Positions 1 to 64,000 of a stretch of 64,000 nucleotides of DNA are shown here, piece after piece. The notes below the pieces were generated by a model. The model did no database searches, was not told where the DNA came from, and was given only the letters and a program-made list of their open reading frames with translations. The DNA is taken from assembly GCF_000759975.1 (NCBI RefSeq), contig NZ_JNAM01000011.1, positions 248,001 through 312,000 on the forward strand, given 5' to 3'. The first letter of the stretch is position 1; every line of letters starts with the position of its first letter. This DNA comes from Prochlorococcus marinus str. MIT 9302 (GTDB lineage Bacteria; Cyanobacteriota; Cyanobacteriia; PCC-6307; Cyanobiaceae). The position numbers were made by a program, and so were the translations under genes.

Positions 1-247
1 CATTTCTTATTATGTCTAAAGGGGATTCTTCAAATGTAACGAAGATACCTGGCTCATCAAAATTACAAATTCCATGGTACAAGTATTGGGTAGAAAAAAC
101 AGTTTTACCAGTTCCGGATGTCCCACTAACGAGAGTACTTCGAGATACCGGCAACCCACCTCTACAAACATCATCAAAGCCTTCTATACCGGTAGGTAAT
201 TTTTGTACTTGCATTTTATTTGATTTGCCAAATTTCTTATCTTTCAT
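1..247 (-). CDS. kaiC: Circadian clock ATPase KaiC, N-terminal part (cut by window edge)
   Basis: The minus strand reads an ATG at 247 into a protein that begins MKDKKFGKSNKMQVQKLPTG and runs off position 1, so about 82 residues are visible. Residues 42-49 (GTSGTGKT) are the Walker A motif of the CI ATPase/RecA-like domain, followed by the hydrophobic strand GIFVTFEES. KaiC is the hexameric core of the cyanobacterial clock and binds KaiB. It lies 71 bp downstream of kaiB on the same strand, the usual kaiBC order. The call is secure although only the start of the first domain is present. Confidence 0.96.
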   Translation of the reverse strand, partial: MKDKKFGKSNKMQVQKLPTGIEGFDDVCRGGLPVSRSTLVSGTSGTGKTVFSTQYLYHGICNFDEPGIFVTFEESPLDIIRN

Positions 248-318
248 AGTTCTGTTCAAATAAAATTAAATAAAAAAAAACAATAAATTTATTTTCAATT
301 ATAAGAGTTTTACATATA

Positions 319-636
319 TTATTTATCTCCACTATATTCAGTTTCAGTTAATTCATCAAAAAGTAGATCTAAACCGATTAAAACTTTTTCTCTATCTGAA
401 AGATCACCAATTATTCTTCTAACCGGTGGAGGTAAAATTTTAGCTAAGGTTGGGGTTGCCAAAATCTTATCTTCCTCAGCAAGTTGAGGTTGCTTAAGTA
501 CATCGATAACCTTCAAGGCATAAACACCTTTGAATTCATTTTCTAGAATTTCTCTTAAAGTATTCAAAGCCCTCATTGAATTAGGAGTATTCCCAGCAAC
601 ATAGAGTTTTAAGATGTATGTTTTTCTTGCTACCAT
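319..636 (-). CDS. kaiB: Circadian clock protein KaiB
   Basis: This 105-residue protein begins [20 protein letters not shown] and contains [20 protein letters not shown], the hallmark of the thioredoxin-like KaiB fold. Its length matches the family. An upstream in-frame TTG at 642 exists, but the ATG at 636 gives the conserved N-terminus. KaiB binds phosphorylated KaiC during the night phase. It is co-oriented with kaiC downstream. The short upstream gap leads straight to rplU, so kaiA is missing from its usual place. Prochlorococcus is known to lack KaiA and to run an hourglass-type timer. Confidence 0.97.
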
Positions 637-780
637 AATCAAATTTCCTCAAATTGATATAAAAGATTTAATACAACCCTTGACTTATTACACTACAAAA
701 TAAGAAAATAAACAAACTATTATGATTGCTCATTTGGCTTAATCAAATTATAAATTTGAGCCTAATAGCGTCCTTAACGT
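637..780. promoter_or_regulatory. Divergent promoter region between kaiB and rplU
   Basis: This 144-bp gap separates the divergent kaiB and rplU starts, so both promoters should lie here. A TTGACT at 680-685 on the plus strand resembles a -35 element for rplU, but no convincing -10 at the right spacing is visible. No remnant of kaiA can be read in it. Confidence 0.35.
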
Positions 781-1215
781 ATGACAAATTCAAAAAACTC
801 TTCAAACAATTCTTCTAAAAGTGATGAATTGTATGCAATAGCAGAAACTTCAGGTCAACAATTTTGGTTTGAAGTTAACAGATACTATGACATAGACAGG
901 CTCAATGCGAAAGAGAAAGATAAAATAACACTAGAGAAAGTTTTACTTTTAAAGGATAAAAACTCTATTACTATAGGTAAACCATATATTAAAGATGCAA
1001 AAATTGAATTAGAAGTCGTTTCTCATAAAAGAGATAAGAAAATCATTGTGTACAAAATGCGTCCGAAAAAAAAGACAAGACGAAAGATGGGTCACAGACA
1101 AGAACTTACTAGAGTTATGGTAAAATCTATATCAGTAGGTAAGAGTGCTCCTAAGTCTCCTTCAAAAAAGGCAACTGTTAAAAAGGAAACTAAACCAAAA
1201 TCTGAAAAATCTTAA
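781..1215 (+). CDS. rplU: 50S ribosomal protein L21
   Basis: The 144-residue protein has an L21 domain from about residue 17 (ELYAIAETSGQQFWFEVNRY) to 110, including KMRPKKKTRRKMGHRQELT, the RNA-binding basic loop. L21 contacts 23S rRNA in the large subunit. The N-terminal Ser/Asn-rich lead and the Lys-rich C-terminal tail make it longer than the roughly 103-residue bacterial norm. It sits 15 bp upstream of rpmA, forming the standard rplU-rpmA operon. Confidence 0.96.
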   Translation: MTNSKNSSNNSSKSDELYAIAETSGQQFWFEVNRYYDIDRLNAKEKDKITLEKVLLLKDKNSITIGKPYIKDAKIELEVVSHKRDKKIIVYKMRPKKKTRRKMGHRQELTRVMVKSISVGKSAPKSPSKKATVKKETKPKSEKS

Positions 1216-1230
1216 AATTAAAAATTTCTA

Positions 1231-1491
1231 ATGGCACATAAAAAAGGAACAGGTTCTACAAGAAACGGTAGAGATTCAAATTCCAAAAGACTTGGTGTAA
1301 AAGCTTATGGTGGAGAAAAAGTAACCGCTGGATCAATTTTAATTCGCCAAAGAGGTACATCCTTTTTACCCGGAATCAATGTTGGCAAAGGCAAAGATGA
1401 TACCCTTTTTGCACTCAAAGAAGGAACCGTAAGTTTCGAAAGCATTAAAAGAAATTTAAGAAATAGAAAAAGAGTTAATATAGTTATCTGA
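1231..1491 (+). CDS. rpmA: 50S ribosomal protein L27
   Basis: The 86-residue protein starts [20 protein letters not shown] and contains [19 protein letters not shown], both diagnostic of L27. L27 reaches toward the peptidyl-transferase centre. It is the second gene of the rplU-rpmA operon. Its last 8 bases overlap the 3' end of the convergent methyltransferase gene. Confidence 0.97.
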
Positions 1492-2281
1492 TTTTTTTAT
1501 ATGCTCTTGTGGTTATGAGAATAGGATGAAAAACTTCTAAAAAATTTGATTGAAGTGTCTTAAAAAAATTGTCTATAATTTGGCTATCGTCGATGTGGAA
1601 TGGATATTCATTTTTTTCTCCTTTAAAAAAATACCAATTGAACAAAGCGATAGAATTACAATCCATGGTCTCATTGAAAATCTCAATTTGAGAAGCTGGA
1701 TCTGCAAGATGCTCTAAAACGTCAAGACAAATTATCGTATCAAATTTAGATATTTGTGCATCTTTAATTGTCCTGCAAAAAGTAAGCTTTTTTTCAACTC
1801 CTAATTCCTTGGCCCTATATTCGACAAATTGTCTATTTGTTTTATTAATATCCACAAAAAAAACATGCTCAACGTTTGAGGACATAGCATTAGCTAAGGC
1901 ATGCGTTCCAATGCCTCCTCCAAAATCTAAAACCAAATCTGTAGAAAATCTCTGCTGAAGTTTTAAAGTATCAGCGATATAATCCTTACTTGTAATATGC
2001 CAAGCAGCTAAATCAGCTAAATGCCTATCTCCAACAATCTCAGTATAAAAATCTGAAACATCACTTAGAGCATCTCCGGGATGTAAATTTGCTAAATTCA
2101 TCTTCGCATTTGAGAGGAATCCATCTAAATCACATTCTTTAATAGATAAGAATTCCATTAAATGTGATTTCAAATTAAAAGCATTATCTAAAAACTCACT
2201 TAATATAAAACTATCTTTTTTCAATTTCTTAATTTTAATTTCCAATACAAAAATCATAGGATGTGAATAAATCTTTCTCAA
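1484..2281 (-). CDS. Class I SAM-dependent methyltransferase, substrate unknown
   Basis: This 265-residue protein carries the class I Rossmann signature: motif [17 protein letters not shown] in the middle, the acidic FFVDINKTN strand end, and [16 protein letters not shown] (motifs III/IV). About 110 residues of undefined N-terminal sequence precede the fold. The closest general resemblance is to Methyltransf_11/23-type proteins, but the acceptor cannot be named. It is convergent with rpmA (8-bp overlap) and divergent from truB, with a 19-bp gap. Confidence 0.8.
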
Positions 2282-2300
2282 AGTATTCTTAATATTAAAA

Positions 2301-3218
2301 ATGAAAACTAAAGATGGATTCTTAGTAATTAATAAAGATAAAGGCTTTACCTCTCATGATTGTGTTAAACAAATAAGGAAGTTACTAAATACAAAAAAAG
2401 TTGGGCATACAGGGACTCTTGATCCAGAGGTGACAGGAACATTACCAATCGCAATAGGAAGTGCAACAAGATTTATTCAATATCTTCCTCAAGGTAAAAC
2501 TTATATTGGACAAATTAAATTAGGGATAAGAACTAACACTGATGATATTCATGGAGAAATAATCAATCAGAAAAATTGGCCCAAAATCAGTGATGATAAA
2601 TTAGATCAATATTTAGATAAATTTAGAGGCATAATTAAACAAACCCCCCCAAAAGTATCCAGCATACATGTCAATGGTGAGAGAGCTTATAAAAAGTTTT
2701 TTAATAATGAAAATTTTGAATTAGCGCCAAGAGAAGTAAAAATAGATGAGCTTATTTTAATAAAATGGGACCAAATAAACGGAATCATAGAAATAAAAAT
2801 CAAATGTTCCAGTGGTACATATATAAGGTCAATTGCAAGAGATTTAGGAAAAATTCTCAATTCCGAGGGTTGCCTTCTTCAACTAAAAAGAATTTCAGCT
2901 TGTGGCTTTAATGAACAACATTCCATAAAAATATCAGATATGGAAAAAGAAAAAAATAAAACTTCAAATCTTATTATTCCAACAATTTCTGCTCTTAATC
3001 ACATTTCAACATTAGAATTAAAAAAAGAAGAAGAAATTAATTTTTGGCAAACTGGAAGAGCGATTAAAGTTGATATTAATTACTTAAATAAAAGTAAAAC
3101 TTTTAATTTTAAGAAACCTATAAAGTTAGTAGACCAAAGAAAAGCTCTTCTTGGTATAGGTTTTTTTAATAAAGAACAAACTTATATAAATCCAAAATTG
3201 GTCCTTAATGCAAAATAA
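2301..3218 (+). CDS. truB: tRNA pseudouridine-55 synthase TruB
   Basis: The 305-residue enzyme makes pseudouridine 55 in the tRNA T-loop. It opens with [15 protein letters not shown] and carries the motif [18 protein letters not shown], whose Asp41 is the expected catalytic residue. [12 protein letters not shown] is the later conserved motif. The length fits TruB with a reduced C-terminal domain. It faces the SpoIID-like gene with a 3-bp gap between the stop codons. Confidence 0.96.
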
Positions 3219-3221
3219 TTT

Positions 3222-4604
3222 TTATAAAAAATATTTTTTAAACGGTTTTATTTCAACTCCCTTATAAAAATGTTTTAAGATGGCATTTGCTTTTTGTCCC
3301 TTATTCGCCATATATTTAGCACCCCATTGACTCATCCCCACACCGTGACCAGATCCATATCCCGAAACTACTAAAATCTTCTCTGAAGATGATGAAGTAA
3401 GAGAATTTCTTGGAACTAATAATCTTTGACCTATATTTATTATTGATGAATTTTTAATCTTATTTAAGGCAACTATTTCCTCAACACTTACATCATATTG
3501 ATCAGCTATTACTATCAAGGTATCTCCCACTCGAACAATATGGGTAAGAGATTCATTCCCTGATGAATTTGTTGATAATAATTTAGGGATCTCATCACTA
3601 GATTTAGTTTCATTATCTTCGATAAATTTAAACCTTACTAAAGTGCTTTTAAGGTTCATTCTTTTTCGAATATCAACTCCTGAAATTTGATCAGTCCCAA
3701 AATCACCATGAATTTTTACATTTTTTACTCGACCCGTACTTGTTACATTTAAAATTTCAATTTTTTTAATTCCTCCAATCCTTGGGAATAGTTTTTTCAA
3801 TTGAGAGTTTGAGAATTTTTTATTCCATCGAAGTTTTGGATTATTTTTATCAAAGTCTTTAACACTAGATAAATATGGATATTTATTTTTCCATACATCT
3901 TGGCTATTTTCTGTCATACCAGCAGAACTACTATGAAACAAAGAATTGATTAATTTATTTTTATAGGTCAAAACTAATGATCTTGTGCTATCTACTGCCC
4001 TTTTAGTTTTATATGTCCCAGCCTCTAGTCCGATATAGACCTGATTATTATTTGTCGAATCAATATCGTATAGAGGATTTCCTTTTTGCTTCAAAGCATA
4101 AGTTCTTGATGCAATAGCTTGAGCCTTTAATGCTTCCAAAGGCCATTTAGCGGGCATTTCTGAACCAACAACACTACCAAGATACTTCTCAATCCCAAGA
4201 ACATTAACTACCATTATGTCATTATCACGTATGAAAATATTCAACTTACCTGCGTATCTTTTCTGACCAACCCAAATACCTCTTCTATCTGAGGACCTAA
4301 CTACAAATTTTTCTTCATTTTTCAAGTCAAAGATTTTCTGTTTATTCTTATCAAAAATTAAAGTAGTTCTATTATTTTGTTTTTTTAAAGTTAAGCCTTT
4401 AATTTTTTTATTCGAAAATCTTTGACCGCTGATTGATAATGGAATTGATCTATCTGATCTAATTCTAATTTTTTGGTCTTTTAAAATTAAAACATTAATG
4501 ATAGGTTCTCTTATCGCTGATTCAGTTCGGGTCTGGGGAAAACAAAAAATTAATATGCTTATTAAACAAAATTTATGAGTAGTTTTTATGATCTTTAATA
4601 TCAC
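3222..4604 (-). CDS. Exported SpoIID/LytB-domain protein with an internal LysM domain
   Basis: The 460-residue protein has an N-terminal hydrophobic segment (signal peptide or anchor). A SpoIID/LytB core follows with EKYLGSVVGSEMPAKWPLEA and AQAIASRTYAL, and ends with GYGSGHGVGMSQWGAKYMA. A LysM module (IVRVGDTLIVIADQYDVSVE to INIGQRLLVP) is inserted just before that last core strand. SpoIID proteins are peptidoglycan lytic transglycosylases. In cyanobacteria this type is thought to act in cell-wall remodelling. The LysM inside the core, rather than at an end, is the notable architecture. Confidence 0.88.
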   Translation of the reverse strand: MILKIIKTTHKFCLISILIFCFPQTRTESAIREPIINVLILKDQKIRIRSDRSIPLSISGQRFSNKKIKGLTLKKQNNRTTLIFDKNKQKIFDLKNEEKFVVRSSDRRGIWVGQKRYAGKLNIFIRDNDIMVVNVLGIEKYLGSVVGSEMPAKWPLEALKAQAIASRTYALKQKGNPLYDIDSTNNNQVYIGLEAGTYKTKRAVDSTRSLVLTYKNKLINSLFHSSSAGMTENSQDVWKNKYPYLSSVKDFDKNNPKLRWNKKFSNSQLKKLFPRIGGIKKIEILNVTSTGRVKNVKIHGDFGTDQISGVDIRKRMNLKSTLVRFKFIEDNETKSSDEIPKLLSTNSSGNESLTHIVRVGDTLIVIADQYDVSVEEIVALNKIKNSSIINIGQRLLVPRNSLTSSSSEKILVVSGYGSGHGVGMSQWGAKYMANKGQKANAILKHFYKGVEIKPFKKYFL

Positions 4605-4692
4605 TTTGTTTGAAAAACAAATTTTGAAATTGCCTTAGTTTCACTAAAAGTCTAGATTTAATCCAGATAAAAAAACAACAATATCATTATAA

Positions 4693-5631
4693 GTGAACAT
4701 CACCTTTCTAGGAACAAGTTCTGGAGTTCCAACCTTAACGAGGAATGTCTCTTCATTAGCTCTTAAACTATCACAATCTTCAGAAGTTTGGCTTTTTGAT
4801 TGTGGAGAGGGAACACAGCATCAAATCATGAAGAGTAATATTAAATCTTCACAAATCAAGAAGATATTTATTACTCATATGCATGGAGATCATGTTTATG
4901 GTTTACCTGGCCTTTTGGCTACCCTAGGTTTATCAGGTAATAGTAATGGTATTGAAATTTATGGTCCTTCAGAATTGCGAGGTTTTATAAATGCTGCACT
5001 TAATAGTAGTTTTTGTAAATTGTCGTTTCCATTGCATTTCGTAGAAGTTGAAAATTTCGCATCAGAAAATAAAATTTTATTTGAAAACAACAAAATAAAA
5101 GTAAATTGCGCCTGTCTTAAACATAAAATACCTGCTTATGGTTATCGAGTAAGCGAAAAAGACAAGCCGGGTATATTTGACATCAAAAAGGCAGAATCTA
5201 TGAATATAGAACCTGGGCCAATCTATTCAGAACTACAACAAGGTAAAAAAGTCATGTTGGCAGATGGGAGGTCATTTGATGGGAAAGAGTTCTGTGGACC
5301 TCCTAGGAAGGGTGAAAGTTTTGTTTATTGCACAGATACTGTCTTTAGCAAATCAGCAGTATCATTATCAAAAAATGCCGATTTACTCGTACATGAATCG
5401 ACATTTTCAGAGGAGGATGAGAGCATGGCCTACGAAAAATTACATTCCACAACAATAATGGCTGCTAAAACAGCATTATTATCTAATGCAAAAAAATTAC
5501 TTATTACCCATTTAAGTCCAAGATATACTAATAAAAATTCAATTACCCCAAGCGATTTGCTTAAAGAGGCACAAAAAGTTTTTCCAAATACTCAGCTTGC
5601 AAAAGATTTTCTAACTGTAGAAATTAAATAA
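4693..5631 (+). CDS. rnz: Ribonuclease Z (tRNA 3' processing)
   Basis: The 312-residue metallo-beta-lactamase-fold enzyme starts at a GTG and reads MNITFLGTSSGVPTLTRNVS. The metal motif HMHGDH lies at residues 62-67. Further ligands are visible in LKHKIPAYGYR, DTVFSK and LLITHLSPRY. RNase Z cleaves pre-tRNAs that lack an encoded CCA. This matches the tRNA-Val in this window, which has no CCA. The GTG start is chosen because the family N-terminus begins exactly there. Confidence 0.95.
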   Translation: MNITFLGTSSGVPTLTRNVSSLALKLSQSSEVWLFDCGEGTQHQIMKSNIKSSQIKKIFITHMHGDHVYGLPGLLATLGLSGNSNGIEIYGPSELRGFINAALNSSFCKLSFPLHFVEVENFASENKILFENNKIKVNCACLKHKIPAYGYRVSEKDKPGIFDIKKAESMNIEPGPIYSELQQGKKVMLADGRSFDGKEFCGPPRKGESFVYCTDTVFSKSAVSLSKNADLLVHESTFSEEDESMAYEKLHSTTIMAAKTALLSNAKKLLITHLSPRYTNKNSITPSDLLKEAQKVFPNTQLAKDFLTVEIK

Positions 5632-5705
5632 ACTGCAACAGTTCGTTAGCAGGAGCGTTGTAAATGACCAACCCATGAAATAATATTCATAGGTTTATCT
5701 ATTTG

Positions 5706-6266
5706 ATGTCGATCGAAATGGTTTCTATTTTTTCATCACTAAACAAGTCTTTCAAAAGACTTCTTATTTTTCTTCCATTGATTATTGGTTTACTTCTTAA
5801 TCCAATCTCTGCAAATGCACTTTATCCCAGTGATCCTTCATCAGTAGATGGATTGAAAGGTAATCTTCATGGACAAGATCTTCAGAATACTGAATATGTA
5901 AAATATGATTTATCTGGTCAAGACTTAGGTGAGACTAATCTTCAAGGTGCCTATATGAGTGTTACAACTGCAGCAAATGCTAGTTTCAAAGGTGCCAATA
6001 TGGACAGCCTAATTGCATATGCAACTCGTTTTGATAACGCTGACCTTTCAAATGCAATCCTTACTAATTCCGATCTATTGAAAAGTTATTTTGATGGAGC
6101 AAACATAGATGGAACAGATTTTACTGATTCAAATCTTGATCTATCCCAGAGAAAAGCATTATGTGCAAGGGCAACAGGAACTAATCCAAAAACTGGTGTA
6201 GATACTCTAGATAGTCTTGAATGTACTGGTTTAAAGGGCTACATGCCTCCAACTCCTAAAGGCTAA
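5706..6266 (+). CDS. Exported pentapeptide-repeat protein
   Basis: The 186-residue protein has a signal peptide (hydrophobic RLLIFLPLIIGLLLNPISANA, cleavage likely after ANA). A run of A(D/N)LXX pentapeptides follows (LSGQDLGETNLQGAYM, ASFKGANMDSLIAYATRFDNADLSNA, YFDGANIDGTDFTDSNLDLS), forming a right-handed quadrilateral helix. A Cys pair (LCARA, LECTG) closes the C-terminus. Export suggests the thylakoid lumen or periplasm. The function is unknown. A TTG 3 bp upstream could also be the start. A strong terminator follows. Confidence 0.85.
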   Translation: MSIEMVSIFSSLNKSFKRLLIFLPLIIGLLLNPISANALYPSDPSSVDGLKGNLHGQDLQNTEYVKYDLSGQDLGETNLQGAYMSVTTAANASFKGANMDSLIAYATRFDNADLSNAILTNSDLLKSYFDGANIDGTDFTDSNLDLSQRKALCARATGTNPKTGVDTLDSLECTGLKGYMPPTPKG

Positions 6267-6277
6267 AATATAAATAA

Positions 6278-6643
6278 TTAAGTAATTTCTGGCAACACAT
6301 TACCAGGTTCTTTTGAACCTGGTTTTTTGCTATACCACCATTCTTGGATATCAGAAGAAAATTTCTTTGAAAAAAGAGTAATTACTGTTTCAAGAGGTTT
6401 TGATCCAGGCTCTAAAATCTGAACTGAGTAAGAAGGACATTTTCTTGAAGCCATATCTGCAACAAATCTAGAACCTATTCTTCTCCAACTAGGCTCTTTA
6501 CTTCTCCAAGCAATCCTTGAACATGGCCAAGGTAACTCTTCCCTATCATAAAGCCTGCAACATGGTCCAATTACCCTGTAACTGTACTGACCGCCATAAC
6601 TTGATTGAACACTTCCAGTTTTAAAAAATTCAAAGTTATCCAT
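6278..6643 (-). CDS. Conserved hypothetical protein, Trp/Cys/Arg-rich
   Basis: The 121-residue protein is not recognised. It is rich in Trp, Arg and Pro and has a CC pair (VIGPCCRLYDREELPWPCSR) and a later KCPSYSVQILEPG. No membrane segment or signal is visible. A GTG two codons upstream is an alternative start. It is convergent with the pentapeptide-repeat gene, and its last codons also form that gene's terminator stem. Cysteine spacing hints at metal binding, but this is a guess. Confidence 0.65.
   Translation of the reverse strand: MDNFEFFKTGSVQSSYGGQYSYRVIGPCCRLYDREELPWPCSRIAWRSKEPSWRRIGSRFVADMASRKCPSYSVQILEPGSKPLETVITLFSKKFSSDIQEWWYSKKPGSKEPGNVLPEIT
6302..6328 (+). terminator. Rho-independent terminator of the pentapeptide-repeat gene, inside the opposing CDS
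   Basis: A perfect 9-bp stem ACCAGGTTC / GAACCTGGT (6302-6310 and 6315-6323) with a TTTT loop is followed by TTTTTG on the plus strand. It lies within the last codons of the convergent gene at 6278-6643, where the minus strand reads KPGSKEPG. Confidence 0.8.
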
Positions 6644-6649
6644 TTTCAC

Positions 6650-6680
6650 AAAAAAAATGCCACCTTAATAGAGGGTGGCA
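6650..6680 (-). terminator. Rho-independent terminator downstream of petF
   Basis: A 7-bp stem TGCCACC / GGTGGCA (6658-6664 and 6674-6680) is followed on the minus strand by a run of T at 6650-6657. It ends the ferredoxin transcript between petF and the hypothetical gene at 6278. Confidence 0.75.
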
Positions 6681-6724
6681 GATAAGTAATAAATTATCAA
6701 CTTAAATAAGTTAATTTTTTATAA

Positions 6725-7024
6725 TTAATACAATTCTTCCTCAGCATGAGTTGTGATTGTTACATCAGATGTTGGATAAGCAACACAAGTAAGTACAAAA
6801 CCAGCTTCTAATTGATCATCATCCAAGAAACTCTGATCTGATTGATCGACACTTCCTGAAGTGACTTTACCAGCACATGTTGAGCAAGCTCCTGCTCTGC
6901 ATGAATAAGGAAGATCGATACCTTGTTCCTCAGCAGCATCGAGGATGTATTGATCATCGGGAACTTCAATAGTTGAATTTAGACCCTCACCTTCGTTGAT
7001 GAGTGTAACTTTGTAAGAAGCCAT
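6725..7024 (-). CDS. petF: Plant-type [2Fe-2S] ferredoxin
   Basis: The 99-residue protein carries the four cluster ligands Cys42, Cys47, Cys50 and Cys80 in CRAGACSTC and LTCVAYP. Its length and acidic composition match photosynthetic ferredoxin I. It accepts electrons from photosystem I and passes them to FNR and other reductases. It stands between prmA upstream and its own terminator downstream, so it is probably transcribed alone or from its own promoter in the 135-bp gap. Confidence 0.95.
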
Positions 7025-7159
7025 TTAAATAAAAAAATTGTTGGTAGTTAATACCTATCAAATACATTTTTAACATTGATTTAGTCGATATGGGGGTTTT
7101 TGAAGTAAAAAATGACACAATAAAATGTATTAAAGAGTATGCATAAGAAAAACTTATAC

Positions 7160-8071
7160 TTAGATTGGATTGCTGGCTTTTTGCGCGGAAATGCAAGCCC
7201 AATCTTTTTTAGATGATACATCCAACAATTTCAAATTATTTTGAATTAATATTTTTATAATTTCATCTTTTTGTGAATTCAAAATTCCACTGAAAACGAC
7301 TTTCCCATTATTTCTCAAACACTTATAAATATTTGGAATCATTTCTTTAATTACTTCAGCAAGAATATTGCATAAAACAAAATCGAATTTTTTGAGTTGA
7401 TATTTAAAAAATACTTCATTAAAAGATCCTAAATATGTGTTTAGGTTATTTAAATTTCCGAAATTTAGTTGAAAATTAGAGTTAGTAGAATTTATAGCTA
7501 AATAATCATTATCAACTGCATAAACCTCTTTAGCTCCTAGTAATCTTGCTGCGATGCTCAAAATACCGCTACCACTACCAATATCTAATACCTTTTTATC
7601 AGAAAATAAAATATTCTCCATTTTTTCTAAACATAGATACGTCGAAGGGTGACTACCAGTACCAAAGGCTGCTCCGGGATCGATTTTTATGATTTGTTTA
7701 TCCTTATATTTTTCATTCAGATTTATCCAACAAGGCAATATTAAAAAATTATTTCCCACAAATTCAGGGGCCCAATATTTCTTCCAACTTGTTAACCAAT
7801 CCTCCTCTTTTATAATACTCCAGCAAAAAAATTGATCCTTAGAGTCATTAATGTTTAGAAGCTTGTTAATTATTTTTTCAAAATCACTTCTAGAACTTTC
7901 GTCCCATTCATCAATTGGAAGCCATATATTCACTTCTTTTTTATTTTCAGTTTTTATAAAATATTCAAATGAAAAACTAAAAATTCCTAGCTCATTTAAT
8001 TTCCAAATAATAATTTCTTCTGCATCACTTTCTATCTGAAAGGTTAGTTTATACCAATCTTTAATTGCCAT
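7160..8071 (-). CDS. prmA: Ribosomal protein L11 methyltransferase
   Basis: The 303-residue enzyme has the PrmA signatures [20 protein letters not shown] and [20 protein letters not shown], followed by [15 protein letters not shown]. The N-terminal ferredoxin-like region that recognises L11 covers about residues 1-100. The product trimethylates L11. It is 22 bp downstream of serA on the same strand, so the two may be co-transcribed. Confidence 0.94.
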
Positions 8072-8093
8072 TATTTATATAGAGTAAGACTTT

Positions 8094-9680
8094 TTATAAA
8101 GTAACTGGATTAGCGCTAGTAATTCCCTCTACTTCAATAATGGTATCAAGCAACTTATTAGGTATTGGATCATCAATACTTAGAACCATTACAGCTTCTC
8201 CTCTAACAATTTTGCGCCCAACTTGCATAGAGGCAATATTTACATTATTACTACCTAATAAAGACCCCAGTTTACCAATAATACCAGGCATATCTCTATG
8301 CCTAGTAACCAACATATATCTGCTTGGTGATACGTTAACTGGATATTGATCAATACTAATAATTCTTAATTCTCCATCAGCAAAAATACTTCCTGCTACG
8401 CTATGGTCACCATTATCTCCATAAGTAGATAACTGAAGAGATCCACTAGCAAATTCAGGTCTTGCCTCATCTTTACTCTCAACCACTGAAATGCCTCTAG
8501 ATTCTGCTTCTAGCGAAGCATTCACATAATTTATCCTATCTCCCAAAGCCTTACTTAGTAGGCCTTTTAAACTAGCTATTATTAATGGCTGGGAAGGATG
8601 TTGAACAAATTCACCTTGAAGCTTTACCTCTAGTTTCTGTATCTGTCCGCCTGAAAGCTGGCTTATAAGCAGACCCATTGTTTCAGCCAACTGCAAATGA
8701 GGTTTTAGGCTATCCATAATATCAGGGCTCAAACCTGGAATATTTACAGCGGTTCGAGCTGACAAACCAAGTAAAACGTCTCTGATTTGTTCGGCAACAT
8801 CAACAGCTACATTTACTTGTGCTTCTCTAGTAGATGCTCCTAAATGAGGAGTAAGAATAAGATTCTTTTCAACTTTCAGAAGTGGTGAATTAGATTCCAA
8901 AGGTTCTTTAGAAAAAACATCTATTGCTGCTCCTCCAATCAAGGATTTATTTAAAGCTTCTGCTAAAGCTTCTTCGTCAATTAAACCTCCTCGAGCACAA
9001 TTAATTAATTTTGCGCTACTTTTCATACTTTTAAGCACTTCCATATTTACTAAATTCTCTGTCTCTCGTGTGCGAGGCAAATGCAAAGTTACATAATCAG
9101 ATTGTTGGAATAAGTCCTCTAGTTCAGATAGTTTAACTTGTATTTGCTGAGCTCTTTCAGTGGAAACAAAAGGATCATATCCGTAAACATCCATTCCTAA
9201 TGAATTAGCAACTTTCGCTACATGAGCACCAATTTTCCCTAAACCTACCACTCCTAATTTTTTCTTATAAAGCTCATTCCCAACAAATTTCTTTCTCTCC
9301 CATTTACCTAACAAAGTACTACTATTAGCAATTGGAATATGTCTAGATAATGCCAACATCATAGCTATGGTGTGTTCAGCAGCAGCAATAGTGTTTCCCC
9401 CTGGGGAATTAACAACAAGAACTCCTTTTTGTGTAGCAGCTTTAACATCTACATTATCAACTCCTACTCCTGCTCTTCCAATAATTCTCAGTTTATTTGA
9501 AGAGTTAATAATTTCTTCAGTCACTTGAGTGCCAGATCGTATCATTAGGGCATCATATTCTTTAATAATTGATGTTAACTCAGAGTTTGAGATCCCTATC
9601 CTCTGATCAACCTGAGCAACTTGTGAAAGAATATCTATTCCTGTTTGATCAATTGGATCTGTAATGAGAACTTTTGTCAT
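8094..9680 (-). CDS. serA: D-3-phosphoglycerate dehydrogenase
   Basis: The 528-residue enzyme carries out the first step of serine synthesis. The NAD fold shows GVVGLGKIGAHVAKVANSLG, the catalytic Arg is in LINCARGGLIDEEAL, and the catalytic His in LTPHLGASTREAQ. A C-terminal ACT domain (HRDMPGIIGKLGSLLG) follows an allosteric-substrate-binding-type intervening domain. This long form is usual in cyanobacteria and actinobacteria. It is followed by prmA on the same strand. Confidence 0.96.
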   Translation of the reverse strand: MTKVLITDPIDQTGIDILSQVAQVDQRIGISNSELTSIIKEYDALMIRSGTQVTEEIINSSNKLRIIGRAGVGVDNVDVKAATQKGVLVVNSPGGNTIAAAEHTIAMMLALSRHIPIANSSTLLGKWERKKFVGNELYKKKLGVVGLGKIGAHVAKVANSLGMDVYGYDPFVSTERAQQIQVKLSELEDLFQQSDYVTLHLPRTRETENLVNMEVLKSMKSSAKLINCARGGLIDEEALAEALNKSLIGGAAIDVFSKEPLESNSPLLKVEKNLILTPHLGASTREAQVNVAVDVAEQIRDVLLGLSARTAVNIPGLSPDIMDSLKPHLQLAETMGLLISQLSGGQIQKLEVKLQGEFVQHPSQPLIIASLKGLLSKALGDRINYVNASLEAESRGISVVESKDEARPEFASGSLQLSTYGDNGDHSVAGSIFADGELRIISIDQYPVNVSPSRYMLVTRHRDMPGIIGKLGSLLGSNNVNIASMQVGRKIVRGEAVMVLSIDDPIPNKLLDTIIEVEGITSANPVTL

Positions 9681-9779
9681 TTAAGATTGGTTCTTTAATC
9701 TTTTACTTTAACTTAATCTATAGTGTATGTATCTTATTTTATTAATTTGAATAACACACAAACAATTGAGGATTAAAAT

Positions 9780-10346
9780 TTGACTAAAAGTATTGTTATA
9801 TATGAAGACATTGATAAATGTATCCAGCTATTTAATGTTTTCCAAGAAAAATCAGTAATGCTCTCTGAAGCTATTTTGATCCCACCAAAAAGTGAGAAAA
9901 TATCAGCGGATGAAACCGAATTGCTAAATACAAAAGCAAATATTTTATTCAAATCTCAAAAATTTGAAGATATAAGAATTTTAAATCCTAAACTTGATAG
10001 AAAGATTAGACAAAAAGATATGAGTAGATGGCTAATGCCATTTGGTTTTATAACTGGAATAGCTTTTTCCAATATGACAAATTTAGCTACTTTCAGCTTT
10101 CTTGGTTTAAATAACATCGGGGAATCCTTAATTGGAGGTCTTCTGGGAATGGGTTCAGGATATTTAGGAAGCGTGGTTTCTTCTGCAAGTATTAACATTA
10201 ATAGAAATAAAGAGTTGAGATCAATTATCAACTTAAATAAAGAGGGTAAATGGCTTGTTCTGCTTGAAAATCAAATTGGGACTGAATTACCTTGGGCTTT
10301 AATAAAACAATCAGAAGCAAAAGATATAATTTTTTTGGAAGGCTAA
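9780..10346 (+). CDS. Conserved hypothetical with Gly-rich membrane segment
   Basis: This 188-residue protein of unknown function starts at a TTG. A central stretch from about residue 80 (WLMPFGFITGIAFSNMT) to 140 contains a Gly-rich segment, ESLIGGLLGMGSGYLGSVVS, resembling a glycine-zipper helix. The ends are hydrophilic. Its stop codon abuts the ATG of the S4-domain gene, so they are translationally adjacent and likely functionally linked. No enzymatic motif is visible. Confidence 0.7.
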   Translation: MTKSIVIYEDIDKCIQLFNVFQEKSVMLSEAILIPPKSEKISADETELLNTKANILFKSQKFEDIRILNPKLDRKIRQKDMSRWLMPFGFITGIAFSNMTNLATFSFLGLNNIGESLIGGLLGMGSGYLGSVVSSASININRNKELRSIINLNKEGKWLVLLENQIGTELPWALIKQSEAKDIIFLEG

Positions 10347-11138
10347 ATGATTGACTTAAAAGAAATCTTAATAAATTCAAACTACAAAAAAGAAACTGAG
10401 GAATTAATAAATATCGCCAACTATGCTTACAAAAACTGGGAAACTTATTGGACTGGATTCAATTCAACCTATATTTGCGAAGAGATTTTAAAAGATTTTG
10501 AAAATTTAAATGATTTCAAATTTTTTGTTTATGGAGGATTCTCCTCTTCTCAAAGATCGAAAATAGCTTGCTCTAGAGGAGATAACATTCTTGAAGAGGA
10601 TGCGCTAGAAAGCAATTTTCCAGCACAAGGAATAAAAATTATTGGTAATTTTTTATTTGATAATGCTAAACAAGACGACTTTAGATCCCTATTAATTGAA
10701 AATGGGGTAACTGAAAAAAAAATAGGAGATATATGGACTATTGGCGATAGGGGGGCGCAAGGAATAATTGACGATTTAGATATTGAGTTTCTAAATGAAA
10801 AGTCTTTTTATTTGAGAGACGTAAAAGTAAAAATCAATTTGTTGGGTATAGATGAATTACAAATACCTACTGGAAGATTAAAAAAAATTATTAACACAGT
10901 AGAAGCTTCAACAAGATTAGACGCTATAGCTTCAGCAGGCTTTAGGATATCAAGAAGCAAAATTATTGAAAGAATAAAAAATGGAATGCTTAGATTAAAT
11001 GGTAGTAAAATTAATAAGCCAACTATTAATCTAAAAATTGGCGATAAACTACAACTTGAAAACAAAGGATTTATCGAGATTCTAAATTTAGAAGTCACCA
11101 AAAGAGAAAGATGGAAAGTTAAATTACTTAGAAAATGA
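10347..11138 (+). CDS. Photosystem II S4-domain-type RNA-binding protein (YlmH-like)
   Basis: The 263-residue protein has a C-terminal S4 RNA-binding domain (about residues 183-245: STRLDAIASAGFRISRSKII, then NGSKINKPTINLKIGDKLQL). The N-terminal region resembles YlmH (FFVYGGFSSSQRSKIACSRG). Cyanobacterial members are annotated as photosystem II S4 proteins. The actual role is not settled. It directly follows the membrane protein gene at 9780 without a gap. Confidence 0.85.
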   Translation: MIDLKEILINSNYKKETEELINIANYAYKNWETYWTGFNSTYICEEILKDFENLNDFKFFVYGGFSSSQRSKIACSRGDNILEEDALESNFPAQGIKIIGNFLFDNAKQDDFRSLLIENGVTEKKIGDIWTIGDRGAQGIIDDLDIEFLNEKSFYLRDVKVKINLLGIDELQIPTGRLKKIINTVEASTRLDAIASAGFRISRSKIIERIKNGMLRLNGSKINKPTINLKIGDKLQLENKGFIEILNLEVTKRERWKVKLLRK

Positions 11139-11187
11139 AACTCAACCTGCTATTTTCTTATAAGGGGGATTAAAAAATCCTCAAATT

Positions 11188-11259
11188 GGGCGATTAGCTC
11201 AGTGGTAGAGCACTACCTCGACACGGTAGTGGCCACTGGTTCGAATCCAGTATCGCCCA
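11188..11259 (+). tRNA. tRNA-Val (anticodon GAC)
   Basis: A complete 72-nt cloverleaf can be drawn. Acceptor GGGCGAT pairs with ATCGCCC, D stem GCTC with GAGC, anticodon stem CTACC with GGTAG, T stem ACTGG with CCAGT around TTCGAAT, and the discriminator is A. The anticodon loop is TCGACAC, giving GAC. Position 33 is C rather than the near-universal U. CCA is not encoded, consistent with RNase Z and nucleotidyltransferase processing. Confidence 0.93.
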
Positions 11260-11327
11260 TCAAACTTTTTGAAGACTTAGTTTATATCCACAGAAAATAA
11301 TTTCATTTTTTAGATTATTTAAAAAAA

Positions 11328-11945
11328 ATGAAACTTAATCAAATAATTAATCTTCATAAGGGACTAACTGCATTTGTAGTATTAGGACTTATGGTATTTT
11401 ATGATAATTTTACAATCGGTCCTTACGTTTATTTAGCTCTTCATGGGACATATGGATTACTTTGGTTGCTTAAAGAAAAGATATTTCCGGATCCTTATTT
11501 TAAAGAAAAAATAAATTTTTTAACTTCAATTACTGGTTTTATTTTTCTAGGAAGTTACTGGATTGCTCCTTTCATTCTAATCTCATCTCAGAAGTCTATT
11601 CCAAATATCGTAATAGCTACATCTATATCTATAAATATAATTGGTGTGTTTTTACACTTTGCTAGTGATGCTCAAAAATATTTTTCTCTTAAATTAAAAA
11701 AAGATTTAATTAAAGAAGGATTTTTCAAAAATGTAAGGAATACCAATTATCTAGGAGAAATACTAATTTATCTATCATTCGCCATCCTTTCAATGAATTT
11801 CATTCCATTTGCAATTCTTGCAATATTTTTCTTTATAGTTTTTCTGCCAAGAATGATAAAAAAGGATAAATCGCTCACAAAATACGATTCATTTGAAGAT
11901 TACAAGAAAAAAACTGGTCTTCTTCTACCTAAATTAAATGCTTGA
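11328..11945 (+). CDS. Integral membrane protein, ICMT/DUF1295-like methyltransferase family
   Basis: The 205-residue protein has about five hydrophobic segments. Near the C-terminus it shows VRNTNYLGEILIYLSFA, matching the RHPNYLGE-type motif of isoprenylcysteine/phospholipid methyltransferase and DUF1295 membrane enzymes. It ends with YDSFEDYKKKTGLLLPKL, a typical end for this superfamily. The substrate is unknown. Its last 8 bases overlap the following FMN-binding protein gene, so translation is probably coupled. Confidence 0.75.
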   Translation: MKLNQIINLHKGLTAFVVLGLMVFYDNFTIGPYVYLALHGTYGLLWLLKEKIFPDPYFKEKINFLTSITGFIFLGSYWIAPFILISSQKSIPNIVIATSISINIIGVFLHFASDAQKYFSLKLKKDLIKEGFFKNVRNTNYLGEILIYLSFAILSMNFIPFAILAIFFFIVFLPRMIKKDKSLTKYDSFEDYKKKTGLLLPKLNA

Positions 11946-12489
11946 AAACAACTTACCAAGTTGGAGACAAGATTTAAAATCCTCTCGAAAAAAAGAGGGT
12001 AAATTACCTTCTAATAGATGGATTCAGCTTGCGACAGTTAGCGTTAGAAATGAGCCTAGATTAAGAACAGTTGTATTCAGAGGATGGAATAAAGATAGTT
12101 CAATGATTATCTTTTCAGATAGAAGAAGTGAGAAAATTGAGCATTTAAAATCCAACCCTAATGCAGAAATATTATGGTTTTTTTTTAAAACCAAATCACA
12201 ATATAGATTAAAAGGAAAAATAAGTGAGTTAAGTGATAATAAAAATTATTGGGATACATTATCTGAAAAATCAAAATCTTCTTGGTTCTGGGGATCTCCT
12301 GGAGAGAAAATCAACCAAAAATTGGACTCTGCTTATGAGATATCATCCAATCTACCCAAGTCAGAAAATTTTATAGTTCTAAATTTTGAAATAGATTCAG
12401 TAGATCTTCTTAAATTAGAAAAGCCTATTCATAAAAGATATCTATGGGAAAAGAAATATAAATGGGAAAAAAAAGAAATTAATCCATAG
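11938..12489 (+). CDS. Pyridoxamine 5'-phosphate oxidase-related FMN-binding protein
   Basis: The 183-residue protein fits the Alr4036-type split-barrel family. It has WIQLATVSVRNEPRLRTVVF near the N-terminus and DRRSEKIEHLKSNPNAEILW in the FMN-binding strand region. True PdxH is longer and carries the dimer arm, so I call it related rather than PdxH. It overlaps the upstream methyltransferase-like gene by 8 bp. Confidence 0.82.
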   Translation: MLENNLPSWRQDLKSSRKKEGKLPSNRWIQLATVSVRNEPRLRTVVFRGWNKDSSMIIFSDRRSEKIEHLKSNPNAEILWFFFKTKSQYRLKGKISELSDNKNYWDTLSEKSKSSWFWGSPGEKINQKLDSAYEISSNLPKSENFIVLNFEIDSVDLLKLEKPIHKRYLWEKKYKWEKKEINP

Positions 12490-12564
12490 AATATTTCTAA
12501 ATTGTATATTTAGGTTGAAAAAGATTTAGTGATCAGTCAGTTTAAAAAAAGAAGTTTTATTGAT

Positions 12565-12738
12565 ATGAATTTCTCAAGAATTACAGATAACCCTTTTATT
12601 TTTTTATCTTGGGTCACAGCCATAGGTCTTTTTATAAGTCTTACTGAAGCTACGATTAAGATAAAACTAGAGAAGAGGAACTTATATCGTAAAAAAATAG
12701 AACTAATTAAAAGTCTTTATCCCAAAAAGTTAGTTTGA
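12565..12738 (+). CDS. Small single-helix membrane protein
   Basis: The 57-residue protein has one membrane helix (FIFLSWVTAIGLFISLTEA) and a basic C-terminal tail (LYRKKIELIKSLYPKKLV). An upstream in-frame GTG at 12529 would add 12 residues. It is not recognised. The tail resembles the end of the small protein at 22321 (KLESLYPSSKKKV), suggesting a shared family. It is convergent with the DoxX gene, with a 9-bp overlap. Confidence 0.6.
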   Translation: MNFSRITDNPFIFLSWVTAIGLFISLTEATIKIKLEKRNLYRKKIELIKSLYPKKLV

Positions 12739-13284
12739 AATATCTGAAAGAATATTTGACTGAAGATATTTGATCAAACCACCTTTATTAGTTCCATCTT
12801 TTATTTCAGACTCCTTAGAAGAGGGTTTTACTTTTGTTGTAGATATACTCTCTACTGTATCTTCTGATTTAAGGATTCTAATAATAACTTCATCCAAAGA
12901 AAAATTACCAGGCCCTGATAAAGCAATTGAAGTTGCTGAAGCAAAATACAAAAGTAAAAGCTCTAGTAGGAAAATATTAAACCCTGAAGTAACAAGTGCA
13001 TGATATATGGCGACAGAAATTGTTCCAACAATAGCTAAGGCTCCGAATCTTGTAGCCAAACCGATTATTAATAACCAACTACCACCTATCTCCGAAAATG
13101 CTGCCATGTATGATAAAAAAATCGGGAATGGAAGATGCAGTGGTCTCACAAATGCATCAGCAAAATTTTCTATATTTGCTAATTTTTCATAACCGTGGTG
13201 AATGAGCACAGTACCAGTAATAACTCTAAGAATTAATAAAGCTGTATCTTTGCTAAACGACTTTGTGAGAATTGTTGAAAGCAC
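12730..13284 (-). CDS. DoxX-family membrane protein
   Basis: The 184-residue protein has about four membrane helices and the DoxX pattern LLILRVITGTVLIHHGYEKL, then SYMAAFSEIGGSWLLIIGLA and FSLDE. A hydrophilic Ser/Lys-rich tail of about 45 residues follows. DoxX proteins are quinone- or redox-associated in some bacteria, but the role here is unknown. A second, shorter DoxX protein lies at 39220. Confidence 0.85.
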   Translation of the reverse strand: MLSTILTKSFSKDTALLILRVITGTVLIHHGYEKLANIENFADAFVRPLHLPFPIFLSYMAAFSEIGGSWLLIIGLATRFGALAIVGTISVAIYHALVTSGFNIFLLELLLLYFASATSIALSGPGNFSLDEVIIRILKSEDTVESISTTKVKPSSKESEIKDGTNKGGLIKYLQSNILSDISN

Positions 13285-13420
13285 TATAAAAAAATTATCC
13301 TTAAGTAAAAATAACTAGTCACAGATTCCATCGTGGATTAAACAGCAAAAGTCATAACTAATTAAGTATTTATACTTAATTTGCTAAAGAATTCTTTTTC
13401 TAGTGAAGAATTTACCTAAG

Positions 13421-14575
13421 TTAAAAATTATTTTTTGAATAATTTTCGAATATCATTTGATTTATTTTGGGAATGTTTTTTTTAAAGTTAAAGAAGCCTT
13501 TTGTAGCAAACTTCCACGCGCATAAATCTTCATCCCTTACGAGATTAACTATTTTTTTATTGTGTAAATTTTTAAACTCAATTATAAAGTCATAATTTTC
13601 TCCCACTCCAGGATAAATAATGTCTATTTGATTAATAATCTTAAAAGTAAGTTCTAGTGAATGAGGATCAATCTGTACAACATTATCAAATTGCTCTACA
13701 AATTCAGAGACCAATTTTTGTTTAAATTTCAAAACAGATTCAGACAATTTAATTTGTCTATGTTCATTTTTTAAAAGAATAATGTAGACCTTTTTATAGC
13801 TTGGAAGTAAATTTTTAAGAGTTGCAATGTGCAGATCATTTTCAAACAAAATCAAATTATCCGATTTCGGATCCATATTATTTTTGTAAATCTCATCTTG
13901 TAATGGAATTTGACTCGATTCCTCAAGAAAAATTTGTTTGTTATTTATTTTTTTTACATTAAATCTATTATTTGAAAATTTTCTGAGGTTTGAAGGTGAG
14001 AAAAGATACTGCTTTCCTTTAGTTTGCAATCCTGCGACCCATCTCCAACTAAGTAGATTAGATGCAGCATCACCGTCAAACAGATATTTAAAGAAAAACT
14101 TTGATCCTAATTGCCATGGAAGACCTAAATTAAATATCCAAGTACTCGCAAACCACATCCTTGTATGATTATGCAAATAGTTATAGTGCTTTAATTCAAG
14201 CACCCAAGAGTTAAAAAAATCTAATTCTGTATGACCATTAATTGCTCTTTCATATAGGTCATGATCATAATCAAGATTTTTTTCTGAAATAAAATTTTTC
14301 CAAACTTTCGGTCTATTTTCCATCCAACCTTTCCAGTAAACTCTCCAAAATATTTCTTCGATAAACTTACTTGGATTGTTGACTTTATATTTACTTTTAA
14401 TATCATTTATCAGGTCATATTCCAATAATATTCTGTGAGTGACAAATGGTGATAATTTTGAAACTGAACCTTCATTATTTGGTCCAAAATCAAAATTTCT
14501 TAACTTTGCATAATCATTAATTTTGTATTTTGCAAAGTTTTCCCAAAGATTTTGAGCTTCTAATAAAAATGACAT
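13421..14575 (-). CDS. Photolyase/cryptochrome-like FAD-binding protein, unusual domain order
   Basis: The 384-residue protein begins directly with the photolyase FAD-binding domain. SKLSPFVTHRILLEYDLIND is at about residue 40, IEEIFWRVYWKGWMENRP follows, then HNHTRMWFASTWIFNLGLPW and LFDGDAASNLLSWRWVAG, all matching the FAD cradle of DNA photolyases. The alpha/beta antenna domain that normally precedes this is absent from the N-terminus. Instead about 170 residues follow (from NLILFENDLHIATLKNLLPS) with alternating hydrophobic strands. Repair activity is not proven from sequence. Confidence 0.8.
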   Translation of the reverse strand: MSFLLEAQNLWENFAKYKINDYAKLRNFDFGPNNEGSVSKLSPFVTHRILLEYDLINDIKSKYKVNNPSKFIEEIFWRVYWKGWMENRPKVWKNFISEKNLDYDHDLYERAINGHTELDFFNSWVLELKHYNYLHNHTRMWFASTWIFNLGLPWQLGSKFFFKYLFDGDAASNLLSWRWVAGLQTKGKQYLFSPSNLRKFSNNRFNVKKINNKQIFLEESSQIPLQDEIYKNNMDPKSDNLILFENDLHIATLKNLLPSYKKVYIILLKNEHRQIKLSESVLKFKQKLVSEFVEQFDNVVQIDPHSLELTFKIINQIDIIYPGVGENYDFIIEFKNLHNKKIVNLVRDEDLCAWKFATKGFFNFKKNIPKINQMIFENYSKNNF

Positions 14576-14728
14576 TTTTTTGATAACTATAAAAATATTT
14601 TTTATTGATTGAAAGAAATTTTAAAAATTTAGAGGTTAAATTTAGCTCACGATACTGAATTCAATTATTTACAGTAACTAAGTAAACAAGTTTTCATTAA
14701 ATTTCAAAACAATTTGCAGGATTACTAA

Positions 14729-15658
14729 ATGACTGCCACTATTTCTAGACCTACAATTTCTAATTGGGAAACATCTGATATCCCTAATCTTACTGGAAAA
14801 ACTGCACTTATTACTGGCGCAAATAGTGGCCTTGGATATTACACGGCAAAGGCCTTATCCGAAAAAAATGCCCATGTAATAGTTTCTTGCAGATCGCTAG
14901 ATAAAGCTAATCAATCTATTAAAAAGCTTAGAGCTTCAAATCCTGAAGGAATATTTACTCCACTTGAATTAGATTTATCAGATTTAAATAATGTTGTTGA
15001 AGTTCAACCCAAAATTATTGATGATTTTGAAAATCTAGATTTACTAATCAATAATGCTGGCATAATGCATCCGCCTAAAACACTTAGTGCCCAAGGATAT
15101 GAAATACAATTTGCAGTTAATCATTTAGCTCATATGCTTTTAACCCTTAAGCTTCTTCCAATTATTGAAAAAAAGGAGGAATCGAGAATAGTAACGGTTA
15201 CTTCTGGAGCACAATTTTTTGGCAAAGTTGGTTGGGGGAATCTGAGAGCAGAGAACTATTACAACAAATGGGAATCTTACTCCAATAGCAAATTGGCAAA
15301 TGTAATGTTCGCTTTGGAACTAAATGAGAACTTAAAACACAAAAATATACTTTCTTTAGCTGCTCACCCAGGAATAGCAAAAACAAATCTTTTTACTGCT
15401 CAAAAACCTAAACCTAGTCCAATAGAAACATTCTCCATGGAATTATTTAGCCCTATTTTTCAATCCGCAGAAATGGGTGCTTTACCTCAACTTTTTGCAG
15501 CTACTTCTCCAGATGCAAAAGGCGGGGATCATTATGGTCCTAAATTTAATTTTAGAGGTCATCCAAAACTATCCCCTACTTCTCCTTTTGCAATTAATAA
15601 AAAAGAAAGAAAAAATTTATGGAAAAAAAGCCTTGAAATACTGAGTAATTTCTTATAA
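14729..15658 (+). CDS. Short-chain dehydrogenase/reductase (protochlorophyllide-reductase-like)
   Basis: The 309-residue Rossmann enzyme has cofactor motif TGANSGLGYYTA (residues 29-40), LLINNAGIM, and the catalytic YSNSK in the Tyr-xxx-Lys position. DLDLSDLNNV-type spacing suggests an NADP-preferring classical SDR of the retinol-dehydrogenase/POR-like branch. The substrate is unknown. Its stop overlaps the end of the convergent small gene by 6 bp. Confidence 0.88.
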   Translation: MTATISRPTISNWETSDIPNLTGKTALITGANSGLGYYTAKALSEKNAHVIVSCRSLDKANQSIKKLRASNPEGIFTPLELDLSDLNNVVEVQPKIIDDFENLDLLINNAGIMHPPKTLSAQGYEIQFAVNHLAHMLLTLKLLPIIEKKEESRIVTVTSGAQFFGKVGWGNLRAENYYNKWESYSNSKLANVMFALELNENLKHKNILSLAAHPGIAKTNLFTAQKPKPSPIETFSMELFSPIFQSAEMGALPQLFAATSPDAKGGDHYGPKFNFRGHPKLSPTSPFAINKKERKNLWKKSLEILSNFL

Positions 15659-15919
15659 ATTTTTCATTTTTACTAACTTTAGAAAATACTTCAAGATATG
15701 TAACTCACTCTCTGAGAGCTTCATAAATTCTGTTAAGGCATCATAATTTTTTTCATCAATTTTTTTTGATAATTGAATAAAACTATCATGGTTTTCATTA
15801 ACAAATCGCTCAGCAATCTGAGATGGGGTCAAACCCTTTTCTATTAATTCACCTGGAGCATTTTTCTCCCACCTTTCATAAAACCAAGAGAACCAATATT
15901 TTGCAGTATTATCTTCCAT
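15653..15919 (-). CDS. Small hypothetical protein, paralogue of 26610
   Basis: The 88-residue soluble, acidic protein is not assigned to a family. It is clearly related to the gene at 26610-26927: WFSWFYERW, PSQIAERFVNENHDS and LTEFMKLSESELHILKYF align with WFQWLTREL, PEDVAEDFISHNSIA and LDQFLKLTECEWHVFRIL. The pattern is all-helical. It is probably a regulator or adaptor, but nothing proves this. Confidence 0.7.
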   Translation of the reverse strand: MEDNTAKYWFSWFYERWEKNAPGELIEKGLTPSQIAERFVNENHDSFIQLSKKIDEKNYDALTEFMKLSESELHILKYFLKLVKMKNL

Positions 15920-16019
15920 TAATTAACTTTTATATTGGGAATTCTTGAAATAGTAAATAGTGATCTCATGATTGAATTAACCATCAAAGACATTTAATAT
16001 AAATGCAATTATAAATTTA

Positions 16020-17426
16020 ATGATAGATAATAATCATTTAAGTAAAAGAAAAAATATTAATCTTGTAATTGGATTAGGGAAATCTGGATTTTGGGCTGCC
16101 AAGTATTTGAGAAGCATCGATAAGAGAGTAATTGTTTGGGAAAGTAAAGATGGGAAAGAATTCTTAGAAAAAAAAACAGAATTGGAGGAACTTAATATAT
16201 TAGTTTCTCTTAATAAAGAATTTGTATTTAAAGAAATTGATCCCTTTGTAAAAGAGATTGAATCTGTTGTTGTAAGTCCATCAGTACCTTATGAACATGA
16301 AACTATTATTAAATTAAAAAAAAAGGGAATAAAAGTAATTGGAGAAATTAATGTTGCATGGGAAATTTTAAAAGACACAAATTGGATAGGTATTACTGGC
16401 ACTAATGGTAAGACTACTGTTACTCATTTACTAAGTCATATTCTCTGCCAGAATGAATTATGTGCACCTTTTGCTGGAAATATTGGCACACCCTTATGTA
16501 AATATGCTTACTCCAAAAAACACGAACAAATTGACTGGATTGTAGCTGAATTAAGCAGTTATCAAATAGAAATATCTCCAGAAGTAAAACCTAATATTGG
16601 AATCTGGACAACCTTCACAGAAGATCATCTTGAAAGACACAAAACACTTGAAAACTATTTCAACATAAAAAAAAGCTTGCTAGAAAAATCAGATTTTAGA
16701 ATTTATAATTATGACGATGAAAATCTAAGAAATCACTATATTTCGCTATCAAAAGGGATTTGGATAACAACTAGTTTAGATAAATCAAATATCATTCAAT
16801 GCGATTATTGGATAGATGATCAAGCATTCATTATTGAGAGAGGAAAGAGACTATTCAAACTTGAACATTTCTCTTTAAAAGGAACGCATAATCTTCAAAA
16901 TCTTCTATTAGTAATAGCAGCAGCAAGAAAAGTTGGATTGTCTGGAAAGAAGATTAAAGATTCTTTATCTAATTACAAACAATTACAGCATAGGATGGAA
17001 ACAATTTACAAAAATAATGATCTGGAAATAATTAATGATAGTAAAGCTACGAATTTTGATTCATCTATTGCAGGAATAAATTCAATTGAAGGTCAAATAA
17101 TAATAATTTCTGGAGGCAGATTAAAAGGAAATAAATACACTGAATGGATAAAAGTTTTAAAGAAAAAAGTTAAATGTGTTTTTCTTTTTGGAGAAAGCTC
17201 AAAAGTCCTAAAAATGGCACTTATAAATGAAGGATTTAATAAAGATATTTTTGAATTTTCAGAACTCAAAGAGCTTTTAAATTTTGTTTTTCAATATTTA
17301 CAAAATAATAAGTGTGGAACATTATTATTCTCACCTTCCTGTTCGAGTTTTGATCAATTTAAAAATTATGAAGAGCGAGGAGATCATTTCAAGAAACTAG
17401 TAAGTAAAAAATTAAAGGTTAATTAA
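16020..17426 (+). CDS. murD: UDP-N-acetylmuramoylalanine--D-glutamate ligase
   Basis: The 468-residue peptidoglycan enzyme adds D-Glu to UDP-MurNAc-L-Ala. The N-terminal Rossmann region has [12 protein letters not shown], the ATP loop [15 protein letters not shown] is at residues 125-139, and AELSSYQIE and [10 protein letters not shown] are the later Mur-ligase motifs. The length is as expected. It stands alone, with an own-promoter-sized gap upstream. Confidence 0.95.
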
Positions 17427-17462
17427 TAAAGGTTTTATTTAAATATCATTAAGTTCTTTTCA

Positions 17463-17484
17463 GGTCGGTCATCACAACCGACTC
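17463..17484 (+). promoter_or_regulatory. Hairpin in the murD/17543 intergenic gap
   Basis: A perfect 6-bp stem GTCGGT / ACCGAC (17464-17469 and 17477-17482) with a 7-nt loop CATCACA is followed by CTCCCCACT. There is no T-run on either side, so it is not a standard terminator. It may be a 5' leader structure of the next gene or part of a small RNA. Confidence 0.35.
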
Positions 17485-17542
17485 CCCACTAGCAAATATT
17501 CACTTAATTAGTTAGATTTTGACTATAAATTTACTACTAACA

Positions 17543-17857
17543 ATGAGTGAATCTAACAATTTACCTCAAGCAATAAGTCATAAAAAATTAAGTTACTTGA
17601 TGCTGAAGGCACAAAAGGATTCTCATTTTTCTAATGAATTAGCAGAAATAGAAAGCCCCGAAAAAAGAGAATTTGACGAGTTAATAAACAATTGGGAATC
17701 TTCCACGAAGAAAGTAGTTAATGAGTTATCAAAAAGAAAAAAGAATTTACTAAAAGATAAATCACCTAATTCTTTAATTGCGCTTGGTGCTATGGAAGTT
17801 CACCTTAACATGGCTTTGCAAGCCTTAAATGCATTTAATAAAGGAGTTGATGATTAA
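17543..17857 (+). CDS. Conserved small cytoplasmic protein, unknown function
   Basis: The 104-residue helical protein begins MSESNNLPQAISHKKLSYLM. A TTG at 17519 could add 8 residues, but the ATG is preferred. It has a Lys-rich central helix (VVNELSKRKKNLLKDKS) and a conserved-looking end ALGAMEVHLNMALQALNAF. No known domain is recognised. It is convergent with the pirin gene. Confidence 0.65.
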   Translation: MSESNNLPQAISHKKLSYLMLKAQKDSHFSNELAEIESPEKREFDELINNWESSTKKVVNELSKRKKNLLKDKSPNSLIALGAMEVHLNMALQALNAFNKGVDD

Positions 17858-17871
17858 TAGAAATAGATAAA

Positions 17872-18600
17872 CTATAAGGAAGGCATTGAAAATAAAAGAA
17901 AATCTAGTTCTTTTTTAGTATCTATAGAGATATCATCATAATAATTAATTTCAAATCCCAAGCCATCTCCAGATGAGAGACATACATTTGAATTAGATTC
18001 TTTACTTTTTAATAAAAGATTACCTTCTATTATTTGTATCCAATTATATTTATCGATTTTTAATGGCAATTTTTTTTCTTTAATAGGTTTATATTTACAA
18101 CGCCATAAAGAGATGTCTTGGTTTATTAAAAGTTTATTTTTCCCATCTAAGTAATCAATAATGAGATTCTCTCCTATGACATTTTTAAATGATATTTGCT
18201 TATAATCAGGTTTAAGATTACTTTTTTTGGGATCAATCCAAATCTGAAATAACTTACAGGATTTATTCTCTTCATTTTTCTCACTATGAGTAATCCCAGT
18301 ACCAGCAGACATAACTTGAACTTCATTTTCATAAATTTTTCCTGAATTATTTAATGAGTCCCGATGAGTAATTGCACCTTTTGTTACAACAGTAATTATC
18401 TCCATGTCGGAATGAGAATGCATATTAAAACCAGAATTTGGAGAAATAGTATCTTCATTGATGACTCTAATTTTCCCAAAATTATCCCATTTTGGATCCC
18501 TATGCTCCGCAAAAGAAAATGAATGCATTGAATGCAGCCAATCTCTTCTTGATAAAAATCTATCATCGGATTTTCTTAGTTTGATAATATTAAAAACCAT
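17872..18600 (-). CDS. Pirin-family bicupin protein
   Basis: The 242-residue protein carries the pirin signature RRDWLHSMHSFSFAEHRDP and the metal motif HSHSDMEIITVVTKGAITH with HRDSL, followed by a second cupin half. Some pirins are quercetin 2,3-dioxygenases and others are regulators, and sequence alone does not distinguish them. A TTG one codon upstream of the ATG is an alternative start. Confidence 0.9.
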   Translation of the reverse strand: MVFNIIKLRKSDDRFLSRRDWLHSMHSFSFAEHRDPKWDNFGKIRVINEDTISPNSGFNMHSHSDMEIITVVTKGAITHRDSLNNSGKIYENEVQVMSAGTGITHSEKNEENKSCKLFQIWIDPKKSNLKPDYKQISFKNVIGENLIIDYLDGKNKLLINQDISLWRCKYKPIKEKKLPLKIDKYNWIQIIEGNLLLKSKESNSNVCLSSGDGLGFEINYYDDISIDTKKELDFLLFSMPSL

Positions 18601-18695
18601 CAAAATTTAATTAGAATAGAAAAATTCTAAATAATTAGAAAAATATTTGTAAATTTCTTTTATAGATTATTCCTAAAAAAAAGTAAATATCGAAT

Positions 18696-18824
18696 TTAAA
18701 AATTTATTTTACTCTGAGCTTTATTAGCCTTTATCAATATTTTTTTTGCTTCATCCCTTGTAAGGCATTTTTCTGCTTTTACATTTAAGTTTTTAAGTTT
18801 TTGCAGTTGCTTTGTGTTACTCAT
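18696..18824 (-). CDS. Very small basic protein (42 aa)
   Basis: An ATG-initiated frame reads MSNTKQLQKLKNLNVKAEKC then LTRDEAKKILIKANKAQSK and stops at TAA. It is a Lys-rich amphipathic helix with one Cys. No function is known. The coding-like composition and the clean start and stop in a 260-bp gap support it as a real small gene. Confidence 0.5.
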   Translation of the reverse strand: MSNTKQLQKLKNLNVKAEKCLTRDEAKKILIKANKAQSKINF

Positions 18825-18888
18825 AATTTAACATTGCCTGAATTAATCTTAACATAACTTTAATTTAATTGCCTCATAAACCTTGGCA

Positions 18889-19431
18889 TCAAATTGTTTT
18901 TACTACTTCGAGAATGGAATTATCGGAACAGTATAGAGGATGTATTGGATTATCTTTGATTGTTTTCTTAATTAAAAGCGGTCCAAGAGGATTATCAAAA
19001 TTATTTTTCCTAATTGAGTTATATTGCATTATTTTTTTTGATATTCTTTTATTTCTATTTAGAAATTTCCCTTTGTTGCCCCAACCTAACCATAAATCAC
19101 AATTATTATTTTCAGACCAGAGTTTTAAGTTTTTATCAATATGATTATTGTTTAGATAACCAACAGGGTTTTTGTGATTAAAAAGTCTTTCTGGATTACT
19201 TGAAATTAGAGCAAATAGATTGATTAATTTTACTTTGCCATAATTATTGTTTTTCGAAATTTTGATTATCTTTTTTGTTGTATTATCCAAGAAATCTGCA
19301 TCTGATAATGAAGGATTTAAACCAATAAAAATAATTTCTTTTGTAGATTTAGAAATCTTATAACTTAAACTCCATCTATATTCTTTGTTCTCGCTTATTA
19401 AACAATTTCTTTCTAAAAATAAATTTTTCAA
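18889..19431 (-). CDS. DUF1643 domain protein
   Basis: The 180-residue protein has IFIGLNPSLSDADFLDNTTK and LINLFALISSNPERLFNHKN, with WLGWGNKGKF, the typical DUF1643 pattern. The function of this family is not established. Its ATG overlaps the stop of the upstream DUF2214 gene by 4 bp (ATGA), implying translational coupling. Confidence 0.85.
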   Translation of the reverse strand: MKNLFLERNCLISENKEYRWSLSYKISKSTKEIIFIGLNPSLSDADFLDNTTKKIIKISKNNNYGKVKLINLFALISSNPERLFNHKNPVGYLNNNHIDKNLKLWSENNNCDLWLGWGNKGKFLNRNKRISKKIMQYNSIRKNNFDNPLGPLLIKKTIKDNPIHPLYCSDNSILEVVKTI

Positions 19432-19913
19432 CCTAAACCTACACCTCTAGCCATAAGAGTTGCAAACAAAGGTATTATTGAAAAGCCCACCAACTCGGTC
19501 GTGATGATTAGTCTAAACCTCTTAACAAGGTTCTCAGAAATTTCAGGTAATTTATTCTTAGTTAATGGAATTGCCCATAAAATATATGTTGTTGTTGGGT
19601 ATAAAGAAAGTAATCCTACCAAAATGTAAAGAGAAACCTTTATCCAAAACACAGGATTACCTGTATAGAAATCACCGCCTTGACCAAAATACTTAACACG
19701 CAATATACCAGTAACTAATATTGCAACTCCTGCCAAACCATAAACCACATCTGCAACTATCATTGAGATCGTCTCATTTCTATTAAGTCCTACTTTGAGA
19801 GTCAATCTTTCAAACAAAAGAGAACCAAAACACAAAATAATACCTAAATAGTGAACATATGCTACCAATGCACTTTTAGCTATTTCGCCTGTTAATAAAG
19901 TTCCTAATAACAT
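19428..19913 (-). CDS. DUF2214 membrane protein
   Basis: The 161-residue protein has four hydrophobic segments: SALVAYVHYLGIILCFGSLL, DVVYGLAGVAILVTGILRV, WIKVSLYILVGLLSLYP, and a C-terminal helix. LRVKYFGQGGDFYTGNP between helices two and three matches the DUF2214 family. The role is unknown. It is coupled to the DUF1643 gene by an ATGA overlap. Confidence 0.82.
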   Translation of the reverse strand: MLLGTLLTGEIAKSALVAYVHYLGIILCFGSLLFERLTLKVGLNRNETISMIVADVVYGLAGVAILVTGILRVKYFGQGGDFYTGNPVFWIKVSLYILVGLLSLYPTTTYILWAIPLTKNKLPEISENLVKRFRLIITTELVGFSIIPLFATLMARGVGLG

Positions 19914-20000
19914 TTTCTAGTCAAAATTTATACAATACTAACCACCAAATAAAGAATTTGTTTAGAAATAGATTAACAACTTAAAAGCAAGGTATTGAAT

Positions 20001-20750
20001 CTAAGACTCTAAATACCTTTTTTGACCATCTTCAAAAAAATCCTTTTTATTCCATACTTCGATTACATCTGGGAAATGTTTTTCCATGCAATTATCACAA
20101 ACCCCATGACTAAATCTAATATCACTAATTTTCGAAAGATATTTTTCCAAATGCATCCAATCTCCCTCCTTATTCTTTACTTCTCTGCAATATGAACATA
20201 CAGATAAAATCCCTTCCTGTTTATGCAAATTAGACAATGCATCTAGCAAGTTTAATGACTTTTTTCTAAGCTCTAAGAATGAAACTATTTGCTTGGATAA
20301 TAATTCCATAATGTTGAATTGTTGTGTAGTTAGATTTCCTGGCTTTCTGTCTATTACACAAAGAGTTCCAAGCTTATTACCATCACTAGTTTTAAGGGGA
20401 AAACCTGCATAAAAACGAATCTTTGGGTCTCCTGTTACCAATGGATTATTTATAAATCTTTCATCTTGGAAAGCATCATGAATAATTAGTGGAGTATTTT
20501 CTTTTATTGCATGGGTACAAAAAGACCAATCTCTTCTAGTTTCTGATATTTGAAGTCCAACTTTAGACTTAAACCATTGTCTATCTTTGTCAACCAAAGT
20601 CATTAAAGAAATAGGCACACTACAAGTTGCAGCCGCAATTTTTGTAATATCGTCATAACATGATTCTGGCTTAGTTCCCAAAATTCTATATTCTGCTAAA
20701 GCTTTTAATCTTCTTTCCTCATCTTCTTTTTTTGATACAAGATTATCCAT
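20001..20750 (-). CDS. GAF-domain sensor protein with C-terminal Cys-pair motif
   Basis: The 249-residue protein has a GAF domain at about residues 20-165 (DITKIAAATCSVPISLMTLV, KSKVGLQISETRRDWSFCTH, FYAGFPLKTSDGNKLGTLCV), the free-standing kind found beside histidine kinases. The tail holds VCSYCREVKNKEGDWMHLE and GVCDNCMEKHFP, two CxxC pairs likely to bind a metal. No kinase or cyclase domain is attached. The Cys for covalent bilin attachment is not evident. Confidence 0.85.
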   Translation of the reverse strand: MDNLVSKKEDEERRLKALAEYRILGTKPESCYDDITKIAAATCSVPISLMTLVDKDRQWFKSKVGLQISETRRDWSFCTHAIKENTPLIIHDAFQDERFINNPLVTGDPKIRFYAGFPLKTSDGNKLGTLCVIDRKPGNLTTQQFNIMELLSKQIVSFLELRKKSLNLLDALSNLHKQEGILSVCSYCREVKNKEGDWMHLEKYLSKISDIRFSHGVCDNCMEKHFPDVIEVWNKKDFFEDGQKRYLES

Positions 20751-20841
20751 TAATCTTCACCAATGTAATTAAAACTTTAAAATTAAAGTTTATTCAAAAA
20801 ACTTTTTCCGTCTAATACTTAATAAAAAAAAGATAAACTTA

Positions 20842-22101
20842 TTAATTTGTTACTTTACTATTTAACTTTGAGACTGCCATCCCAGCTATCCATCCACTTG
20901 TCCAACAATGTTGAAAATTAAATCCACCTGTGATTCCATCAACATCTAAAACTTCGCCAGAAAAAAATAATCCTGGACAAATTAAGCTTTCCATACTTTT
21001 AAAATTAACTTCATTAATTTTTACGCCTCCGGAAGTAACAAATTCCTCTCCAAATGGTCCTTTGCCTGAAATTATATATTTATCCCTCATAAGAGTATTT
21101 ATCATTTTGTCTCTTTCATCCGCAAGCAAATCAGCCCACTTCTTCTCTTTATCAATACCTATTTTGTTTAATAAAAAAATCCATAATCTTTTTGTTAATA
21201 ATGGAACAGGTCTACTGTTTATTAAATTAACCTTACCTTTATTAAATCTTAAATATTTAATTTTTTCTTTTAAATCCTCATAACTTAAAACAGACCATTT
21301 AATTATTAGATTAAATTTATATTTTTGGCTAAAAAGTTCCCTTGCTGCCATTGATGAAAGTTTTAAAACAGCTGGTCCACTAAAACCCCAATGAGTAATT
21401 AGTAAATCTCCTCTATTTTGAAAGGTTTTATTGTTTAATTTAATTTCTATATGTATACCCTTTATCGATACGCCGCTACATTCATCCAAATTTCGTTCTT
21501 TTGTAGAAAAAGTGAAAAGTGATGGTACAGGTTTAACAATGCTGTGTCCAAGATTTTGAGCCAATCTATATCCACTTGGATGGCCACCAGTAGAAAGAAT
21601 AATATTTTTTGTAATTATCTTTTCTTTTTTAAGACTAAAAATATTAAACATATTTTCTGGAGTTTTTATAATTTCCTTTACAAAAAATTTTGTTAATATC
21701 TCTACGTTTTTTGATAAAGCACTTTTTCTCAAACAATCAATAACATCCGAAGAAGAATTAGAAACAGGGAATACTCTTAGATCTTCTTCGATTTTTAATT
21801 TTAACCCTTTTTTCTCAAACCAATCAAATACATCTCCAGCAGCAAAACGATTAAATGATTCCAAGAGCTTAAAACCACCTCTGGGATAATTCTCAACTAG
21901 TTCATTTGGTATCCATGTAGCATTAGTGACGTTACATCTTCCCCCTCCACTAATCCTTATTTTCTCCATAAGTTTTGAAGTACCTTCAAGAATTATTATT
22001 CTTTTTACTCCATTTTCGGCAGCGGTTATTGCTGTCATAAAACCAGCAGCACCGCCTCCTACAACTGCTAAATCAAAAGGGTCCAAAAACTTATCCTTCA
22101 A
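20842..22101 (-). CDS. HI0933/BaiN-family flavoprotein oxidoreductase
   Basis: The 419-residue FAD enzyme has the dinucleotide motif LAVVGGGAAGFMTAITAAEN, the family motif KIRISGGGRCNVTNA, and the C-terminal EVLDVDGITGGFNFQHCWTS. This family (YhiN, BaiN, HI0933) includes flavoproteins of uncertain substrate. No neighbouring gene points to a pathway. Confidence 0.9.
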   Translation of the reverse strand: MKDKFLDPFDLAVVGGGAAGFMTAITAAENGVKRIIILEGTSKLMEKIRISGGGRCNVTNATWIPNELVENYPRGGFKLLESFNRFAAGDVFDWFEKKGLKLKIEEDLRVFPVSNSSSDVIDCLRKSALSKNVEILTKFFVKEIIKTPENMFNIFSLKKEKIITKNIILSTGGHPSGYRLAQNLGHSIVKPVPSLFTFSTKERNLDECSGVSIKGIHIEIKLNNKTFQNRGDLLITHWGFSGPAVLKLSSMAARELFSQKYKFNLIIKWSVLSYEDLKEKIKYLRFNKGKVNLINSRPVPLLTKRLWIFLLNKIGIDKEKKWADLLADERDKMINTLMRDKYIISGKGPFGEEFVTSGGVKINEVNFKSMESLICPGLFFSGEVLDVDGITGGFNFQHCWTSGWIAGMAVSKLNSKVTN

Positions 22102-22320
22102 TATTCCTTAATCTGATAATAGCAAGGAGATACCAAGAAATATTATTCCAAAAAACTTTAAAATTAAAAAAAACACATAAGAAACTGCATAATAAATAGC
22201 TCCATTTTAAAGATGTTTTGATTTAAAAAAAAAATGAACACAGTCGTAATTTTTATGCTTTAACTTAATTGAATGATTCTAATATTTTCTTACGTTAAAT
22301 ATTCTGAAGCCAGCTTTCCT

Positions 22321-22509
22321 ATGACTGGCCAATACACAGCTCTTCTTTTAATAACTTCTGTTATTTGGGTTCTACTTTGGTTTGGATATAGGCAAAATAA
22401 GATAAACGATGAGATCAAGAACAAAGAAAAAGAAGAAAGAATTAATGCAAAAATTCAAAGAAGAAAGAAATTAGAAAGTTTATACCCTAGTAGTAAAAAA
22501 AAAGTTTAA
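22321..22509 (+). CDS. Small single-helix membrane protein with charged tail
   Basis: The 62-residue reading from ATG 22321 gives one helix (YTALLLITSVIWVLLWFGY) and a strongly charged coiled tail (KNKEKEERINAKIQRRKKLE) ending SLYPSSKKKV. An in-frame ATG at 22273 would add 16 residues. It resembles the small protein at 12565 at its C-terminus. The function is unknown. Confidence 0.6.
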   Translation: MTGQYTALLLITSVIWVLLWFGYRQNKINDEIKNKEKEERINAKIQRRKKLESLYPSSKKKV

Positions 22510-22535
22510 AATTAAGGAATTATCTTTAAGTAAAT

Positions 22536-22634
22536 ATGAAAAAAAATAATTTAAAATCTCTAATACAGTACTTACCTGGGATCTTGATTCTTATTTATGT
22601 ATTCTTTTTAGCATTAACTCAATTTATAAAATAA
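22536..22634 (+). CDS. 32-aa single-helix membrane peptide
   Basis: ATG to TAA reads MKKNNLKSLIQYLPGILILI and continues YVFFLALTQFIK. It is a short basic head and one membrane helix. It lies 26 bp after the preceding small membrane gene and 22 bp before the EamA transporter, so it may belong to one transcript. Confidence 0.45.
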   Translation: MKKNNLKSLIQYLPGILILIYVFFLALTQFIK

Positions 22635-22656
22635 AATTCTCTAAAAATTATTCGTT

Positions 22657-23529
22657 TTGATTGGCATCCTTGCTGCTTTTGGAGCTTCTATATCTTGGAC
22701 TTATGCATGCTTTATTTGGCGCTCGCAAACTCAAAAATATAAATCAATAGATATTAATTTAATAAAAAATATAATAGCTTTTTTAATTTTTATACCTGCT
22801 TTTATCAATCTAAGTTCTGCAACTGAATTAAATTACATATTTATACTACTAATTAGTGGCATAATAGGGATTGGTCTCGGAGATACCTTCTACCTAAAGT
22901 CTTTACAAACAATTGGTACAAGAAAAACTCTATCTGTAGAAACTCTTTCGCCTTTAATCGCTTCTTTGGCGGGGAAAATTTTTATTAATGAAAATCTAAC
23001 TCCCAAATCATGGATTGGCATAATAATAGTATCGATTTCGCTTCTCATAATTCTGAACAAAGGGAATGAATTTAAGGAGGGAAACTCCCATTTTTTAGAA
23101 AAAAATAACTATGAGATTTATACATTTCCTTTTTTTTCAGTTTTATGTGCTGTTTTAGGAGGTCTTTTTTCAAGGATGGTTTTCATTCAAAGTAATTTAT
23201 CTCCTTTCCTTACAACTGAGATTAGATTATTAGGTGCAATTATTTTTTTGATTACTTTGAAAAGATTTAAGATTAATTTTTTCTTTAAAAATTTAGAAAG
23301 AAATCAACAAAAAAGATTTTTGCTTTCAATATTTCTTGGAACCAATTTAGGAATATTACTACAACAAATTGTATTCAAAACTCTGCCAATAGCAATAGGA
23401 TGGGCTTTATTAAGTACAACTCCAGTAATTTCTTTATTTTTTGCTAAGAATGAGGAAAGAGAAATTACCAAAAAAATAATATTTTTTACTTGTTTTTTAT
23501 TTTTTGGCTTGACATTAATAATTCTTTAA
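22657..23529 (+). CDS. EamA/DMT-type transporter
   Basis: The 290-residue protein has about ten hydrophobic segments in two EamA repeats. Each repeat ends near a conserved proline/glycine segment (GIGLGDTFYLKSLQTIGTRK; LSTTPVISLFFAKNE). Translation starts at a TTG. The first repeat ends ENLTPKSWIGIIIVSISLLI, the typical EamA end. The substrate, an amino acid or metabolite, cannot be predicted. Confidence 0.85.
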   Translation: MIGILAAFGASISWTYACFIWRSQTQKYKSIDINLIKNIIAFLIFIPAFINLSSATELNYIFILLISGIIGIGLGDTFYLKSLQTIGTRKTLSVETLSPLIASLAGKIFINENLTPKSWIGIIIVSISLLIILNKGNEFKEGNSHFLEKNNYEIYTFPFFSVLCAVLGGLFSRMVFIQSNLSPFLTTEIRLLGAIIFLITLKRFKINFFFKNLERNQQKRFLLSIFLGTNLGILLQQIVFKTLPIAIGWALLSTTPVISLFFAKNEEREITKKIIFFTCFLFFGLTLIIL

Positions 23530-23606
23530 TGCCGGAGTTAATGTAATAAATACTCATGTTAATAGAAATAACATTAAATAAAATTATCCTATAAATACTT
23601 AGAATA

Positions 23607-23723
23607 ATGAAAATTTTAAAGAAGAAAAAACTTGGTACTCTTGAAGTTTATTTTATTTTTATAAGCTGTATTTATGCAGGCTTTATAGGTTATAAATCTT
23701 TATTGAACGTTTTATTTACGTGA
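23607..23723 (+). CDS. 38-aa single-helix membrane peptide
   Basis: It reads MKILKKKKLGTLEVYFIFIS then CIYAGFIGYKSLLNVLFT. A basic N-terminal head is followed by one helix, an N-in topology. Its stop is 2 bp from the end of the convergent acidic-tail gene. The function is unknown. Confidence 0.45.
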   Translation: MKILKKKKLGTLEVYFIFISCIYAGFIGYKSLLNVLFT

Positions 23724-23725
23724 AA

Positions 23726-23860
23726 TTAATTAATCCTTTGGGCTGATTTAATCAACTTACCTCCATCTTGGTCATCATCATCATTTGAGGCGAAAAATAA
23801 AAAAAATATCCCAAGAGAAGCTATAGATAAAGAAATTGATAATACAGAAAGCTCATCCAT
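23726..23860 (-). CDS. 44-aa membrane protein with poly-Asp/Gly-Gly tail
   Basis: ATG at 23860 opens a 44-residue frame with one helix (VLSISLSIASLGIFFLFFAS) then NDDDDQDGGKLIKSAQRIN. The helix-DDDD-(Q/D)DGG-hydrophobic order is shared with the genes at 25000 and 59092, so this is a small paralogous family in the window. No function is known. The acidic tail may bind cations. Confidence 0.6.
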   Translation of the reverse strand: MDELSVLSISLSIASLGIFFLFFASNDDDDQDGGKLIKSAQRIN

Positions 23861-23980
23861 AAATTAAAATTTTTTTAATAATAAACGAAAAAAAATAAAA
23901 GACCGTAAACAAATACACATTATCAAAATAAAAATTTCTTTTATTTGTAAAATAAAAGAAAAATATATCCGAGCTATTTC

Positions 23981-24256
23981 GTGAAAGTTCTAATCACTTC
24001 TCCCTGTAGTGCAAGCGTAATAATTCAGTATGGAATAAAAAGTTGGCCTATTTGGGAATGTGAGCCAAGCAAATTCCAATGGAATTACAATGATAAGGAA
24101 ATTTGCTTAATTATTGAAGGCCAAGCGACTATAAGTACCCAAAAAGGTGACATTTATGCAATTAAAGCTGGAGATTTAGTTGAGTTCCCTGCTGGGCTTT
24201 ACTGCGAGTGGGAGGTAACCAAGAGTATTAAAAAACATTATCGGCTGGGCAGCTAA
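23981..24256 (+). CDS. Single-domain cupin (EutQ/DUF861-like)
   Basis: The 91-residue protein starts at GTG. It shows WPIWECEPSKFQWNYNDKE, CLIIEGQATISTQKGD and AGDLVEFPAGLYCEWEVTKS, the two cupin motifs of the small DUF861 type. Conserved metal-binding His residues of classical cupins are missing, as is common in this subfamily. A T-rich hairpin follows the stop. The substrate is unknown. Confidence 0.8.
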   Translation: MKVLITSPCSASVIIQYGIKSWPIWECEPSKFQWNYNDKEICLIIEGQATISTQKGDIYAIKAGDLVEFPAGLYCEWEVTKSIKKHYRLGS

Positions 24257-24259
24257 ATG

Positions 24260-24280
24260 TAAGAAAAAGATTTTTTCTTA
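24260..24280 (+). terminator. AT-rich terminator after the cupin gene
   Basis: The inverted repeat TAAGAAAAA / TTTTTTCTTA with a short centre ends in a T-rich stretch, immediately after the cupin stop codon. The stem is almost all A-T, so strength is uncertain. Confidence 0.45.
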
Positions 24281-24347
24281 TTTTATTATTAAGTCAATGT
24301 AGATAAAATATACTTAATACATCATTTTCAAAAGGGGGACTAATATT

Positions 24348-24518
24348 ATGCCTTTTACTGATCAAGAATATTTTGAAGTTATCGAGAAAAACAAAACAGT
24401 AAAAGAAGCTTATGAAAATATTAAGCAAATTTGCATTAATCTACAAAAACAAACAAATTGTCCTGAAGATGATCTAAAAAATTTTCTTGAATTTATTTCT
24501 AGACAATGGAATCAGTAA
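24348..24518 (+). CDS. 56-aa soluble protein, unknown
   Basis: A strong AAAGGGGGA ribosome-binding site precedes the ATG. The protein reads MPFTDQEYFEVIEKNKTVKE, AYENIKQICINLQKQ, then TNCPEDDLKNFLEFISRQWN. It is predicted helical with two Cys. No family is recognised. Confidence 0.55.
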   Translation: MPFTDQEYFEVIEKNKTVKEAYENIKQICINLQKQTNCPEDDLKNFLEFISRQWNQ

Positions 24519-24584
24519 TAATTAACAAACCCTTTAAGAATAGTCTAATTAAACTCTCAAGTTAATTTCCTTAAGGAAGAAGTT

Positions 24585-24716
24585 CTAATTTAATTCCTTT
24601 TTTGGCTTAGTATTGATGATTGAAGTTCCCTTAGAAGCAGAAACGAAGAAAAAGAAGCCTAGAATTCCTGATATACCAAATATCGCAGCCAAAGGATCAA
24701 AAGTGAACGAAAACAT
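24585..24716 (-). CDS. 43-aa single-helix membrane protein
   Basis: From the ATG at 24716 it reads MFSFTFDPLAAIFGISGILG then FFFFVSASKGTS and a polar Lys tail. One helix is predicted. An upstream in-frame ATG at 24767 gives 60 residues but adds an untypical lead. Size and shape are like a small photosystem-associated subunit, but it matches none I recognise. Confidence 0.5.
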   Translation of the reverse strand: MFSFTFDPLAAIFGISGILGFFFFVSASKGTSIINTKPKKELN

Positions 24717-24999
24717 AGAATTTATAAAATCAAAATAAATAATAGTTTTTGAATCAATATTGTACAATTTTTGTTAAGTATAAAAAATAACAATTGCACA
24801 ATTCATTATGTCATTATTAGTTTCTTAGTAGATACAAATAAATTATTTTTCGAATTCATATTTAAGAATAAAAATATCATTAACAAATCTCATATTTATT
24901 CGAATGACAGAAAAAAGTTTTTAAGAATATTTATAGAAATCTAGAAAGCCACGAACCAAAGAATCCACAATTGAAGTTTCTTTTGATTAGTATAAATTT

Positions 25000-25182
25000 A
25001 TGACTGAATTGTACACAGCTTCTTCTTCAATAAGTCCATTAACAGCAATCCTATGGTGTTTTTACCCAGTTGCTATATTAGTAATTATTGAGTTACTTTT
25101 AGGAGGAGGGTTCGATGATGATAATAATGATGATCAAGACGGTGGAATGTTAATACCTGCTTACTCAAGGTCTAACGTTTAA
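25000..25182 (+). CDS. 60-aa membrane protein with poly-Asp/Gly-Gly tail
   Basis: One membrane helix (LTAILWCFYPVAILVIIELL) is followed by GGGFDDDNNDDQDGGMLIPA and a short polar end. It has the same length and layout as the 60-residue protein at 59092, and shares the DDQDGG core with the gene at 23726. It stands alone, with about 230 bp of apparently non-coding sequence upstream. The function is unknown. Confidence 0.65.
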   Translation: MTELYTASSSISPLTAILWCFYPVAILVIIELLLGGGFDDDNNDDQDGGMLIPAYSRSNV

Positions 25183-25231
25183 ATTTGAATTCGAATTTTC
25201 AATAATTTAACCTCGAAATAAAATCAATTAA

Positions 25232-25372
25232 ATGATTAAAGATATTGATACAACACTTATTTCCCTAATTACACTTACATTTGTTATTACCACTTCTCTC
25301 TCCTGGCTAGTTTTAAGAACTCTTAAAGAAGGCAGAAAAGCCCTTAAAGAAATAAATAAGGATTCAAATTAA
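25232..25372 (+). CDS. 46-aa single-helix membrane protein
   Basis: The frame reads MIKDIDTTLISLITLTFVIT then TSLSWLVLRTLKEGRKALKE. One helix and a basic tail give an N-out, C-in topology. It lies 49 bp downstream of the acidic-tail gene, possibly on one transcript. Confidence 0.45.
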   Translation: MIKDIDTTLISLITLTFVITTSLSWLVLRTLKEGRKALKEINKDSN

Positions 25373-25623
25373 ATATTTCAAACAAAATTTAAAAATGTAG
25401 AAGTTTTGATTAGTATTAACTAACTATCCATAAGCTTTATAAGTTTTAGGAACTTAAATATATACATTTCTAATAAATAGGGTATTAAATTATGAAATTG
25501 GCAAAATCATAAAAAACTTAAATTAATATTAGAATTAGTTTAAATAATTAATTAATAATTAATTTATAGTTATTCCTTTTGTTGAAATAGGCTCATTCTT
25601 CATAATTACTTTATTAAATAAAC

Positions 25624-25719
25624 ATGCATCTAAATTCTTTACTTTATATTTGCTCTATATTTTTTTTCATTTACATAATGGCGCTATTTTGGAGAGACTT
25701 ACCAAATCAAAAAAAGTAA
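25624..25719 (+). CDS. 31-aa single-helix membrane peptide
   Basis: The ATG opens MHLNSLLYICSIFFFIYIMA then LFWRDLPNQKK. It is one aromatic-rich helix with a basic tail, in an otherwise empty 430-bp gap. The size is like a photosystem minor subunit. No match is recognised. Confidence 0.4.
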   Translation: MHLNSLLYICSIFFFIYIMALFWRDLPNQKK

Positions 25720-25801
25720 ATAAACAATAAATATTAATTTTATTGCCTATCAAAATAAATTAAGTTATTAATTTAATATTGGCTCTAATTTTTCTATATA
25801 A

Positions 25802-25966
25802 ATGCTAAAAGAATCTTCAAATAACCATAATGAAAAAACATTCTCAGAAACTAGAAATATTGCGAAAGAAAAAATAATTTGCAAAAACGGATTCTGCTCA
25901 TTACCAAATCAAAAAGAGATTTCAAAACAAGATACAAATAATACGAATTTATTTGATCCTATTTAG
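25802..25966 (+). CDS. 54-aa hydrophilic protein with two Cys
   Basis: The frame reads MLKESSNNHNEKTFSETRNI, then AKEKIICKNGFCSLPNQKE and an Asn/Asp-rich tail. CKNGFC gives a CX4C pair. It is probably soluble. Not recognised. Confidence 0.4.
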   Translation: MLKESSNNHNEKTFSETRNIAKEKIICKNGFCSLPNQKEISKQDTNNTNLFDPI

Positions 25967-26032
25967 TAAAAAAATAATATTTTTTAAATTGAAGATTAAA
26001 TTGATATCGTTGAATTCTTGAAATTTTAATTT

Positions 26033-26368
26033 ATGCTTAAAGACTTTTTCAATGCATATCAAGAGTTTTGGATTAAAGCAACAGAATTCAAAGGCTTTAC
26101 ATCGAGATCAGACTGGTGGTTTGTTAATTTAGCGAATCTAATAATTACTTTATTTACTTTACCAATATTTTTAAAAAGCTTTGGTTTCAATGTTTATGGA
26201 ATAGTTTGCATCATTCCTCAAATAGCTATCGATATAAGAAGAATAAGAGATTTTGGTAAGGATTGGAAATGGATCTTTATAAATTTCGTACCAATATTAG
26301 GTTGGATTTTGTGGTTTATTTGGTTAGGATTTGGAAAGTCTGGCAATGGCAAAAATAAATTCATCTAG
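26033..26368 (+). CDS. DUF805 membrane protein
   Basis: The 111-residue protein has the DUF805 pattern: F(x)GFTSRSDWWFVNL near the start, then DIRRIRDFGKDWKWIFINFV and WFIWLGFGKSGNGKNKF. Three to four membrane helices are predicted. Family members are inner-membrane proteins of unknown role. Confidence 0.87.
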   Translation: MLKDFFNAYQEFWIKATEFKGFTSRSDWWFVNLANLIITLFTLPIFLKSFGFNVYGIVCIIPQIAIDIRRIRDFGKDWKWIFINFVPILGWILWFIWLGFGKSGNGKNKFI

Positions 26369-26609
26369 AAATTAAAAGATTATTGAAGAGAATATTATTC
26401 TGTAAATATATTGGTTGGATTTACATTATTGAAAAAATTTGTTTTTTCTATAATTTTCATGATGGTCTTTTTAAGGTTAAAAAAATTTGGATTAACTAAT
26501 TTATTCATTTCTCTTTATTATTAAAAATCCAATAAAAAACATTTAAATTAAGTTCTTTAAACCTTTTCTAAAAAAATATTCATAGACTAATTCAATGTAA
26601 CTCAATTCT

Positions 26610-26927
26610 TTATTTTTTTCTTTTTTTAAAATCTACATATCTTATCTTGTTTCTTAGCGCTATTTGCTTTTCAAGAATTCTAAACACATGCCATTCGCAT
26701 TCAGTTAATTTCAGAAACTGATCTAGTATGTCTTTGTCTTCCGCATCAAAATTCTTGAAAATTTCTGAAATAGCAATGCTATTATGTGAGATGAAATCCT
26801 CTGCAACATCTTCTGGATTTTTACTAGAGGTGAAATCTTGAAAAGCTTCATTAGAATTAAGTTCTCTAGTTAACCATTGAAACCATGGTTCATTGTTATT
26901 ATATTTTTTATTTATAATTTTCCTCAT
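26610..26927 (-). CDS. Small hypothetical protein, paralogue of 15653
   Basis: The 105-residue acidic helical protein shares WF-W--E-, (P)xxxAExF(I/V), and LDQFLKLTECEWHVFRILEK with the protein at 15653. A Lys-rich tail follows. Neither has a known domain. This copy lies in the small-gene cluster, while the other sits beside core genes. Confidence 0.65.
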   Translation of the reverse strand: MRKIINKKYNNNEPWFQWLTRELNSNEAFQDFTSSKNPEDVAEDFISHNSIAISEIFKNFDAEDKDILDQFLKLTECEWHVFRILEKQIALRNKIRYVDFKKRKK

Positions 26928-27159
26928 AAAAGTTTTTTTATTAATTTAATCATTATGAGTTTTTCATTTTTTGACAGCTGTAAAATTACTCATTTATATA
27001 TTTAAAATTAAATATAATATTTAATTTTTAGGTTTCCATAATATATAGATAAATGATTAACTATAAAATTTCTCAAAGAGTAAGCATTTATTACTCATTT
27101 TTTAGTCTAAGAAATAGCTAAACTTAAATTTTAATAAAGAACATTATCAATCCCATTTT

Positions 27160-27362
27160 ATGACTTTCCTGCATCTCCTATTTTAATTATTGGTGCTCTT
27201 GGTATTTTAGTTGCAATAGCAGTTTTTTTTGTAGCGTATCAAAAATATTTTAATTCACCTTTAAACAAAGAGCTTTGACAAAAGAAAAAAGCCTTAATTA
27301 AGGAACGAAAGAAATTAAATGAAAGATTAGAAAAAATAGAACAAGATTTAAAAAATTTATAA
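27160..27362 (+). pseudogene. Possible broken gene: membrane helix plus coiled-coil
   Basis: ATG 27160 reads only 8 codons. In the neighbouring frame the sequence reads DFPASPILIIGALGILVAIA, VFFVAYQKYFNSPLNKEL, then TGA at 27275. Further on, a third frame gives KERKKLNERLEKIEQDLKNL. One lost T after ATGACTT would join the start to the helix. This looks like a helix-plus-charged-tail protein, like the one at 22321, disrupted by two frameshifts and a stop. The reconstruction is an inference. Confidence 0.4.
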
Positions 27363-27478
27363 AATTAACAATTTAAATCATAAAAATTTCTTAAAAATAG
27401 CTCCCTTTAAAAATGACTTAATGATCTCGAATTCAAGACCTTAAATTTTTAAACAGGAATTATGGTTTATAAGGAGTT

Positions 27479-27634
27479 ATGGATAAAGATCATCTTATTG
27501 AGTTAATTTCTAATAGCCTTGTTTACGAGAGTAAAGATTCTGAATCAACTAAGAATCTTTGTGATTTTAAGAATTACTTAGAGAGATTAAATATAGATCA
27601 ATTAAGAACTATGTCTAAAGAATTCATACTTTAG
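27479..27634 (+). CDS. 51-aa protein, paralogue of 54691
   Basis: An AAGGAG site precedes the ATG. The protein reads MDKDHLIELISNSLVYESKD and ends LNIDQLRTMSKEFIL. The gene at 54691 has the same length and matching ends (MDKEHLIDLISDS; LNQLRIISKEYIL). It is predicted to be a soluble helical protein of unknown function. Confidence 0.65.
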   Translation: MDKDHLIELISNSLVYESKDSESTKNLCDFKNYLERLNIDQLRTMSKEFIL

Positions 27635-27718
27635 TTCTTTACAGAAGAAAAGAAATTTTTTTAATTAATAATCAAAACCTTTTAATATTTGTTATGTTCA
27701 TTAAAAAAGCTATGGAAT

Positions 27719-28825
27719 ATGGTCGAAGTAAAAAGAAGTGATTTTTTAATAAAGCCATTTCTAAAAAGAAATAATTTTAGAGCTTTCTATCAAATTTTTA
27801 CAACTTTAATTCCAATAATTTCTATTTGGTTGGTTGTTTACCAAATAATCAATCATCCTTTTTTATTAGTGATAAAGATTTTTTTATTAATACCTATTAT
27901 TTGTCTTCTAACGCTATTTTCTTCTAGGACATTCTCATTAATGCATGATTGCGGTCATAATTCTCTTTTTACACAAAGTAAATTAAACCGCTTCTTTGGA
28001 TTTTTACTTGGTTTAGTAAATGGTATTCCCCAGAAATCCTGGTCAATTGATCACGCATTTCATCATAGAAATAATGGAAATTGGGAAATTTACAAAGGTC
28101 CTATAGATGTTTTAAGTCTTGAAGATTATAATTCTCTATCAAAAAGAGAGAAAATATTTTATAAATTAAGTCGTAATTGGATAATGCTTTTCCCTGGTGG
28201 CTTTTATTACTTAGTTTTAAAACCTAGATTAGGGCTGATTATTATTATTTTTAATTTCATTAAAGATATATCAGAAGAGACTTATATCAAGATAAAAAAC
28301 AGAGAAATTTCTAAACTTTTAGCTATTAATTCAAAAGTTAAACCACCTTTTTCTGATTATGGAGATAATTTTAGCGAACTATTTGAACTAATAATAAATA
28401 ACATCGTGGTAATAATAGGATGGATTTTTATGTGCAAATGGTTTGGGTTAATTTTTTTCTTATCATTTTATTCCCTTTTATTAACTCTATCAGCAGCAAT
28501 TTTAATAAGTGTTTTTTTCGTACAACATAACTATAAAAATTCATATGCTAAAAATACAAAAAATTGGAATATTGTTGAAGGAGCGATTTTAGGTAGTAGC
28601 AATTTAGATATACCTAATTGGCTAAATTGGTTCTTAGCAGACATATCGTTCCACAGCATTCATCATCTCTCTGAGAGAATACCAAATTACAACTTAAGGG
28701 CTTGTCATAAAGCAAATATTCATTTACTTCATCAGTCAACATTCTTAAAATTGAGCGATTTCGCAAACTGTTTCAAATATATTATTTGGGATAATAAAAA
28801 TGAAAAGTTGATTCCAATAACTTAA
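27719..28825 (+). CDS. Membrane fatty acid desaturase
   Basis: The 368-residue protein has the three His boxes of the desaturase superfamily: HDCGH, HAFHH and HSIHH, with at least four membrane helices around them. Such enzymes place double bonds in acyl lipids using ferredoxin electrons and a di-iron centre. The regiospecificity is not clear. ATG 27719 is preferred; a TTG at 27689 lies upstream in frame. A second, different desaturase follows at 30537, with small genes between. Confidence 0.88.
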   Translation: MVEVKRSDFLIKPFLKRNNFRAFYQIFTTLIPIISIWLVVYQIINHPFLLVIKIFLLIPIICLLTLFSSRTFSLMHDCGHNSLFTQSKLNRFFGFLLGLVNGIPQKSWSIDHAFHHRNNGNWEIYKGPIDVLSLEDYNSLSKREKIFYKLSRNWIMLFPGGFYYLVLKPRLGLIIIIFNFIKDISEETYIKIKNREISKLLAINSKVKPPFSDYGDNFSELFELIINNIVVIIGWIFMCKWFGLIFFLSFYSLLLTLSAAILISVFFVQHNYKNSYAKNTKNWNIVEGAILGSSNLDIPNWLNWFLADISFHSIHHLSERIPNYNLRACHKANIHLLHQSTFLKLSDFANCFKYIIWDNKNEKLIPIT

Positions 28826-28828
28826 TAC

Positions 28829-28981
28829 CTAATTAAACCTTCTTCTTAATTTTCTTTTAATAGGAATACTGCTATATGCATGAGTACCTATAGTTGGAGG
28901 CAAATCATTCTTTAGAGGATGCATAAAAGCATTTGCCATACTCTCAAACATTTTCGAAAGCCAATTAATTACTGATTTCAT
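28829..28981 (-). CDS. 50-aa protein with basic tail
   Basis: The frame reads MKSVINWLSKMFESMANAFM, HPLKNDLPPTIGTHAYSSIP, then a KRKLRRRF end. An amphipathic helix is followed by a Pro-rich loop and a basic tail. It is convergent with the desaturase, with a 3-bp gap. Unknown function. Confidence 0.55.
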   Translation of the reverse strand: MKSVINWLSKMFESMANAFMHPLKNDLPPTIGTHAYSSIPIKRKLRRRFN

Positions 28982-29276
28982 TTGAAAATCTACAAGTGTA
29001 CTTATTTATCATCTAACTAAATATTTGAAAAGTAAATCAGTCTTTATGCTGATTTCCTTTTTTATAAACTTGTTTTGTAAAAAAATTAATATTAAACAAT
29101 CAAAATTGTTATTTTTTTTCTTATTAAAAAGAATATTATTACTACCTTTCTTCAGATGAATCCGATGAAATATTAATTTAGTAAATAATACTTATTTTTT
29201 CTAATTCACTTAATAAATTAAATTATCAGCACTTATTTCGTGCTATATCTCTATTCCAAATAAATCTACCAAATTC

Positions 29277-29435
29277 ATGAATGATTCAGATCTTTCTAAC
29301 AACCATAATACGGAAATAGATTCTATTAATTCATATTTTGAATGTATTACTGAATGTAGTATTGTAGATGGTCATCAAGAATGTATTACTCGTTGTGTAG
29401 AAATTCATTTAAAGGGAGGGCACCAAAATGAATAA
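29277..29435 (+). CDS. 52-aa protein with twin CX3C motif
   Basis: The protein reads an acidic lead, then YFECITECSIVDGHQECITR and CVEIHLKGGHQNE. Two CX3C pairs (CITEC, CITRC) are 8 residues apart, a helical-hairpin pattern able to form two disulfides or bind a metal. A related layout is seen at 54155. Its stop overlaps the start of the next small gene by 8 bp. Confidence 0.6.
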   Translation: MNDSDLSNNHNTEIDSINSYFECITECSIVDGHQECITRCVEIHLKGGHQNE

Positions 29436-29580
29436 AAAAAATACACCACAAAGGAAAACAACTTTAAAGTGGAACCCTAATGGAGAGCTTTCTGAACTTG
29501 ATATGCTAAGAATTTTAGAGAAAATATCATCTACTGATCTTAATCAATGTGAATTGACATGCGAGTCTGATCAATTTTAA
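29428..29580 (+). CDS. 50-aa protein with one CX3C motif
   Basis: The frame overlaps the twin-CX3C gene by 8 bp, with GGGAGGG upstream as ribosome-binding site. It reads MNKKNTPQRKTTLKWNPNGE, LSELDMLRILEKISSTDLNQ, then CELTCESDQF. The CX3C at the C-terminus suggests it works with its coupled neighbour. Confidence 0.55.
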   Translation: MNKKNTPQRKTTLKWNPNGELSELDMLRILEKISSTDLNQCELTCESDQF

Positions 29581-29809
29581 AAATTATAATAAATAATTAC
29601 TTTTACAATAAAACAATACTTTGAATCAAGCTGAATTTTAACAACATGAAGAAAAATAAGATTTAAATAATCTTTTTAATAAGACTTTATTAATACTCCT
29701 TATTAAAAAGCTGCTAGCGGGATATTTATATGATATTGATAATTTACTTTGTAAAATTGCAGTTAAGATTAGAAATCTTTCCTTGAAATTTTTAGTATAT
29801 TCTGAATAA

Positions 29810-29950
29810 TTAATTTTTAGAGCTTCTGTCCTTCTTTAAGAATTTTTTGCTTATTTCTTTTTTTGTTATTTCAATCGGTTTTACCATCCCTGAATCGCCA
29901 TGAGTTGGACAATAATAGGTCATTAACATCCATTTTTTTTCTTCATCCAT
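29810..29950 (-). CDS. 46-aa basic protein
   Basis: The frame reads MDEEKKWMLMTYYCPTHGDS then GMVKPIEITKKEISKKFLKK. A beta-like head with one Cys-Pro-Thr-His is followed by a Lys-rich helix. No family is recognised. The gap before it (29581-29809) shows no gene. Confidence 0.5.
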   Translation of the reverse strand: MDEEKKWMLMTYYCPTHGDSGMVKPIEITKKEISKKFLKKDRSSKN

Positions 29951-30149
29951 GAGAAATAACCTCTACTTTAAGAAAACTACTGGATAATTAATTAGGATAA
30001 ATTATAAGAAAGTTGTTGATTTTTAATATTTTTTTCTTTTTTGCTTAATAATTTATATAAATTTAAAAAGAATTATCACTCAATAGATATAAATACGCAT
30101 GACTTTAAAAAAAATTCCTGCTATTTATTAATAAATTCAAAATTATTTC

Positions 30150-30281
30150 ATGTCATTAGAATCAATATTGATGGTAGTAGCTCCAATCTGTCTTTTTACG
30201 GTAGGAGTAATTGTTTTACCTATTTTAGTACAACCACGTAAACAATCAGGTCAACCCAAGAGGTATATACGCGGTCTTTAA
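30150..30281 (+). CDS. 43-aa single-helix membrane protein
   Basis: It reads MSLESILMVVAPICLFTVGV then IVLPILVQPRKQSGQPKRYI. One long helix is followed by a basic Pro/Gln tail. A longer frame running through this DNA from 30041 has unlikely composition and is not called. No known photosystem subunit matches. Confidence 0.5.
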   Translation: MSLESILMVVAPICLFTVGVIVLPILVQPRKQSGQPKRYIRGL

Positions 30282-30536
30282 TTTATAAAGAGCTTCAAAT
30301 AAAAATAAAGAAAGACAGTTCAACAAACGCACTGAATTAATAAATTAAGAGATTTCTTTAAAAGAATAAAATCAAAAATATTAGATCCAAATTAATTTGA
30401 TTGAAGATGAAATTTAGCTTTTTAAAACTCTATTGAAAAAGATAAATGATACATTATTTTCATAATGATATTCTGTGATGGATAATAGAATACATAAATT
30501 GATTTTTATTAAACTAAATTCTTACCTAACAAAAAT

Positions 30537-31700
30537 TTGATTAATATAAAATTTTCAGGTCTTAAAGGCCAAGCGCTTGAAATAAAGAAAGAAGATATTC
30601 CAAGCATAAAAAAATTTAAGGATGTTATTCCAGATCAATATTTTAAAAGCAATACGATAATTTCTTTGAGGTATCTTTTACAAACAGCTTTAATTCAATC
30701 ATTAGTAGTTGCAATAGGTTTATCTATTCCATTTACTCCAAACATGATCCCAGTTTGGATCATTTACTCGTTACTGTCAGGTACCACTGCGATGGGATTC
30801 TGGGTAATTGCCCATGAATGTGGACATGGAGCATTTTCTAAAAACAAAACTTTGGAGACTATCACGGGCTATTTACTACATTCTTTACTACTAGTTCCTT
30901 ATTTCTCTTGGCAGCGTTCTCATGCAGTTCATCATCGATTCACAAATAATATAACCAATGGTGAAACTCACGTTCCTTTAGTCATTAAGGGCAATGGTAT
31001 TACTGAAAAGCTTGGAGGAGAAAAAGAATTACATTTTTCCAATTCCATAGGTAAGAAAAATTATGGGATTCTTCAACTTGTTTTACATCTAATATTTGGC
31101 TGGCCTGCTTACTTACTTACAGGTAGTACTGGAGGAGTTAAATATGGAACTTCAAATCATTTCTGGCCAATCAAACCATTTTCCAAGGCATTATGGCCAT
31201 CAATATGGACTAAGAAAGTTTGGATATCAGATATTGGTGTGGCTTTAACATTATTAAGTGTTTTTTATTTTATTTTTAATTTTGGATTATATCCAGTATT
31301 AGCGATGTATATTGGCCCTCTATTAGTAGTTAATAGTTGGTTAGTAGTTTATACATGGCTTCATCATACAGATTCAGATGTGCCCCATTTTTCAAACAAG
31401 GATTTTTCATTTATTAGAGGAGCATTCCTTTCTATTGACAGGCCTTACGGTAAAATCCTTAATTTTCTTCATCATAATATTGGTTCGAGCCATGTAGTTC
31501 ATCATGTCTGTCCTACTATTCCTCATTATCATGCTAAGAAGGCTACCGTCTTAATTAAAAAAGCCTTTAAAAAGGCATATCTTTTTAATCCTGATCCTAT
31601 TCCTAAAGCACTTTGGAATATTGCTTGCAATTGTGTTGCTGTTAGGTCAGATATCATAGAAGGAAGATATATCTGGCAATCTTCATACAATAAAAGATGA
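30537..31700 (+). CDS. DesA-type membrane fatty acid desaturase
   Basis: The 387-residue protein starts at TTG. Its His boxes HECGH, HAVHH and HVVHH match acyl-lipid delta-12/omega-type desaturases. HTDSDVPHF and a C-terminal HHVCPTIPHYHAKKA are typical of that group. It acts in membranes with ferredoxin and a di-iron site. It is of a different subfamily from the enzyme at 27719. Confidence 0.92.
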   Translation: MINIKFSGLKGQALEIKKEDIPSIKKFKDVIPDQYFKSNTIISLRYLLQTALIQSLVVAIGLSIPFTPNMIPVWIIYSLLSGTTAMGFWVIAHECGHGAFSKNKTLETITGYLLHSLLLVPYFSWQRSHAVHHRFTNNITNGETHVPLVIKGNGITEKLGGEKELHFSNSIGKKNYGILQLVLHLIFGWPAYLLTGSTGGVKYGTSNHFWPIKPFSKALWPSIWTKKVWISDIGVALTLLSVFYFIFNFGLYPVLAMYIGPLLVVNSWLVVYTWLHHTDSDVPHFSNKDFSFIRGAFLSIDRPYGKILNFLHHNIGSSHVVHHVCPTIPHYHAKKATVLIKKAFKKAYLFNPDPIPKALWNIACNCVAVRSDIIEGRYIWQSSYNKR

Positions 31701-31822
31701 TTTAAAACATCATAAATTTTTTTTTAATCACATTAGTTTACGCAAATCTGAAAAGAATATAAAAGAATTAGCATCAACTTATTTTCCATCTTAAAAATAT
31801 TATTCTAGAAACTAAATTTTTT

Positions 31823-31984
31823 ATGAGTGGTGACAACTTACATGGCAAGCAGCCTATTAAATTTTATTCAGAGAAAATAACTCTTACAAAAGTGGAGTTA
31901 CTAGAAAGACAGTTGAGTTTAGGAGAAAAGATTTTAGATTTAGATAAAAAGCATAAAGAATGGAGTAGAAAACTCTCAGGTTGA
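31823..31984 (+). CDS. 53-aa soluble coiled-coil-like protein
   Basis: The frame reads MSGDNLHGKQPIKFYSEKIT, then a helix LTKVELLERQLSLGEKILDL and DKKHKEWSRKLSG. Heptad-like Leu spacing suggests dimerisation. Unknown function. Confidence 0.5.
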   Translation: MSGDNLHGKQPIKFYSEKITLTKVELLERQLSLGEKILDLDKKHKEWSRKLSG

Positions 31985-32031
31985 TAAATCAGTAAAATAG
32001 TCTCTCATAATTAATTGATATTAAATATTAT

Positions 32032-32655
32032 TTAACAAGAAACTTTTTTATAAATTAATGAAAAATTATTTGCCGGCATCCTAATAATATTTTCTTGACA
32101 AAAACCATTATTTTTAGCTTCATCACTAACTTCCTCAAGATTTCTAATACCCCAAAGATCATTTTTCATTTTTATTGAATTATCAAAAAAATAATTACTT
32201 TGACTTATATGCTTATTACCAATTTTAAATGGCCCATACAATATCAAAAATTGTCCCTCCTTAAGTAATTTTCTTGCACCTTTAAAGAGCTCTATCGTAC
32301 AATTCCAATGTGCAACATGAATCATATTTATACAAACTATACCTTGTAAAGAATTTGCTAATTTAAGAGGTAATTGCCAAGGAACTTTTTCTACATCAAG
32401 ATCAAGAGGTTGGGGCATTTTCTTATTTAATTCTTCATACTCAATCCAAGAAATTATACTTTTTCTATGCATTAAATCTGGATCACTTGTTTGCCAAATT
32501 ATTTCAGGAAAGCGTTTTTGAAAGACTACTGCATGCTCACCACTGCCACTACCAATTTCCAATATTAAACCATTTTTTTTTATAATTCTGGATAATACAT
32601 CTCCAATAAAATCTCTATTTCTTTGCGTAGCCGAAAAAAAAAGTCTATTATCCAA
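32032..32655 (-). CDS. DUF938 SAM-dependent methyltransferase-like protein
   Basis: The 207-residue protein begins FFSATQRNRDFIGDVLSRII and has motif I LILEIGSGSGEHAVVFQKRF, then IIWQTSDPDLMHRKSIISW, all typical of DUF938. The fold is a class I methyltransferase and the substrate is unknown. Confidence 0.9.
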   Translation of the reverse strand: MDNRLFFSATQRNRDFIGDVLSRIIKKNGLILEIGSGSGEHAVVFQKRFPEIIWQTSDPDLMHRKSIISWIEYEELNKKMPQPLDLDVEKVPWQLPLKLANSLQGIVCINMIHVAHWNCTIELFKGARKLLKEGQFLILYGPFKIGNKHISQSNYFFDNSIKMKNDLWGIRNLEEVSDEAKNNGFCQENIIRMPANNFSLIYKKVSC

Positions 32656-32705
32656 AATTAAAAGAATTGGGAAATGCAGTAGGAAAATTTATTCTGAGAT
32701 CTTCT

Positions 32706-32870
32706 TTACTTTACTTTTCTCAATTTTGGGGTCTTAAAAAACATTATTTTAAGGCTAAAGAATAATATTGAAATTGTCAGTGCAGGCAAGATATAAAGTA
32801 TTAAATCAGAATTAAATAGAGATGGAATTATTGCAAAAATTAAATGCATGTAATAGGTTGCTAATGACAT
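32706..32870 (-). CDS. 54-aa membrane protein
   Basis: It reads MSLATYYMHLIFAIIPSLFN, SDLILYILPALTISILFFSL, then KIMFFKTPKLRKVK. Two helices and a basic tail form a hairpin topology. It sits upstream of the DUF938 gene's 5' side on the same strand. Unknown. Confidence 0.5.
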   Translation of the reverse strand: MSLATYYMHLIFAIIPSLFNSDLILYILPALTISILFFSLKIMFFKTPKLRKVK

Positions 32871-32953
32871 TAATTTATATATATCTAATTTATTAATAGC
32901 AATTATTTGAATACTAAAAACTACTTTTTCTGAAAACTAAAATACTAATTTAA

Positions 32954-32987
32954 AAGAGTCAGCCTGTATCCCTACTAGCTGACTCTT
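32954..32987. terminator. Strong hairpin, possible terminator
   Basis: A perfect 10-bp stem AAGAGTCAGC / GCTGACTCTT with a 14-nt loop lies between the small membrane gene and the first hli pair. T-richness is weak on both sides. It could be a processed 3' end or a barrier between transcription units. Confidence 0.55.
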
Positions 32988-33232
32988 AATTATATATTAA
33001 TTTAAATCACTTCTAAATGAGAATTTACTCCAGAAAATAAAAAGCTCTAGATTGCATTTTCTGTGATGAATTTTTATAATATCGCCAAAATTAATACCAA
33101 AAATAAGGTATTAACTGATACATATTTGTCGCATATCTGATAAATATCAAGGAAAATTGGTAAATTCTCATATTATTCTTTACATACTTAAATAAATATG
33201 TTATATTTGTTTACAAATTAATTTAAAAAAAA

Positions 33233-33340
33233 ATGACTCCTGAAGCAGAACGTTTTAATGGCTGGGCAGCAATGTTAGGCTTTGTTGCAGCAGTTGGTGC
33301 CTATGTAACAACTGGTCAAATTATCCCAGGTTGGTTCTAA
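33233..33340 (+). CDS. hli: High-light-inducible protein (35 aa)
   Basis: The one-helix chlorophyll-binding-type protein reads MTPEAERFNGWAAMLGFVAA then VGAYVTTGQIIPGWF. ExxNGxxAMxGF is the Hli motif. It protects the photosynthetic apparatus under excess light. Its stop TAA shares a base with the next ATG (TAATG). It is nearly identical in layout to the hli at 59274. Confidence 0.9.
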   Translation: MTPEAERFNGWAAMLGFVAAVGAYVTTGQIIPGWF

Positions 33341-33480
33341 TGAAAAACACTAAAAACAAAATTGTAGAAAAAGAAAAAATAGTTGCTGAAAAGCTCAATG
33401 GTAGATTCGCCATGTTGGGTTTTATTGCACTTATTGGGGCTTATCTATCAACAGGTCAAATCATTCCAGGTTTTATCTAA
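33340..33480 (+). CDS. hli: High-light-inducible protein (46 aa)
   Basis: A basic N-terminal extension (MKNTKNKIVEKEKIVAEKLN) leads into GRFAMLGFIALIGAYLSTGQ and IIPGFI. It carries the full Hli helix with ExxNGRxAMxGF. It is translated by TAATG coupling with the preceding hli, so the two are likely made together. A good terminator follows. Confidence 0.92.
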   Translation: MKNTKNKIVEKEKIVAEKLNGRFAMLGFIALIGAYLSTGQIIPGFI

Positions 33481-33499
33481 AAAAACTTCAAATTTATTT

Positions 33500-33538
33500 A
33501 AAGAACCGATTTCAAATTAAATTTGGTTCTTTTTTTGT
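33500..33538 (+). terminator. Terminator after the hli pair
   Basis: The stem AAAGAACC / GGTTCTTT (33500-33507 and 33525-33532) is followed by a T-run. It closes the two-gene hli operon. Confidence 0.8.
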
Positions 33539-33666
33539 TTTTATTAAGATATTAAATTTTCATATTTGAATATTCTCATATAGTTTATATAAAAAATCAG
33601 TATAAAAACTCTATCGCAATAAAAAAAATAGAATTAAAATCATATTATTGAATGGAGGTAAATCAC

Positions 33667-33768
33667 ATGATGAACTTAGGATTAGAAATAGTTTTTTGGT
33701 TTATTTTACTAATTTACATAGTCGCAAAACTAGTTCAAACTAAGAAAGGTTTTAAACAACAATTTTAA
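33667..33768 (+). CDS. 33-aa membrane peptide, paralogue of 47432
   Basis: It follows a GGAGG site and reads MMNLGLEIVFWFILLIYIVA then KLVQTKKGFKQQF. Its twin at 47432 (MSNLSLEIIFWTILIVYLGL, RFNQTWNGYKQQY) has the same length and the same strong site. It has one helix and a basic tail. The function is unknown. Confidence 0.65.
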   Translation: MMNLGLEIVFWFILLIYIVAKLVQTKKGFKQQF

Positions 33769-33928
33769 AAAAGATTCTAATAAAAAAGATCAGAAATTTT
33801 ATAATGACTTAATTAAATTAAAACAGACTAAATATTAAATTATTCATTTCATTTTTTCTTCTTGTTTAATACAAAAAAAATTTTCTTAGTAAATAATGAT
33901 ATCCTAATCAAGATAACTTGAAGATTTC

Positions 33929-34057
33929 ATGAGAGTAAAGCTTGAACCTGATACTGCATTTATTGGTAAAAAATTTGCATACATATTTCTCGGAGTAATA
34001 TTTAGTCTTAATGCAATAACGTTTATTTGGTTATTTTTGTTCTCAAAATTAAATTAA
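33929..34057 (+). CDS. 42-aa single-helix membrane protein
   Basis: It reads MRVKLEPDTAFIGKKFAYIF then LGVIFSLNAITFIWLFLFSK. A polar head is followed by one long helix. Unknown function. Confidence 0.5.
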   Translation: MRVKLEPDTAFIGKKFAYIFLGVIFSLNAITFIWLFLFSKLN

Positions 34058-34105
34058 ATTAAATTAATTTTTTTTATATAGATAGGAAATTAATAGAAAT
34101 ATTTA

Positions 34106-34312
34106 TTAAAAAATTCCTGGTATAATTTGCCCTGTTGATACGTAAGCACCCAATAACGCAACGAAACCAACCATAGCCCATCTTCCATTTACTTTTTCTG
34201 CATTTTGTGGGTAACTATCGTAAGATACAGATTCATCAATATATGGTCTTGTTTCTGATGGAAACATATTCTGTCTTCCCCCTGATTCTGTTGTAACTCC
34301 TGAATTAGACAT
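34106..34312 (-). CDS. hli: High-light-inducible protein (68 aa)
   Basis: A 35-residue polar N-terminal region leads into the Hli helix AEKVNGRWAMVGFVALLGAY and VSTGQIIPGIF. The longer lead is typical of one conserved Hli subgroup. It is on the opposite strand to the hli pair 600 bp away. Confidence 0.93.
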   Translation of the reverse strand: MSNSGVTTESGGRQNMFPSETRPYIDESVSYDSYPQNAEKVNGRWAMVGFVALLGAYVSTGQIIPGIF

Positions 34313-34557
34313 TTAAAAAAATATAATTATTAATAAACGTAACATAAATATTAATTTTTGTAAATCAAACGGCCGAAAACACTTAGCGATTGGAGCTTAT
34401 AGGCCAATATGTGTCATTTTTGTTCAAAGAAATTGAATTTTAAAATTTAAAAAATTAATTTTTTAAATCAATTTGCCTGCAAATTACTAATGTAAGCATT
34501 TATACTCACAATAAGTAATTTTACTTAGTAGAATAAAATTGCATTTAGGAAGTGCTT

Positions 34558-34633
34558 AACTGGTTAAAATCAGAAAATCTGAATTTAACTAGGTCGTCAT
34601 GAGCTTGCCCGTGGGATACTTGCAAGCTCTTTT
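34558..34633 (+). ncRNA. Candidate small RNA ending in a terminator hairpin
   Basis: Two stacked hairpins lie in a roughly 440-bp gap without genes (34313-34757). The first, 34560-34592, is a 15-position stem with one A-A mismatch and one G-U pair around an AAA loop. The second is a perfect 8-bp stem GAGCTTGC / GCAAGCTC (34601-34608, 34622-34629) followed by TTTTAATT. No upstream gene on this strand needs a terminator, so an independent transcript is likely. The 5' end is unknown. Confidence 0.5.
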
Positions 34634-34757
34634 AATTATAAATAAAGTAAAAAATAACTAGTTAATCTCCTTAAGTATAAAGTCCTCTGCTCATTAACAT
34701 TAGATACTGTAGAAATTTTATTTTTTTGCTAAAAAGAAAATATACTACTTAAAGCAT

Positions 34758-34859
34758 ATGTCTTTAGATTTTATTCTAATTCCTTTTTGTATTTTTATTA
34801 TTTTATTTCTTTTAAATAGAGAAAATAGAATCTACAAAAAGAATCAAAAAGCTAAGTAA
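34758..34859 (+). CDS. 33-aa single-helix membrane peptide
   Basis: It reads MSLDFILIPFCIFIILFLLN then RENRIYKKNQKAK. One helix is followed by a basic tail, the common form in this region. Unknown. The following 430 bp (34860-35291) show no convincing gene. Confidence 0.45.
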   Translation: MSLDFILIPFCIFIILFLLNRENRIYKKNQKAK

Positions 34860-35291
34860 TTCCTAACTTTTACCAGAGTATTCAAGGTCAGGGTCGAACA
34901 GCTAAATTGATTAGCTATTAAAAATAGATTGTAAGGCTCTCTATTTTGAGTTACTTGTTAATTATAGAAAGTTTGCAAAAAACCTAGGCTAGACTTTTAC
35001 TTAAAATTAAGTTGCTCCAATATGATCGTGAATTATTAATTTGCTCTAATTTTTGTTGGCAATGTATGCACTTAGATTGGTTTAATAAAGTTTTGTTTTT
35101 CATTAATTTCTTCTTTTTTTAAAGAAGCCAGATTATATCTTTTAGTGCAAGTATTAATTAATTATATTTTTATTTATTTGAATGATAAATAACAAAACAT
35201 ATTCTTCTTTAACTATAAATCTCATATTGGTTTATAAATCATTGATATTTTATAATGCAAGAAAAGATAGTACAAATTAAATAAAATCCTT

Positions 35292-36488
35292 TTGAAACTT
35301 TACACGCAATCACTAATAAAAAAAACCATTAATAAAATAATTACTCCTTGGTATTCAATAGAATTAATAGATAGGTGGTTATTAGGTCAAATAATACCTC
35401 CTATGTTATTTGCCATTTCCGCTTTTACTGTGATTTCTCTCTCAGTAGGTGTAATGTTTGATTTGATAAGAAAGATAGTTGAGTATGGATTACCTTTATT
35501 AAAAGCTATACAGGCTTTAATTTATAGCCTTCCTAGCTTTTTAGTTTTATCATTTCCAATGGCTGTATTATTGTCCACACTATTATCTTATGGGAAGCTA
35601 TCAGCTAATTCTGAATTATTAGCTTTAAAGTCATTAGGAATTACAACCTCTCGAATAATAGCTCCAGCGATTGCAGTTTCAATATTCATGACAGGATTAA
35701 CTTTTTATTTCAATGATAATTTAGTTCCCAATAGTAATAAGCTTGCTGAATTTACATTAAGATCAGGAGTAGGAAGTTCTTTTAATAAAGAAAAAGCTAA
35801 AAATAACATTATTTTTTCTAGAAAAGGATCAAGAACAGATCCTGACAATAAACCAACGAAAACAAATACATACCTAACTCATATTTTCTACGCTTCTCGG
35901 TTTGAAAACAATACTATGAGGGAAGTTACAGTTTTAGACTTTTCTAGAGTAAATATAAAGCAAATTCTTACTGCAAAAAGTGCTGTCTTTGATAAAGATA
36001 ATTCTTCTTGGGTATTCACAGATGGAAGTATTGTTTCAACTAACTCTATTGGTCAAACAACAAGTATTAACTTCAAGCAATATTTATATCCTTTCGTTGA
36101 AGGGCCATTAGATCTTGCAAAAGTCCCAAAAGATGCGAGCGATATGTCTTTAAAAGAAGCTTTAGAGGCTGAAAAGATTTATAAAAAGATAGGAGATCTT
36201 AAGCAGATCAGGAAAATTCAAGTGCGAATTCAAGAAAAATTTACTTTACCTTGTGCGTGTTTAGTTTTTGGACTGATAGGTAGTATATTGGGATCTAAAT
36301 CTAATTTAAGATCTTCAAAAAGTCAGGGTTTTGGATTGAGTGTAATTCTGATATTAATATATTATGTGATGTCATTTATATGCAGTTCTTTTGGCGTTAA
36401 GGGATTACTTCCTCCAATAATTGCAGCTTGGTTTCCAGTAGTATTTTCTATTGGTGGGGGATTTTATTTCTTAAGAAAATCAAGTTAA
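35292..36488 (+). CDS. LptF/LptG (YjgP/YjgQ)-family permease
   Basis: The 398-residue protein starts at TTG. Three N-terminal and three C-terminal membrane helices flank a large beta-rich periplasmic region of about 160 residues, the LptF/G layout. Motifs include LPSFLVLSFPMAVLLSTLLS and ELLALKSLGITTSRIIAPAI. In Gram-negative bacteria the family moves lipopolysaccharide to the outer membrane with LptB. Cyanobacteria often carry a single copy. Confidence 0.88.
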   Translation: MKLYTQSLIKKTINKIITPWYSIELIDRWLLGQIIPPMLFAISAFTVISLSVGVMFDLIRKIVEYGLPLLKAIQALIYSLPSFLVLSFPMAVLLSTLLSYGKLSANSELLALKSLGITTSRIIAPAIAVSIFMTGLTFYFNDNLVPNSNKLAEFTLRSGVGSSFNKEKAKNNIIFSRKGSRTDPDNKPTKTNTYLTHIFYASRFENNTMREVTVLDFSRVNIKQILTAKSAVFDKDNSSWVFTDGSIVSTNSIGQTTSINFKQYLYPFVEGPLDLAKVPKDASDMSLKEALEAEKIYKKIGDLKQIRKIQVRIQEKFTLPCACLVFGLIGSILGSKSNLRSSKSQGFGLSVILILIYYVMSFICSSFGVKGLLPPIIAAWFPVVFSIGGGFYFLRKSS

Positions 36489-36576
36489 ATATAATCTATT
36501 TTAGATAATTTAGACTATTTTTATTTAGTGAAAAAATTAGCAAAATTATTTTTGAATTAAAAAATTCCATACTTTT

Positions 36577-37161
36577 TTAAATCTTATCAATTCTTTTATA
36601 ACCATACCAATCAGGATTACTAGTTTCTTTAATTAAATTATTCTCTTTAGTTAATATTATTTCCCAATTACCTATTGATTTTATAAGTTTAGAATCATCA
36701 CATCCAATTAAAATTTTTAGTGAGGCAATATCGTCTTTATGCTTTTTTTTACAGCCTACAAGCCATTTGGATTTTGCTATATTTTTTGCCTCTAATTTAT
36801 CAGAAGCCACAACCAAACCAAATTCATGTTTTTCTTGCATAGAATTTGGATTATAGCCTCCAATATTGACAAACCATAAATTCTTTTTGGAAGTATTTTC
36901 ATTAAAATTTTTGTTATTTTTTAATTGCTTATTTTCAATATTTTTTAGATTTATCTTATATCCATCTACGTAATTTATTTTTTTATAGCTATCAACATGT
37001 AACCCCTCTAAGATTCCAAACCAATCTCTTCTTAGTTCATCAAATGTATCCTCAATTCTTGATCCCACGACCCATCTAACATCATGTAATTCAACATTAG
37101 CCATTTTTGCTCTTCCTCCAAGAACAACCAAAAAAAGATATTTTTTACTAATTGTTCTCAC
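36577..37161 (-). CDS. DUF1543 protein
   Basis: The 194-residue protein has FLVVLGGRAKMANVELHDVR and WVVGSRIEDTFDELRRDWFG, the DUF1543 hallmark, then a second similar half (NLWFVNIGGYNPNSMQEKHE). It starts at a GTG, chosen because the domain begins about ten residues later. The biochemical role is unknown. Confidence 0.85.
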   Translation of the reverse strand: MRTISKKYLFLVVLGGRAKMANVELHDVRWVVGSRIEDTFDELRRDWFGILEGLHVDSYKKINYVDGYKINLKNIENKQLKNNKNFNENTSKKNLWFVNIGGYNPNSMQEKHEFGLVVASDKLEAKNIAKSKWLVGCKKKHKDDIASLKILIGCDDSKLIKSIGNWEIILTKENNLIKETSNPDWYGYKRIDKI

Positions 37162-37288
37162 TATTTAAAAATAATATTTCTTGCTTTTAATCTCAAATAT
37201 TTTATTAGAAAACATAAGGAGATTTTAGGATTAATAACAGCCTTAATATTGATCTTGCAAGTAATTATTAATAAAATCAAAACAATCT

Positions 37289-37432
37289 TTAACTAAACCA
37301 GCCTTTTTTCTTGGTTTTAACTTCTTGAGAAGTGTTAATTTTAGGCGATTCGTCTTTTTTCCCTTTGATAATCATTAAAGGGACTATGGCCCATAGAGCT
37401 AAAAATAATATCCAAAATAAATAGATGTTCAT
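37289..37432 (-). CDS. 47-aa single-helix membrane protein
   Basis: It reads MNIYLFWILFLALWAIVPLM then IIKGKKDESPKINTSQEVKT. One N-terminal helix is followed by a charged tail ending KKKGWFS. It is upstream of and co-oriented with the DUF1543 gene. Unknown. Confidence 0.5.
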   Translation of the reverse strand: MNIYLFWILFLALWAIVPLMIIKGKKDESPKINTSQEVKTKKKGWFS

Positions 37433-38084
37433 TGTTTCTTATGTATATAATTTTATATTAAAAACAATTAAATAATATTTGTGAGTTTCTTTTTAAAGTT
37501 CAGATATAAATGTATAATTGGAAATTTTTTATAAAAAAGGATATTTAAAGAATTTCCATTTTTCAAAAATATAAAATTCAAGATTATGATAAGTTGAAAT
37601 TAAAAAATTTATTAAATGACAATTTAAAAGAATTACACTCTACAAAACAACTGCTTTGAGAAAGATGATGTGGAGTTTTCTACCATAATGACATCATCCG
37701 AACTTATTCGTGAATCTATATAATTAAATGAGTTAAAATTCTAAATTTCTTTAGGAAAAGTTCAAATGAATAAAAAATTGTGATTTATTTCATAAGTCAG
37801 ATAAACTTCATTACTGGGTTAAATACATAATTCATACAAATTGGAATATTCTTTCAAAGCATAATAAATATTTTTGCTGTGAGGCAAGGAATTAATAATG
37901 ATAAATTATCTACCCAACAAAATTGCAAAACCTAATAAAAAATTATTATCTAAGAATTTTATAAATTTGTATTAAATAAGATATTGACAATTGATGATGA
38001 TTTTCAAACATGATTTATGAAATTTACCAACAAAAATAACTTTCTTTTTTTATTTTAATTTATCTTTTTAATGAACTTATTTGT
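37433..38084. other. 650-bp gap; one possible 25-aa frame and an inverted repeat
   Basis: No sizeable gene is visible. A short frame at 37898-37975 has a GAGGCAAGGA site and reads MINYLPNKIAKPNKKLLSKN. An 8-bp inverted repeat GATGATGT / ACATCATC spans 37664-37698. Neither is strong evidence on its own. Confidence 0.3.
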
Positions 38085-38540
38085 ATGAGAATTTTGTCTT
38101 ATTTTGCTAAACCCAACTTTATTATCTATGACGAATGGTTTGATAATGATTTAGAAAATGAGAAATTTGATGTAATAAATAAAAAAATAAAAACTATTTC
38201 AAATATACATGAATTTTTTTATGAGAAGTCCAACTTCAAAGTTGGCGGCTCAGAAAATAACTTTCAATTCGATATCAAAGTAAATGAAAGAAAACTATTT
38301 AATAATAATTATCTTGGAAATACTTCAGAAAAATTAATTCCAAAATCAAATAAAAAATTTAGATTATTTGAAAAACTTTCTGAAAGCAAACTTAAATTTA
38401 ATATCACAAAAAAATTAATTTATTCTTTATCAATTTTTAGCTTTACTTTTATTTTTGGATTTCTAATATTTTTTTCGCAATCTAAAAAAAATGAATCAAA
38501 CATATCAAATAGATTTTCCACTCTAGAAAGAGAATTTTAA
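38085..38540 (+). CDS. Hypothetical protein with C-terminal membrane helix
   Basis: The 151-residue protein has a polar N-terminal body of about 105 residues and one helix (LIYSLSIFSFTFIFGFLIFF) followed by a short polar end, a tail-anchored layout. It is rich in Asn, Lys and Phe. No domain is recognised. It is convergent with the exported protein gene, with a 4-bp gap. Confidence 0.6.
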   Translation: MRILSYFAKPNFIIYDEWFDNDLENEKFDVINKKIKTISNIHEFFYEKSNFKVGGSENNFQFDIKVNERKLFNNNYLGNTSEKLIPKSNKKFRLFEKLSESKLKFNITKKLIYSLSIFSFTFIFGFLIFFSQSKKNESNISNRFSTLEREF

Positions 38541-38544
38541 TTTT

Positions 38545-39021
38545 CTAAAAGAGATCATTAATTTCCTTTTTTATCGATTTATATTCTGAATTGATATCAT
38601 TTATAAATTTATCTACCTCAATTTTAATATCTTTATATTCATTTATTTTTTCTTTGCTTTTCTCATAAAAAATTGATTTAAATGTTCCTGGTTTTGCCTC
38701 CTCAATCCAATATCCTGCTAAACAATAAATTTGATTTGGCACAAACGTAACAATAAATATTTTTTTAGAATTTTTATATTGATCAATTATCTTATTAGCT
38801 AAAGCCCCTTTTGTTTTATTAGTACCTAATAAAGTAATATCTCTTGCAAAAGGCTTAAACTTCTTTGATAAATTTTTACTTTTTTCTACTGAATTTCTAG
38901 AAATTGTTTTTTCAAGAGAATAACAATAATCGAAAAAATTAGTGTTTTCTTTTTTTGAAGGATAAATAGTTATTAAGGAAATAAAAAGTAAAAAAGAAGT
39001 TAAAAGTAATTTCTTAAACAT
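38545..39021 (-). CDS. Exported hypothetical protein
   Basis: The 158-residue protein has a signal peptide (MFKKLLLTSFLLFISLITIY). The mature part is Lys-rich with two Cys (FDYCYSLEK, NQIYCLAGYW) that could form a disulfide. The C-terminal 50 residues look helical and charged. Not recognised. Confidence 0.65.
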   Translation of the reverse strand: MFKKLLLTSFLLFISLITIYPSKKENTNFFDYCYSLEKTISRNSVEKSKNLSKKFKPFARDITLLGTNKTKGALANKIIDQYKNSKKIFIVTFVPNQIYCLAGYWIEEAKPGTFKSIFYEKSKEKINEYKDIKIEVDKFINDINSEYKSIKKEINDLF

Positions 39022-39219
39022 TTTTAATTTAAGTTAAATTAATTATTGCATAAAAATAAAAAGAAAATTTATAAATTACTATATATTCCCTATAGAAGAT
39101 TCTCATTAATTAAAAAGAATAATATGAATTTAGCTAATTATTTTTGAAACAATTTCAAAAGTATTTCTGACTAATTTAGTATTTATCTTTGAAATGAAAT
39201 TTTTTCTTATAATAAAATC

Positions 39220-39600
39220 ATGAAAAATTCATTTTTTAAAAATAAAAGTATCAAATCTTTTTTAGATTTTTTTTCAAGAGTATCAATTTCAGCAATATTT
39301 ATCTCAGCTATACCAGGCAAAATAAATGGTTTCGAAAGAACAGTTGAATATATTTCTTCAAAGGGTATTCCTGATCCAGTTTCATCTATTCTTCTAGTTG
39401 GTGCGATTATATGTCTTATCTTGGGTTCGGGATTTTTTATATTTGGAGAAAATCAAAAAATCGGTTCAGTTTTTTTGTTACTCTTTCTTATTCCAACAAC
39501 AATAATTTTTCATGTTTTCCCTTTCCATCAAAGAGCTGTATTTATGAATCTCGCATTGATAGGTGGATTAATTATTACTGCAGTAAGAGAACCAATATAA
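39220..39600 (+). CDS. DoxX-family membrane protein, short form
   Basis: The 126-residue protein has four helices and the DoxX pattern: FSRVSISAIFISAIPGKING in the first helix, then VEYISSKGIPDP and IFHVFPFHQRAVFMNLALIG. It is a distant paralogue of the DoxX protein at 12730. Confidence 0.8.
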   Translation: MKNSFFKNKSIKSFLDFFSRVSISAIFISAIPGKINGFERTVEYISSKGIPDPVSSILLVGAIICLILGSGFFIFGENQKIGSVFLLLFLIPTTIIFHVFPFHQRAVFMNLALIGGLIITAVREPI

Positions 39601-39631
39601 GTAACTTAACTCTATAAACCTAAATATTTTT

Positions 39632-39826
39632 TTACTTTTTATATCTTAACTCTGGGAAGCAATTAGCAATATTAATTAATTCATAAACCTCAGTACTATC
39701 ATATTTTTTATTAGGAACTCCGCTACCTACTTCTATTCCAATAGCTTTCATTTTCTTTAAGATTAATTTTTGTCTTTCACTACTAGACATAGACTTAAAT
39801 CTTTTTATTCGTGCTTCTTTATTCAC
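39632..39826 (-). CDS. 64-aa small soluble protein
   Basis: It reads MNKEARIKRFKSMSSSERQK, LILKKMKAIGIEVGSGVPNK and a helical end NIANCFPELRYKK. The basic N-terminus and short size suggest a nucleic-acid or protein adaptor, but nothing proves it. It is convergent with the DoxX gene. Confidence 0.6.
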   Translation of the reverse strand: MNKEARIKRFKSMSSSERQKLILKKMKAIGIEVGSGVPNKKYDSTEVYELINIANCFPELRYKK

Positions 39827-39869
39827 TAGATCTTTATTTGATTAAATTTTTATGTGAAAAAAATATCAT

Positions 39870-40025
39870 TTAACGATTCATTATATAAGTAAGGAAACCA
39901 GTAAATGTAAGTAATTTAAATCCTATAAAAAAAGGCAAATATTTTTTTACCTTTTTGCCAGCGGGTAATAATTTGTTTAATGAATTCACTATTGTTTGCA
40001 TCACAATTTTGATAATTTTGAACAT
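39870..40025 (-). CDS. 51-aa basic membrane-associated protein
   Basis: It reads MFKIIKIVMQTIVNSLNKLL, PAGKKVKKYLPFFIGFKLLT, then FTGFLTYIMNR. An amphipathic N-terminal helix, a basic loop and a hydrophobic segment are visible. Unknown. Confidence 0.45.
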   Translation of the reverse strand: MFKIIKIVMQTIVNSLNKLLPAGKKVKKYLPFFIGFKLLTFTGFLTYIMNR

Positions 40026-40116
40026 CCTAGCTAATTTTTTTTAAAACTATCACATTTACTATTTGTACTTTTGAAATAGTAGATCTACACTTGGAGTGAT
40101 ACCTCTCCTATTTTTT

Positions 40117-40503
40117 ATGAATGATAAAGAAACAATAATTTCATTATTAAATGATTTTGCTGATCCAAAAAAAATGGCTTCATTTTTTGTTAAGAATGCA
40201 ACTTCAGATTTTCTATTCATAAGACCAAGTGGCAATCCTATAAATGCAGAAGGATTTGAAAAAATGATTTCTGGTGATGTAGTTCAAGAAAAAGCAGAAA
40301 TAACCAAAATTCACCGATTAGAATTTTTAAGTGAAAATATAGTAATGTGCATTTTTACATTAGGTTCAAAATTTACTTATAAAGGAGAGCCTAACGATGA
40401 CTTGCCAACAGTTACTTCTATTTTTAAAAAAGTGGATAATATTTGGAAAATCTATTGGATGCAAAGATCTACAGGAAATTCAGATTTATCTTTATGGGAT
40501 TAG
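40117..40503 (+). CDS. NTF2/SnoaL-like small protein
   Basis: The 128-residue protein from ATG 40117 fits the cone-shaped NTF2-like fold: an N-terminal helix (ETIISLLNDFADPKKMASFF), FIRPSGNPINAEGFEKMISG, then strands ending VTSIFKKVDNIWKIYWMQRS. A GTG upstream at 40096 would add 7 residues. Members include small ligand-binding proteins and isomerases, and no substrate is predicted. Its stop overlaps a 29-aa gene by 10 bp. Confidence 0.75.
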   Translation: MNDKETIISLLNDFADPKKMASFFVKNATSDFLFIRPSGNPINAEGFEKMISGDVVQEKAEITKIHRLEFLSENIVMCIFTLGSKFTYKGEPNDDLPTVTSIFKKVDNIWKIYWMQRSTGNSDLSLWD

Positions 40504-40583
40504 CAAAGTTAATAGCCCTATTAGTGGTCATACTACTTGTAGGTAGCTCTTTTATTGGTTTAATTATCTATTTTATAAAATAA
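40494..40583 (+). CDS. 29-aa single-helix membrane peptide, coupled
   Basis: The ATG lies inside the last codons of the NTF2-like gene, a 10-bp overlap. It reads MGLAKLIALLVVILLVGSSF then IGLIIYFIK. This is a pure membrane helix. The overlap implies translational coupling to the upstream soluble protein. Confidence 0.45.
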   Translation: MGLAKLIALLVVILLVGSSFIGLIIYFIK

Positions 40584-41157
40584 AATACATAAAAAATAAT
40601 GAATTCCTTGTATTTATTTCTTTTCTTCAGAAAAAATAATTAGTTTTTTTAAGTAATTTGATTTTCAGGTAAAAATATAAACTTTAGAAAGACTAACACC
40701 TATATCTAAAGCTAATAAAGCAATTAGTAACTTTCTCATTTTTTATAACTCTCAACTATTTTTTTGTAAAGTTCTTCAGAAATAGGTTGCATTGCGCATG
40801 GAAATTCTGATTATAAATTAGTTATTTTTAGATTAGTTTCTCGTTACGAAATATACGAATATATATTTTTATAAATAGGCAAAAAATATCATGATAATAA
40901 GTTTTTCTTATAAGTTAATCAATACTTAGTAAAAAAAATTTCAATAAATTCATAAATTTTTTTAAAAAGAATTTTATGAGTAATAAAATTACATAGCTTT
41001 TTTAAGCTTAATTTCTATTCTAATCAATAAAACAACAACACCTATATATTAATTTAGAAAAAAGTCTAAGGGTATTAATAAGAGAAATCTCTAAGTTACT
41101 TAATAGAAATAATTTTGATGTGACAATTTTTAAAGACCGCTAATATTAAATTACTTA
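40584..41157. other. Gene-poor stretch with two tiny minus-strand frames
   Basis: No ordinary gene is seen. Two overlapping minus-strand frames lie at 40736-40792 (18 aa, MQPISEELYKKIVESYKK) and 40665-40739 (24 aa, MRKLLIALLALDIGVSLSKV), linked by ATGA. They may be a decayed or tiny operon. The rest is A/T-rich and featureless. Confidence 0.3.
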
Positions 41158-41295
41158 TTAGATAGATTTATTGAGAATGCATTGATTATCTTTTTCTCTT
41201 TTCCAAAAGTCCTTATTTATGAGATTCCTTTTTTGGTAATCTAAAGCATTTAATCTCTTGTCAAGTATGGTAAAAGGAGAATTAATAAATTGCAT
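41158..41295 (-). CDS. 45-aa basic protein
   Basis: It reads MQFINSPFTILDKRLNALDY, QKRNLINKDFWKREKDNQCI, LNKSI. A gap of 51 bp separates it from the DUF4278-like gene upstream on the same strand. Unknown function. Confidence 0.45.
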   Translation of the reverse strand: MQFINSPFTILDKRLNALDYQKRNLINKDFWKREKDNQCILNKSI

Positions 41296-41346
41296 ATCAC
41301 CTCTTAAATAAATGTTTATTAGATATCTAAAAAGAAATTAAAAAAC

Positions 41347-41448
41347 TTATTTCAAATAACTAGATCCTCTATAAGTAAGCTTTATTGCCTTTTCTTCTTC
41401 TTTTCTACAATATACGAATGACTTTCCATTGAAATACATGTTTACCAT
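41347..41448 (-). CDS. 33-aa DUF4278-like protein
   Basis: It reads MVNMYFNGKSFVYCRKEEEK then AIKLTYRGSSYLK. The end LTYRGSSY matches the L-YRG--Y core of the cyanobacterial DUF4278 proteins, here in minimal form. Function unknown. Confidence 0.55.
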   Translation of the reverse strand: MVNMYFNGKSFVYCRKEEEKAIKLTYRGSSYLK

Positions 41449-41501
41449 GATGCAGCTCCTGAATTTGCTCAAGTCCCCGTCCTATGGCTTAAGTCTTACT
41501 G

Positions 41502-41533
41502 CGGTCTATCAAATGGTAGATCGGACGATTTTT
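41502..41533 (+). ncRNA. Orphan terminator-like hairpin, possible small RNA 3' end
   Basis: A 9-bp stem (41502-41510 with 41515-41523, two G-U pairs) and AAAT loop is followed by GACGATTTTTG on the plus strand. A second pairing CGTCC / GGACG (41478-41482, 41523-41527) could form an outer stem. There is no plus-strand gene upstream for over 900 bp, so it may end a small RNA lying opposite the start of the DUF4278-like gene. Confidence 0.4.
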
Positions 41534-42057
41534 GTAGAATTAACTACATTTTATTTATAAAGTATTTATACTCAGCTGTCAACTTTTAAATGAAACTAAA
41601 CTTCAATTTAAACTTGGATTCTTCTCTAATAAGCTCCATAAAAAGAATAAAGAACATATCACTAAGAGTAACTTCTATATAATCAAATAAATGCTAGAAC
41701 GACAAAAATAGGGCAATGTAGAAATCCTACTTTTCCAATATAAATTTCAATTGAGTCTCTTTACTGAGAATATCAAAACTTCTCTTAAATAATTTCTAAA
41801 ATTTAATTATTTTTTTCAAAATTAAACCTTCTTTATTGAACAACAATCTTATTCCAAGAATGAATGCATCAATGAGAAAATACTGCATCTTTTGATATGA
41901 ATAAAGTCTCATAACATATGTATACAATAAATAACACCAAATATATTCTTAGAAATTCTTGTTCTAATTAACCTATAAAGGCTTTATCAGAATCAAGAAT
42001 AGTAACTATTGATCTAGCCACCTTGCGGTACCATTTTTCTTTTGCTAAAAAATTAAA
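41534..42057. other. 520-bp gene-poor gap
   Basis: Only weak small frames are seen. One at 41590-41682 reads MKLNFNLNLDSSLISSIKRI (30 aa). Near 41692 a fragment ATGCTAGAACGACAAAAATAG encodes MLERQK, matching the end of the 29-aa gene at 43152, and may be a relic. Otherwise nothing is visible. Confidence 0.3.
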
Positions 42058-42096
42058 GCGGGCTAAAGTCCAATACTCCACGAGGATTTAGTCCGC
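42058..42096 (-). terminator. Orphan hairpin with minus-strand T-run
   Basis: A 13-bp stem (42058-42071 with 42084-42096, one G-U and one bulged G) closes a 12-nt loop. Read on the minus strand it is followed by TTTAATTTTTT, a rho-independent terminator. The next minus-strand gene upstream is over 2 kb away at 44280, so an unannotated minus-strand RNA may end here. Confidence 0.5.
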
Positions 42097-42243
42097 AACC
42101 TAAACCCTTAAGGTGCAAATCTTTCTAAATCAATATCAATCTATGTTTTTTTTGTTATGAATATCTTGATTGCTTAATTAATTTATTTTATATATTGCTA
42201 TTACAAAATTTATGAGGTTATTTAGATTAGTTACTAAATCCTC

Positions 42244-42345
42244 GTGAAGAAAGCTTTAGCTAACTTTTTTTACTGGCTACTAATAAGATCAGCCGAATCA
42301 CATTACGGCGGATCATTTGTATCAGTAGAAGTTACATTTAATTAA
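42244..42345 (+). CDS. 33-aa small protein
   Basis: GTG start: MKKALANFFYWLLIRSAESH then YGGSFVSVEVTFN. An amphipathic aromatic head is followed by a beta-like end. Unknown, but the coding-like composition stands out in a non-coding stretch. Confidence 0.4.
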   Translation: MKKALANFFYWLLIRSAESHYGGSFVSVEVTFN

Positions 42346-42523
42346 ATCAAAAGTTTTTTCGTAATTTTAAAAAGTTGTTTATTTGAAGGTTTTAAGATTT
42401 AAATTCATAGCTTACTAAACATTGAATAACTTATTTAATTTAAGTTAGTTAATTATCTCTATTGCAAATAAATGTGAGGTTGTTACTGTAGCACTTAAAG
42501 AGGATAGTTAATTTCTTAAACTG

Positions 42524-42733
42524 ATGCAATTTAATCATTTTAATTACAACCAAGATGATGGCCTCATGTCAATAGAGGATTTAAGGGCTTTACGTCTTCA
42601 AAAACAGAAAATTGAAAGTAATAAAAAAGCCAGAAAATATATCCTAGAGATAAATCAAAGATATAGAAAAATGAGTACCCACAAAAGTAATGACTTTTTT
42701 AGGAAAATGAACCCTTTTAAAAAGGCCGCTTAA
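42524..42733 (+). CDS. 69-aa basic helical protein
   Basis: It reads MQFNHFNYNQDDGLMSIEDL then a helix RALRLQKQKIESNKKARKYI and a basic end RKMNPFKKAA. The Lys/Arg-rich helix suggests nucleic-acid binding, without proof. A hairpin follows about 90 bp later. Confidence 0.55.
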   Translation: MQFNHFNYNQDDGLMSIEDLRALRLQKQKIESNKKARKYILEINQRYRKMSTHKSNDFFRKMNPFKKAA

Positions 42734-42819
42734 ATTTTGAATCTTAATTTTGTTAATTTTTTTAAATTTGCATCTTTCAGAGTAAAATTTTAATGGTGTT
42801 TCTTTGGAAGAGTTTCACC

Positions 42820-42847
42820 AAGAGGGGTCAATTTTTGGCCCCTTCTT
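42820..42847 (+). terminator. GC-rich hairpin after the 69-aa gene
   Basis: AAGAGGGG / CCCCTTCTT (42820-42827, 42839-42847) pairs with one bulged A around a TCAATTTTTGG loop. The T-run is in the loop and not after the stem, so a processed 3' end is as likely as a terminator. Confidence 0.4.
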
Positions 42848-42909
42848 CCCTAAGATATTTTTTAATTGAAAGTAAAAGTGATGAAAAATCTTTTTATTTC
42901 AAGGTAGTT

Positions 42910-42981
42910 ATTCCCACTTTATACAAAACCTATATTTTTATCTAAATAGCTGATATAAAAAAAGAAAAGTTTTGGCTAATT
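42910..42981 (+). repeat. Partial copy of the dispersed ~170-bp repeat
   Basis: The stretch shares CAAAACCTATATTTTT, then CTGATATAAA and AAAGTTTTGGCTAAT with the copy at 51615 in the same order and spacing. It is truncated at both ends and is the copy farthest from the 51-63 kb island. Confidence 0.45.
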
Positions 42982-43151
42982 AGCCATATTCCTAAATTTA
43001 AAAACTTGTTTTTCAAAAATCATAAAATCTCATTAACTTTTTTTAATGACTTGCCCTACTAGTTGGTAATTCTACTAAAAGATCAAACTAAGCTTTTATG
43101 TGTCAATATTTGTGCAGAACATTATTAAGGAATAGCTATCTCTCTTAATAA

Positions 43152-43241
43152 ATGTTGGAGATAAGAAATCAAGAATACAAAATTCGAGTATTTTCTAAAA
43201 AAGAATTTGAACTAGTAAAAATGCAAGAGCGGCAAAAGTAG
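43152..43241 (+). CDS. 29-aa charged peptide
   Basis: It reads MLEIRNQEYKIRVFSKKEFE then LVKMQERQK. A fragment encoding MLERQK near 41692 may be a relic of a paralogue. Unknown function. Confidence 0.4.
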   Translation: MLEIRNQEYKIRVFSKKEFELVKMQERQK

Positions 43242-43323
43242 TAATAAAATTAATCTTTGGTAAATTTTGATGCTGAATATTTAATTTATGCAGCTAATAT
43301 ATATTCATTAAATTAATTAATAA

Positions 43324-43479
43324 ATGAATTCTGGATTCTCAAAAGTATCAAATTTAAAAGTTAACAGAGCTTCTAAAATAGCTATTACTCTCACATCATC
43401 AACTTTCTTCCTCTACGCACTGGGTCAAGCACCAATTTTTAAAAATATTATTGCAGGTGCCTTCTCTTGTTCTAGCTAA
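43324..43479 (+). CDS. 51-aa protein with one hydrophobic segment
   Basis: It reads MNSGFSKVSNLKVNRASKIA, ITLTSSTFFLYALGQAPIFK, NIIAGAFSCSS. A basic head and one moderately hydrophobic helix could form a signal-anchor. Unknown. Confidence 0.5.
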   Translation: MNSGFSKVSNLKVNRASKIAITLTSSTFFLYALGQAPIFKNIIAGAFSCSS

Positions 43480-43618
43480 ATAATATGCTGATTTATAAAA
43501 GAAGCTAAAAAGCCAAGATAGACAGTGATCAACAGTTTATCTAAACTTATAGGGATAAACGCTTTTTTTTAATGTTTAATAGTTTTATTGCTGAAAAGAT
43601 AATCACTCTTATCAGCTG

Positions 43619-43735
43619 ATGAATATCTCCCCACATCTATTAATTGATGCTGTGATACTAAGCACTGCCCTTACAATAACTTTAGTATTAAGAGCTAAAG
43701 GTAATAATTCTAGAAAAGAAAAAGGAAGTAAATGA
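43619..43735 (+). CDS. 38-aa single-helix membrane peptide
   Basis: It reads MNISPHLLIDAVILSTALTI then TLVLRAKGNNSRKEKGSK. One helix and a basic tail, N-out. Unknown. Confidence 0.45.
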   Translation: MNISPHLLIDAVILSTALTITLVLRAKGNNSRKEKGSK

Positions 43736-43878
43736 TTACTAAAAAAAGAAGAGCAAGAATTTAGAAAAAACAAATTATTTAAATTTTGGGATTTTCTTAT
43801 TTATTGAAGTTCTATTTCAATTGGAGTTTTCTAAGTTTATTTATATTCCTCTTATATCTTTATTAATAAATAACGCAC

Positions 43879-43965
43879 ATGTATGGCATAGCAATTAACT
43901 ATGTGATTCCTACTCTTTTATTGCTTAGTGGGTTTGCATACATTACTTTTAAAATGAAACGCTAA
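43879..43965 (+). CDS. 28-aa single-helix membrane peptide
   Basis: It reads MYGIAINYVIPTLLLLSGFA then YITFKMKR. A minimal membrane peptide 10 bp upstream of the next small gene, perhaps one transcript. Confidence 0.4.
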   Translation: MYGIAINYVIPTLLLLSGFAYITFKMKR

Positions 43966-43975
43966 TTTAATTTTT

Positions 43976-44101
43976 ATGTCCTATAAAATGAAAGATTTCC
44001 TGGATAAATTTTTTGATTTATGTAGAGAATATCAACAAGACATTCCACCTCAAAAGATGGCTGAAGTTTTAAGAGAATACGCAGATAGAATAGATGGATA
44101 A
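43976..44101 (+). CDS. 41-aa acidic helical protein
   Basis: It reads MSYKMKDFLDKFFDLCREYQ then QDIPPQKMAEVLREYADRID. An internal ATG at 43988 is a possible start. It is predicted to be a helical hairpin. Unknown. A frame without a standard start at about 44190-44255 (KSFEYADTDSEEWGIIKSTT) may be a relic. Confidence 0.45.
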   Translation: MSYKMKDFLDKFFDLCREYQQDIPPQKMAEVLREYADRIDG

Positions 44102-44279
44102 AAAATACTGCCTGATCTGATACTAGGAATAAAATAGTTAACTTCGAATATCTAGATAATATTGGATTAATTGCAAATCAAAACTGAAATCTTTTGAATA
44201 TGCAGACACTGATTCAGAAGAATGGGGAATTATCAAATCAACAACAGCCTCAGAATAAAAGTTCTATATTAATAAATAC

Positions 44280-44657
44280 TTAATAGCAAAGGATGCTATC
44301 TGCTTTGATTGACTCATCAACTAGTACATCGAGCATTGCAAACTCTGCTTTATATCCTTCTAATAGACTCTCATCATATCCTCTTGATTTAGCTGATAGT
44401 CCTGAGACATATATGGTAACGTTTGAATTCTTTAAATTTTCAAGATGTTCATATAAATCTCCAGTACCTTGACCAACTATTTCCCCAGCTTTTTTGCAAT
44501 TTAATGCTTCTACTCCGTCTCCCGCCAGAAAAAGAGTTACTTTATGATCGTTTTTTTCTGCTGTAAGGGCAACTAATAAACCTAAAGTTAATTTGTTTTT
44601 GCATTCCAAACCACTAAAAATATGAACTAGTACTGTATTGTCAGTAATGATAGACAT
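44280..44657 (-). CDS. DsrE/DsrF-like protein
   Basis: The 125-residue protein fits the DsrE fold: VLVHIFSGLECKNKLTLGLL, HKVTLFLAGDGVEALNCKKA and YVSGLSAKSRGYDESLLEG. DsrE-like proteins carry sulfur in sulfur-relay systems or act in stress. Cys residues at LECKNK and LNCKKA are possible sulfur acceptors, but the TusD-type position is uncertain. There are no sulfur-pathway neighbours. Confidence 0.82.
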   Translation of the reverse strand: MSIITDNTVLVHIFSGLECKNKLTLGLLVALTAEKNDHKVTLFLAGDGVEALNCKKAGEIVGQGTGDLYEHLENLKNSNVTIYVSGLSAKSRGYDESLLEGYKAEFAMLDVLVDESIKADSILCY

Positions 44658-44853
44658 TTAATTCTCCCTAAAATTTATTTATTTAATCTTAAAAAAATCT
44701 ATTTTCATTAGCTGCATTTTTTTTGAAACGCTTAACACTGACTCATAAATTACAAAATTTAAAAAATATTTAAAAAATTAGATCCTTTAGAAGAGAGGGT
44801 TATTTATATTGAAGTTAAAGGAGCTGATAATGGCTTTAATTCCAAGGAAAGAG

Positions 44854-44950
44854 AATCCTTCGATAAAGATGCATCATTAAATTGGCCGGAATTTATTAAT
44901 GAAAGAATTCAATTAATAAAATTCTTGCGAAGGATTTTTATCAGTTTATG
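44854..44950 (+). ncRNA. Nested hairpin with T-run upstream of the EF-hand operon
   Basis: AATCCTTCG (44854-44862) pairs with CGAAGGATT (44938-44946), followed by TTTTA. Inside, GAATTTATTAAT pairs with ATTAATAAAATTC with one bulge. The structure ends 36 bp before the EF-hand start codon. It could terminate a small upstream RNA or act as a leader attenuator for the operon. Confidence 0.45.
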
Positions 44951-44982
44951 CGTTAATAAGTTAAACACATTAAATACTTTTT

Positions 44983-45285
44983 ATGAAAAAATTTTCATTG
45001 TTAATTTTATTACTAACCTTTTTTATTGCATTACCTTCTTATTCCAAGCCAACCAATGAGAAGAATAACTTTATGAAGATGCGCAGGCGTTTTGAAAAGA
45101 TTGATAAAAATAGTGATGGACTTATTTCTAAAGAGGAAATGATGGAAGCTCACCAAGATCGCATAGATAAACTATTTTTGAAATTTGATAAGAATGGTGA
45201 TAATAAATTATCAAAAAAAGAATTAGCCGCAGTAAGGCAAGAAATGAAAAAAAAGATAAAAAAAGTAAGGAATGAAGGGGAGTAA
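44983..45285 (+). CDS. Exported EF-hand protein (two calcium-binding loops)
   Basis: The 100-residue protein has a signal peptide (MKKFSLLILLLTFFIALPSY). Two canonical 12-residue EF-hand loops lie at residues 41-52 (DKNSDGLISKEE) and 69-80 (DKNGDNKLSKKE), with acidic or Asn ligands at positions 1, 3, 5 and Glu at 12. A basic helix ends the protein. It should bind Ca2+, or a similar cation, in the periplasm. It is first in an operon with a sigma factor and a membrane protein, which suggests a sensor role. Confidence 0.88.
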   Translation: MKKFSLLILLLTFFIALPSYSKPTNEKNNFMKMRRRFEKIDKNSDGLISKEEMMEAHQDRIDKLFLKFDKNGDNKLSKKELAAVRQEMKKKIKKVRNEGE

Positions 45286-45288
45286 AGA

Positions 45289-45846
45289 ATGTCTAAGGAC
45301 CTCAGTTCCTATATGCTTAAAACGGCCGAGGGTGATAAGGATTCTTTCCGATTCATTGCAAATGCTTTGGGATACAAAATGCATGCAACAGCAATTAAAA
45401 TATTGGGCTCATCGCATATTGCTGATGCGGATGATGTCGTACAAATTTCTTTAATTAAAGTTTGGCAATCAGCTCCTCGCTGGAAAAACAAAGGAAGTAT
45501 CGAAGGATATATTTACAAAATAGTTTTTTCGTCTTGTATGGATTTTATTAGAAAATATAAAATTACTGACGAATTTAAAGATAATTATTCCAACCTAGAA
45601 ATTACAAAAAACGACAATTACAGGACATATGAATTAAGAAAAATGCTCTTAAAAAATATTCAAAAACTTCCTAAAGATCAGAAAGAAGCTATTTTGCTAC
45701 ATTATTTTTCTGGATACAAACAAAAGGAAGTTTCTAATCTTATAAAAAAAAGCAACAAGGCAACTGAAAGCCTTATTATTCGTGCTCGCAAAAAGTTAAA
45801 AACTATTTTGCCAAAGGATATTCTGGAGGAATTATTGCATGTCTAA
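45289..45846 (+). CDS. ECF-type RNA polymerase sigma factor
   Basis: The 185-residue protein has sigma region 2 (ADADDVVQISLIKVWQSAPR, then GYIYKIVFSSCMDFIRKYK) and region 4 (LKNIQKLPKDQKEAILLHYF, SGYKQKEVSNLIKKSNKATE, SLIIRARKKLK). It lacks regions 1 and 3, as ECF factors do. It starts 3 bp after the EF-hand gene and overlaps the next gene by 8 bp, so the three are made together. Its divergence from standard ECF sequence makes the subgroup uncertain. Confidence 0.9.
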   Translation: MSKDLSSYMLKTAEGDKDSFRFIANALGYKMHATAIKILGSSHIADADDVVQISLIKVWQSAPRWKNKGSIEGYIYKIVFSSCMDFIRKYKITDEFKDNYSNLEITKNDNYRTYELRKMLLKNIQKLPKDQKEAILLHYFSGYKQKEVSNLIKKSNKATESLIIRARKKLKTILPKDILEELLHV

Positions 45847-46099
45847 ATTAAAAAAGGAACGTCTTAATCAAATGATTGAGAATGCACTTTCTTATAAACA
45901 AGAAGTAAAAACAATTAAATCGAATTGTTTTCATGGCAGGCTTAAAGGCTTAATTATTAAACCAAAAGTTTATGGATTAACTTTTGCCTTATTGATTATT
46001 TCTTGCGTTTTTATTCCTCAAATAGTGATATCAAGAAATTTTTTGGATATTAATGAAATTAATGATTATGTGACTTATGTAATTATTGAGGATTTGTAG
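45839..46099 (+). CDS. Putative anti-sigma factor (one membrane helix)
   Basis: The 86-residue protein has a basic cytoplasmic-type N-terminal part of about 45 residues, one helix (YGLTFALLIISCVFIPQIVI), and an outside tail rich in Asn/Asp and Ile. It starts inside the last codons of the sigma gene. This size, topology and gene order are typical of anti-sigma factors, but no known anti-sigma domain such as the ZAS zinc motif is visible, so the role is inferred from context. Confidence 0.7.
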   Translation: MSKLKKERLNQMIENALSYKQEVKTIKSNCFHGRLKGLIIKPKVYGLTFALLIISCVFIPQIVISRNFLDINEINDYVTYVIIEDL

Positions 46100-46117
46100 A
46101 CTAAATTTTATAAGTCA

Positions 46118-46165
46118 GGTTTTGATTGGGGATCTCCATCAAAACATTCAAATAACGAAAAATAA
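46118..46165 (+). pseudogene. Relic 3' end of a CX3C-family gene
   Basis: The frame to TAA at 46163 reads SPSKHSNNEK, identical to the last residues of the intact twin-CX3C protein at 54155. The rest of the gene is missing. It marks one edge of a duplicated block (46118-46412 and 54279-54572). Confidence 0.65.
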
Positions 46166-46186
46166 AAAAGGGGCTTAATAAGCCCC
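46164..46186 (-). terminator. Terminator of the hli gene at 46210
   Basis: A perfect 7-bp stem GGGGCTT / AAGCCCC (46170-46176, 46180-46186) with a 3-nt loop. On the minus strand it is followed by TTTTTTATTTTT, a standard terminator for hli. The same element, with the same stem, sits at 54330-54346. Confidence 0.85.
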
Positions 46187-46209
46187 AAAAAAACTCAAAA
46201 AGAAATTTT

Positions 46210-46338
46210 TTAGAAGATACCTGGCACAATTTGACCAGTAAAATAGTATGCTCCAACTAGAGCAAATATTCCAAGCATTGCAGCTTTACCGTTAAGCTTT
46301 TCAGCTTTTTCAGTCATGAATTTTTTAGCGAATTCCAT
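46210..46338 (-). CDS. hli: High-light-inducible protein (42 aa)
   Basis: It reads MEFAKKFMTEKAEKLNGKAA, MLGIFALVGAYYFTGQIVPG, IF. The Hli motif AEKLNGKAAMLGIFAL is complete. A nearly identical but damaged copy lies at 54369. Confidence 0.93.
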   Translation of the reverse strand: MEFAKKFMTEKAEKLNGKAAMLGIFALVGAYYFTGQIVPGIF

Positions 46339-46521
46339 AATAAGTAAATTGGATTTAATATCTATAAATTATTCATTGGAATTTTCAAATGATGTAGTAT
46401 TTTCTACCAAATTGGTATCTTTAAAAGATAAATCGTTAATGGATTTTTACTAATTTAGAAGATATTTGATTTCAATTTGGATCTGATTAATGTAAATCTA
46501 TTAATGACATTGATGTCTTAA

Positions 46522-46692
46522 TTAGTAATGAAAAAAGGGAACTTCTTCTACTTGTTCTGGCCTATAGTCGCATATACCAAATTGCATACACTCCAGTTTT
46601 TCATCACTTAACTTCTTTTCTGACGAAATGGCATCCCAAAAAGGTGTAAAAGCATTCTTTATCATATGTTTATAAGTATTTCCGCAAGACAT
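46522..46692 (-). CDS. 56-aa protein with three Cys
   Basis: A strong GGAGG site precedes the ATG at 46692; the longer in-frame lead from 46737 is unlikely. It reads MSCGNTYKHMIKNAFTPFWD, AISSEKKLSDEKLECMQFGI, CDYRPEQVEEVPFFHY. Cys at C3, C35 and C41 could bind a metal. Unknown. Confidence 0.6.
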   Translation of the reverse strand: MSCGNTYKHMIKNAFTPFWDAISSEKKLSDEKLECMQFGICDYRPEQVEEVPFFHY

Positions 46693-47179
46693 ATAATTAA
46701 CCTCCTTTATTGAAATTATTAACCCACTACTGCTCATTTATGCAATAGGGATTACTATGTGAGTTAACGCAAAAAAATGTTTTTGCGTAGATGAGCTCTC
46801 ATACCTTGTTGATAAAAATTTTGTGTCATAAAAACGCCCAAATAAATTAATTAAACATTCAATATAAGAAGCTCTAATCCTAGGTTGGTGATTTGAGTAA
46901 CCTCTTTGGGCTAATAATTATTTAGTATCTCTTACATAGAAAAATCAAGAGGGTAATACCTAAAAAATAAGAGGGCATTTTTTCTCCCTCTTCAAGCCAT
47001 ATACTCCTCAATGTCTACAAAGTCGATGAAGTACTTTTGACTCCTGAATAATGACTAATCCAATTGAATAGGTTAAAGATAGTCGTGACAACCACAATGC
47101 ATTTATACTCGGGTAATAATACTCTATTAATTTCAAGTCAAAAGGAGGATAATTAAGAAGTAGAGATAAAGGAGGTTTT

Positions 47180-47344
47180 ATGAAACTCACTACTCCGTTC
47201 ACAGCTCTCAGAAATGCAACTTCAGACATGTGGAGTATGCATGATTTTAATTATCAATTACCCAAAAAAGAATTAAAAAAATATTGGGATCAAGAATGCA
47301 TAGCGCATCCTACTAATAGTCATTGCAAAATTTATTGTGATTAA
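47180..47344 (+). CDS. 54-aa Cys-containing protein
   Basis: A strong GGAGG site precedes it. It reads MKLTTPFTALRNATSDMWSM, HDFNYQLPKKELKKYWDQEC, IAHPTNSHCKIYCD. The C-terminal CX8CX3C is shared in part with the interrupted gene at 47546. Function unknown. A longer frame on the opposite strand here is rejected. Confidence 0.6.
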   Translation: MKLTTPFTALRNATSDMWSMHDFNYQLPKKELKKYWDQECIAHPTNSHCKIYCD

Positions 47345-47431
47345 TATTCGATCTATTTTAAGTATTCTTTCCCTTGATTTTCATATTTAATCCGTACTAA
47401 AGCTCAGTTATTAAAAAAGGAGGAAAAGTAA

Positions 47432-47533
47432 ATGAGTAATTTAAGTTTAGAGATTATTTTTTGGACAATCTTAATTGTATATCTTGGATTAAGGTTTAAT
47501 CAAACTTGGAATGGCTATAAACAACAATATTAA
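47432..47533 (+). CDS. 33-aa membrane peptide, paralogue of 33667
   Basis: An AAAGGAGG site precedes it. It reads MSNLSLEIIFWTILIVYLGL then RFNQTWNGYKQQY. It has the same length and pattern as the peptide at 33667. One helix. Unknown. Confidence 0.65.
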   Translation: MSNLSLEIIFWTILIVYLGLRFNQTWNGYKQQY

Positions 47534-47545
47534 TAGGAGGGCAAA

Positions 47546-47692
47546 ATGAAATTAAAAACGCAATTCACTGTTCCTAACAAAGATTTGAGAGATCTTGATT
47601 ACTTAAGGAAAATGCAAACTTTAGAAAAAACTCTAAAACAAAGTTGTATAGATAATCCATCTTAGGAAGATTGTTTAGTTTGTTGCAACTAA
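47546..47692 (+). pseudogene. Cys-containing small gene interrupted by an in-frame TAG
   Basis: After a GGAGG site it reads MKLKTQFTVPNKDLRDLDYL and RKMQTLEKTLKQSCIDNPS, then TAG at 47663, then in the same frame EDCLVCCN and TAA. The start (MKLxTxFT) and the Cys-rich end (QxC-I-P---C---C) match the gene at 47180, so the TAG looks like a recent nonsense change. If the stop is natural, the product is 39 residues. Confidence 0.5.
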
Positions 47693-47766
47693 GTATCAAT
47701 AAATAATTATTTTCTGCAAATAAATTCTTGTCGTATTTGTTAATCCACTAGCAGAGAGGTTGAATT

Positions 47767-48285
47767 ATGAAATTAAAATTCTGCCCAATAACTATTTTCA
47801 GAGAAACTCCCAAAGTAACTTTTTTTGATGCAGGCATAGAGTTAACTAATAGTTGTGATGTAGTTATGCATTCAGAAGAGGCTATATCCCCTCCAGATGA
47901 ATTTGAGTATGAACAGTACTATGTGCACAATCATCAAATTGATCACAATTTAGTTATTACTGGTGAGCGGAAATTTATTTTGATAAATCCAACTTGGGAC
48001 GAGCCACATCATGTGATTTATCTAAAAAGATCTATGGGAGCACTTGAAATTCCTATTGGAACTTATCACAGGTCAATCTCTGGAAATGAAGGGAGCATTG
48101 TTTTAAATCAACCTATCAGAGATAAATTTTTTGATCCAAAAAAAGAATTTATTCCTCAAAAACTAAACAAATTAAGCCTTATTAAGGCTAGAAAAAGTCC
48201 TCCCGTTTATTGGATTTGGGAAAATGATCAAATCAAAAGATTAATGTTTAATCCTTTAGTTAAAAAAACTGCTAATTCAAATTGA
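47767..48285 (+). CDS. Conserved hypothetical, cupin-like
   Basis: The 172-residue protein has a beta-rich core that resembles a cupin: YYVHNHQIDHNLVITGERKF, then EPHHVIYLKRSMGALEIPIG and TYHRSISGNEGSIVLNQPI. His residues in HNHQIDHN and PHH could bind a metal. No exact family is named. It has its own ribosome site and stands 49 bp before the PIN-PhoH gene. Confidence 0.65.
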   Translation: MKLKFCPITIFRETPKVTFFDAGIELTNSCDVVMHSEEAISPPDEFEYEQYYVHNHQIDHNLVITGERKFILINPTWDEPHHVIYLKRSMGALEIPIGTYHRSISGNEGSIVLNQPIRDKFFDPKKEFIPQKLNKLSLIKARKSPPVYWIWENDQIKRLMFNPLVKKTANSN

Positions 48286-48334
48286 TATTAAAACTCAAAC
48301 TCACTTCACACTTAATTTAAAGAGGACCTTAATT

Positions 48335-49726
48335 ATGAAAAAAAGAGTTATTGTTCTTGATACAAATGTTTTATTACATGATCCCGAGTCACCTCTGCAT
48401 TTTGCCAATGAAAATATTGTAATTCCAATTCAGGTAGTTGAAGAGGTTGATAGATTCAAAAGGGATCCTGGCGAGAAGGGACGTAATGCTAGAAGAGTTT
48501 CAAGATTATTAGATAGTCTCCGAGAAAAAGGTAATCTATCATCGGGCGTAAAAATTAATAATAAATCTGAGGGGACAATCAAAGTTGCATTTTGCAGAAA
48601 AGAGACTACTGATAGATTACCCTCAGAGCTTAGTGACAGTAGTGGAGATAATAAGATTTTAGCTGTCGCTCTTGAAGAAAAAAATACCAAAATCTTATCA
48701 GACTTTCCTGAAGTCGTAATTATTTCAAAAGATACAAATTTAAGAATCAAAGCGGATGCTGTTGGTCTTAAAGCTGAAGATTATAATAAAGACAAGGTTT
48801 CTTTAGATAATTTAGATAAGGGTTTCAGGGAAATCAGTTCAAATTCAGATGAGATAAATAAGGTTCAAAAAGATGGGTTTATTTATTTAAAAGATATTAA
48901 ATCAAAATTTGAACCATCTTTAGTGAGTAATGAGGGTGTAATCTTGCGAGATAATTTAAAAGAGAATCATACTTACTTAACAAGATATGATCGATCTGAG
49001 AAAAAGTTAGTAGGTCTAAATTTTTTAAGAAGATCAAATTTAGGCAAAGTAAAACCTAAGAATCTTGAACAAAGTTTTGCTTTAGATTTACTCCTAGATC
49101 CAAAAGTTCAATTAGTAAGTCTTGTAGGAAAAGCTGGGACAGGTAAAACTTTACTTGCTTTGGCAGTAGGATTACATCAAGTTGCAGACGAAAATTTATA
49201 CGAAAGATTATTAGTATCTAGACCACCAATAACTTTGGGCAAAGAATTAGGCTATCTCCCAGGTAGTCTTGATGAAAAATTAGCTCCTTGGATGAAGCCA
49301 ATAATTGATAATTTAGATTATTTAACAAGTCCAAATTCAAATAAAAATGGAGCAAGAGTTAATCAAAAAGAAAGAGATATTAACTCTAAAAATTCATGGG
49401 AAGACTTAAGAGGCATGGGTCTCTTGGAAGTAGAGGCAATAAACTACATTAGAGGAAGATCAATCCCACATCAATTTATTCTTATTGATGAAGCCCAAAA
49501 TTTAACCCCTTTAGAAGTAAAAACTATCGTTACGAGAGCTGGAGAAGGAACAAAAATTGTTTTTACAGGAGATCCAAATCAAATAGATCATCCATATCTT
49601 GATTCTGATAGTAACGGATTGACTTGGTTAGCTAAAAAATTGCATGGTCAAACAATAATTGGACACATAACTTTATCTCAAGGAGAAAGAAGTGATTTAG
49701 CAGAATTAGCGGCTGATCTTTTATAG
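48335..49726 (+). CDS. PIN-domain/PhoH-like ATPase protein
   Basis: The 463-residue protein joins an N-terminal PIN nuclease domain (VIVLDTNVLLHDPESP, acidic residues, and SDSSGDNKILAVALEEK) with a C-terminal PhoH ATPase domain (Walker A VGKAGTGKTLLALAVG, Walker B FILIDEAQNLTPLEVKT). This PhoH2-type fusion is an RNA helicase/nuclease in mycobacteria. It lies 38 bp upstream of the LOG gene on the same strand. Confidence 0.93.
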   Translation: MKKRVIVLDTNVLLHDPESPLHFANENIVIPIQVVEEVDRFKRDPGEKGRNARRVSRLLDSLREKGNLSSGVKINNKSEGTIKVAFCRKETTDRLPSELSDSSGDNKILAVALEEKNTKILSDFPEVVIISKDTNLRIKADAVGLKAEDYNKDKVSLDNLDKGFREISSNSDEINKVQKDGFIYLKDIKSKFEPSLVSNEGVILRDNLKENHTYLTRYDRSEKKLVGLNFLRRSNLGKVKPKNLEQSFALDLLLDPKVQLVSLVGKAGTGKTLLALAVGLHQVADENLYERLLVSRPPITLGKELGYLPGSLDEKLAPWMKPIIDNLDYLTSPNSNKNGARVNQKERDINSKNSWEDLRGMGLLEVEAINYIRGRSIPHQFILIDEAQNLTPLEVKTIVTRAGEGTKIVFTGDPNQIDHPYLDSDSNGLTWLAKKLHGQTIIGHITLSQGERSDLAELAADLL

Positions 49727-49764
49727 AAAAATGCTTAAAATATTTATACAGAAAATAAAAAAAA

Positions 49765-50661
49765 ATGGAGAACAATATGAATGACAAGATTAAATGTGAT
49801 TTTGAACAAGAAAGAAGTAACGAGGTTGAATTAGTTGCTAGTAATTTAGAAGCAATTTTAAAATCTAGTACTTATAAACTTGCTCACGAAGATATTGACT
49901 TATTGAATACTGATAAAATGAGAGGTGTGAGGATGCTCCTTGAGATTACAAAGCCTGAGCAGGTTATTGAAAAAGAAAATATAATTTCAACTGTTATTGT
50001 ATTTGGAGGAGTACACATATCAGAAGAGATTACATCCAAAAGAAGACTAGATGATGCAGAAAAACTTCTTTCAATTAATCCTAAATCTAAATCTTCAAAG
50101 ATAAATATTGAGAGATTAAAAAATTTGCACTCTCTCTCACATTATTATTCTGAAGCAAGAGAATTATCAAAATTAATCTCGCTGGATAGCAAAACAAAAA
50201 ATCCTCATTCTCATGTAATAGTTACTGGCGGTGGACCAGGGATTATGGAGGCAGCTAATAGAGGAGCGTTTGATGCTGGATGTAAATCCATTGGATTAAA
50301 TATAAGCCTGCCCAATGAGCAACACCCAAATTCTTTTATTACTCCAGGATTATGCTTTAAATTTAATTATTTTGCAATGAGGAAATTTCATTTTGTTATG
50401 AGATCTGCTGCTGCAGTTTTTTTTCCTGGAGGATTTGGAACTTTAGATGAATTATTTGAATTATTAACATTAAGACAGACTGGGATGAAGAAGAATATTC
50501 CAATAATTTTATTTGGCAGAAGCTACTGGGAAAAGGTAATTAATTTTCAATTCCTTTCTGATATGGGTTTGATTGGAGAGAATGATTTGTCTATTTTTCA
50601 ATACGCTGATACAGCAAATGATGCTTGGAACTTAATAAAGAATTTTAAGTATATTAATTAA
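49765..50661 (+). CDS. LOG-family protein (lysine decarboxylase-like)
   Basis: The 298-residue protein has GGGPGIMEAANRGAFDAG and PGGFGTLDELFELLTLRQTG, the LOG/TIGR00730 motifs that bind nucleotide phosphate. Some homologues are cytokinin-activating phosphoribohydrolases and many are misnamed lysine decarboxylases. An N-terminal extension of about 120 residues sets it apart from the short LOG form. Confidence 0.92.
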   Translation: MENNMNDKIKCDFEQERSNEVELVASNLEAILKSSTYKLAHEDIDLLNTDKMRGVRMLLEITKPEQVIEKENIISTVIVFGGVHISEEITSKRRLDDAEKLLSINPKSKSSKINIERLKNLHSLSHYYSEARELSKLISLDSKTKNPHSHVIVTGGGPGIMEAANRGAFDAGCKSIGLNISLPNEQHPNSFITPGLCFKFNYFAMRKFHFVMRSAAAVFFPGGFGTLDELFELLTLRQTGMKKNIPIILFGRSYWEKVINFQFLSDMGLIGENDLSIFQYADTANDAWNLIKNFKYIN

Positions 50662-50905
50662 AAAAAAATTTACCTATAGCTATCTGTTTCTATATTTTTC
50701 TAAACTTTCTTCGGCTTATTATTGTCGATAAACCGAATCAAATACTTTGGATTTTGACTGGCTGATTAAAGTAAATCCGACTAAATATTACTAGGATCTA
50801 AAAGTTTCGAGATTTTTTAACGAAACATTAACCACAATATTTTAAGTTATTAAATTAAAAAAGTAGCTCTAAAAAATTACTTTTTTTTCGAAATTGTAAG
50901 AAGAA
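50662..50905. other. 244-bp convergent gap with two weak hairpins
   Basis: TTCGG / CCGAA (50710-50737) and GTTTCG / CGAAAC (50804-50826) can pair, neither with a T-run. They may be transcript ends for the LOG gene and the beta-barrel gene. No gene is visible. Confidence 0.3.
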
Positions 50906-51505
50906 TTAGAATCTTACTCTTAATCCAATTGTTGCATTAGTAAAGTTGCCATCTGTTATGGTAATTGATCCGTTGTTTAATGTATCAAATGTAAGTTCTG
51001 GGACTATTGATGTATTAGCTTTAAAGAAAACTTCTAATTTCTCGGATGTCTTATAACTTAAACCATAGCTCAATCCATAAGAGAAACCTGATTCAGAGAC
51101 TCCATCAATATCAACAGTTGTGCTACCTATTGAAGCTCCAATAAATGGACTCCATTGTTTATCTTCACGGAAATCATAATAAACTGAACCCATGACTGAA
51201 TCAATTGTCGTATTGGTTTCAATATTAAATCCAAGCCATGAAGTTCCATCAGATTGTGCCCTGATCCAATTACCCTCAACGCGAGCTGTACCAAAATCAT
51301 AACCAAGTCCTAAATCAAGTCCTACACCTGGGTCAAACTTAATATCTGAATTTACATTTTGTATATCAATATCTCCAACTTTACTTCCTCCAATACTGCC
51401 TGTGAAGTAAGCTCCTTTTGTTGAATACTCATTTGCAATTAAAGGACCGCTAAGTAAAGATAAACCTGCAAAGGTAGTTGATAAAAAATGAGATATTCTT
51501 CTCAT
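50906..51505 (-). CDS. Outer-membrane beta-barrel protein (OmpA-like small barrel)
   Basis: The 199-residue protein has a signal peptide (ISHFLSTTFAGLSLLSGPLI), then alternating strands (GAYFTGSIGGSKVGDIDI, VGLDLGLGYDFGTARVEGNW) and a C-terminal Phe after IGLRVR, the outer-membrane signature. About eight strands are predicted. The function is unknown. Confidence 0.85.
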   Translation of the reverse strand: MRRISHFLSTTFAGLSLLSGPLIANEYSTKGAYFTGSIGGSKVGDIDIQNVNSDIKFDPGVGLDLGLGYDFGTARVEGNWIRAQSDGTSWLGFNIETNTTIDSVMGSVYYDFREDKQWSPFIGASIGSTTVDIDGVSESGFSYGLSYGLSYKTSEKLEVFFKANTSIVPELTFDTLNNGSITITDGNFTNATIGLRVRF

Positions 51506-51614
51506 AAAAATAAAGTTAATTTTAATATTTTATACAGTCTATTGTTTAAAAAATCCATAAATGTAGGCAACTAAATATAATTTTTCCACAGCACTCTTCA
51601 GCTTCCTAAAAAGA

Positions 51615-51786
51615 TAATTTGATGGATAATGAATTTATATTAAAGAATTTACCCAAACTTTACTCAAACCCTATATTTTTGCCGAGTTCACTTGATATTA
51701 ATAAAAAAGTTTTGGCTAATGCAAAGAAATCCGTTTAGTTTTTACTGGGACCTCAAGGAATCGTAATTTTTTATTCACACTTTTAG
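51615..51786 (+). repeat. Dispersed ~170-bp repeat, copy at 51.6 kb
   Basis: It starts near TTTGATGGATAATGAATTTA and ends GTAATTTTTTATTCACACTT. It contains CAAACCCTATATTTTTGCCG and ACTGGGACCTCAAGG. This is the fullest copy, and reading it in frame from ATGGATAAT gives MDNEFILKNLPKLYSNPIFL before a stop, so it may derive from a decayed gene. Confidence 0.6.
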
Positions 51787-51904
51787 ACTATTAATTAATC
51801 AAAGATTTATCTTTTCTTATTAAAGAATGAATATTTAGTTCTTGTTAGAAAAAATCTTTACCCTCATCATTTCTCTAATTGGTTAGAAAAATTTCACGTA
51901 ACAT

Positions 51905-52393
51905 TTATTTGGAATATAAATTCTTAAAATAGTTTAATAAAAACCCAGTTTTCTCATAAATATGAATTTTTTTTCTTCTTAATTCAATACCATAAGGATT
52001 AGTAAATATAGACAATAAGATTCTTAGAAATCTAAGTAAATTATTTTTGGTTTCTGACTTAATATTAATTGGCTTGTTAAGTTGGGCAAAACAATCCTGA
52101 TTAATAATTTTATTTACCAGTAAGTCCTTTAAAACTTTTTTTCTTACTTCAAGAGAAAGGCTACTTAAAAGTACTTGCAAGCCTTTCAATGAAGATAAAT
52201 CTCCTTTAATTATTTCTCTTATGATGCTTTGAAATAATATCTCCCACTTATAAGGTTCTTTCTCAAAAAGATATAAAGCTGCACTATCTTTATTAGCAAT
52301 TAATAACCTATTCCTTTCATCCAAATCATTTTGGTCTGATTGCCAATAAGAATATAAAGGTGACAGCTTTTTAAGCTTAGATAAATCTACCAA
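51905..52393 (-). CDS. Hypothetical helical protein
   Basis: The 162-residue protein is mostly helical (DERNRLLIANKDSAALYLFE, SLEVRKKVLKDLLVNKIINQ) with a basic C-terminus (GIELRRKKIHIYEKTGFLLN). No membrane segment and no known domain. Possibly a regulator or assembly protein, unproven. Confidence 0.6.
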   Translation of the reverse strand: MVDLSKLKKLSPLYSYWQSDQNDLDERNRLLIANKDSAALYLFEKEPYKWEILFQSIIREIIKGDLSSLKGLQVLLSSLSLEVRKKVLKDLLVNKIINQDCFAQLNKPINIKSETKNNLLRFLRILLSIFTNPYGIELRRKKIHIYEKTGFLLNYFKNLYSK

Positions 52394-52582
52394 AACTTAA
52401 ATAATAATTTGATTGATATTATAAGTAAATAAAGAAACATAATCATCAACGCCATTATCATTAATACTTAAATGAAAGATTCAGAATTCAAGTTCTTATA
52501 AATTGGGTATTTCTTTCAGGTAGTAAAAATTATTTTACTTAGTAAAAATAGTTATATAAAAATCTAATCTTTCTAAAACCTT

Positions 52583-52801
52583 ATGTCTTTTGTAATTATT
52601 TTTGGAACTAGTAATTGGGTCCCTACAGATTACCTTATATATCTTGTTTTAATTATGGGGGGACTACTAACAGCTGGCGTAGCTATGTCTGTTTTTTCAT
52701 TTTACGAAGATCACTATTGGGGAGATGAGAATTTCAGAAATCAACTTAGATTTCATCCTTTAAATAGGAATTTATCAAATAAAATACAAGGAAAATTATA
52801 A
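52583..52801 (+). CDS. 72-aa single-helix membrane protein
   Basis: It has one helix (LIYLVLIMGGLLTAGVAMSV) and a polar aromatic tail (FYEDHYWGDENFRNQLRFHP). The frame continues open after its TAA (RRSFHNEDEVKGFMEDLSPE), so an ancestral longer C-terminus is possible. Confidence 0.6.
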   Translation: MSFVIIFGTSNWVPTDYLIYLVLIMGGLLTAGVAMSVFSFYEDHYWGDENFRNQLRFHPLNRNLSNKIQGKL

Positions 52802-52840
52802 AGAAGGTCGTTTCATAATGAAGATGAGGTTAAAGGATTT

Positions 52841-52921
52841 ATGGAAGATTTGTCTCCTGAACTTTTAGTTACTGATACTGTCTCAGGGAATATTGTTTCT
52901 AAGGTTGGGTATCATGATTAA
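52841..52921 (+). CDS. 26-aa peptide or C-terminal remnant
   Basis: It reads MEDLSPELLVTDTVSGNIVS then KVGYHD. It is in frame with the preceding 72-aa gene and separated only by its stop, so it is either a tiny gene or the detached end of that protein. Confidence 0.35.
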   Translation: MEDLSPELLVTDTVSGNIVSKVGYHD

Positions 52922-53020
52922 TAGTGGATCTAAGTTTAAGAGGAAATTAGCTCCTTTTTTTTTATCTTGCTATATAAATACTAAGAGATGATTCAACTTC
53001 CTCTGCTTTAATATAGAATT

Positions 53021-53311
53021 TTGGAATTAACTGAGCTAATCAAAGATTACGTAGCCACAGAATTATTATCAGGCATTGAACTTGACTTTCTTGAAGGAGA
53101 GTTATGGGAAACCACTCAACACATTGCAGAAATAAGCACAGTTTTTAAAGCCCCAAAAAATATATGCGAGAAATTAGCCCTAGATGAAAAATCTTGTTGG
53201 CAATTATGTTGTGCAGCTGTACTTGACTGCTCAAGACCATTAAAAAACGGACAAAAAAGAGTTGAAGATTTTAAACAATTAATTAATCAATATAAAATTA
53301 GCTACATATAA
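53021..53311 (+). CDS. 96-aa protein with Cys cluster
   Basis: It starts at TTG. It reads MELTELIKDYVATELLSGIE, then CEKLALDEKSCWQLCCAAVL and DCSRPLKNGQKRVEDFKQLI. Five Cys in the middle suggest a metal or disulfide site. Unknown. The next gene starts 16 bp later and may be co-transcribed. Confidence 0.6.
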   Translation: MELTELIKDYVATELLSGIELDFLEGELWETTQHIAEISTVFKAPKNICEKLALDEKSCWQLCCAAVLDCSRPLKNGQKRVEDFKQLINQYKISYI

Positions 53312-53327
53312 AAAAGAAAAGAATCTA

Positions 53328-53624
53328 ATGAAACATTTACTTATTGCATCAATCCTTTTTTTTATATCTTTTGGAGCATTTGCTGATGAAAGGCAAAGAG
53401 AAATTGAGTATGAAGCTATAAATCTTGTAATTAAAAAATATGGAAAAGGCTTAGAAAACAGATTAAAAGGAACTGGAGTAAATCCCAGTTATCGAAGTTG
53501 GTATGAGAATGATTGTTTTGTAAGTATTGCGGCTGGTACATACCAAGAAAAAACTTGGTCGGCAATGCAGTGGTTTAGCGTTAATGTCTGTTCTGATTCT
53601 GCTGAAATAATGGAAAGTGAATGA
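53328..53624 (+). CDS. Exported small protein with disulfide-type Cys
   Basis: The 98-residue protein has a signal peptide (MKHLLIASILFFISFGAFA, cleaved after AFA). The mature part has Cys at ENDCFV and VNVCSD, probably a disulfide. Unknown. Confidence 0.65.
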   Translation: MKHLLIASILFFISFGAFADERQREIEYEAINLVIKKYGKGLENRLKGTGVNPSYRSWYENDCFVSIAAGTYQEKTWSAMQWFSVNVCSDSAEIMESE

Positions 53625-53661
53625 AGGAAATAAAACGCTTACTATTTGCAAATATATAAAT

Positions 53662-53802
53662 TTAATTTAGATTATTTTCAAATTCAGGTCTAATTTTCAT
53701 AAGTTTTGAAATTTCACATTCAAGTTCCTCTTCGGAATTAAATCCTAAAACATCGAAGGACTCTAAACCTAATGAAGTTTCTTTTTTTAGAGTTATTTCC
53801 AT
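53662..53802 (-). CDS. 46-aa acidic protein
   Basis: It reads MEITLKKETSLGLESFDVLG, FNSEEELECEISKLMKIRPE, FENNLN. A 22-aa frame at 62595-62663 (MVEIKLDDINSLQNESEDEN) has a similar start and acidic run. Unknown. Confidence 0.5.
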   Translation of the reverse strand: MEITLKKETSLGLESFDVLGFNSEEELECEISKLMKIRPEFENNLN

Positions 53803-54044
53803 TTTTTATAAATTAATAACTTAATACTAGATTTTTTTGATTTAAAACAAATACTTAGTTTTAGATTCAACACTCTTAAAACTTTTAACTAATTAAAAGT
53901 GAATCTAAAATGAGAATCAATTAGCTCCTTTTTTATTAAATGAATCTTTATTAAACATTTAACTATTTTCACAATCAGTATTTTTGCTCTAGGAAATTCA
54001 AATGATTTCATCTAAGTTATTTAAACTGATTGAGGTTTAACTTC

Positions 54045-54152
54045 ATGAGTACTTATAAAACGAAATACTTTAAAAAAACAAAAAAGATTAACAACACTTT
54101 ATGGTTGGACAAATTAATTAATCAACTTGAAAGACAAGCAAAGGGAGTTTGA
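54045..54152 (+). CDS. 35-aa basic peptide
   Basis: It reads MSTYKTKYFKKTKKINNTLW then LDKLINQLERQAKGV. It is Lys-rich and helical. It ends 2 bp before the twin-CX3C gene, whose ribosome site lies in its last codons. Confidence 0.5.
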   Translation: MSTYKTKYFKKTKKINNTLWLDKLINQLERQAKGV

Positions 54153-54154
54153 CC

Positions 54155-54325
54155 ATGAATACTTTCAGAAATAAACAATTCAAAAATCAATTGGATCCCA
54201 AGTATGCCTTTTATGATTGCCTTAGAACCTGTGAAATAAAGAGTTCTTCTGAAAAATTATTAGAAGAATGTGTAGGGAGTTGTGATTTAGGATCTCCATC
54301 AAAACATTCAAATAATGAAAAATAA
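54155..54325 (+). CDS. 56-aa twin-CX3C protein
   Basis: It reads MNTFRNKQFKNQLDPKYAFY, DCLRTCEIKSSSEKLLEECV, GSCDLGSPSKHSNNEK. Two CX3C motifs are 12 residues apart. The layout (Y--CxxxC-X-CxxxC) matches the 29277 protein. Its 3' end lies inside the duplicated block, where a relic of a second copy survives at 46118. Confidence 0.6.
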   Translation: MNTFRNKQFKNQLDPKYAFYDCLRTCEIKSSSEKLLEECVGSCDLGSPSKHSNNEK

Positions 54326-54572
54326 GAAAGGGGCTTGATAAGCCCCATAAAAATACAAAAGAAATTTTTCAGAAGATACTCTGGTACAATTTGACCAGTA
54401 AAATAGTATTCTCCAACTAGAGAAAATATTCCAAGCATTGCAGCTTTACTGTTAAGCTCTTCAGCTTTTTCAGACATGAATTTTTTAGCGAATTCCATTA
54501 ATGAGTAAATTGGATTTAATATCTATAAATTATTCATTGAAATTTTCATATGATCTAATTTTTTCTAACAAT
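54279..54572. repeat. Duplicated ~295-bp block, copy 2 (damaged hli)
   Basis: It matches 46118-46412, including the terminator stem (54330-54346) and the hli coding region. This copy keeps the CX3C gene intact while its hli is frameshifted. Confidence 0.8.
54369..54498 (-). pseudogene. hli: Frameshifted, diverged hli copy
   Basis: It reads MEFAKKFMSEKAEELNSKAA, MLGIFSLVGEYYFTGQIVP, then diverges. Compared with the copy at 46210, the Gly of the NG pair is Ser, Ala is Glu inside the helix, and one extra base before the last three codons removes the normal end. The frame then runs into unrelated DNA to 54211, antisense to the CX3C gene. Loss of the Hli core Gly suggests it is non-functional. 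Confidence 0.7.
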
Positions 54573-54690
54573 TTTAAATCTGCTAAAAAATTAATTTATC
54601 AAGTCATTTGATATGTCTAAGTATTATTACTTATGTGTTGAGTTGCATACCTATTCTTAATTAACTCTAGACAAGGTTTATAAGTTAAGT

Positions 54691-54846
54691 ATGGATAAAG
54701 AACATTTAATTGATTTGATATCTGATAGTATGATTTTTGAGATTAAGGATCTCGAATCATATGAGAACAAATTCAACGCAAAAAGTTATTTAAATAACCG
54801 AAATTTAAATCAGTTGAGAATAATTTCTAAAGAATATATTTTGTAG
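54691..54846 (+). CDS. 51-aa protein, paralogue of 27479
   Basis: It reads MDKEHLIDLISDSMIFEIKD and ends NRNLNQLRIISKEYIL. It has the same length as 27479 and the same ends. Unknown. Confidence 0.65.
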   Translation: MDKEHLIDLISDSMIFEIKDLESYENKFNAKSYLNNRNLNQLRIISKEYIL

Positions 54847-55045
54847 TTCATGTTATTATTGTTAAATCTCAGGTTGAGATAAGGAACAGCAATATTGACC
54901 AAGCTAAAGAACTTATGAAAAAGAGTACCACCTGCAAGAGTCAAATACTTTCAAGTAATAAAGTTGTTTGATCTATCCAATATAAAAAGTTTAAGATTTA
55001 ACTTACTTATTAAGCCTGTGTATATGACATTTAAAAAACTAACCA

Positions 55046-55183
55046 ATGAAAAAATTAACCAAAAAATATGCTGAATTATTACATCAAGCATCTATCGCAA
55101 CTGGAAGAAAAGAAGCAGTAGGTTTATTGCATAAGGCAGCTAAACTTCAAACTAAACTAGATGAAAATTCCACATTTGATTGA
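55046..55183 (+). CDS. 45-aa basic helical protein
   Basis: It reads MKKLTKKYAELLHQASIATG, RKEAVGLLHKAAKLQTKLDE, NSTFD. Two amphipathic helices. A terminator follows 17 bp after the stop. Unknown. Confidence 0.55.
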   Translation: MKKLTKKYAELLHQASIATGRKEAVGLLHKAAKLQTKLDENSTFD

Positions 55184-55199
55184 CCGTCGATCTAAAATT

Positions 55200-55222
55200 G
55201 GAGGGATATAACCCTCTTTTTT
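55200..55222 (+). terminator. Terminator after the 45-aa gene
   Basis: GAGGG / CCCTC (55201-55205, 55212-55216) with a 6-nt loop, followed by TTTTTT. An almost identical element, with the same flanks (AAAATTGGAGGGATA), precedes the dioxygenase gene at 63391. Confidence 0.75.
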
Positions 55223-55321
55223 ATTAAAAATTTTTATCTTAGGCGTCTCTTTCTTTTTTGAGTAATTGTTTTGATTGCGATTCATAGCAAATTTTGCTCT
55301 GATTAAAAAAAATACTCTCCA

Positions 55322-55813
55322 ATGATTAAAGTCTTAATTACTCTTCTAACTTCATTTCTTATTTGGTTTGGCATTGTAAAAATATTTACCAAAGATAATG
55401 AGAATTCCATCAATGTACTTTCAAGTAAATTGTTTAATGATTTTACGTTAATCTTTAGAAATATAATTACTATTATTGATACTCTTTTTAAAAGCTTCAT
55501 TCAAATCTATGAACTTTTTGGTACATTTTTAAAAAATGTAGCTGAAATTTTCAAGTCATTGATGTCTGCTTTTATTCAATTTCTAAATCTCTTTAAAATA
55601 ATAGGAATTACTTTTTTATCCTTTATTTCTTTATGTAAGGGATTATTCCAAGCATCCAGAAAAATTAATATATTTAATAATTTTGAATTAGTACTTAATA
55701 ATACTGATGCTGCCAAAAATAATGTAATTCAATTAAATGAAAAAACAAAAGAAAATAAAAAGGAAGAAAGTTTTATTCCCTCTTTTTTAGGTAGACTTTC
55801 ATTTATTAAGTAA
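55322..55813 (+). CDS. Hydrophobic membrane protein of unknown function
   Basis: The 163-residue protein has an N-terminal membrane helix (VLITLLTSFLIWFGIVKIFT), a Phe/Ile-rich middle with at least one further membrane segment (IIGITFLSFISLCKGLF), and a charged C-terminal tail (NEKTKENKKEESFIPSF). No recognised family. Confidence 0.6.
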   Translation: MIKVLITLLTSFLIWFGIVKIFTKDNENSINVLSSKLFNDFTLIFRNIITIIDTLFKSFIQIYELFGTFLKNVAEIFKSLMSAFIQFLNLFKIIGITFLSFISLCKGLFQASRKINIFNNFELVLNNTDAAKNNVIQLNEKTKENKKEESFIPSFLGRLSFIK

Positions 55814-55942
55814 TCAATATATTTTATTGTTTTTTACTTTTTTGGAAAAGAATATATGAAAGATTATCTAGATTAATTAATTTCATAAAAAAGTATCCCT
55901 TTTAGTTCTATTAAAGGACTACTTAATTATTCTTAAATTGTT

Positions 55943-57250
55943 TTAAAACTTGAAAGTAGCCCCTACACCAATAGCGGTGCGCTCAATTAAAGAGAAAGCT
56001 AAGTCATCATTACCGGCTGCAATATCATCAGCATCCTGAATTGGCATTGTAATCGACACACCAGGTCTAAGCGTTAAAGAGTCATTAACATTATAAGTGT
56101 AATATACTTCCACAAAAGATCCCAAATCATCCTGCTGAATCCTATCGCCATTTAAGTCAGGAACTTTGTAAAAAGGGTACGTTTTATAAGAAGCATGTAA
56201 TGTTCCATCACCCCATTCTCTATCAACTGCAAATTGAAAATCCTGGATTGTATCAATTCTTGTTCCACTAATGCTTGGATCAAGAAAACTGGATGTAATG
56301 CTAAATTTTAATTTCTCATCTGGGCTGTAATATCCTCCAATGGTAGTGGCGCTATAACCTTCATCTAAAATTGCACTTATTCCATAATCATTACAAAGTT
56401 CAACAATAAAATCATTAACAAGAGTACAAATAGAATCAGAATTTTGAAAAATAATTCCTCCACCAAAATTATCAGCGTCATAGCCTAATGAAAGAGTACT
56501 AACATCAATACCTTCTGCAGTTAGTATTCCACTATTGGTGGATGCCCCAGTGCCTATAATACTTGCTGAAGCATTTAATCCACCATCAAAAGTTCTTGCT
56601 ACTGCTACACCAGCTCCTGTTCCTCGACTCGCAAAAAAATTAGACTTTAAACCATATTGGCTTTCAAAGAAAAACTTATCAGAATAAGCCGATGTCTTTG
56701 TAGGCATTAGGTCATCACTGTCTAATTCTGGACCTACAGCTATTTGGAATTCTCCAAGAGGAAATTGATAATACATCGAAGCTACATTTAAATTATCTCC
56801 TCCAACAACAGAGCTCTCTAAATCAAAATCATTTAACGCTGATGAGTTTCCAGTTTCAATGCCGACATAAAGATTATCTTCTCCTGTAAAAGAAGTATTT
56901 AAGTCTGTTTTTATAGAATAAGTAGATGTTATAGCTTCAGTTATTTCAGACCCAGTAACACCTCCAATCTGGTATGAAGCAGTACCACTCATTGTCGTTG
57001 TTTCTGAGAAACTTCCCGCTTCAAACTCATTAATTCCAGAATCTATCCTTTCAACACTTTCATTAATTTTTACAATATCTTTAGAGAAACTTTGGCTATT
57101 AAATTGTTTTTTTGAAGAGGACTTTTTTCGAACATAACTGTTCATCTCATCAATATTTATCTCAGATGCTGTTGCAGTTATAGGTGCTAAAAGAGCTAAA
57201 AACGCTGATGTAACTAATAAACTTTTAAAAAGTTTCACAAATTTTCTCAC
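55943..57250 (-). CDS. Cyanobacterial porin-like outer-membrane protein
   Basis: The 435-residue protein has a signal peptide (SLLVTSAFLALLAPITATAS). A short coiled segment (FSKDIVKINESVERIDSGIN) follows, then a long run of beta strands with aromatic girdles and a C-terminal GVGATFKF ending in Phe. Unlike the classical SLH-plus-OprB porins, no clear S-layer homology domain is visible at the N-terminus. It would allow solute diffusion through the outer membrane. Confidence 0.85.
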   Translation of the reverse strand: MRKFVKLFKSLLVTSAFLALLAPITATASEINIDEMNSYVRKKSSSKKQFNSQSFSKDIVKINESVERIDSGINEFEAGSFSETTTMSGTASYQIGGVTGSEITEAITSTYSIKTDLNTSFTGEDNLYVGIETGNSSALNDFDLESSVVGGDNLNVASMYYQFPLGEFQIAVGPELDSDDLMPTKTSAYSDKFFFESQYGLKSNFFASRGTGAGVAVARTFDGGLNASASIIGTGASTNSGILTAEGIDVSTLSLGYDADNFGGGIIFQNSDSICTLVNDFIVELCNDYGISAILDEGYSATTIGGYYSPDEKLKFSITSSFLDPSISGTRIDTIQDFQFAVDREWGDGTLHASYKTYPFYKVPDLNGDRIQQDDLGSFVEVYYTYNVNDSLTLRPGVSITMPIQDADDIAAGNDDLAFSLIERTAIGVGATFKF

Positions 57251-57344
57251 ACTTAATTTTAGTATTTAAATTATCGCATTCCAAATATATTTCCAGAGAT
57301 ATATTGCAATTTCAAAATAACCTCTAAGCTTACTTTCCTAGACT

Positions 57345-57531
57345 GATAATTTAATGGATAATACGCTTAGAAGTTAAGGTATAAAGCTTAACCATCCATA
57401 CCTCATCCACACTTAGTAATAATCTTCAAACTAATTGATATGAATGACATTAATTACTGGCCAATGAAAAGTAAGCGTGTATAGCTATGACTGGGATCTT
57501 AAGGATTAGCAATTTTCTATTCACACTTTTA
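57345..57531 (+). repeat. Dispersed ~170-bp repeat, copy at 57.4 kb
   Basis: It begins TAATTTAATGGATAATACGC and ends AATTTTCTATTCACACTTTT, with CTGGGATCTTAAGGATTAGC near the end. It lies between the porin and the glycine-zipper gene. It is more diverged than the 51.6-kb copy but collinear with it. Confidence 0.55.
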
Positions 57532-57597
57532 GGTTTTTTGTGATTTGTAGTTGAAAATCCTTTGAAAAATGAACCCAATATTAAATAAAAACCATAA

Positions 57598-58041
57598 TTA
57601 TTTACATTCGGCATTTCCAATACCTGCACCTAAAACTGCACCTAAAGGTACACTCCAACCATATGCATCACTTTTTGATAGAGATGCTGCAATTCCACCA
57701 CCAATCAATCCACCTAAAGTTGTACTTCCAGTACATTTTGGAGCAGGTTTATATTTAACATACGAAGTTTGTGGTTCAGTCTTGTGATGATAATGGTTGA
57801 ATACCTTGCGATGACTATTGCATGGGATAGAAACCTTCTCACTGTAAGATTTGACATAACCAGGAGATATTAAAGTGCCTGGAATATATTTTTCCCTATA
57901 TTCATAACGGAAACACTTGTTCTCATATGCGTATCCTTTTTGTGACTCATATGCTTGTCGATTAATGTGATCTCCATTGCTCTCATAAGCATTGACTGGG
58001 AAAGAAGCACCCAATATAAGAGTTGCGATAAGAATTTTCAT
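57598..58041 (-). CDS. Exported glycine-zipper protein
   Basis: The 147-residue protein has a signal peptide (ILIATLILGASFPVNA), an aromatic, Cys-containing middle (NKCFRYEYREKYIPG, SIPCNSHRKVFNHYHH), and a C-terminal glycine zipper (STTLGGLIGGGIAASLS, PLGAVLGAGIGNAECK). The 2TM glycine-zipper tail suggests membrane association in the periplasm. A perfect palindrome lies 92 bp upstream of its start. Confidence 0.75.
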   Translation of the reverse strand: MKILIATLILGASFPVNAYESNGDHINRQAYESQKGYAYENKCFRYEYREKYIPGTLISPGYVKSYSEKVSIPCNSHRKVFNHYHHKTEPQTSYVKYKPAPKCTGSTTLGGLIGGGIAASLSKSDAYGWSVPLGAVLGAGIGNAECK

Positions 58042-58132
58042 TTTATAAATTAAAATATTTTAAACAACTCACTCACACATATAAACAGTAAATTATTTAT
58101 TGAAAATTTAAAGTTGAGATATTATTCTTTGC

Positions 58133-58154
58133 CAACTGTCACATGTGACAGTTG
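58133..58154. promoter_or_regulatory. 22-bp perfect palindrome, likely operator
   Basis: Two 11-bp arms CAACTGTCACA / TGTGACAGTTG meet without a spacer. It lies about 90 bp upstream of the glycine-zipper gene start. Such symmetry fits a dimeric regulator site (CRP-like or TetR-like), but it does not match the NtcA consensus GTA-N8-TAC. Confidence 0.55.
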
Positions 58155-58231
58155 AGCAATATTCCACTATTTCTTTTCACGAAAAAGATATATGAATTAA
58201 TTTAAATATCTATGAAGGAGTGAGTGGTTTT

Positions 58232-58274
58232 AGGGAGTCTGCAGTCCAGATGGAACAGCCCGCATCCAACTCCT
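58232..58274 (+). repeat. Structured 43-bp block, copy 1
   Basis: The block begins GGGAGTCTGCAGTCCAG and ends CCGCATCCAACTCC. GGAGT pairs with ACTCC across it, and TCCA-GA-TGGA forms an inner hairpin. A second copy is at 61677-61718. The block precedes a dispersed-repeat copy in both places. Confidence 0.55.
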
Positions 58275-58360
58275 AATTGAAACTTAATCATATTTTAAAT
58301 TTTGATATAGTTTTCTAAAGCTTCTTTATAACTAATTCGAACCTAATATTTACCCTGTAC

Positions 58361-58576
58361 CACCCATCAATTTCATACATAGACAATTTGATAGACAATA
58401 AATTTATATTGAAAGAGTTATTCACACTTTATTCAAACCCTATATATTCTCCGAGATCCCCTGATATAAAAGGAACCTAGCTACTTGCTAATGAAAAGTG
58501 ACCTCGTCTAGCTATTACTTGGATCTCAAGGATTCACAATTTTCTATTCACACTTTATTCACACTTTTATAAGAAA
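58361..58576 (+). repeat. Dispersed ~170-bp repeat, copy at 58.4 kb
   Basis: It begins after TACCACCCATCA, contains ATTCAAACCCTATATATTCT, CCGAGATCCCCTGATATAAA and GGATCTCAAGGATTC, and ends with ATTCACACTTTATTCACACTTT. The terminal ATTCACACTTT unit is itself doubled here. Confidence 0.6.
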
Positions 58577-58622
58577 TTACAAACTCATTCCAAACAAAAA
58601 AAGCTTGCCTATATCCCTAAAT

Positions 58623-58718
58623 TCATATTTTAGTTAGTTGCTTTTTTTCTTTGGCTATCATTACCACTGGCACTAATATATATGTAAAGAAAGAGATTAA
58701 GAAAATATCTACATTCAT
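58623..58718 (-). CDS. 31-aa single-helix membrane peptide
   Basis: It reads MNVDIFLISFFTYILVPVVM then IAKEKKQLTKI. It begins 1 bp after the stop of the hli at 58720 on the same strand, so it is probably co-translated with it. Unknown. Confidence 0.5.
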   Translation of the reverse strand: MNVDIFLISFFTYILVPVVMIAKEKKQLTKI

Positions 58719-58719
58719 T

Positions 58720-58848
58720 TTAAAAAATACCTGGGATGATCCAGCCAAAAAGACCGTAGTTTACTACTAATGCGAAGAAGCCCATCATTGCCATCCTTCC
58801 ATTGGTTCTCTCGGCATTTTGCCAATAAGTTGGTTTTGAGTTTTCCAT
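58720..58848 (-). CDS. hli: High-light-inducible protein (42 aa)
   Basis: It reads MENSKPTYWQNAERTNGRMA, MMGFFALVVNYGLFGWIIPG, IF. It carries AERTNGRMAMMGFFAL. The tail NYGLFGWIIPGIF matches the Hli subgroup with a shorter lead. It is followed by a 31-aa membrane peptide. Confidence 0.93.
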   Translation of the reverse strand: MENSKPTYWQNAERTNGRMAMMGFFALVVNYGLFGWIIPGIF

Positions 58849-58962
58849 TTTTTAATTGCTCGTTAGTAAAAATAATTCAATTTTTATAGTGCGTAAGCAA
58901 TACTTGGTGCTATCGCAGTAGTTATGCAATGCCAAATAGTGATATGGCATTTAGATAAGTTT

Positions 58963-59076
58963 TTATAAGAGTCCTACTTTTCCTGCTGTAATACCCACAG
59001 TAAGAAAGAAACCAAACTCTAAAAGGTCTTTAGCACTTGAAGGGACTGAGTTAAATAAAGATGAGATGAAAATCAT
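58963..59076 (-). CDS. 37-aa small protein
   Basis: It reads MIFISSLFNSVPSSAKDLLE then FGFFLTVGITAGKVGLL. One hydrophobic segment. It lies 15 bp downstream of the acidic-tail gene on the same strand, third in a possible hli operon. Confidence 0.45.
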   Translation of the reverse strand: MIFISSLFNSVPSSAKDLLEFGFFLTVGITAGKVGLL

Positions 59077-59091
59077 TTTGATATATATCCT

Positions 59092-59274
59092 CTAAGTCCC
59101 TTGTGGAACGTAGTCATATATCGGGGAGATTAATCCACCTCCATCATCATCGTCGTCGTCGTCATTCCATGGCAAATCACTCAACATCAATGTACTAACA
59201 ATAAATACTGTTATGACTGGCATAAAAGGGAAAAGTATAGTGTTAATCCAAGTGTTAACTTCTGGCTCAAACAT
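59092..59274 (-). CDS. 60-aa membrane protein with poly-Asp/Gly tail
   Basis: From ATG 59274 it reads one helix (ILFPFMPVITVFIVSTLMLS), then DLPWNDDDDDDDGGGLISPI and a polar aromatic end. It has the same length and order as the 25000 protein. Its ATG overlaps the hli stop as TAATG, so it is coupled to an Hli protein. Confidence 0.7.
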   Translation of the reverse strand: MFEPEVNTWINTILFPFMPVITVFIVSTLMLSDLPWNDDDDDDDGGGLISPIYDYVPQGT

Positions 59275-59381
59275 TACACAAAGCCAGGAATAATTTGACC
59301 AGTTGTTGCGTATGCGCCAACAGCTGCAACGAAACCAAGCATTGCTGCCCAACCGTTTAATCTTTCTGCTTCAGGAGCCAT
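59274..59381 (-). CDS. hli: High-light-inducible protein (35 aa)
   Basis: It reads MAPEAERLNGWAAMLGFVAA then VGAYATTGQIIPGFV. It differs at only a few positions from the hli at 33233, and like it ends in TAATG leading into another gene. Here the partner is the acidic-tail membrane protein. Confidence 0.92.
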   Translation of the reverse strand: MAPEAERLNGWAAMLGFVAAVGAYATTGQIIPGFV

Positions 59382-59901
59382 AATTAAAAATATATTATGT
59401 AAAGAAATATAACATTAGTATTAATCAATGTAAAGAAATTAGTCTAAATTTCAGATTATAGAAGAATTCTTAAACACTTATGTTACGTATATGTATATAT
59501 ATCTAAAAATACTTTTAGAATTATGAACACACTGCTTTGGGTTTAAAAATTAGTAATAGCTTTTTTAAGATGACAATATGATCAAAGGCCTTTTCTAACT
59601 CTTATTTAACAAAACATTGGAGATTTAGAAATAAGGAGTATATGGTATATCTGTTTTCGTTGCGTCGCCATAGTAACTTTCAGCGGACTTTACTAAGATC
59701 CAATAAATGAAATTTACAAATGATTTTTCCATAGGAATATCTATAGCTTTTCTAATTCAAATCAGAATCTCAAATAAAAACAACGTAGAAAATACTCAAA
59801 AGAAGAGATTTAGATTCTCATAGTTAGTTTATGATGACTAGTTTTGTATGAAATGCTACTAAAGCTGCATAATGTTTTTTGAAACGTTCTAAGTAAGAAA
59901 A
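59382..59901. other. 520-bp gap with one possible 22-aa frame
   Basis: A frame at 59642-59710 has an AAGGAG site and reads MVYLFSLRRHSNFQRTLLRS. Its GC content is higher than the surroundings. Nothing else supportable is seen. The promoter for the minus-strand hli should lie near 59382-59470. Confidence 0.3.
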
Positions 59902-60030
59902 ATGCTCTTCGCAAAAACCGGACAAGGAGTTGATATTTTTTCTCCAATAGGGATATTGATTCTTGTTATTGGAGTTGTTTTTACTGTTGGGATCCCTGTC
60001 GCAATGATTAAGTTCGGCAGAGAGGACTGA
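59902..60030 (+). CDS. 42-aa single-helix membrane protein
   Basis: It reads MLFAKTGQGVDIFSPIGILI, LVIGVVFTVGIPVAMIKFGR, ED. One helix with a short polar lead and charged end, in the size range of a photosystem minor subunit, but no match is recognised. Confidence 0.55.
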   Translation: MLFAKTGQGVDIFSPIGILILVIGVVFTVGIPVAMIKFGRED

Positions 60031-60142
60031 ATCAGGCAATAGATGTCTGAAGGGGTTTATATACTCTCTAGACCAGAGTTCAACCCCCATACCACCCCTC
60101 GAAAACTACTCATAAATAACTAATCAATTAACACTTAAACAA

Positions 60143-60459
60143 ATGGACAGAACGCAACAAATAAAAGACACTCACACTTGGCTTTCCTATGAAGAAGCAG
60201 GCAAGGTTCTTCTCTATCATAATCAGGGTCCAATGAGGGTACAGAATCTCGAAAGAAACGAGCTTGAGAGGTCGATGGAAGTGTTCACAAAGCTCGTTAA
60301 ATCTAAAATTAGAAATCCCTTGAACCCTTTGCAAAGTACGTCCTAGACGTTTACTACAGCGGCGTAGGTAAGTATGGCAATCAGATAGAAGAATCAAGTA
60401 GAGAAGAGTCTTTCGAGAGGAGATGGAATAGGGCAATAGCTATCCTTTTTGAAGAGTAA
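60143..60459 (+). pseudogene. Frameshifted ~105-residue gene
   Basis: The first frame (60143-60346) reads MDRTQQIKDTHTWLSYEEAG to KSKIRNP and stops. A second frame then reads FAKYVLDVYYSGVGKYGNQI and ERRWNRAIAILFEE to TAA at 60457. Both halves look coding and the switch is near 60320. Codon use and GC are higher than in neighbouring genes, suggesting transfer from a GC-richer source. A sequencing slip or programmed frameshift is possible. Confidence 0.55.
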
Positions 60460-60524
60460 ATAAACTTGTTGACTCTTACCCTTTTCAGTTGCTATAAATA
60501 TTAGTACACTTGTACTATATAGTT

Positions 60525-60752
60525 ATGGAGGACTGGCAGGAATGGGATTACCTAGAGGACGAAATATTAGTAAGAAAACGACGGAAGATTTGTATTACTT
60601 GCAATCACTTCAGGTACAGCACGACAAGTTCTTGTGTCACCATCCTTACTTGTCCCTTTCATCAAAAGCTTATTCCTCAAGGCGATCATCTAATTAAAGG
60701 ATGTAGATACTGGAGAGAAAACAGCAGAATATTCGCTCCAGAAGCGGCTTAA
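60525..60752 (+). CDS. 75-aa Cys-rich small protein
   Basis: From ATG 60525 it reads MEDWQEWDYLEDEILVRKRR, then KICITCNHFRYSTTSSCVTI and LTCPFHQKLIPQGDHLIKGC. Cys at CITC, SSCVTILTC and KGC, with nearby His, suggest a zinc-ribbon-like site. A frame upstream from 60510 adds 5 residues. It follows the frameshifted gene and shares its GC-richer composition. Confidence 0.6.
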   Translation: MEDWQEWDYLEDEILVRKRRKICITCNHFRYSTTSSCVTILTCPFHQKLIPQGDHLIKGCRYWRENSRIFAPEAA

Positions 60753-60884
60753 GCTTTGGGTGCTTGGTTGCTATAGAGAGAGTATAAAACCTAGTAATAG
60801 CATTAATTTATAACCCCTATGTGAACAGATAATCAATTCTGTGTGAACAGTAAGGTCAAGGATTAACTTAAAACACTTTTTTAT

Positions 60885-61595
60885 CTACTTAAAAGCATTG
60901 TCAAACTCATCAATATTTGTAGCCCAAAAAGAATAAACATTAAATCCGCCTCTTATAATGACGTTTCTATGATCTATCAAAACTAATAAAAGAGAACTAC
61001 AGAAGAGGAACTTATGTGCAACGAAAATAAAGAATTGAGATATCCTCGTTTTTTGCTTTCTCATAGATTTTAAAAGCATAGATTCATACAAAACATGTTT
61101 TCTTTCTTCTTCAATTATTTTTAGGCAAATATCCTTAAGCAACTTATTTTTTGTTGCTTTTGAGAGAGCTTTATAATAAGTTAAGGCGATAATTTCAGCT
61201 GTTATAAGAACTGTGATTGATAACTCATAGCCAGAAAGACTTCTTATAAATCTAAATATGTTATCCGTCCAATCATACTTTAGGATTGCAATATTATTTA
61301 ATTCCATAAAGCGTTTTAAGATTTGCGAATGTGCCTGTTCTTCTTTTATAAAAAGAGAAGTTATCTTCTTGAGTATTTTATCTTCATATTTTTGTGAATA
61401 TTTTTCGCAGAATTCTATTAATTTTTGTCCCTCTGAATATTCTCCTAGCTGAAATTTAGCAATAGAGCGTGATACACAATTTCTTTCTTCTTTTGATAAT
61501 GAGTCTTCATAATTCCAAGTTATCTTTTGCAGATTGCCGTTATTCTTTAAGAAATAATTTTCCCATTCATTCAGATCTGGCAATTTTTCAATCAC
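60885..61595 (-). CDS. Ferritin-like di-iron protein
   Basis: The 236-residue protein has a four-helix carboxylate-bridged pattern: FIKEEQAHSQILKRFMEL (EExxH), TAEIIALTYYKAL (Glu), and KIIEEERKHVLYESMLL (EExxH). The spacing resembles ferritin-like and rubrerythrin-like domains. About 95 residues precede the first EExxH. The C-terminus has a hydrophobic stretch (FCSSLLLVLIDHRNVIIRGG). Possible roles are oxygen or peroxide handling or a di-iron oxygenase. Confidence 0.72.
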   Translation of the reverse strand: MIEKLPDLNEWENYFLKNNGNLQKITWNYEDSLSKEERNCVSRSIAKFQLGEYSEGQKLIEFCEKYSQKYEDKILKKITSLFIKEEQAHSQILKRFMELNNIAILKYDWTDNIFRFIRSLSGYELSITVLITAEIIALTYYKALSKATKNKLLKDICLKIIEEERKHVLYESMLLKSMRKQKTRISQFFIFVAHKFLFCSSLLLVLIDHRNVIIRGGFNVYSFWATNIDEFDNAFK

Positions 61596-61676
61596 AATAT
61601 TCTCAAGATAAAAAATTTTTTACTTATTAAATTAGTTTACACTTATTTTCTTGATGCGATTAATTTTAAAAATGCA

Positions 61677-61718
61677 AGGAGTCTGCAGTCCAGCTTCAAT
61701 AGTCCGCATCCAACCCCT
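61677..61718 (+). repeat. Structured 43-bp block, copy 2
   Basis: It matches 58232-58274 (GGAGTCTGCAGTCCAG, TCCGCATCCAACCCC). The downstream stretch (CTCTAAAGCTTCTTTT, GATTTACCCCATCCCAC) is also conserved between the two copies up to the dispersed repeat. Confidence 0.55.
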
Positions 61719-61810
61719 ACTATCAAGTTAGTCAGACTTTAATGTTCGACAATAATCTCTAAAGCTTCTTTTATTAATTATTCCTAACTAAGATTTACCC
61801 CATCCCACTC

Positions 61811-61945
61811 TTCACTTTCCTAATTAGGAACTTTGATGGATAATACGCTTAGAAGTGAAGGTATAAACCTTAGCAATCCAAACAAACCTCATCCACACTT
61901 TGAACCACTGATATTACTGGGGCCTCAAGGATTCGTAGTTTTTTA
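61811..61945 (+). repeat. Dispersed ~170-bp repeat, copy at 61.9 kb
   Basis: It starts CACTTTCCTAATTAGGAACT, contains TTTGATGGATAATACGC and ends CTCAAGGATTCGTAGTTTTT. A plus-strand frame reading through it (61833-62036) is an artefact of this repeat plus the antisense of the next gene. Its end overlaps the last codons of the minus-strand gene at 61943. Confidence 0.55.
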
Positions 61946-62077
61946 TTTTAAAACTAGAATTAATACTCCAAAAATTAAAGTAGAGGCAACAAATCCAACA
62001 CCAACTAATCCAGCAATTATTCCAGTATTAAGATAGACCTTTACTGTTGCTAATTCCTTACCTTCTTTTTTAGCCAT
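61943..62077 (-). CDS. 44-aa single-helix membrane protein
   Basis: It reads MAKKEGKELATVKVYLNTGI, IAGLVGVGFVASTLIFGVLI, LVLK. One Gly-rich helix after a basic head. Its stop lies at the edge of a dispersed repeat. Unknown. Confidence 0.6.
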   Translation of the reverse strand: MAKKEGKELATVKVYLNTGIIAGLVGVGFVASTLIFGVLILVLK

Positions 62078-62163
62078 AATAATTTTATTTAAACAAGCAC
62101 ATCCAAGCTACCAATGAGGGTATCATTCAAGCAAGACTAAAAATTATATTTACGATATATCTT

Positions 62164-62275
62164 ATGAAGTTCATATTACTATTTATATTTTTTCCACTTT
62201 TATTTTCCCTTGTATCTTTAGTTTTTATTACTTACAAGGAATCGTAATTTTTTACTCAAACTTTACTCAAACTTT
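62164..62275 (+). other. 27-aa hydrophobic frame running into a partial repeat
   Basis: A frame 62164-62247 reads MKFILLFIFFPLLFSLVSLV and ends inside a fragment of the dispersed repeat (ACAAGGAATCGTAATTTTTT, 62236-62275), where ACTCAAACTTT is doubled. It is probably not a real gene; the repeat fragment is the firmer observation. Confidence 0.35.
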
Positions 62276-62439
62276 TATAGAGTAAAAAATTAACCGATAT
62301 TGAGTTCGGTTCGAAGTAAGAAAACCCTGAAACTATTAATCTCTTTTGATGAATAGTCTTCAAATAAAAAAGACACAAAGCACAAAAACCACATTAAGTA
62401 GCAAGCTAAGTGTCTTGGAAGTAATATGCATTAATTAAA

Positions 62440-62594
62440 AAGGTTTTTGTACTCGTGTGTAGGAGTGCGGGGTTAACCTTGAAACCGCTAGGCTCAAGTC
62501 CTTACGAAAAGGACAAGTCCTTAGACCACTTATACCGATAAAATATATTCATGACAAGTTTAGGTAACTTGATTCACTAACTAAAAACTAAAGA
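62440..62594. other. Structured non-coding stretch
   Basis: GTACTC / GAGTGC and GTCCTT / AAGGAC (62498-62503, 62509-62514) can pair. TTAAGCCTTG-like tRNA features were considered, but no cloverleaf forms. It could be an RNA element upstream of the lipoprotein gene. A 22-aa acidic frame on the minus strand (62595-62663) follows. Confidence 0.3.
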
Positions 62595-62673
62595 CTAATC
62601 TAGATTTTCATCTTCAGATTCATTTTGTAGAGAATTTATATCATCTAATTTAATTTCAACCATTTATTGGAAT

Positions 62674-63018
62674 ATGAAACGCTTACTACTCCCACTATTA
62701 GCTGCTCTTGCTTTACCAGCATGTACAACCGAAGTCGTATATGAAACTCGGGAGCTTGCTTGGAATGAATGCAGAAGTTGGATGAAGGAAGGAGGTGAGT
62801 TTTATATCCGAGAAGAAAGTGGCTACGATATGGTTACTAGGTGGTTGCCTAGAAGATTCTGCTTATACGACGATGACAAGATGGAAATGGTCGGTCAAGA
62901 ACTAATTCAAATAAAAGAAGGAGACAAGTTCTTATCTGAGAATTTTCCTGGTATAGGGAAAGGTATCGCTACTCCTGTTACTCAAAAAACTTATAAATAT
63001 CAAAAACCTATTCCTTGA
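62674..63018 (+). CDS. Small lipoprotein
   Basis: The 114-residue protein has a lipoprotein signal (MKRLLLPLLAALALPACTTE, lipidation Cys at LPAC). The mature part is acidic and aromatic (ELAWNECRSWMKEGGEFYIR, RRFCLYDDDKMEMVGQELIQ) with two further Cys. Its GC content is higher than the surroundings. No family is recognised. A broken duplicate start follows at 63024. Confidence 0.75.
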   Translation: MKRLLLPLLAALALPACTTEVVYETRELAWNECRSWMKEGGEFYIREESGYDMVTRWLPRRFCLYDDDKMEMVGQELIQIKEGDKFLSENFPGIGKGIATPVTQKTYKYQKPIP

Positions 63019-63023
63019 TAAAC

Positions 63024-63050
63024 ATGAAACGCTTACTACTTGCACCGCTA
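63024..63050 (+). pseudogene. Relic 5' end of a second lipoprotein gene
   Basis: ATGAAACGCTTACTACTTGC reads MKRLLLAPL then stops. The first bases repeat the start of the lipoprotein at 62674. The rest of the paralogue is gone. Confidence 0.55.
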
Positions 63051-63112
63051 TAAATTCCAAAAGAATATTATAAATTTCTCTTGGGTTTTACATAAGAAAA
63101 CAGCCACTGAGC

Positions 63113-63290
63113 TACCCCCATACCACCCATAACTTTCCTAAATAGAAACTTTGATGGATAATAAATTTATACCCAAAAAGTTTGGATAACGCATCCTCCA
63201 AGCCTTAAAAATCGCCGAGATCCCTTGGTATGAATGAAGAAAATTTTTGACTAATGAACCATGTACCAGCTTGATATAACTAGGTTTTTC
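63113..63290 (+). repeat. Dispersed ~170-bp repeat, copy at 63.2 kb
   Basis: It begins after CCCCATACCACCCATAACTT, contains TTTGATGGATAATAAATTTA and CGCCGAGATCCCTTGGTATG, and fades near AACTAGG. The TACCACCC lead is also seen before the 58.4-kb copy and alone at 60091. Confidence 0.55.
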
Positions 63291-63390
63291 AAAATTTCTT
63301 AAATTCTATTCTAGCAAAACTAATAAATATTAATACATTCATTTAGGTAAGGATTTAGGATAATTTGTGATTGACATTCGATATAAAATT

Positions 63391-63413
63391 GGAGGGATAA
63401 AACCCTCTTTTTT
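63391..63413 (+). promoter_or_regulatory. Terminator-like hairpin directly before the dioxygenase start
   Basis: GGAGGG / CCCTC with TTTTTT is followed at once by TAATGG, so the ATG at 63415 starts 2 bp past the T-run. It copies the element at 55200. It may be a leftover terminator of a lost gene or an attenuator that also hides a GGAGG site. Confidence 0.5.
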
Positions 63414-63414
63414 A

Positions 63415-64000
63415 ATGGAACTAATTGGGAGATACAAGAACTCAGGATTCGAGGCTGTAGCTGATGGTGTTATTTCTTTCTTTGATCGCCGTAAAGACTT
63501 ACATACTAATGGTATCGCTTTTGGTCAAAACATCTCTTTGAATTCTGATCCTTACAAAGTTTCAACTGATATTAGTCTTGTTTCTATAGACCGTTCAGAT
63601 CCAGAAGCCTTTGCAATCTCTGAAGTTATAATTAGAGGAGTAAATGCTGGACTAAAAAAATATCTAGAAGATCGGCCACTTTTGAAGGAATGTTGCCCAG
63701 AACAATCTTTATTTGTTAACCCAATATTTAATTTACAATGTTATGCTCCTGGAGAAGGATTTAAGAAATGGCATTGCGATTGGACTATTAGTAATGAATC
63801 TACAGAACCTGTTCATAGAGTATTAGCTTGGATTCTTTATTGTAATGATGTTACTTCTGGCGGAACTGAATTTTATTGGCAGAATCATCATGAAAAAGCT
63901 GAAAGAGGAAAACTTATTATCTTTCCCGCAGGAATTTCTCATATTCACCGGGGGAGAGTCAATCATACTGATTTTAAAACTATTGCAACCGGTTGGATAA
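63415..64000 (+). CDS. 2-oxoglutarate/Fe(II) dioxygenase, 5' part (prolyl-hydroxylase-like)
   Basis: The open frame has 195 codons and no stop before the window end. It has the cupin-type iron ligands in WHCDW (HxD) and a later HIHRGRVNH (distal His), with GGTEFYWQ and KLIIFPAGISH between. This order fits the P4H-type 2OG-Fe(II) oxygenase fold. The substrate is unknown. Its start sits against a terminator-like hairpin. Confidence 0.85.
   Translation, partial: MELIGRYKNSGFEAVADGVISFFDRRKDLHTNGIAFGQNISLNSDPYKVSTDISLVSIDRSDPEAFAISEVIIRGVNAGLKKYLEDRPLLKECCPEQSLFVNPIFNLQCYAPGEGFKKWHCDWTISNESTEPVHRVLAWILYCNDVTSGGTEFYWQNHHEKAERGKLIIFPAGISHIHRGRVNHTDFKTIATGWI

Follow-up and report, generated by a model that had tools for sequence, protein, structure and literature searches.

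A three-gene locus in Prochlorococcus marinus MIT 9302 probably constitutes an autoregulated, horizontally moving transmembrane relay cassette in which an exported EF-hand protein acts on the tail of a membrane-anchored anti-sigma factor. In a more specific version, which seems to us possible rather than probable, a calmodulin-lobe-like EF-hand protein docks on the 22-residue tail of a minimal anti-sigma factor, forming a complete three-protein relay that is mobile among HLII Prochlorococcus and recruits strain-specific envelope genes by promoter sequence. Such a cassette would represent envelope signaling that a streamlined phototroph can acquire and shed in the form of a plug-in module.

Genes and products of the locus

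The window (the whole stretch of DNA analyzed, 64,000 nucleotides) contains three tandem genes on the forward strand for a 100-aa EF-hand protein, a 185-aa ECF sigma factor and an 86-aa membrane protein, here termed protein 3. The first two are separated by a 3-bp gap and the last two overlap by 8 bp. These reading frames, coordinates and spacings agree with a preliminary description of the locus, and Pfam matches bore out its assignment of the first two products as an EF-hand protein and an ECF sigma factor. The features are as follows.

44929-44955, + strand: ECF-type operon promoter, likely autoregulatory; conserved in 21/21 copies with differing upstream flanks
44983-45285, + strand: exported EF-hand protein, putative periplasmic sensor or ligand, 100 aa; Pfam match and N-terminal hydrophobic core
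45103-45138, + strand: EF-hand loop 1, DKNSDGLISKEE
45187-45222, + strand: EF-hand loop 2, DKNGDNKLSKKE
45289-45846, + strand: ECF sigma factor of 185 aa, with region 2 spanning residues 32-90 and region 4 residues 120-170
45839-46099, + strand: putative anti-sigma factor (protein 3), 86 aa; ~44-residue cytoplasmic N-terminus, one transmembrane helix and a short periplasmic tail
45974-46030, + strand: transmembrane segment of protein 3, residues 46-64; hydropathy maximum 2.38
46031-46096, + strand: acidic periplasmic tail of protein 3, SRNFLDINEINDYVTYVIIEDL, proposed EF-hand docking site on the basis of conservation and charge

The product of gene 1 matches EF-hand_5 above the Pfam cut-off over two stretches (4e-13) and has a Sec-type hydrophobic core at its N-terminus. 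We defined an EF-hand as a 12-residue loop with Asp at position 1, Asp or Asn at positions 3 and 5 and Glu at position 12; both loops are canonical, with Asp1, Asn3, Asp5 and Glu12 all present, and two loops with calcium-ligand spacing are retained in each of the 20 copies scanned. Judged by its sequence, the protein is a putative Ca2+ binder. Its mature form is basic, with a net charge of +6 to +12 across 20 copies. Searching the genome (1,745,343 bases, 17 contigs) with PF13202 returned no further EF-hand proteins.

The second product matches Sigma70_r2 (PF04542, 2.9e-10), Sigma70_r4_2 (PF08281, 4.8e-10), both above the Pfam cut-off, and the sigma70-ECF family TIGR02937 (5.8e-21). It contains sigma-70 regions 2 and 4 only, and its 185 aa fall within the range of about 160-200 aa of ECF (group 4) factors. 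Six sigma-70 family genes were found in the genome; the other five are open frames of 308-394 aa, and the sole ECF gene is that of the cassette. The earlier characterization of the genome as having few regulators is, for sigma factors, correct. A survey of cyanobacterial sigma factors listed family A.1 exclusively in 14 Prochlorococcus species (PMC11119718), and our literature search returned no paper combining Prochlorococcus, an ECF sigma factor and an EF-hand. In a sigma factor tree, one long branch, placed with modest support close to proteobacterial ECFs, unites the Prochlorococcus sequences, and no donor is singled out.

Protein 3 has a single hydrophobic segment, as expected for the one-helix membrane protein named in the preliminary description, flanked by a basic side N-terminal of the segment and a 22-residue acidic C-terminal tail (net charge -2 to -7 in 20/20 copies). 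Its cytoplasmic part contains the conserved motif RLxQMIENALSYKQE. No family in Pfam or NCBIfam matched, including class I (ASDI) anti-sigma domains, and the Hx3Cx2C zinc motif found in many class I (ASDI) anti-sigma factors is absent. Profile searches against anti-sigma families, proposed earlier as a check, likewise gave no match, and no homology was detected to any anti-sigma family or PDB chain, CnrY included, to a CnrY-like neighbor protein by hhalign, or to the small proteins of Phaeobacter and Croceicoccus. Size and topology fit a class II (CnrY-type) anti-sigma factor, and the AlphaFold2 model is helical (residues 3-40 and 42-85) but poor (pLDDT 68, pTM 0.27). In CnrY, the class II domain consists of two helices that wrap the sigma factor (PMC4598750, PMC7406223), and sequence similarity between anti-sigma classes is very low (PMC7406223). 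The proposed anti-sigma role of protein 3 thus draws support from topology, gene overlap, co-evolution and parallel architecture elsewhere, but none from sequence homology; we regard protein 3 as a putative anti-sigma factor. In one related locus (L046:7022-7108), a weak second match to the C-terminal tail of protein 3 (E 0.009) lies 1.4 kb from the unit and may be due to chance.

No operon terminator emerged from local sigma-70 and terminator scans. Convergent with the cassette lies a gene for a small high-light-inducible-type protein (46210-46338, - strand), which a hairpin with a T-run at 46186-46170 would terminate. Upstream of the cassette, an AT-rich stretch contains two fatty-acid-desaturase-like genes (27689-28825 and 30537-31700, + strand).

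Linkage, co-evolution and mobility

Searching 266 genomes of the genus detected the sigma factor in 22, or in 9 of the 87 that are at least 90% complete; its close relatives in the public genome collection are all from Prochlorococcus, among them MIT 9401. A sample of 300 family genomes from outside the genus yielded a single weak, unrelated match (G219), which was rejected as an instance of the unit and is flanked by phage- or Bacteroidota-like genes. A phage origin was also considered and rejected: no convincing IMG/VR relative carried the sigma factor or the membrane protein, and annotated phages gave just unrelated sigma factors with <30% identity.

For comparison of gene order, we retrieved the loci of 20 relatives. 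The three-gene order was intact in 20/20 readable relatives despite widely differing flanks, and no gene families other than the three of the cassette were shared by all loci. Every intact copy has the 8-bp overlap between the sigma factor and protein 3 genes; the gap between the first two genes mostly measures 3 bp. The sigma factor gene is broken in G538, and in G306 the unit is known from a contig fragment only. Unlinking of the three genes in relatives had been named as an outcome that would speak against a functional unit; linkage instead holds through many changes of context. Several copies are located near tRNA-Pro or tRNA-Ala genes, and several stand beside sugar-nucleotide genes identified by eye. 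The sigma-less genome G304 retains, downstream of psbA, the promoter motif in intact form and, after it, a broken EF-hand start (L118, G304:C13:389500-393049, about 3055-2980, - strand). This remnant is a trace of cassette loss.

Pairwise distances among the three genes correlate at 0.91-0.94, values reached in 0 of 2000 permutations, with the highest correlation between the sigma factor and protein 3 (r=0.94). After removal of the most divergent copy (AG-402-L23), the three correlations are 0.71-0.82. Distances of the sigma factor and of the core protein SerA correlate at only r=0.07; nonsynonymous differences have a median of 0.105 for the sigma factor versus 0.015 for serA. Median dN/dS values of 0.22 (EF-hand gene), 0.18 (sigma factor gene) and 0.40 (protein 3 gene) indicate purifying selection on all three genes. 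Together with the gene order kept in 20 relatives with different flanks, this selection makes the association more than chance. Gene identities, linkage, co-evolution, purifying selection and mobility are thus direct outcomes of the computation.

A shared promoter motif and candidate target genes

The operon promoter comprises a -35 element GAAGGA (44929-44934), a 16-nt spacer and a -10 element CGTTA (44951-44955); CGTT is a usual -10 core of ECF promoters. GAAGGA-N15/16-CGTT recurs in 21/21 copies, 29-36 nt upstream of the EF-hand gene's start codon. Conservation of the locus starts at CGAAGGA, and sequences further upstream are mostly unrelated. The match in the window had an expectation of 0 in shuffles. 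On the strength of this conserved motif, the operon is likely autoregulated through GAAGGA-N15/16-CGTT.

We searched 40 genomes for further sites with a promoter model trained on operon promoters only (R2), which was used instead of a model (R1) whose training included target promoters and which is therefore circular for those. In the MIT 9302 genome, R2 recovered the operon promoter at E=4.9e-11, the window copy being among the training rows, and detected no second strong site; the regulon there may comprise the operon alone or use weaker sites. Across the 40 genomes, secondary sites at E<1e-3 were restricted to genomes bearing the unit, and the one strong match in a sigma-less genome was the cassette remnant of G304. 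The motif and this restriction are computational results, and transcription from the sites may be inferred from them.

Two groups of candidate targets emerged. One is a DUF1800-DUF1501 gene pair in G415, preceded by a site at 4.2e-6; DUF1501 occurs in 4/266 genomes, two of which bear the unit, and a weaker motif before DUF1800 in G315 was absent from the R2 list at E<=0.1. The other is an exported glycine-zipper gene preceded by sites in G491, G521 and G519 (4.3e-6 to 4.7e-4) and by a weaker motif in G365 (R2 E 0.03); the next gene downstream, on the same strand, encodes a trypsin-like protease. The four genomes with this target have it no more than about 7 kb from the unit and therefore do not count as four independent events. 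The motif was missing before the DUF1800 gene of G410 and the glycine-zipper homologue of G493, both counted as sigma-less, although both genomes are incomplete and absence of the sigma factor is uncertain. Operon and target promoters share both elements yet have different spacer sequences, a pattern that speaks against simple duplication. DUF1800 and DUF1501 genes also adjoin related ECF units in Proteobacteria, and their position beside the Ensifer and Caballeronia units is an independent sign that they are genuine targets or partners. Weak sites in G381, inside a gene, and in G531, without a clear target gene, were discarded. In the window, a gene at 57598-58041 (- strand) encodes an exported protein whose C-terminal glycine-zipper-like region resembles the C-terminus of the putative target of other strains; no sigma motif was found upstream of it.

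A candidate transmembrane relay, its alternatives and its precedents

The arrangement resembles that of ECF systems whose sigma factor is held by a small membrane protein. In the mechanism that we favor, protein 3 would bind the ECF sigma factor and keep it inactive at the membrane, with the ~44-residue cytoplasmic N-terminus working as a CnrY-sized (class II) anti-sigma domain. Because the 22-residue periplasmic tail is too short for a sensor domain, the EF-hand protein would act as the periplasmic regulator. After export it may bind the acidic tail, and its state, whether set by Ca2+, another ligand or an envelope condition, would be coupled to sigma factor release. As the tail is acidic and the mature EF-hand protein basic in 20/20 copies, a direct dock is the simplest coupling. 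The released sigma factor would then activate GAAGGA-N15/16-CGTT promoters, always that of its own operon and, in some strains, also those of exported or envelope genes, namely the glycine-zipper protein and the DUF1800-DUF1501 pair. As read from these sequence features, an EF-hand-to-anti-sigma relay is plausible. The interpretation offered in the preliminary description is thereby borne out in part, and the results on mobility and promoters take it further. Ca2+ in the open ocean is about 10 mM and nearly constant, and this high, steady level makes Ca2+ unlikely as the variable signal. Damage to the envelope, local pH, another metal or whether the EF-hand protein is itself present may instead provide the signal, and Ca2+ may serve as a structural cofactor.

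The EF-hand protein could alternatively be the output of the system, an exported Ca2+-binding or envelope-stabilizing protein made on demand by the autoregulated sigma factor, with the anti-sigma factor sensing envelope stress itself, for example by regulated proteolysis. This would suit the position of its gene, first in the operon behind a sigma-type promoter, the fact that other motif-bearing genes likewise encode exported proteins, and the situation in Caulobacter, where SigV strongly induces cabp and loss of CaBP alters sigV only slightly (PMC13171946). We nevertheless consider it unlikely: the protein 3 tail, at just 22 residues, has no domain of its own, the EF-hand gene accompanies the sigma/anti-sigma pair throughout whereas other motif-bearing genes are sporadic, and the charge complementarity between EF-hand protein and tail is found in all copies.

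Less probable again is a reading in which protein 3 has no anti-sigma role, and either the sigma factor is regulated solely at transcription or the small membrane protein is unrelated to it. The want of homology to any anti-sigma family would fit, but not the translational overlap, invariant in intact copies, the conserved RLxQMIENALSYKQE, the distance correlation with the sigma factor, which is the highest of the three, or the arrangement found in Phaeobacter, Ensifer, Caballeronia and Roseomonas, where a small protein is likewise encoded after the sigma factor. Very improbable, in our view, is a reading of the cassette as selfish or decaying, a mobile regulatory element that brings the host no benefit: the three genes are all under purifying selection, and matching promoters precede other genes in strains that bear the unit. 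Its sporadic occurrence (22/266), the G304 remnant and the broken sigma factor gene of G538 are nevertheless what such an element might leave.

With the EF-hand protein as its only separate periplasmic component, the Prochlorococcus unit is a stripped-down form of a known ECF design; its nearest precedents are Caulobacter CaBP-SigV, Cnr and an EF-hand/sigma locus of Phaeobacter. In Caulobacter vibrioides, an exported EF-hand gene lies directly upstream of an ECF gene (PMC13171946, 2026). The two systems share this adjacency, with activation in Prochlorococcus suggested by the conserved promoter; in Caulobacter the sigma factor promotes cabp, an anti-sigma factor has been postulated, and the cabp -10 element begins with CGTT like the Prochlorococcus motif (PMC13171946). 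They differ in that Caulobacter CaBP has three EF-hands rather than two, in that the Caulobacter genes are reported to be monocistronic with an internal sigV promoter whereas the Prochlorococcus genes are operon-like with one conserved promoter, and in that the membrane link is not named for CaBP-SigV while the Prochlorococcus unit encodes a candidate. CnrYXH of Cupriavidus metallidurans similarly combines a sigma factor (CnrH), a small class II anti-sigma factor whose cytoplasmic domain is short (CnrY) and a separate periplasmic sensor (CnrX). In Prochlorococcus, however, the sensor candidate is the EF-hand protein and no CnrX/Metal_resist (PF13801) match was found in the unit, the gene order is unlike that of cnr, and protein 3 has no sequence homology to CnrY-type proteins.

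A plasmid of Phaeobacter sp. G2 (N1037_22080-22065, L082) carries EF-hand, sigma factor and small one-helix protein genes with the same 8-bp overlap; it differs in having three EF-hand stretches (Pfam), a small protein of 138 aa that is not detectably homologous and an extra Metal_resist periplasmic sensor gene after the small protein. Ensifer adhaerens pC (L182) and Caballeronia SBC2 (L180) encode a related ECF sigma factor and a small downstream protein beside DUF1501 and/or DUF1800, the families that bear the motif in G415 and G315. In contrast to Prochlorococcus, no EF-hand gene occurs within the stretches examined, and the annotation of Ensifer includes a periplasmic heavy metal sensor. 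A Cnr-like version with copper genes occurs in Croceicoccus, Aurantiacibacter and Novosphingobium. Lastly, in two loci from other cyanobacterial families (L073 and L076, f31), genes for a small one-helix protein, an ECF sigma factor and a Spy/heavy-metal-sensor-like exported protein are clustered, an analogous arrangement in which the periplasmic partner differs.
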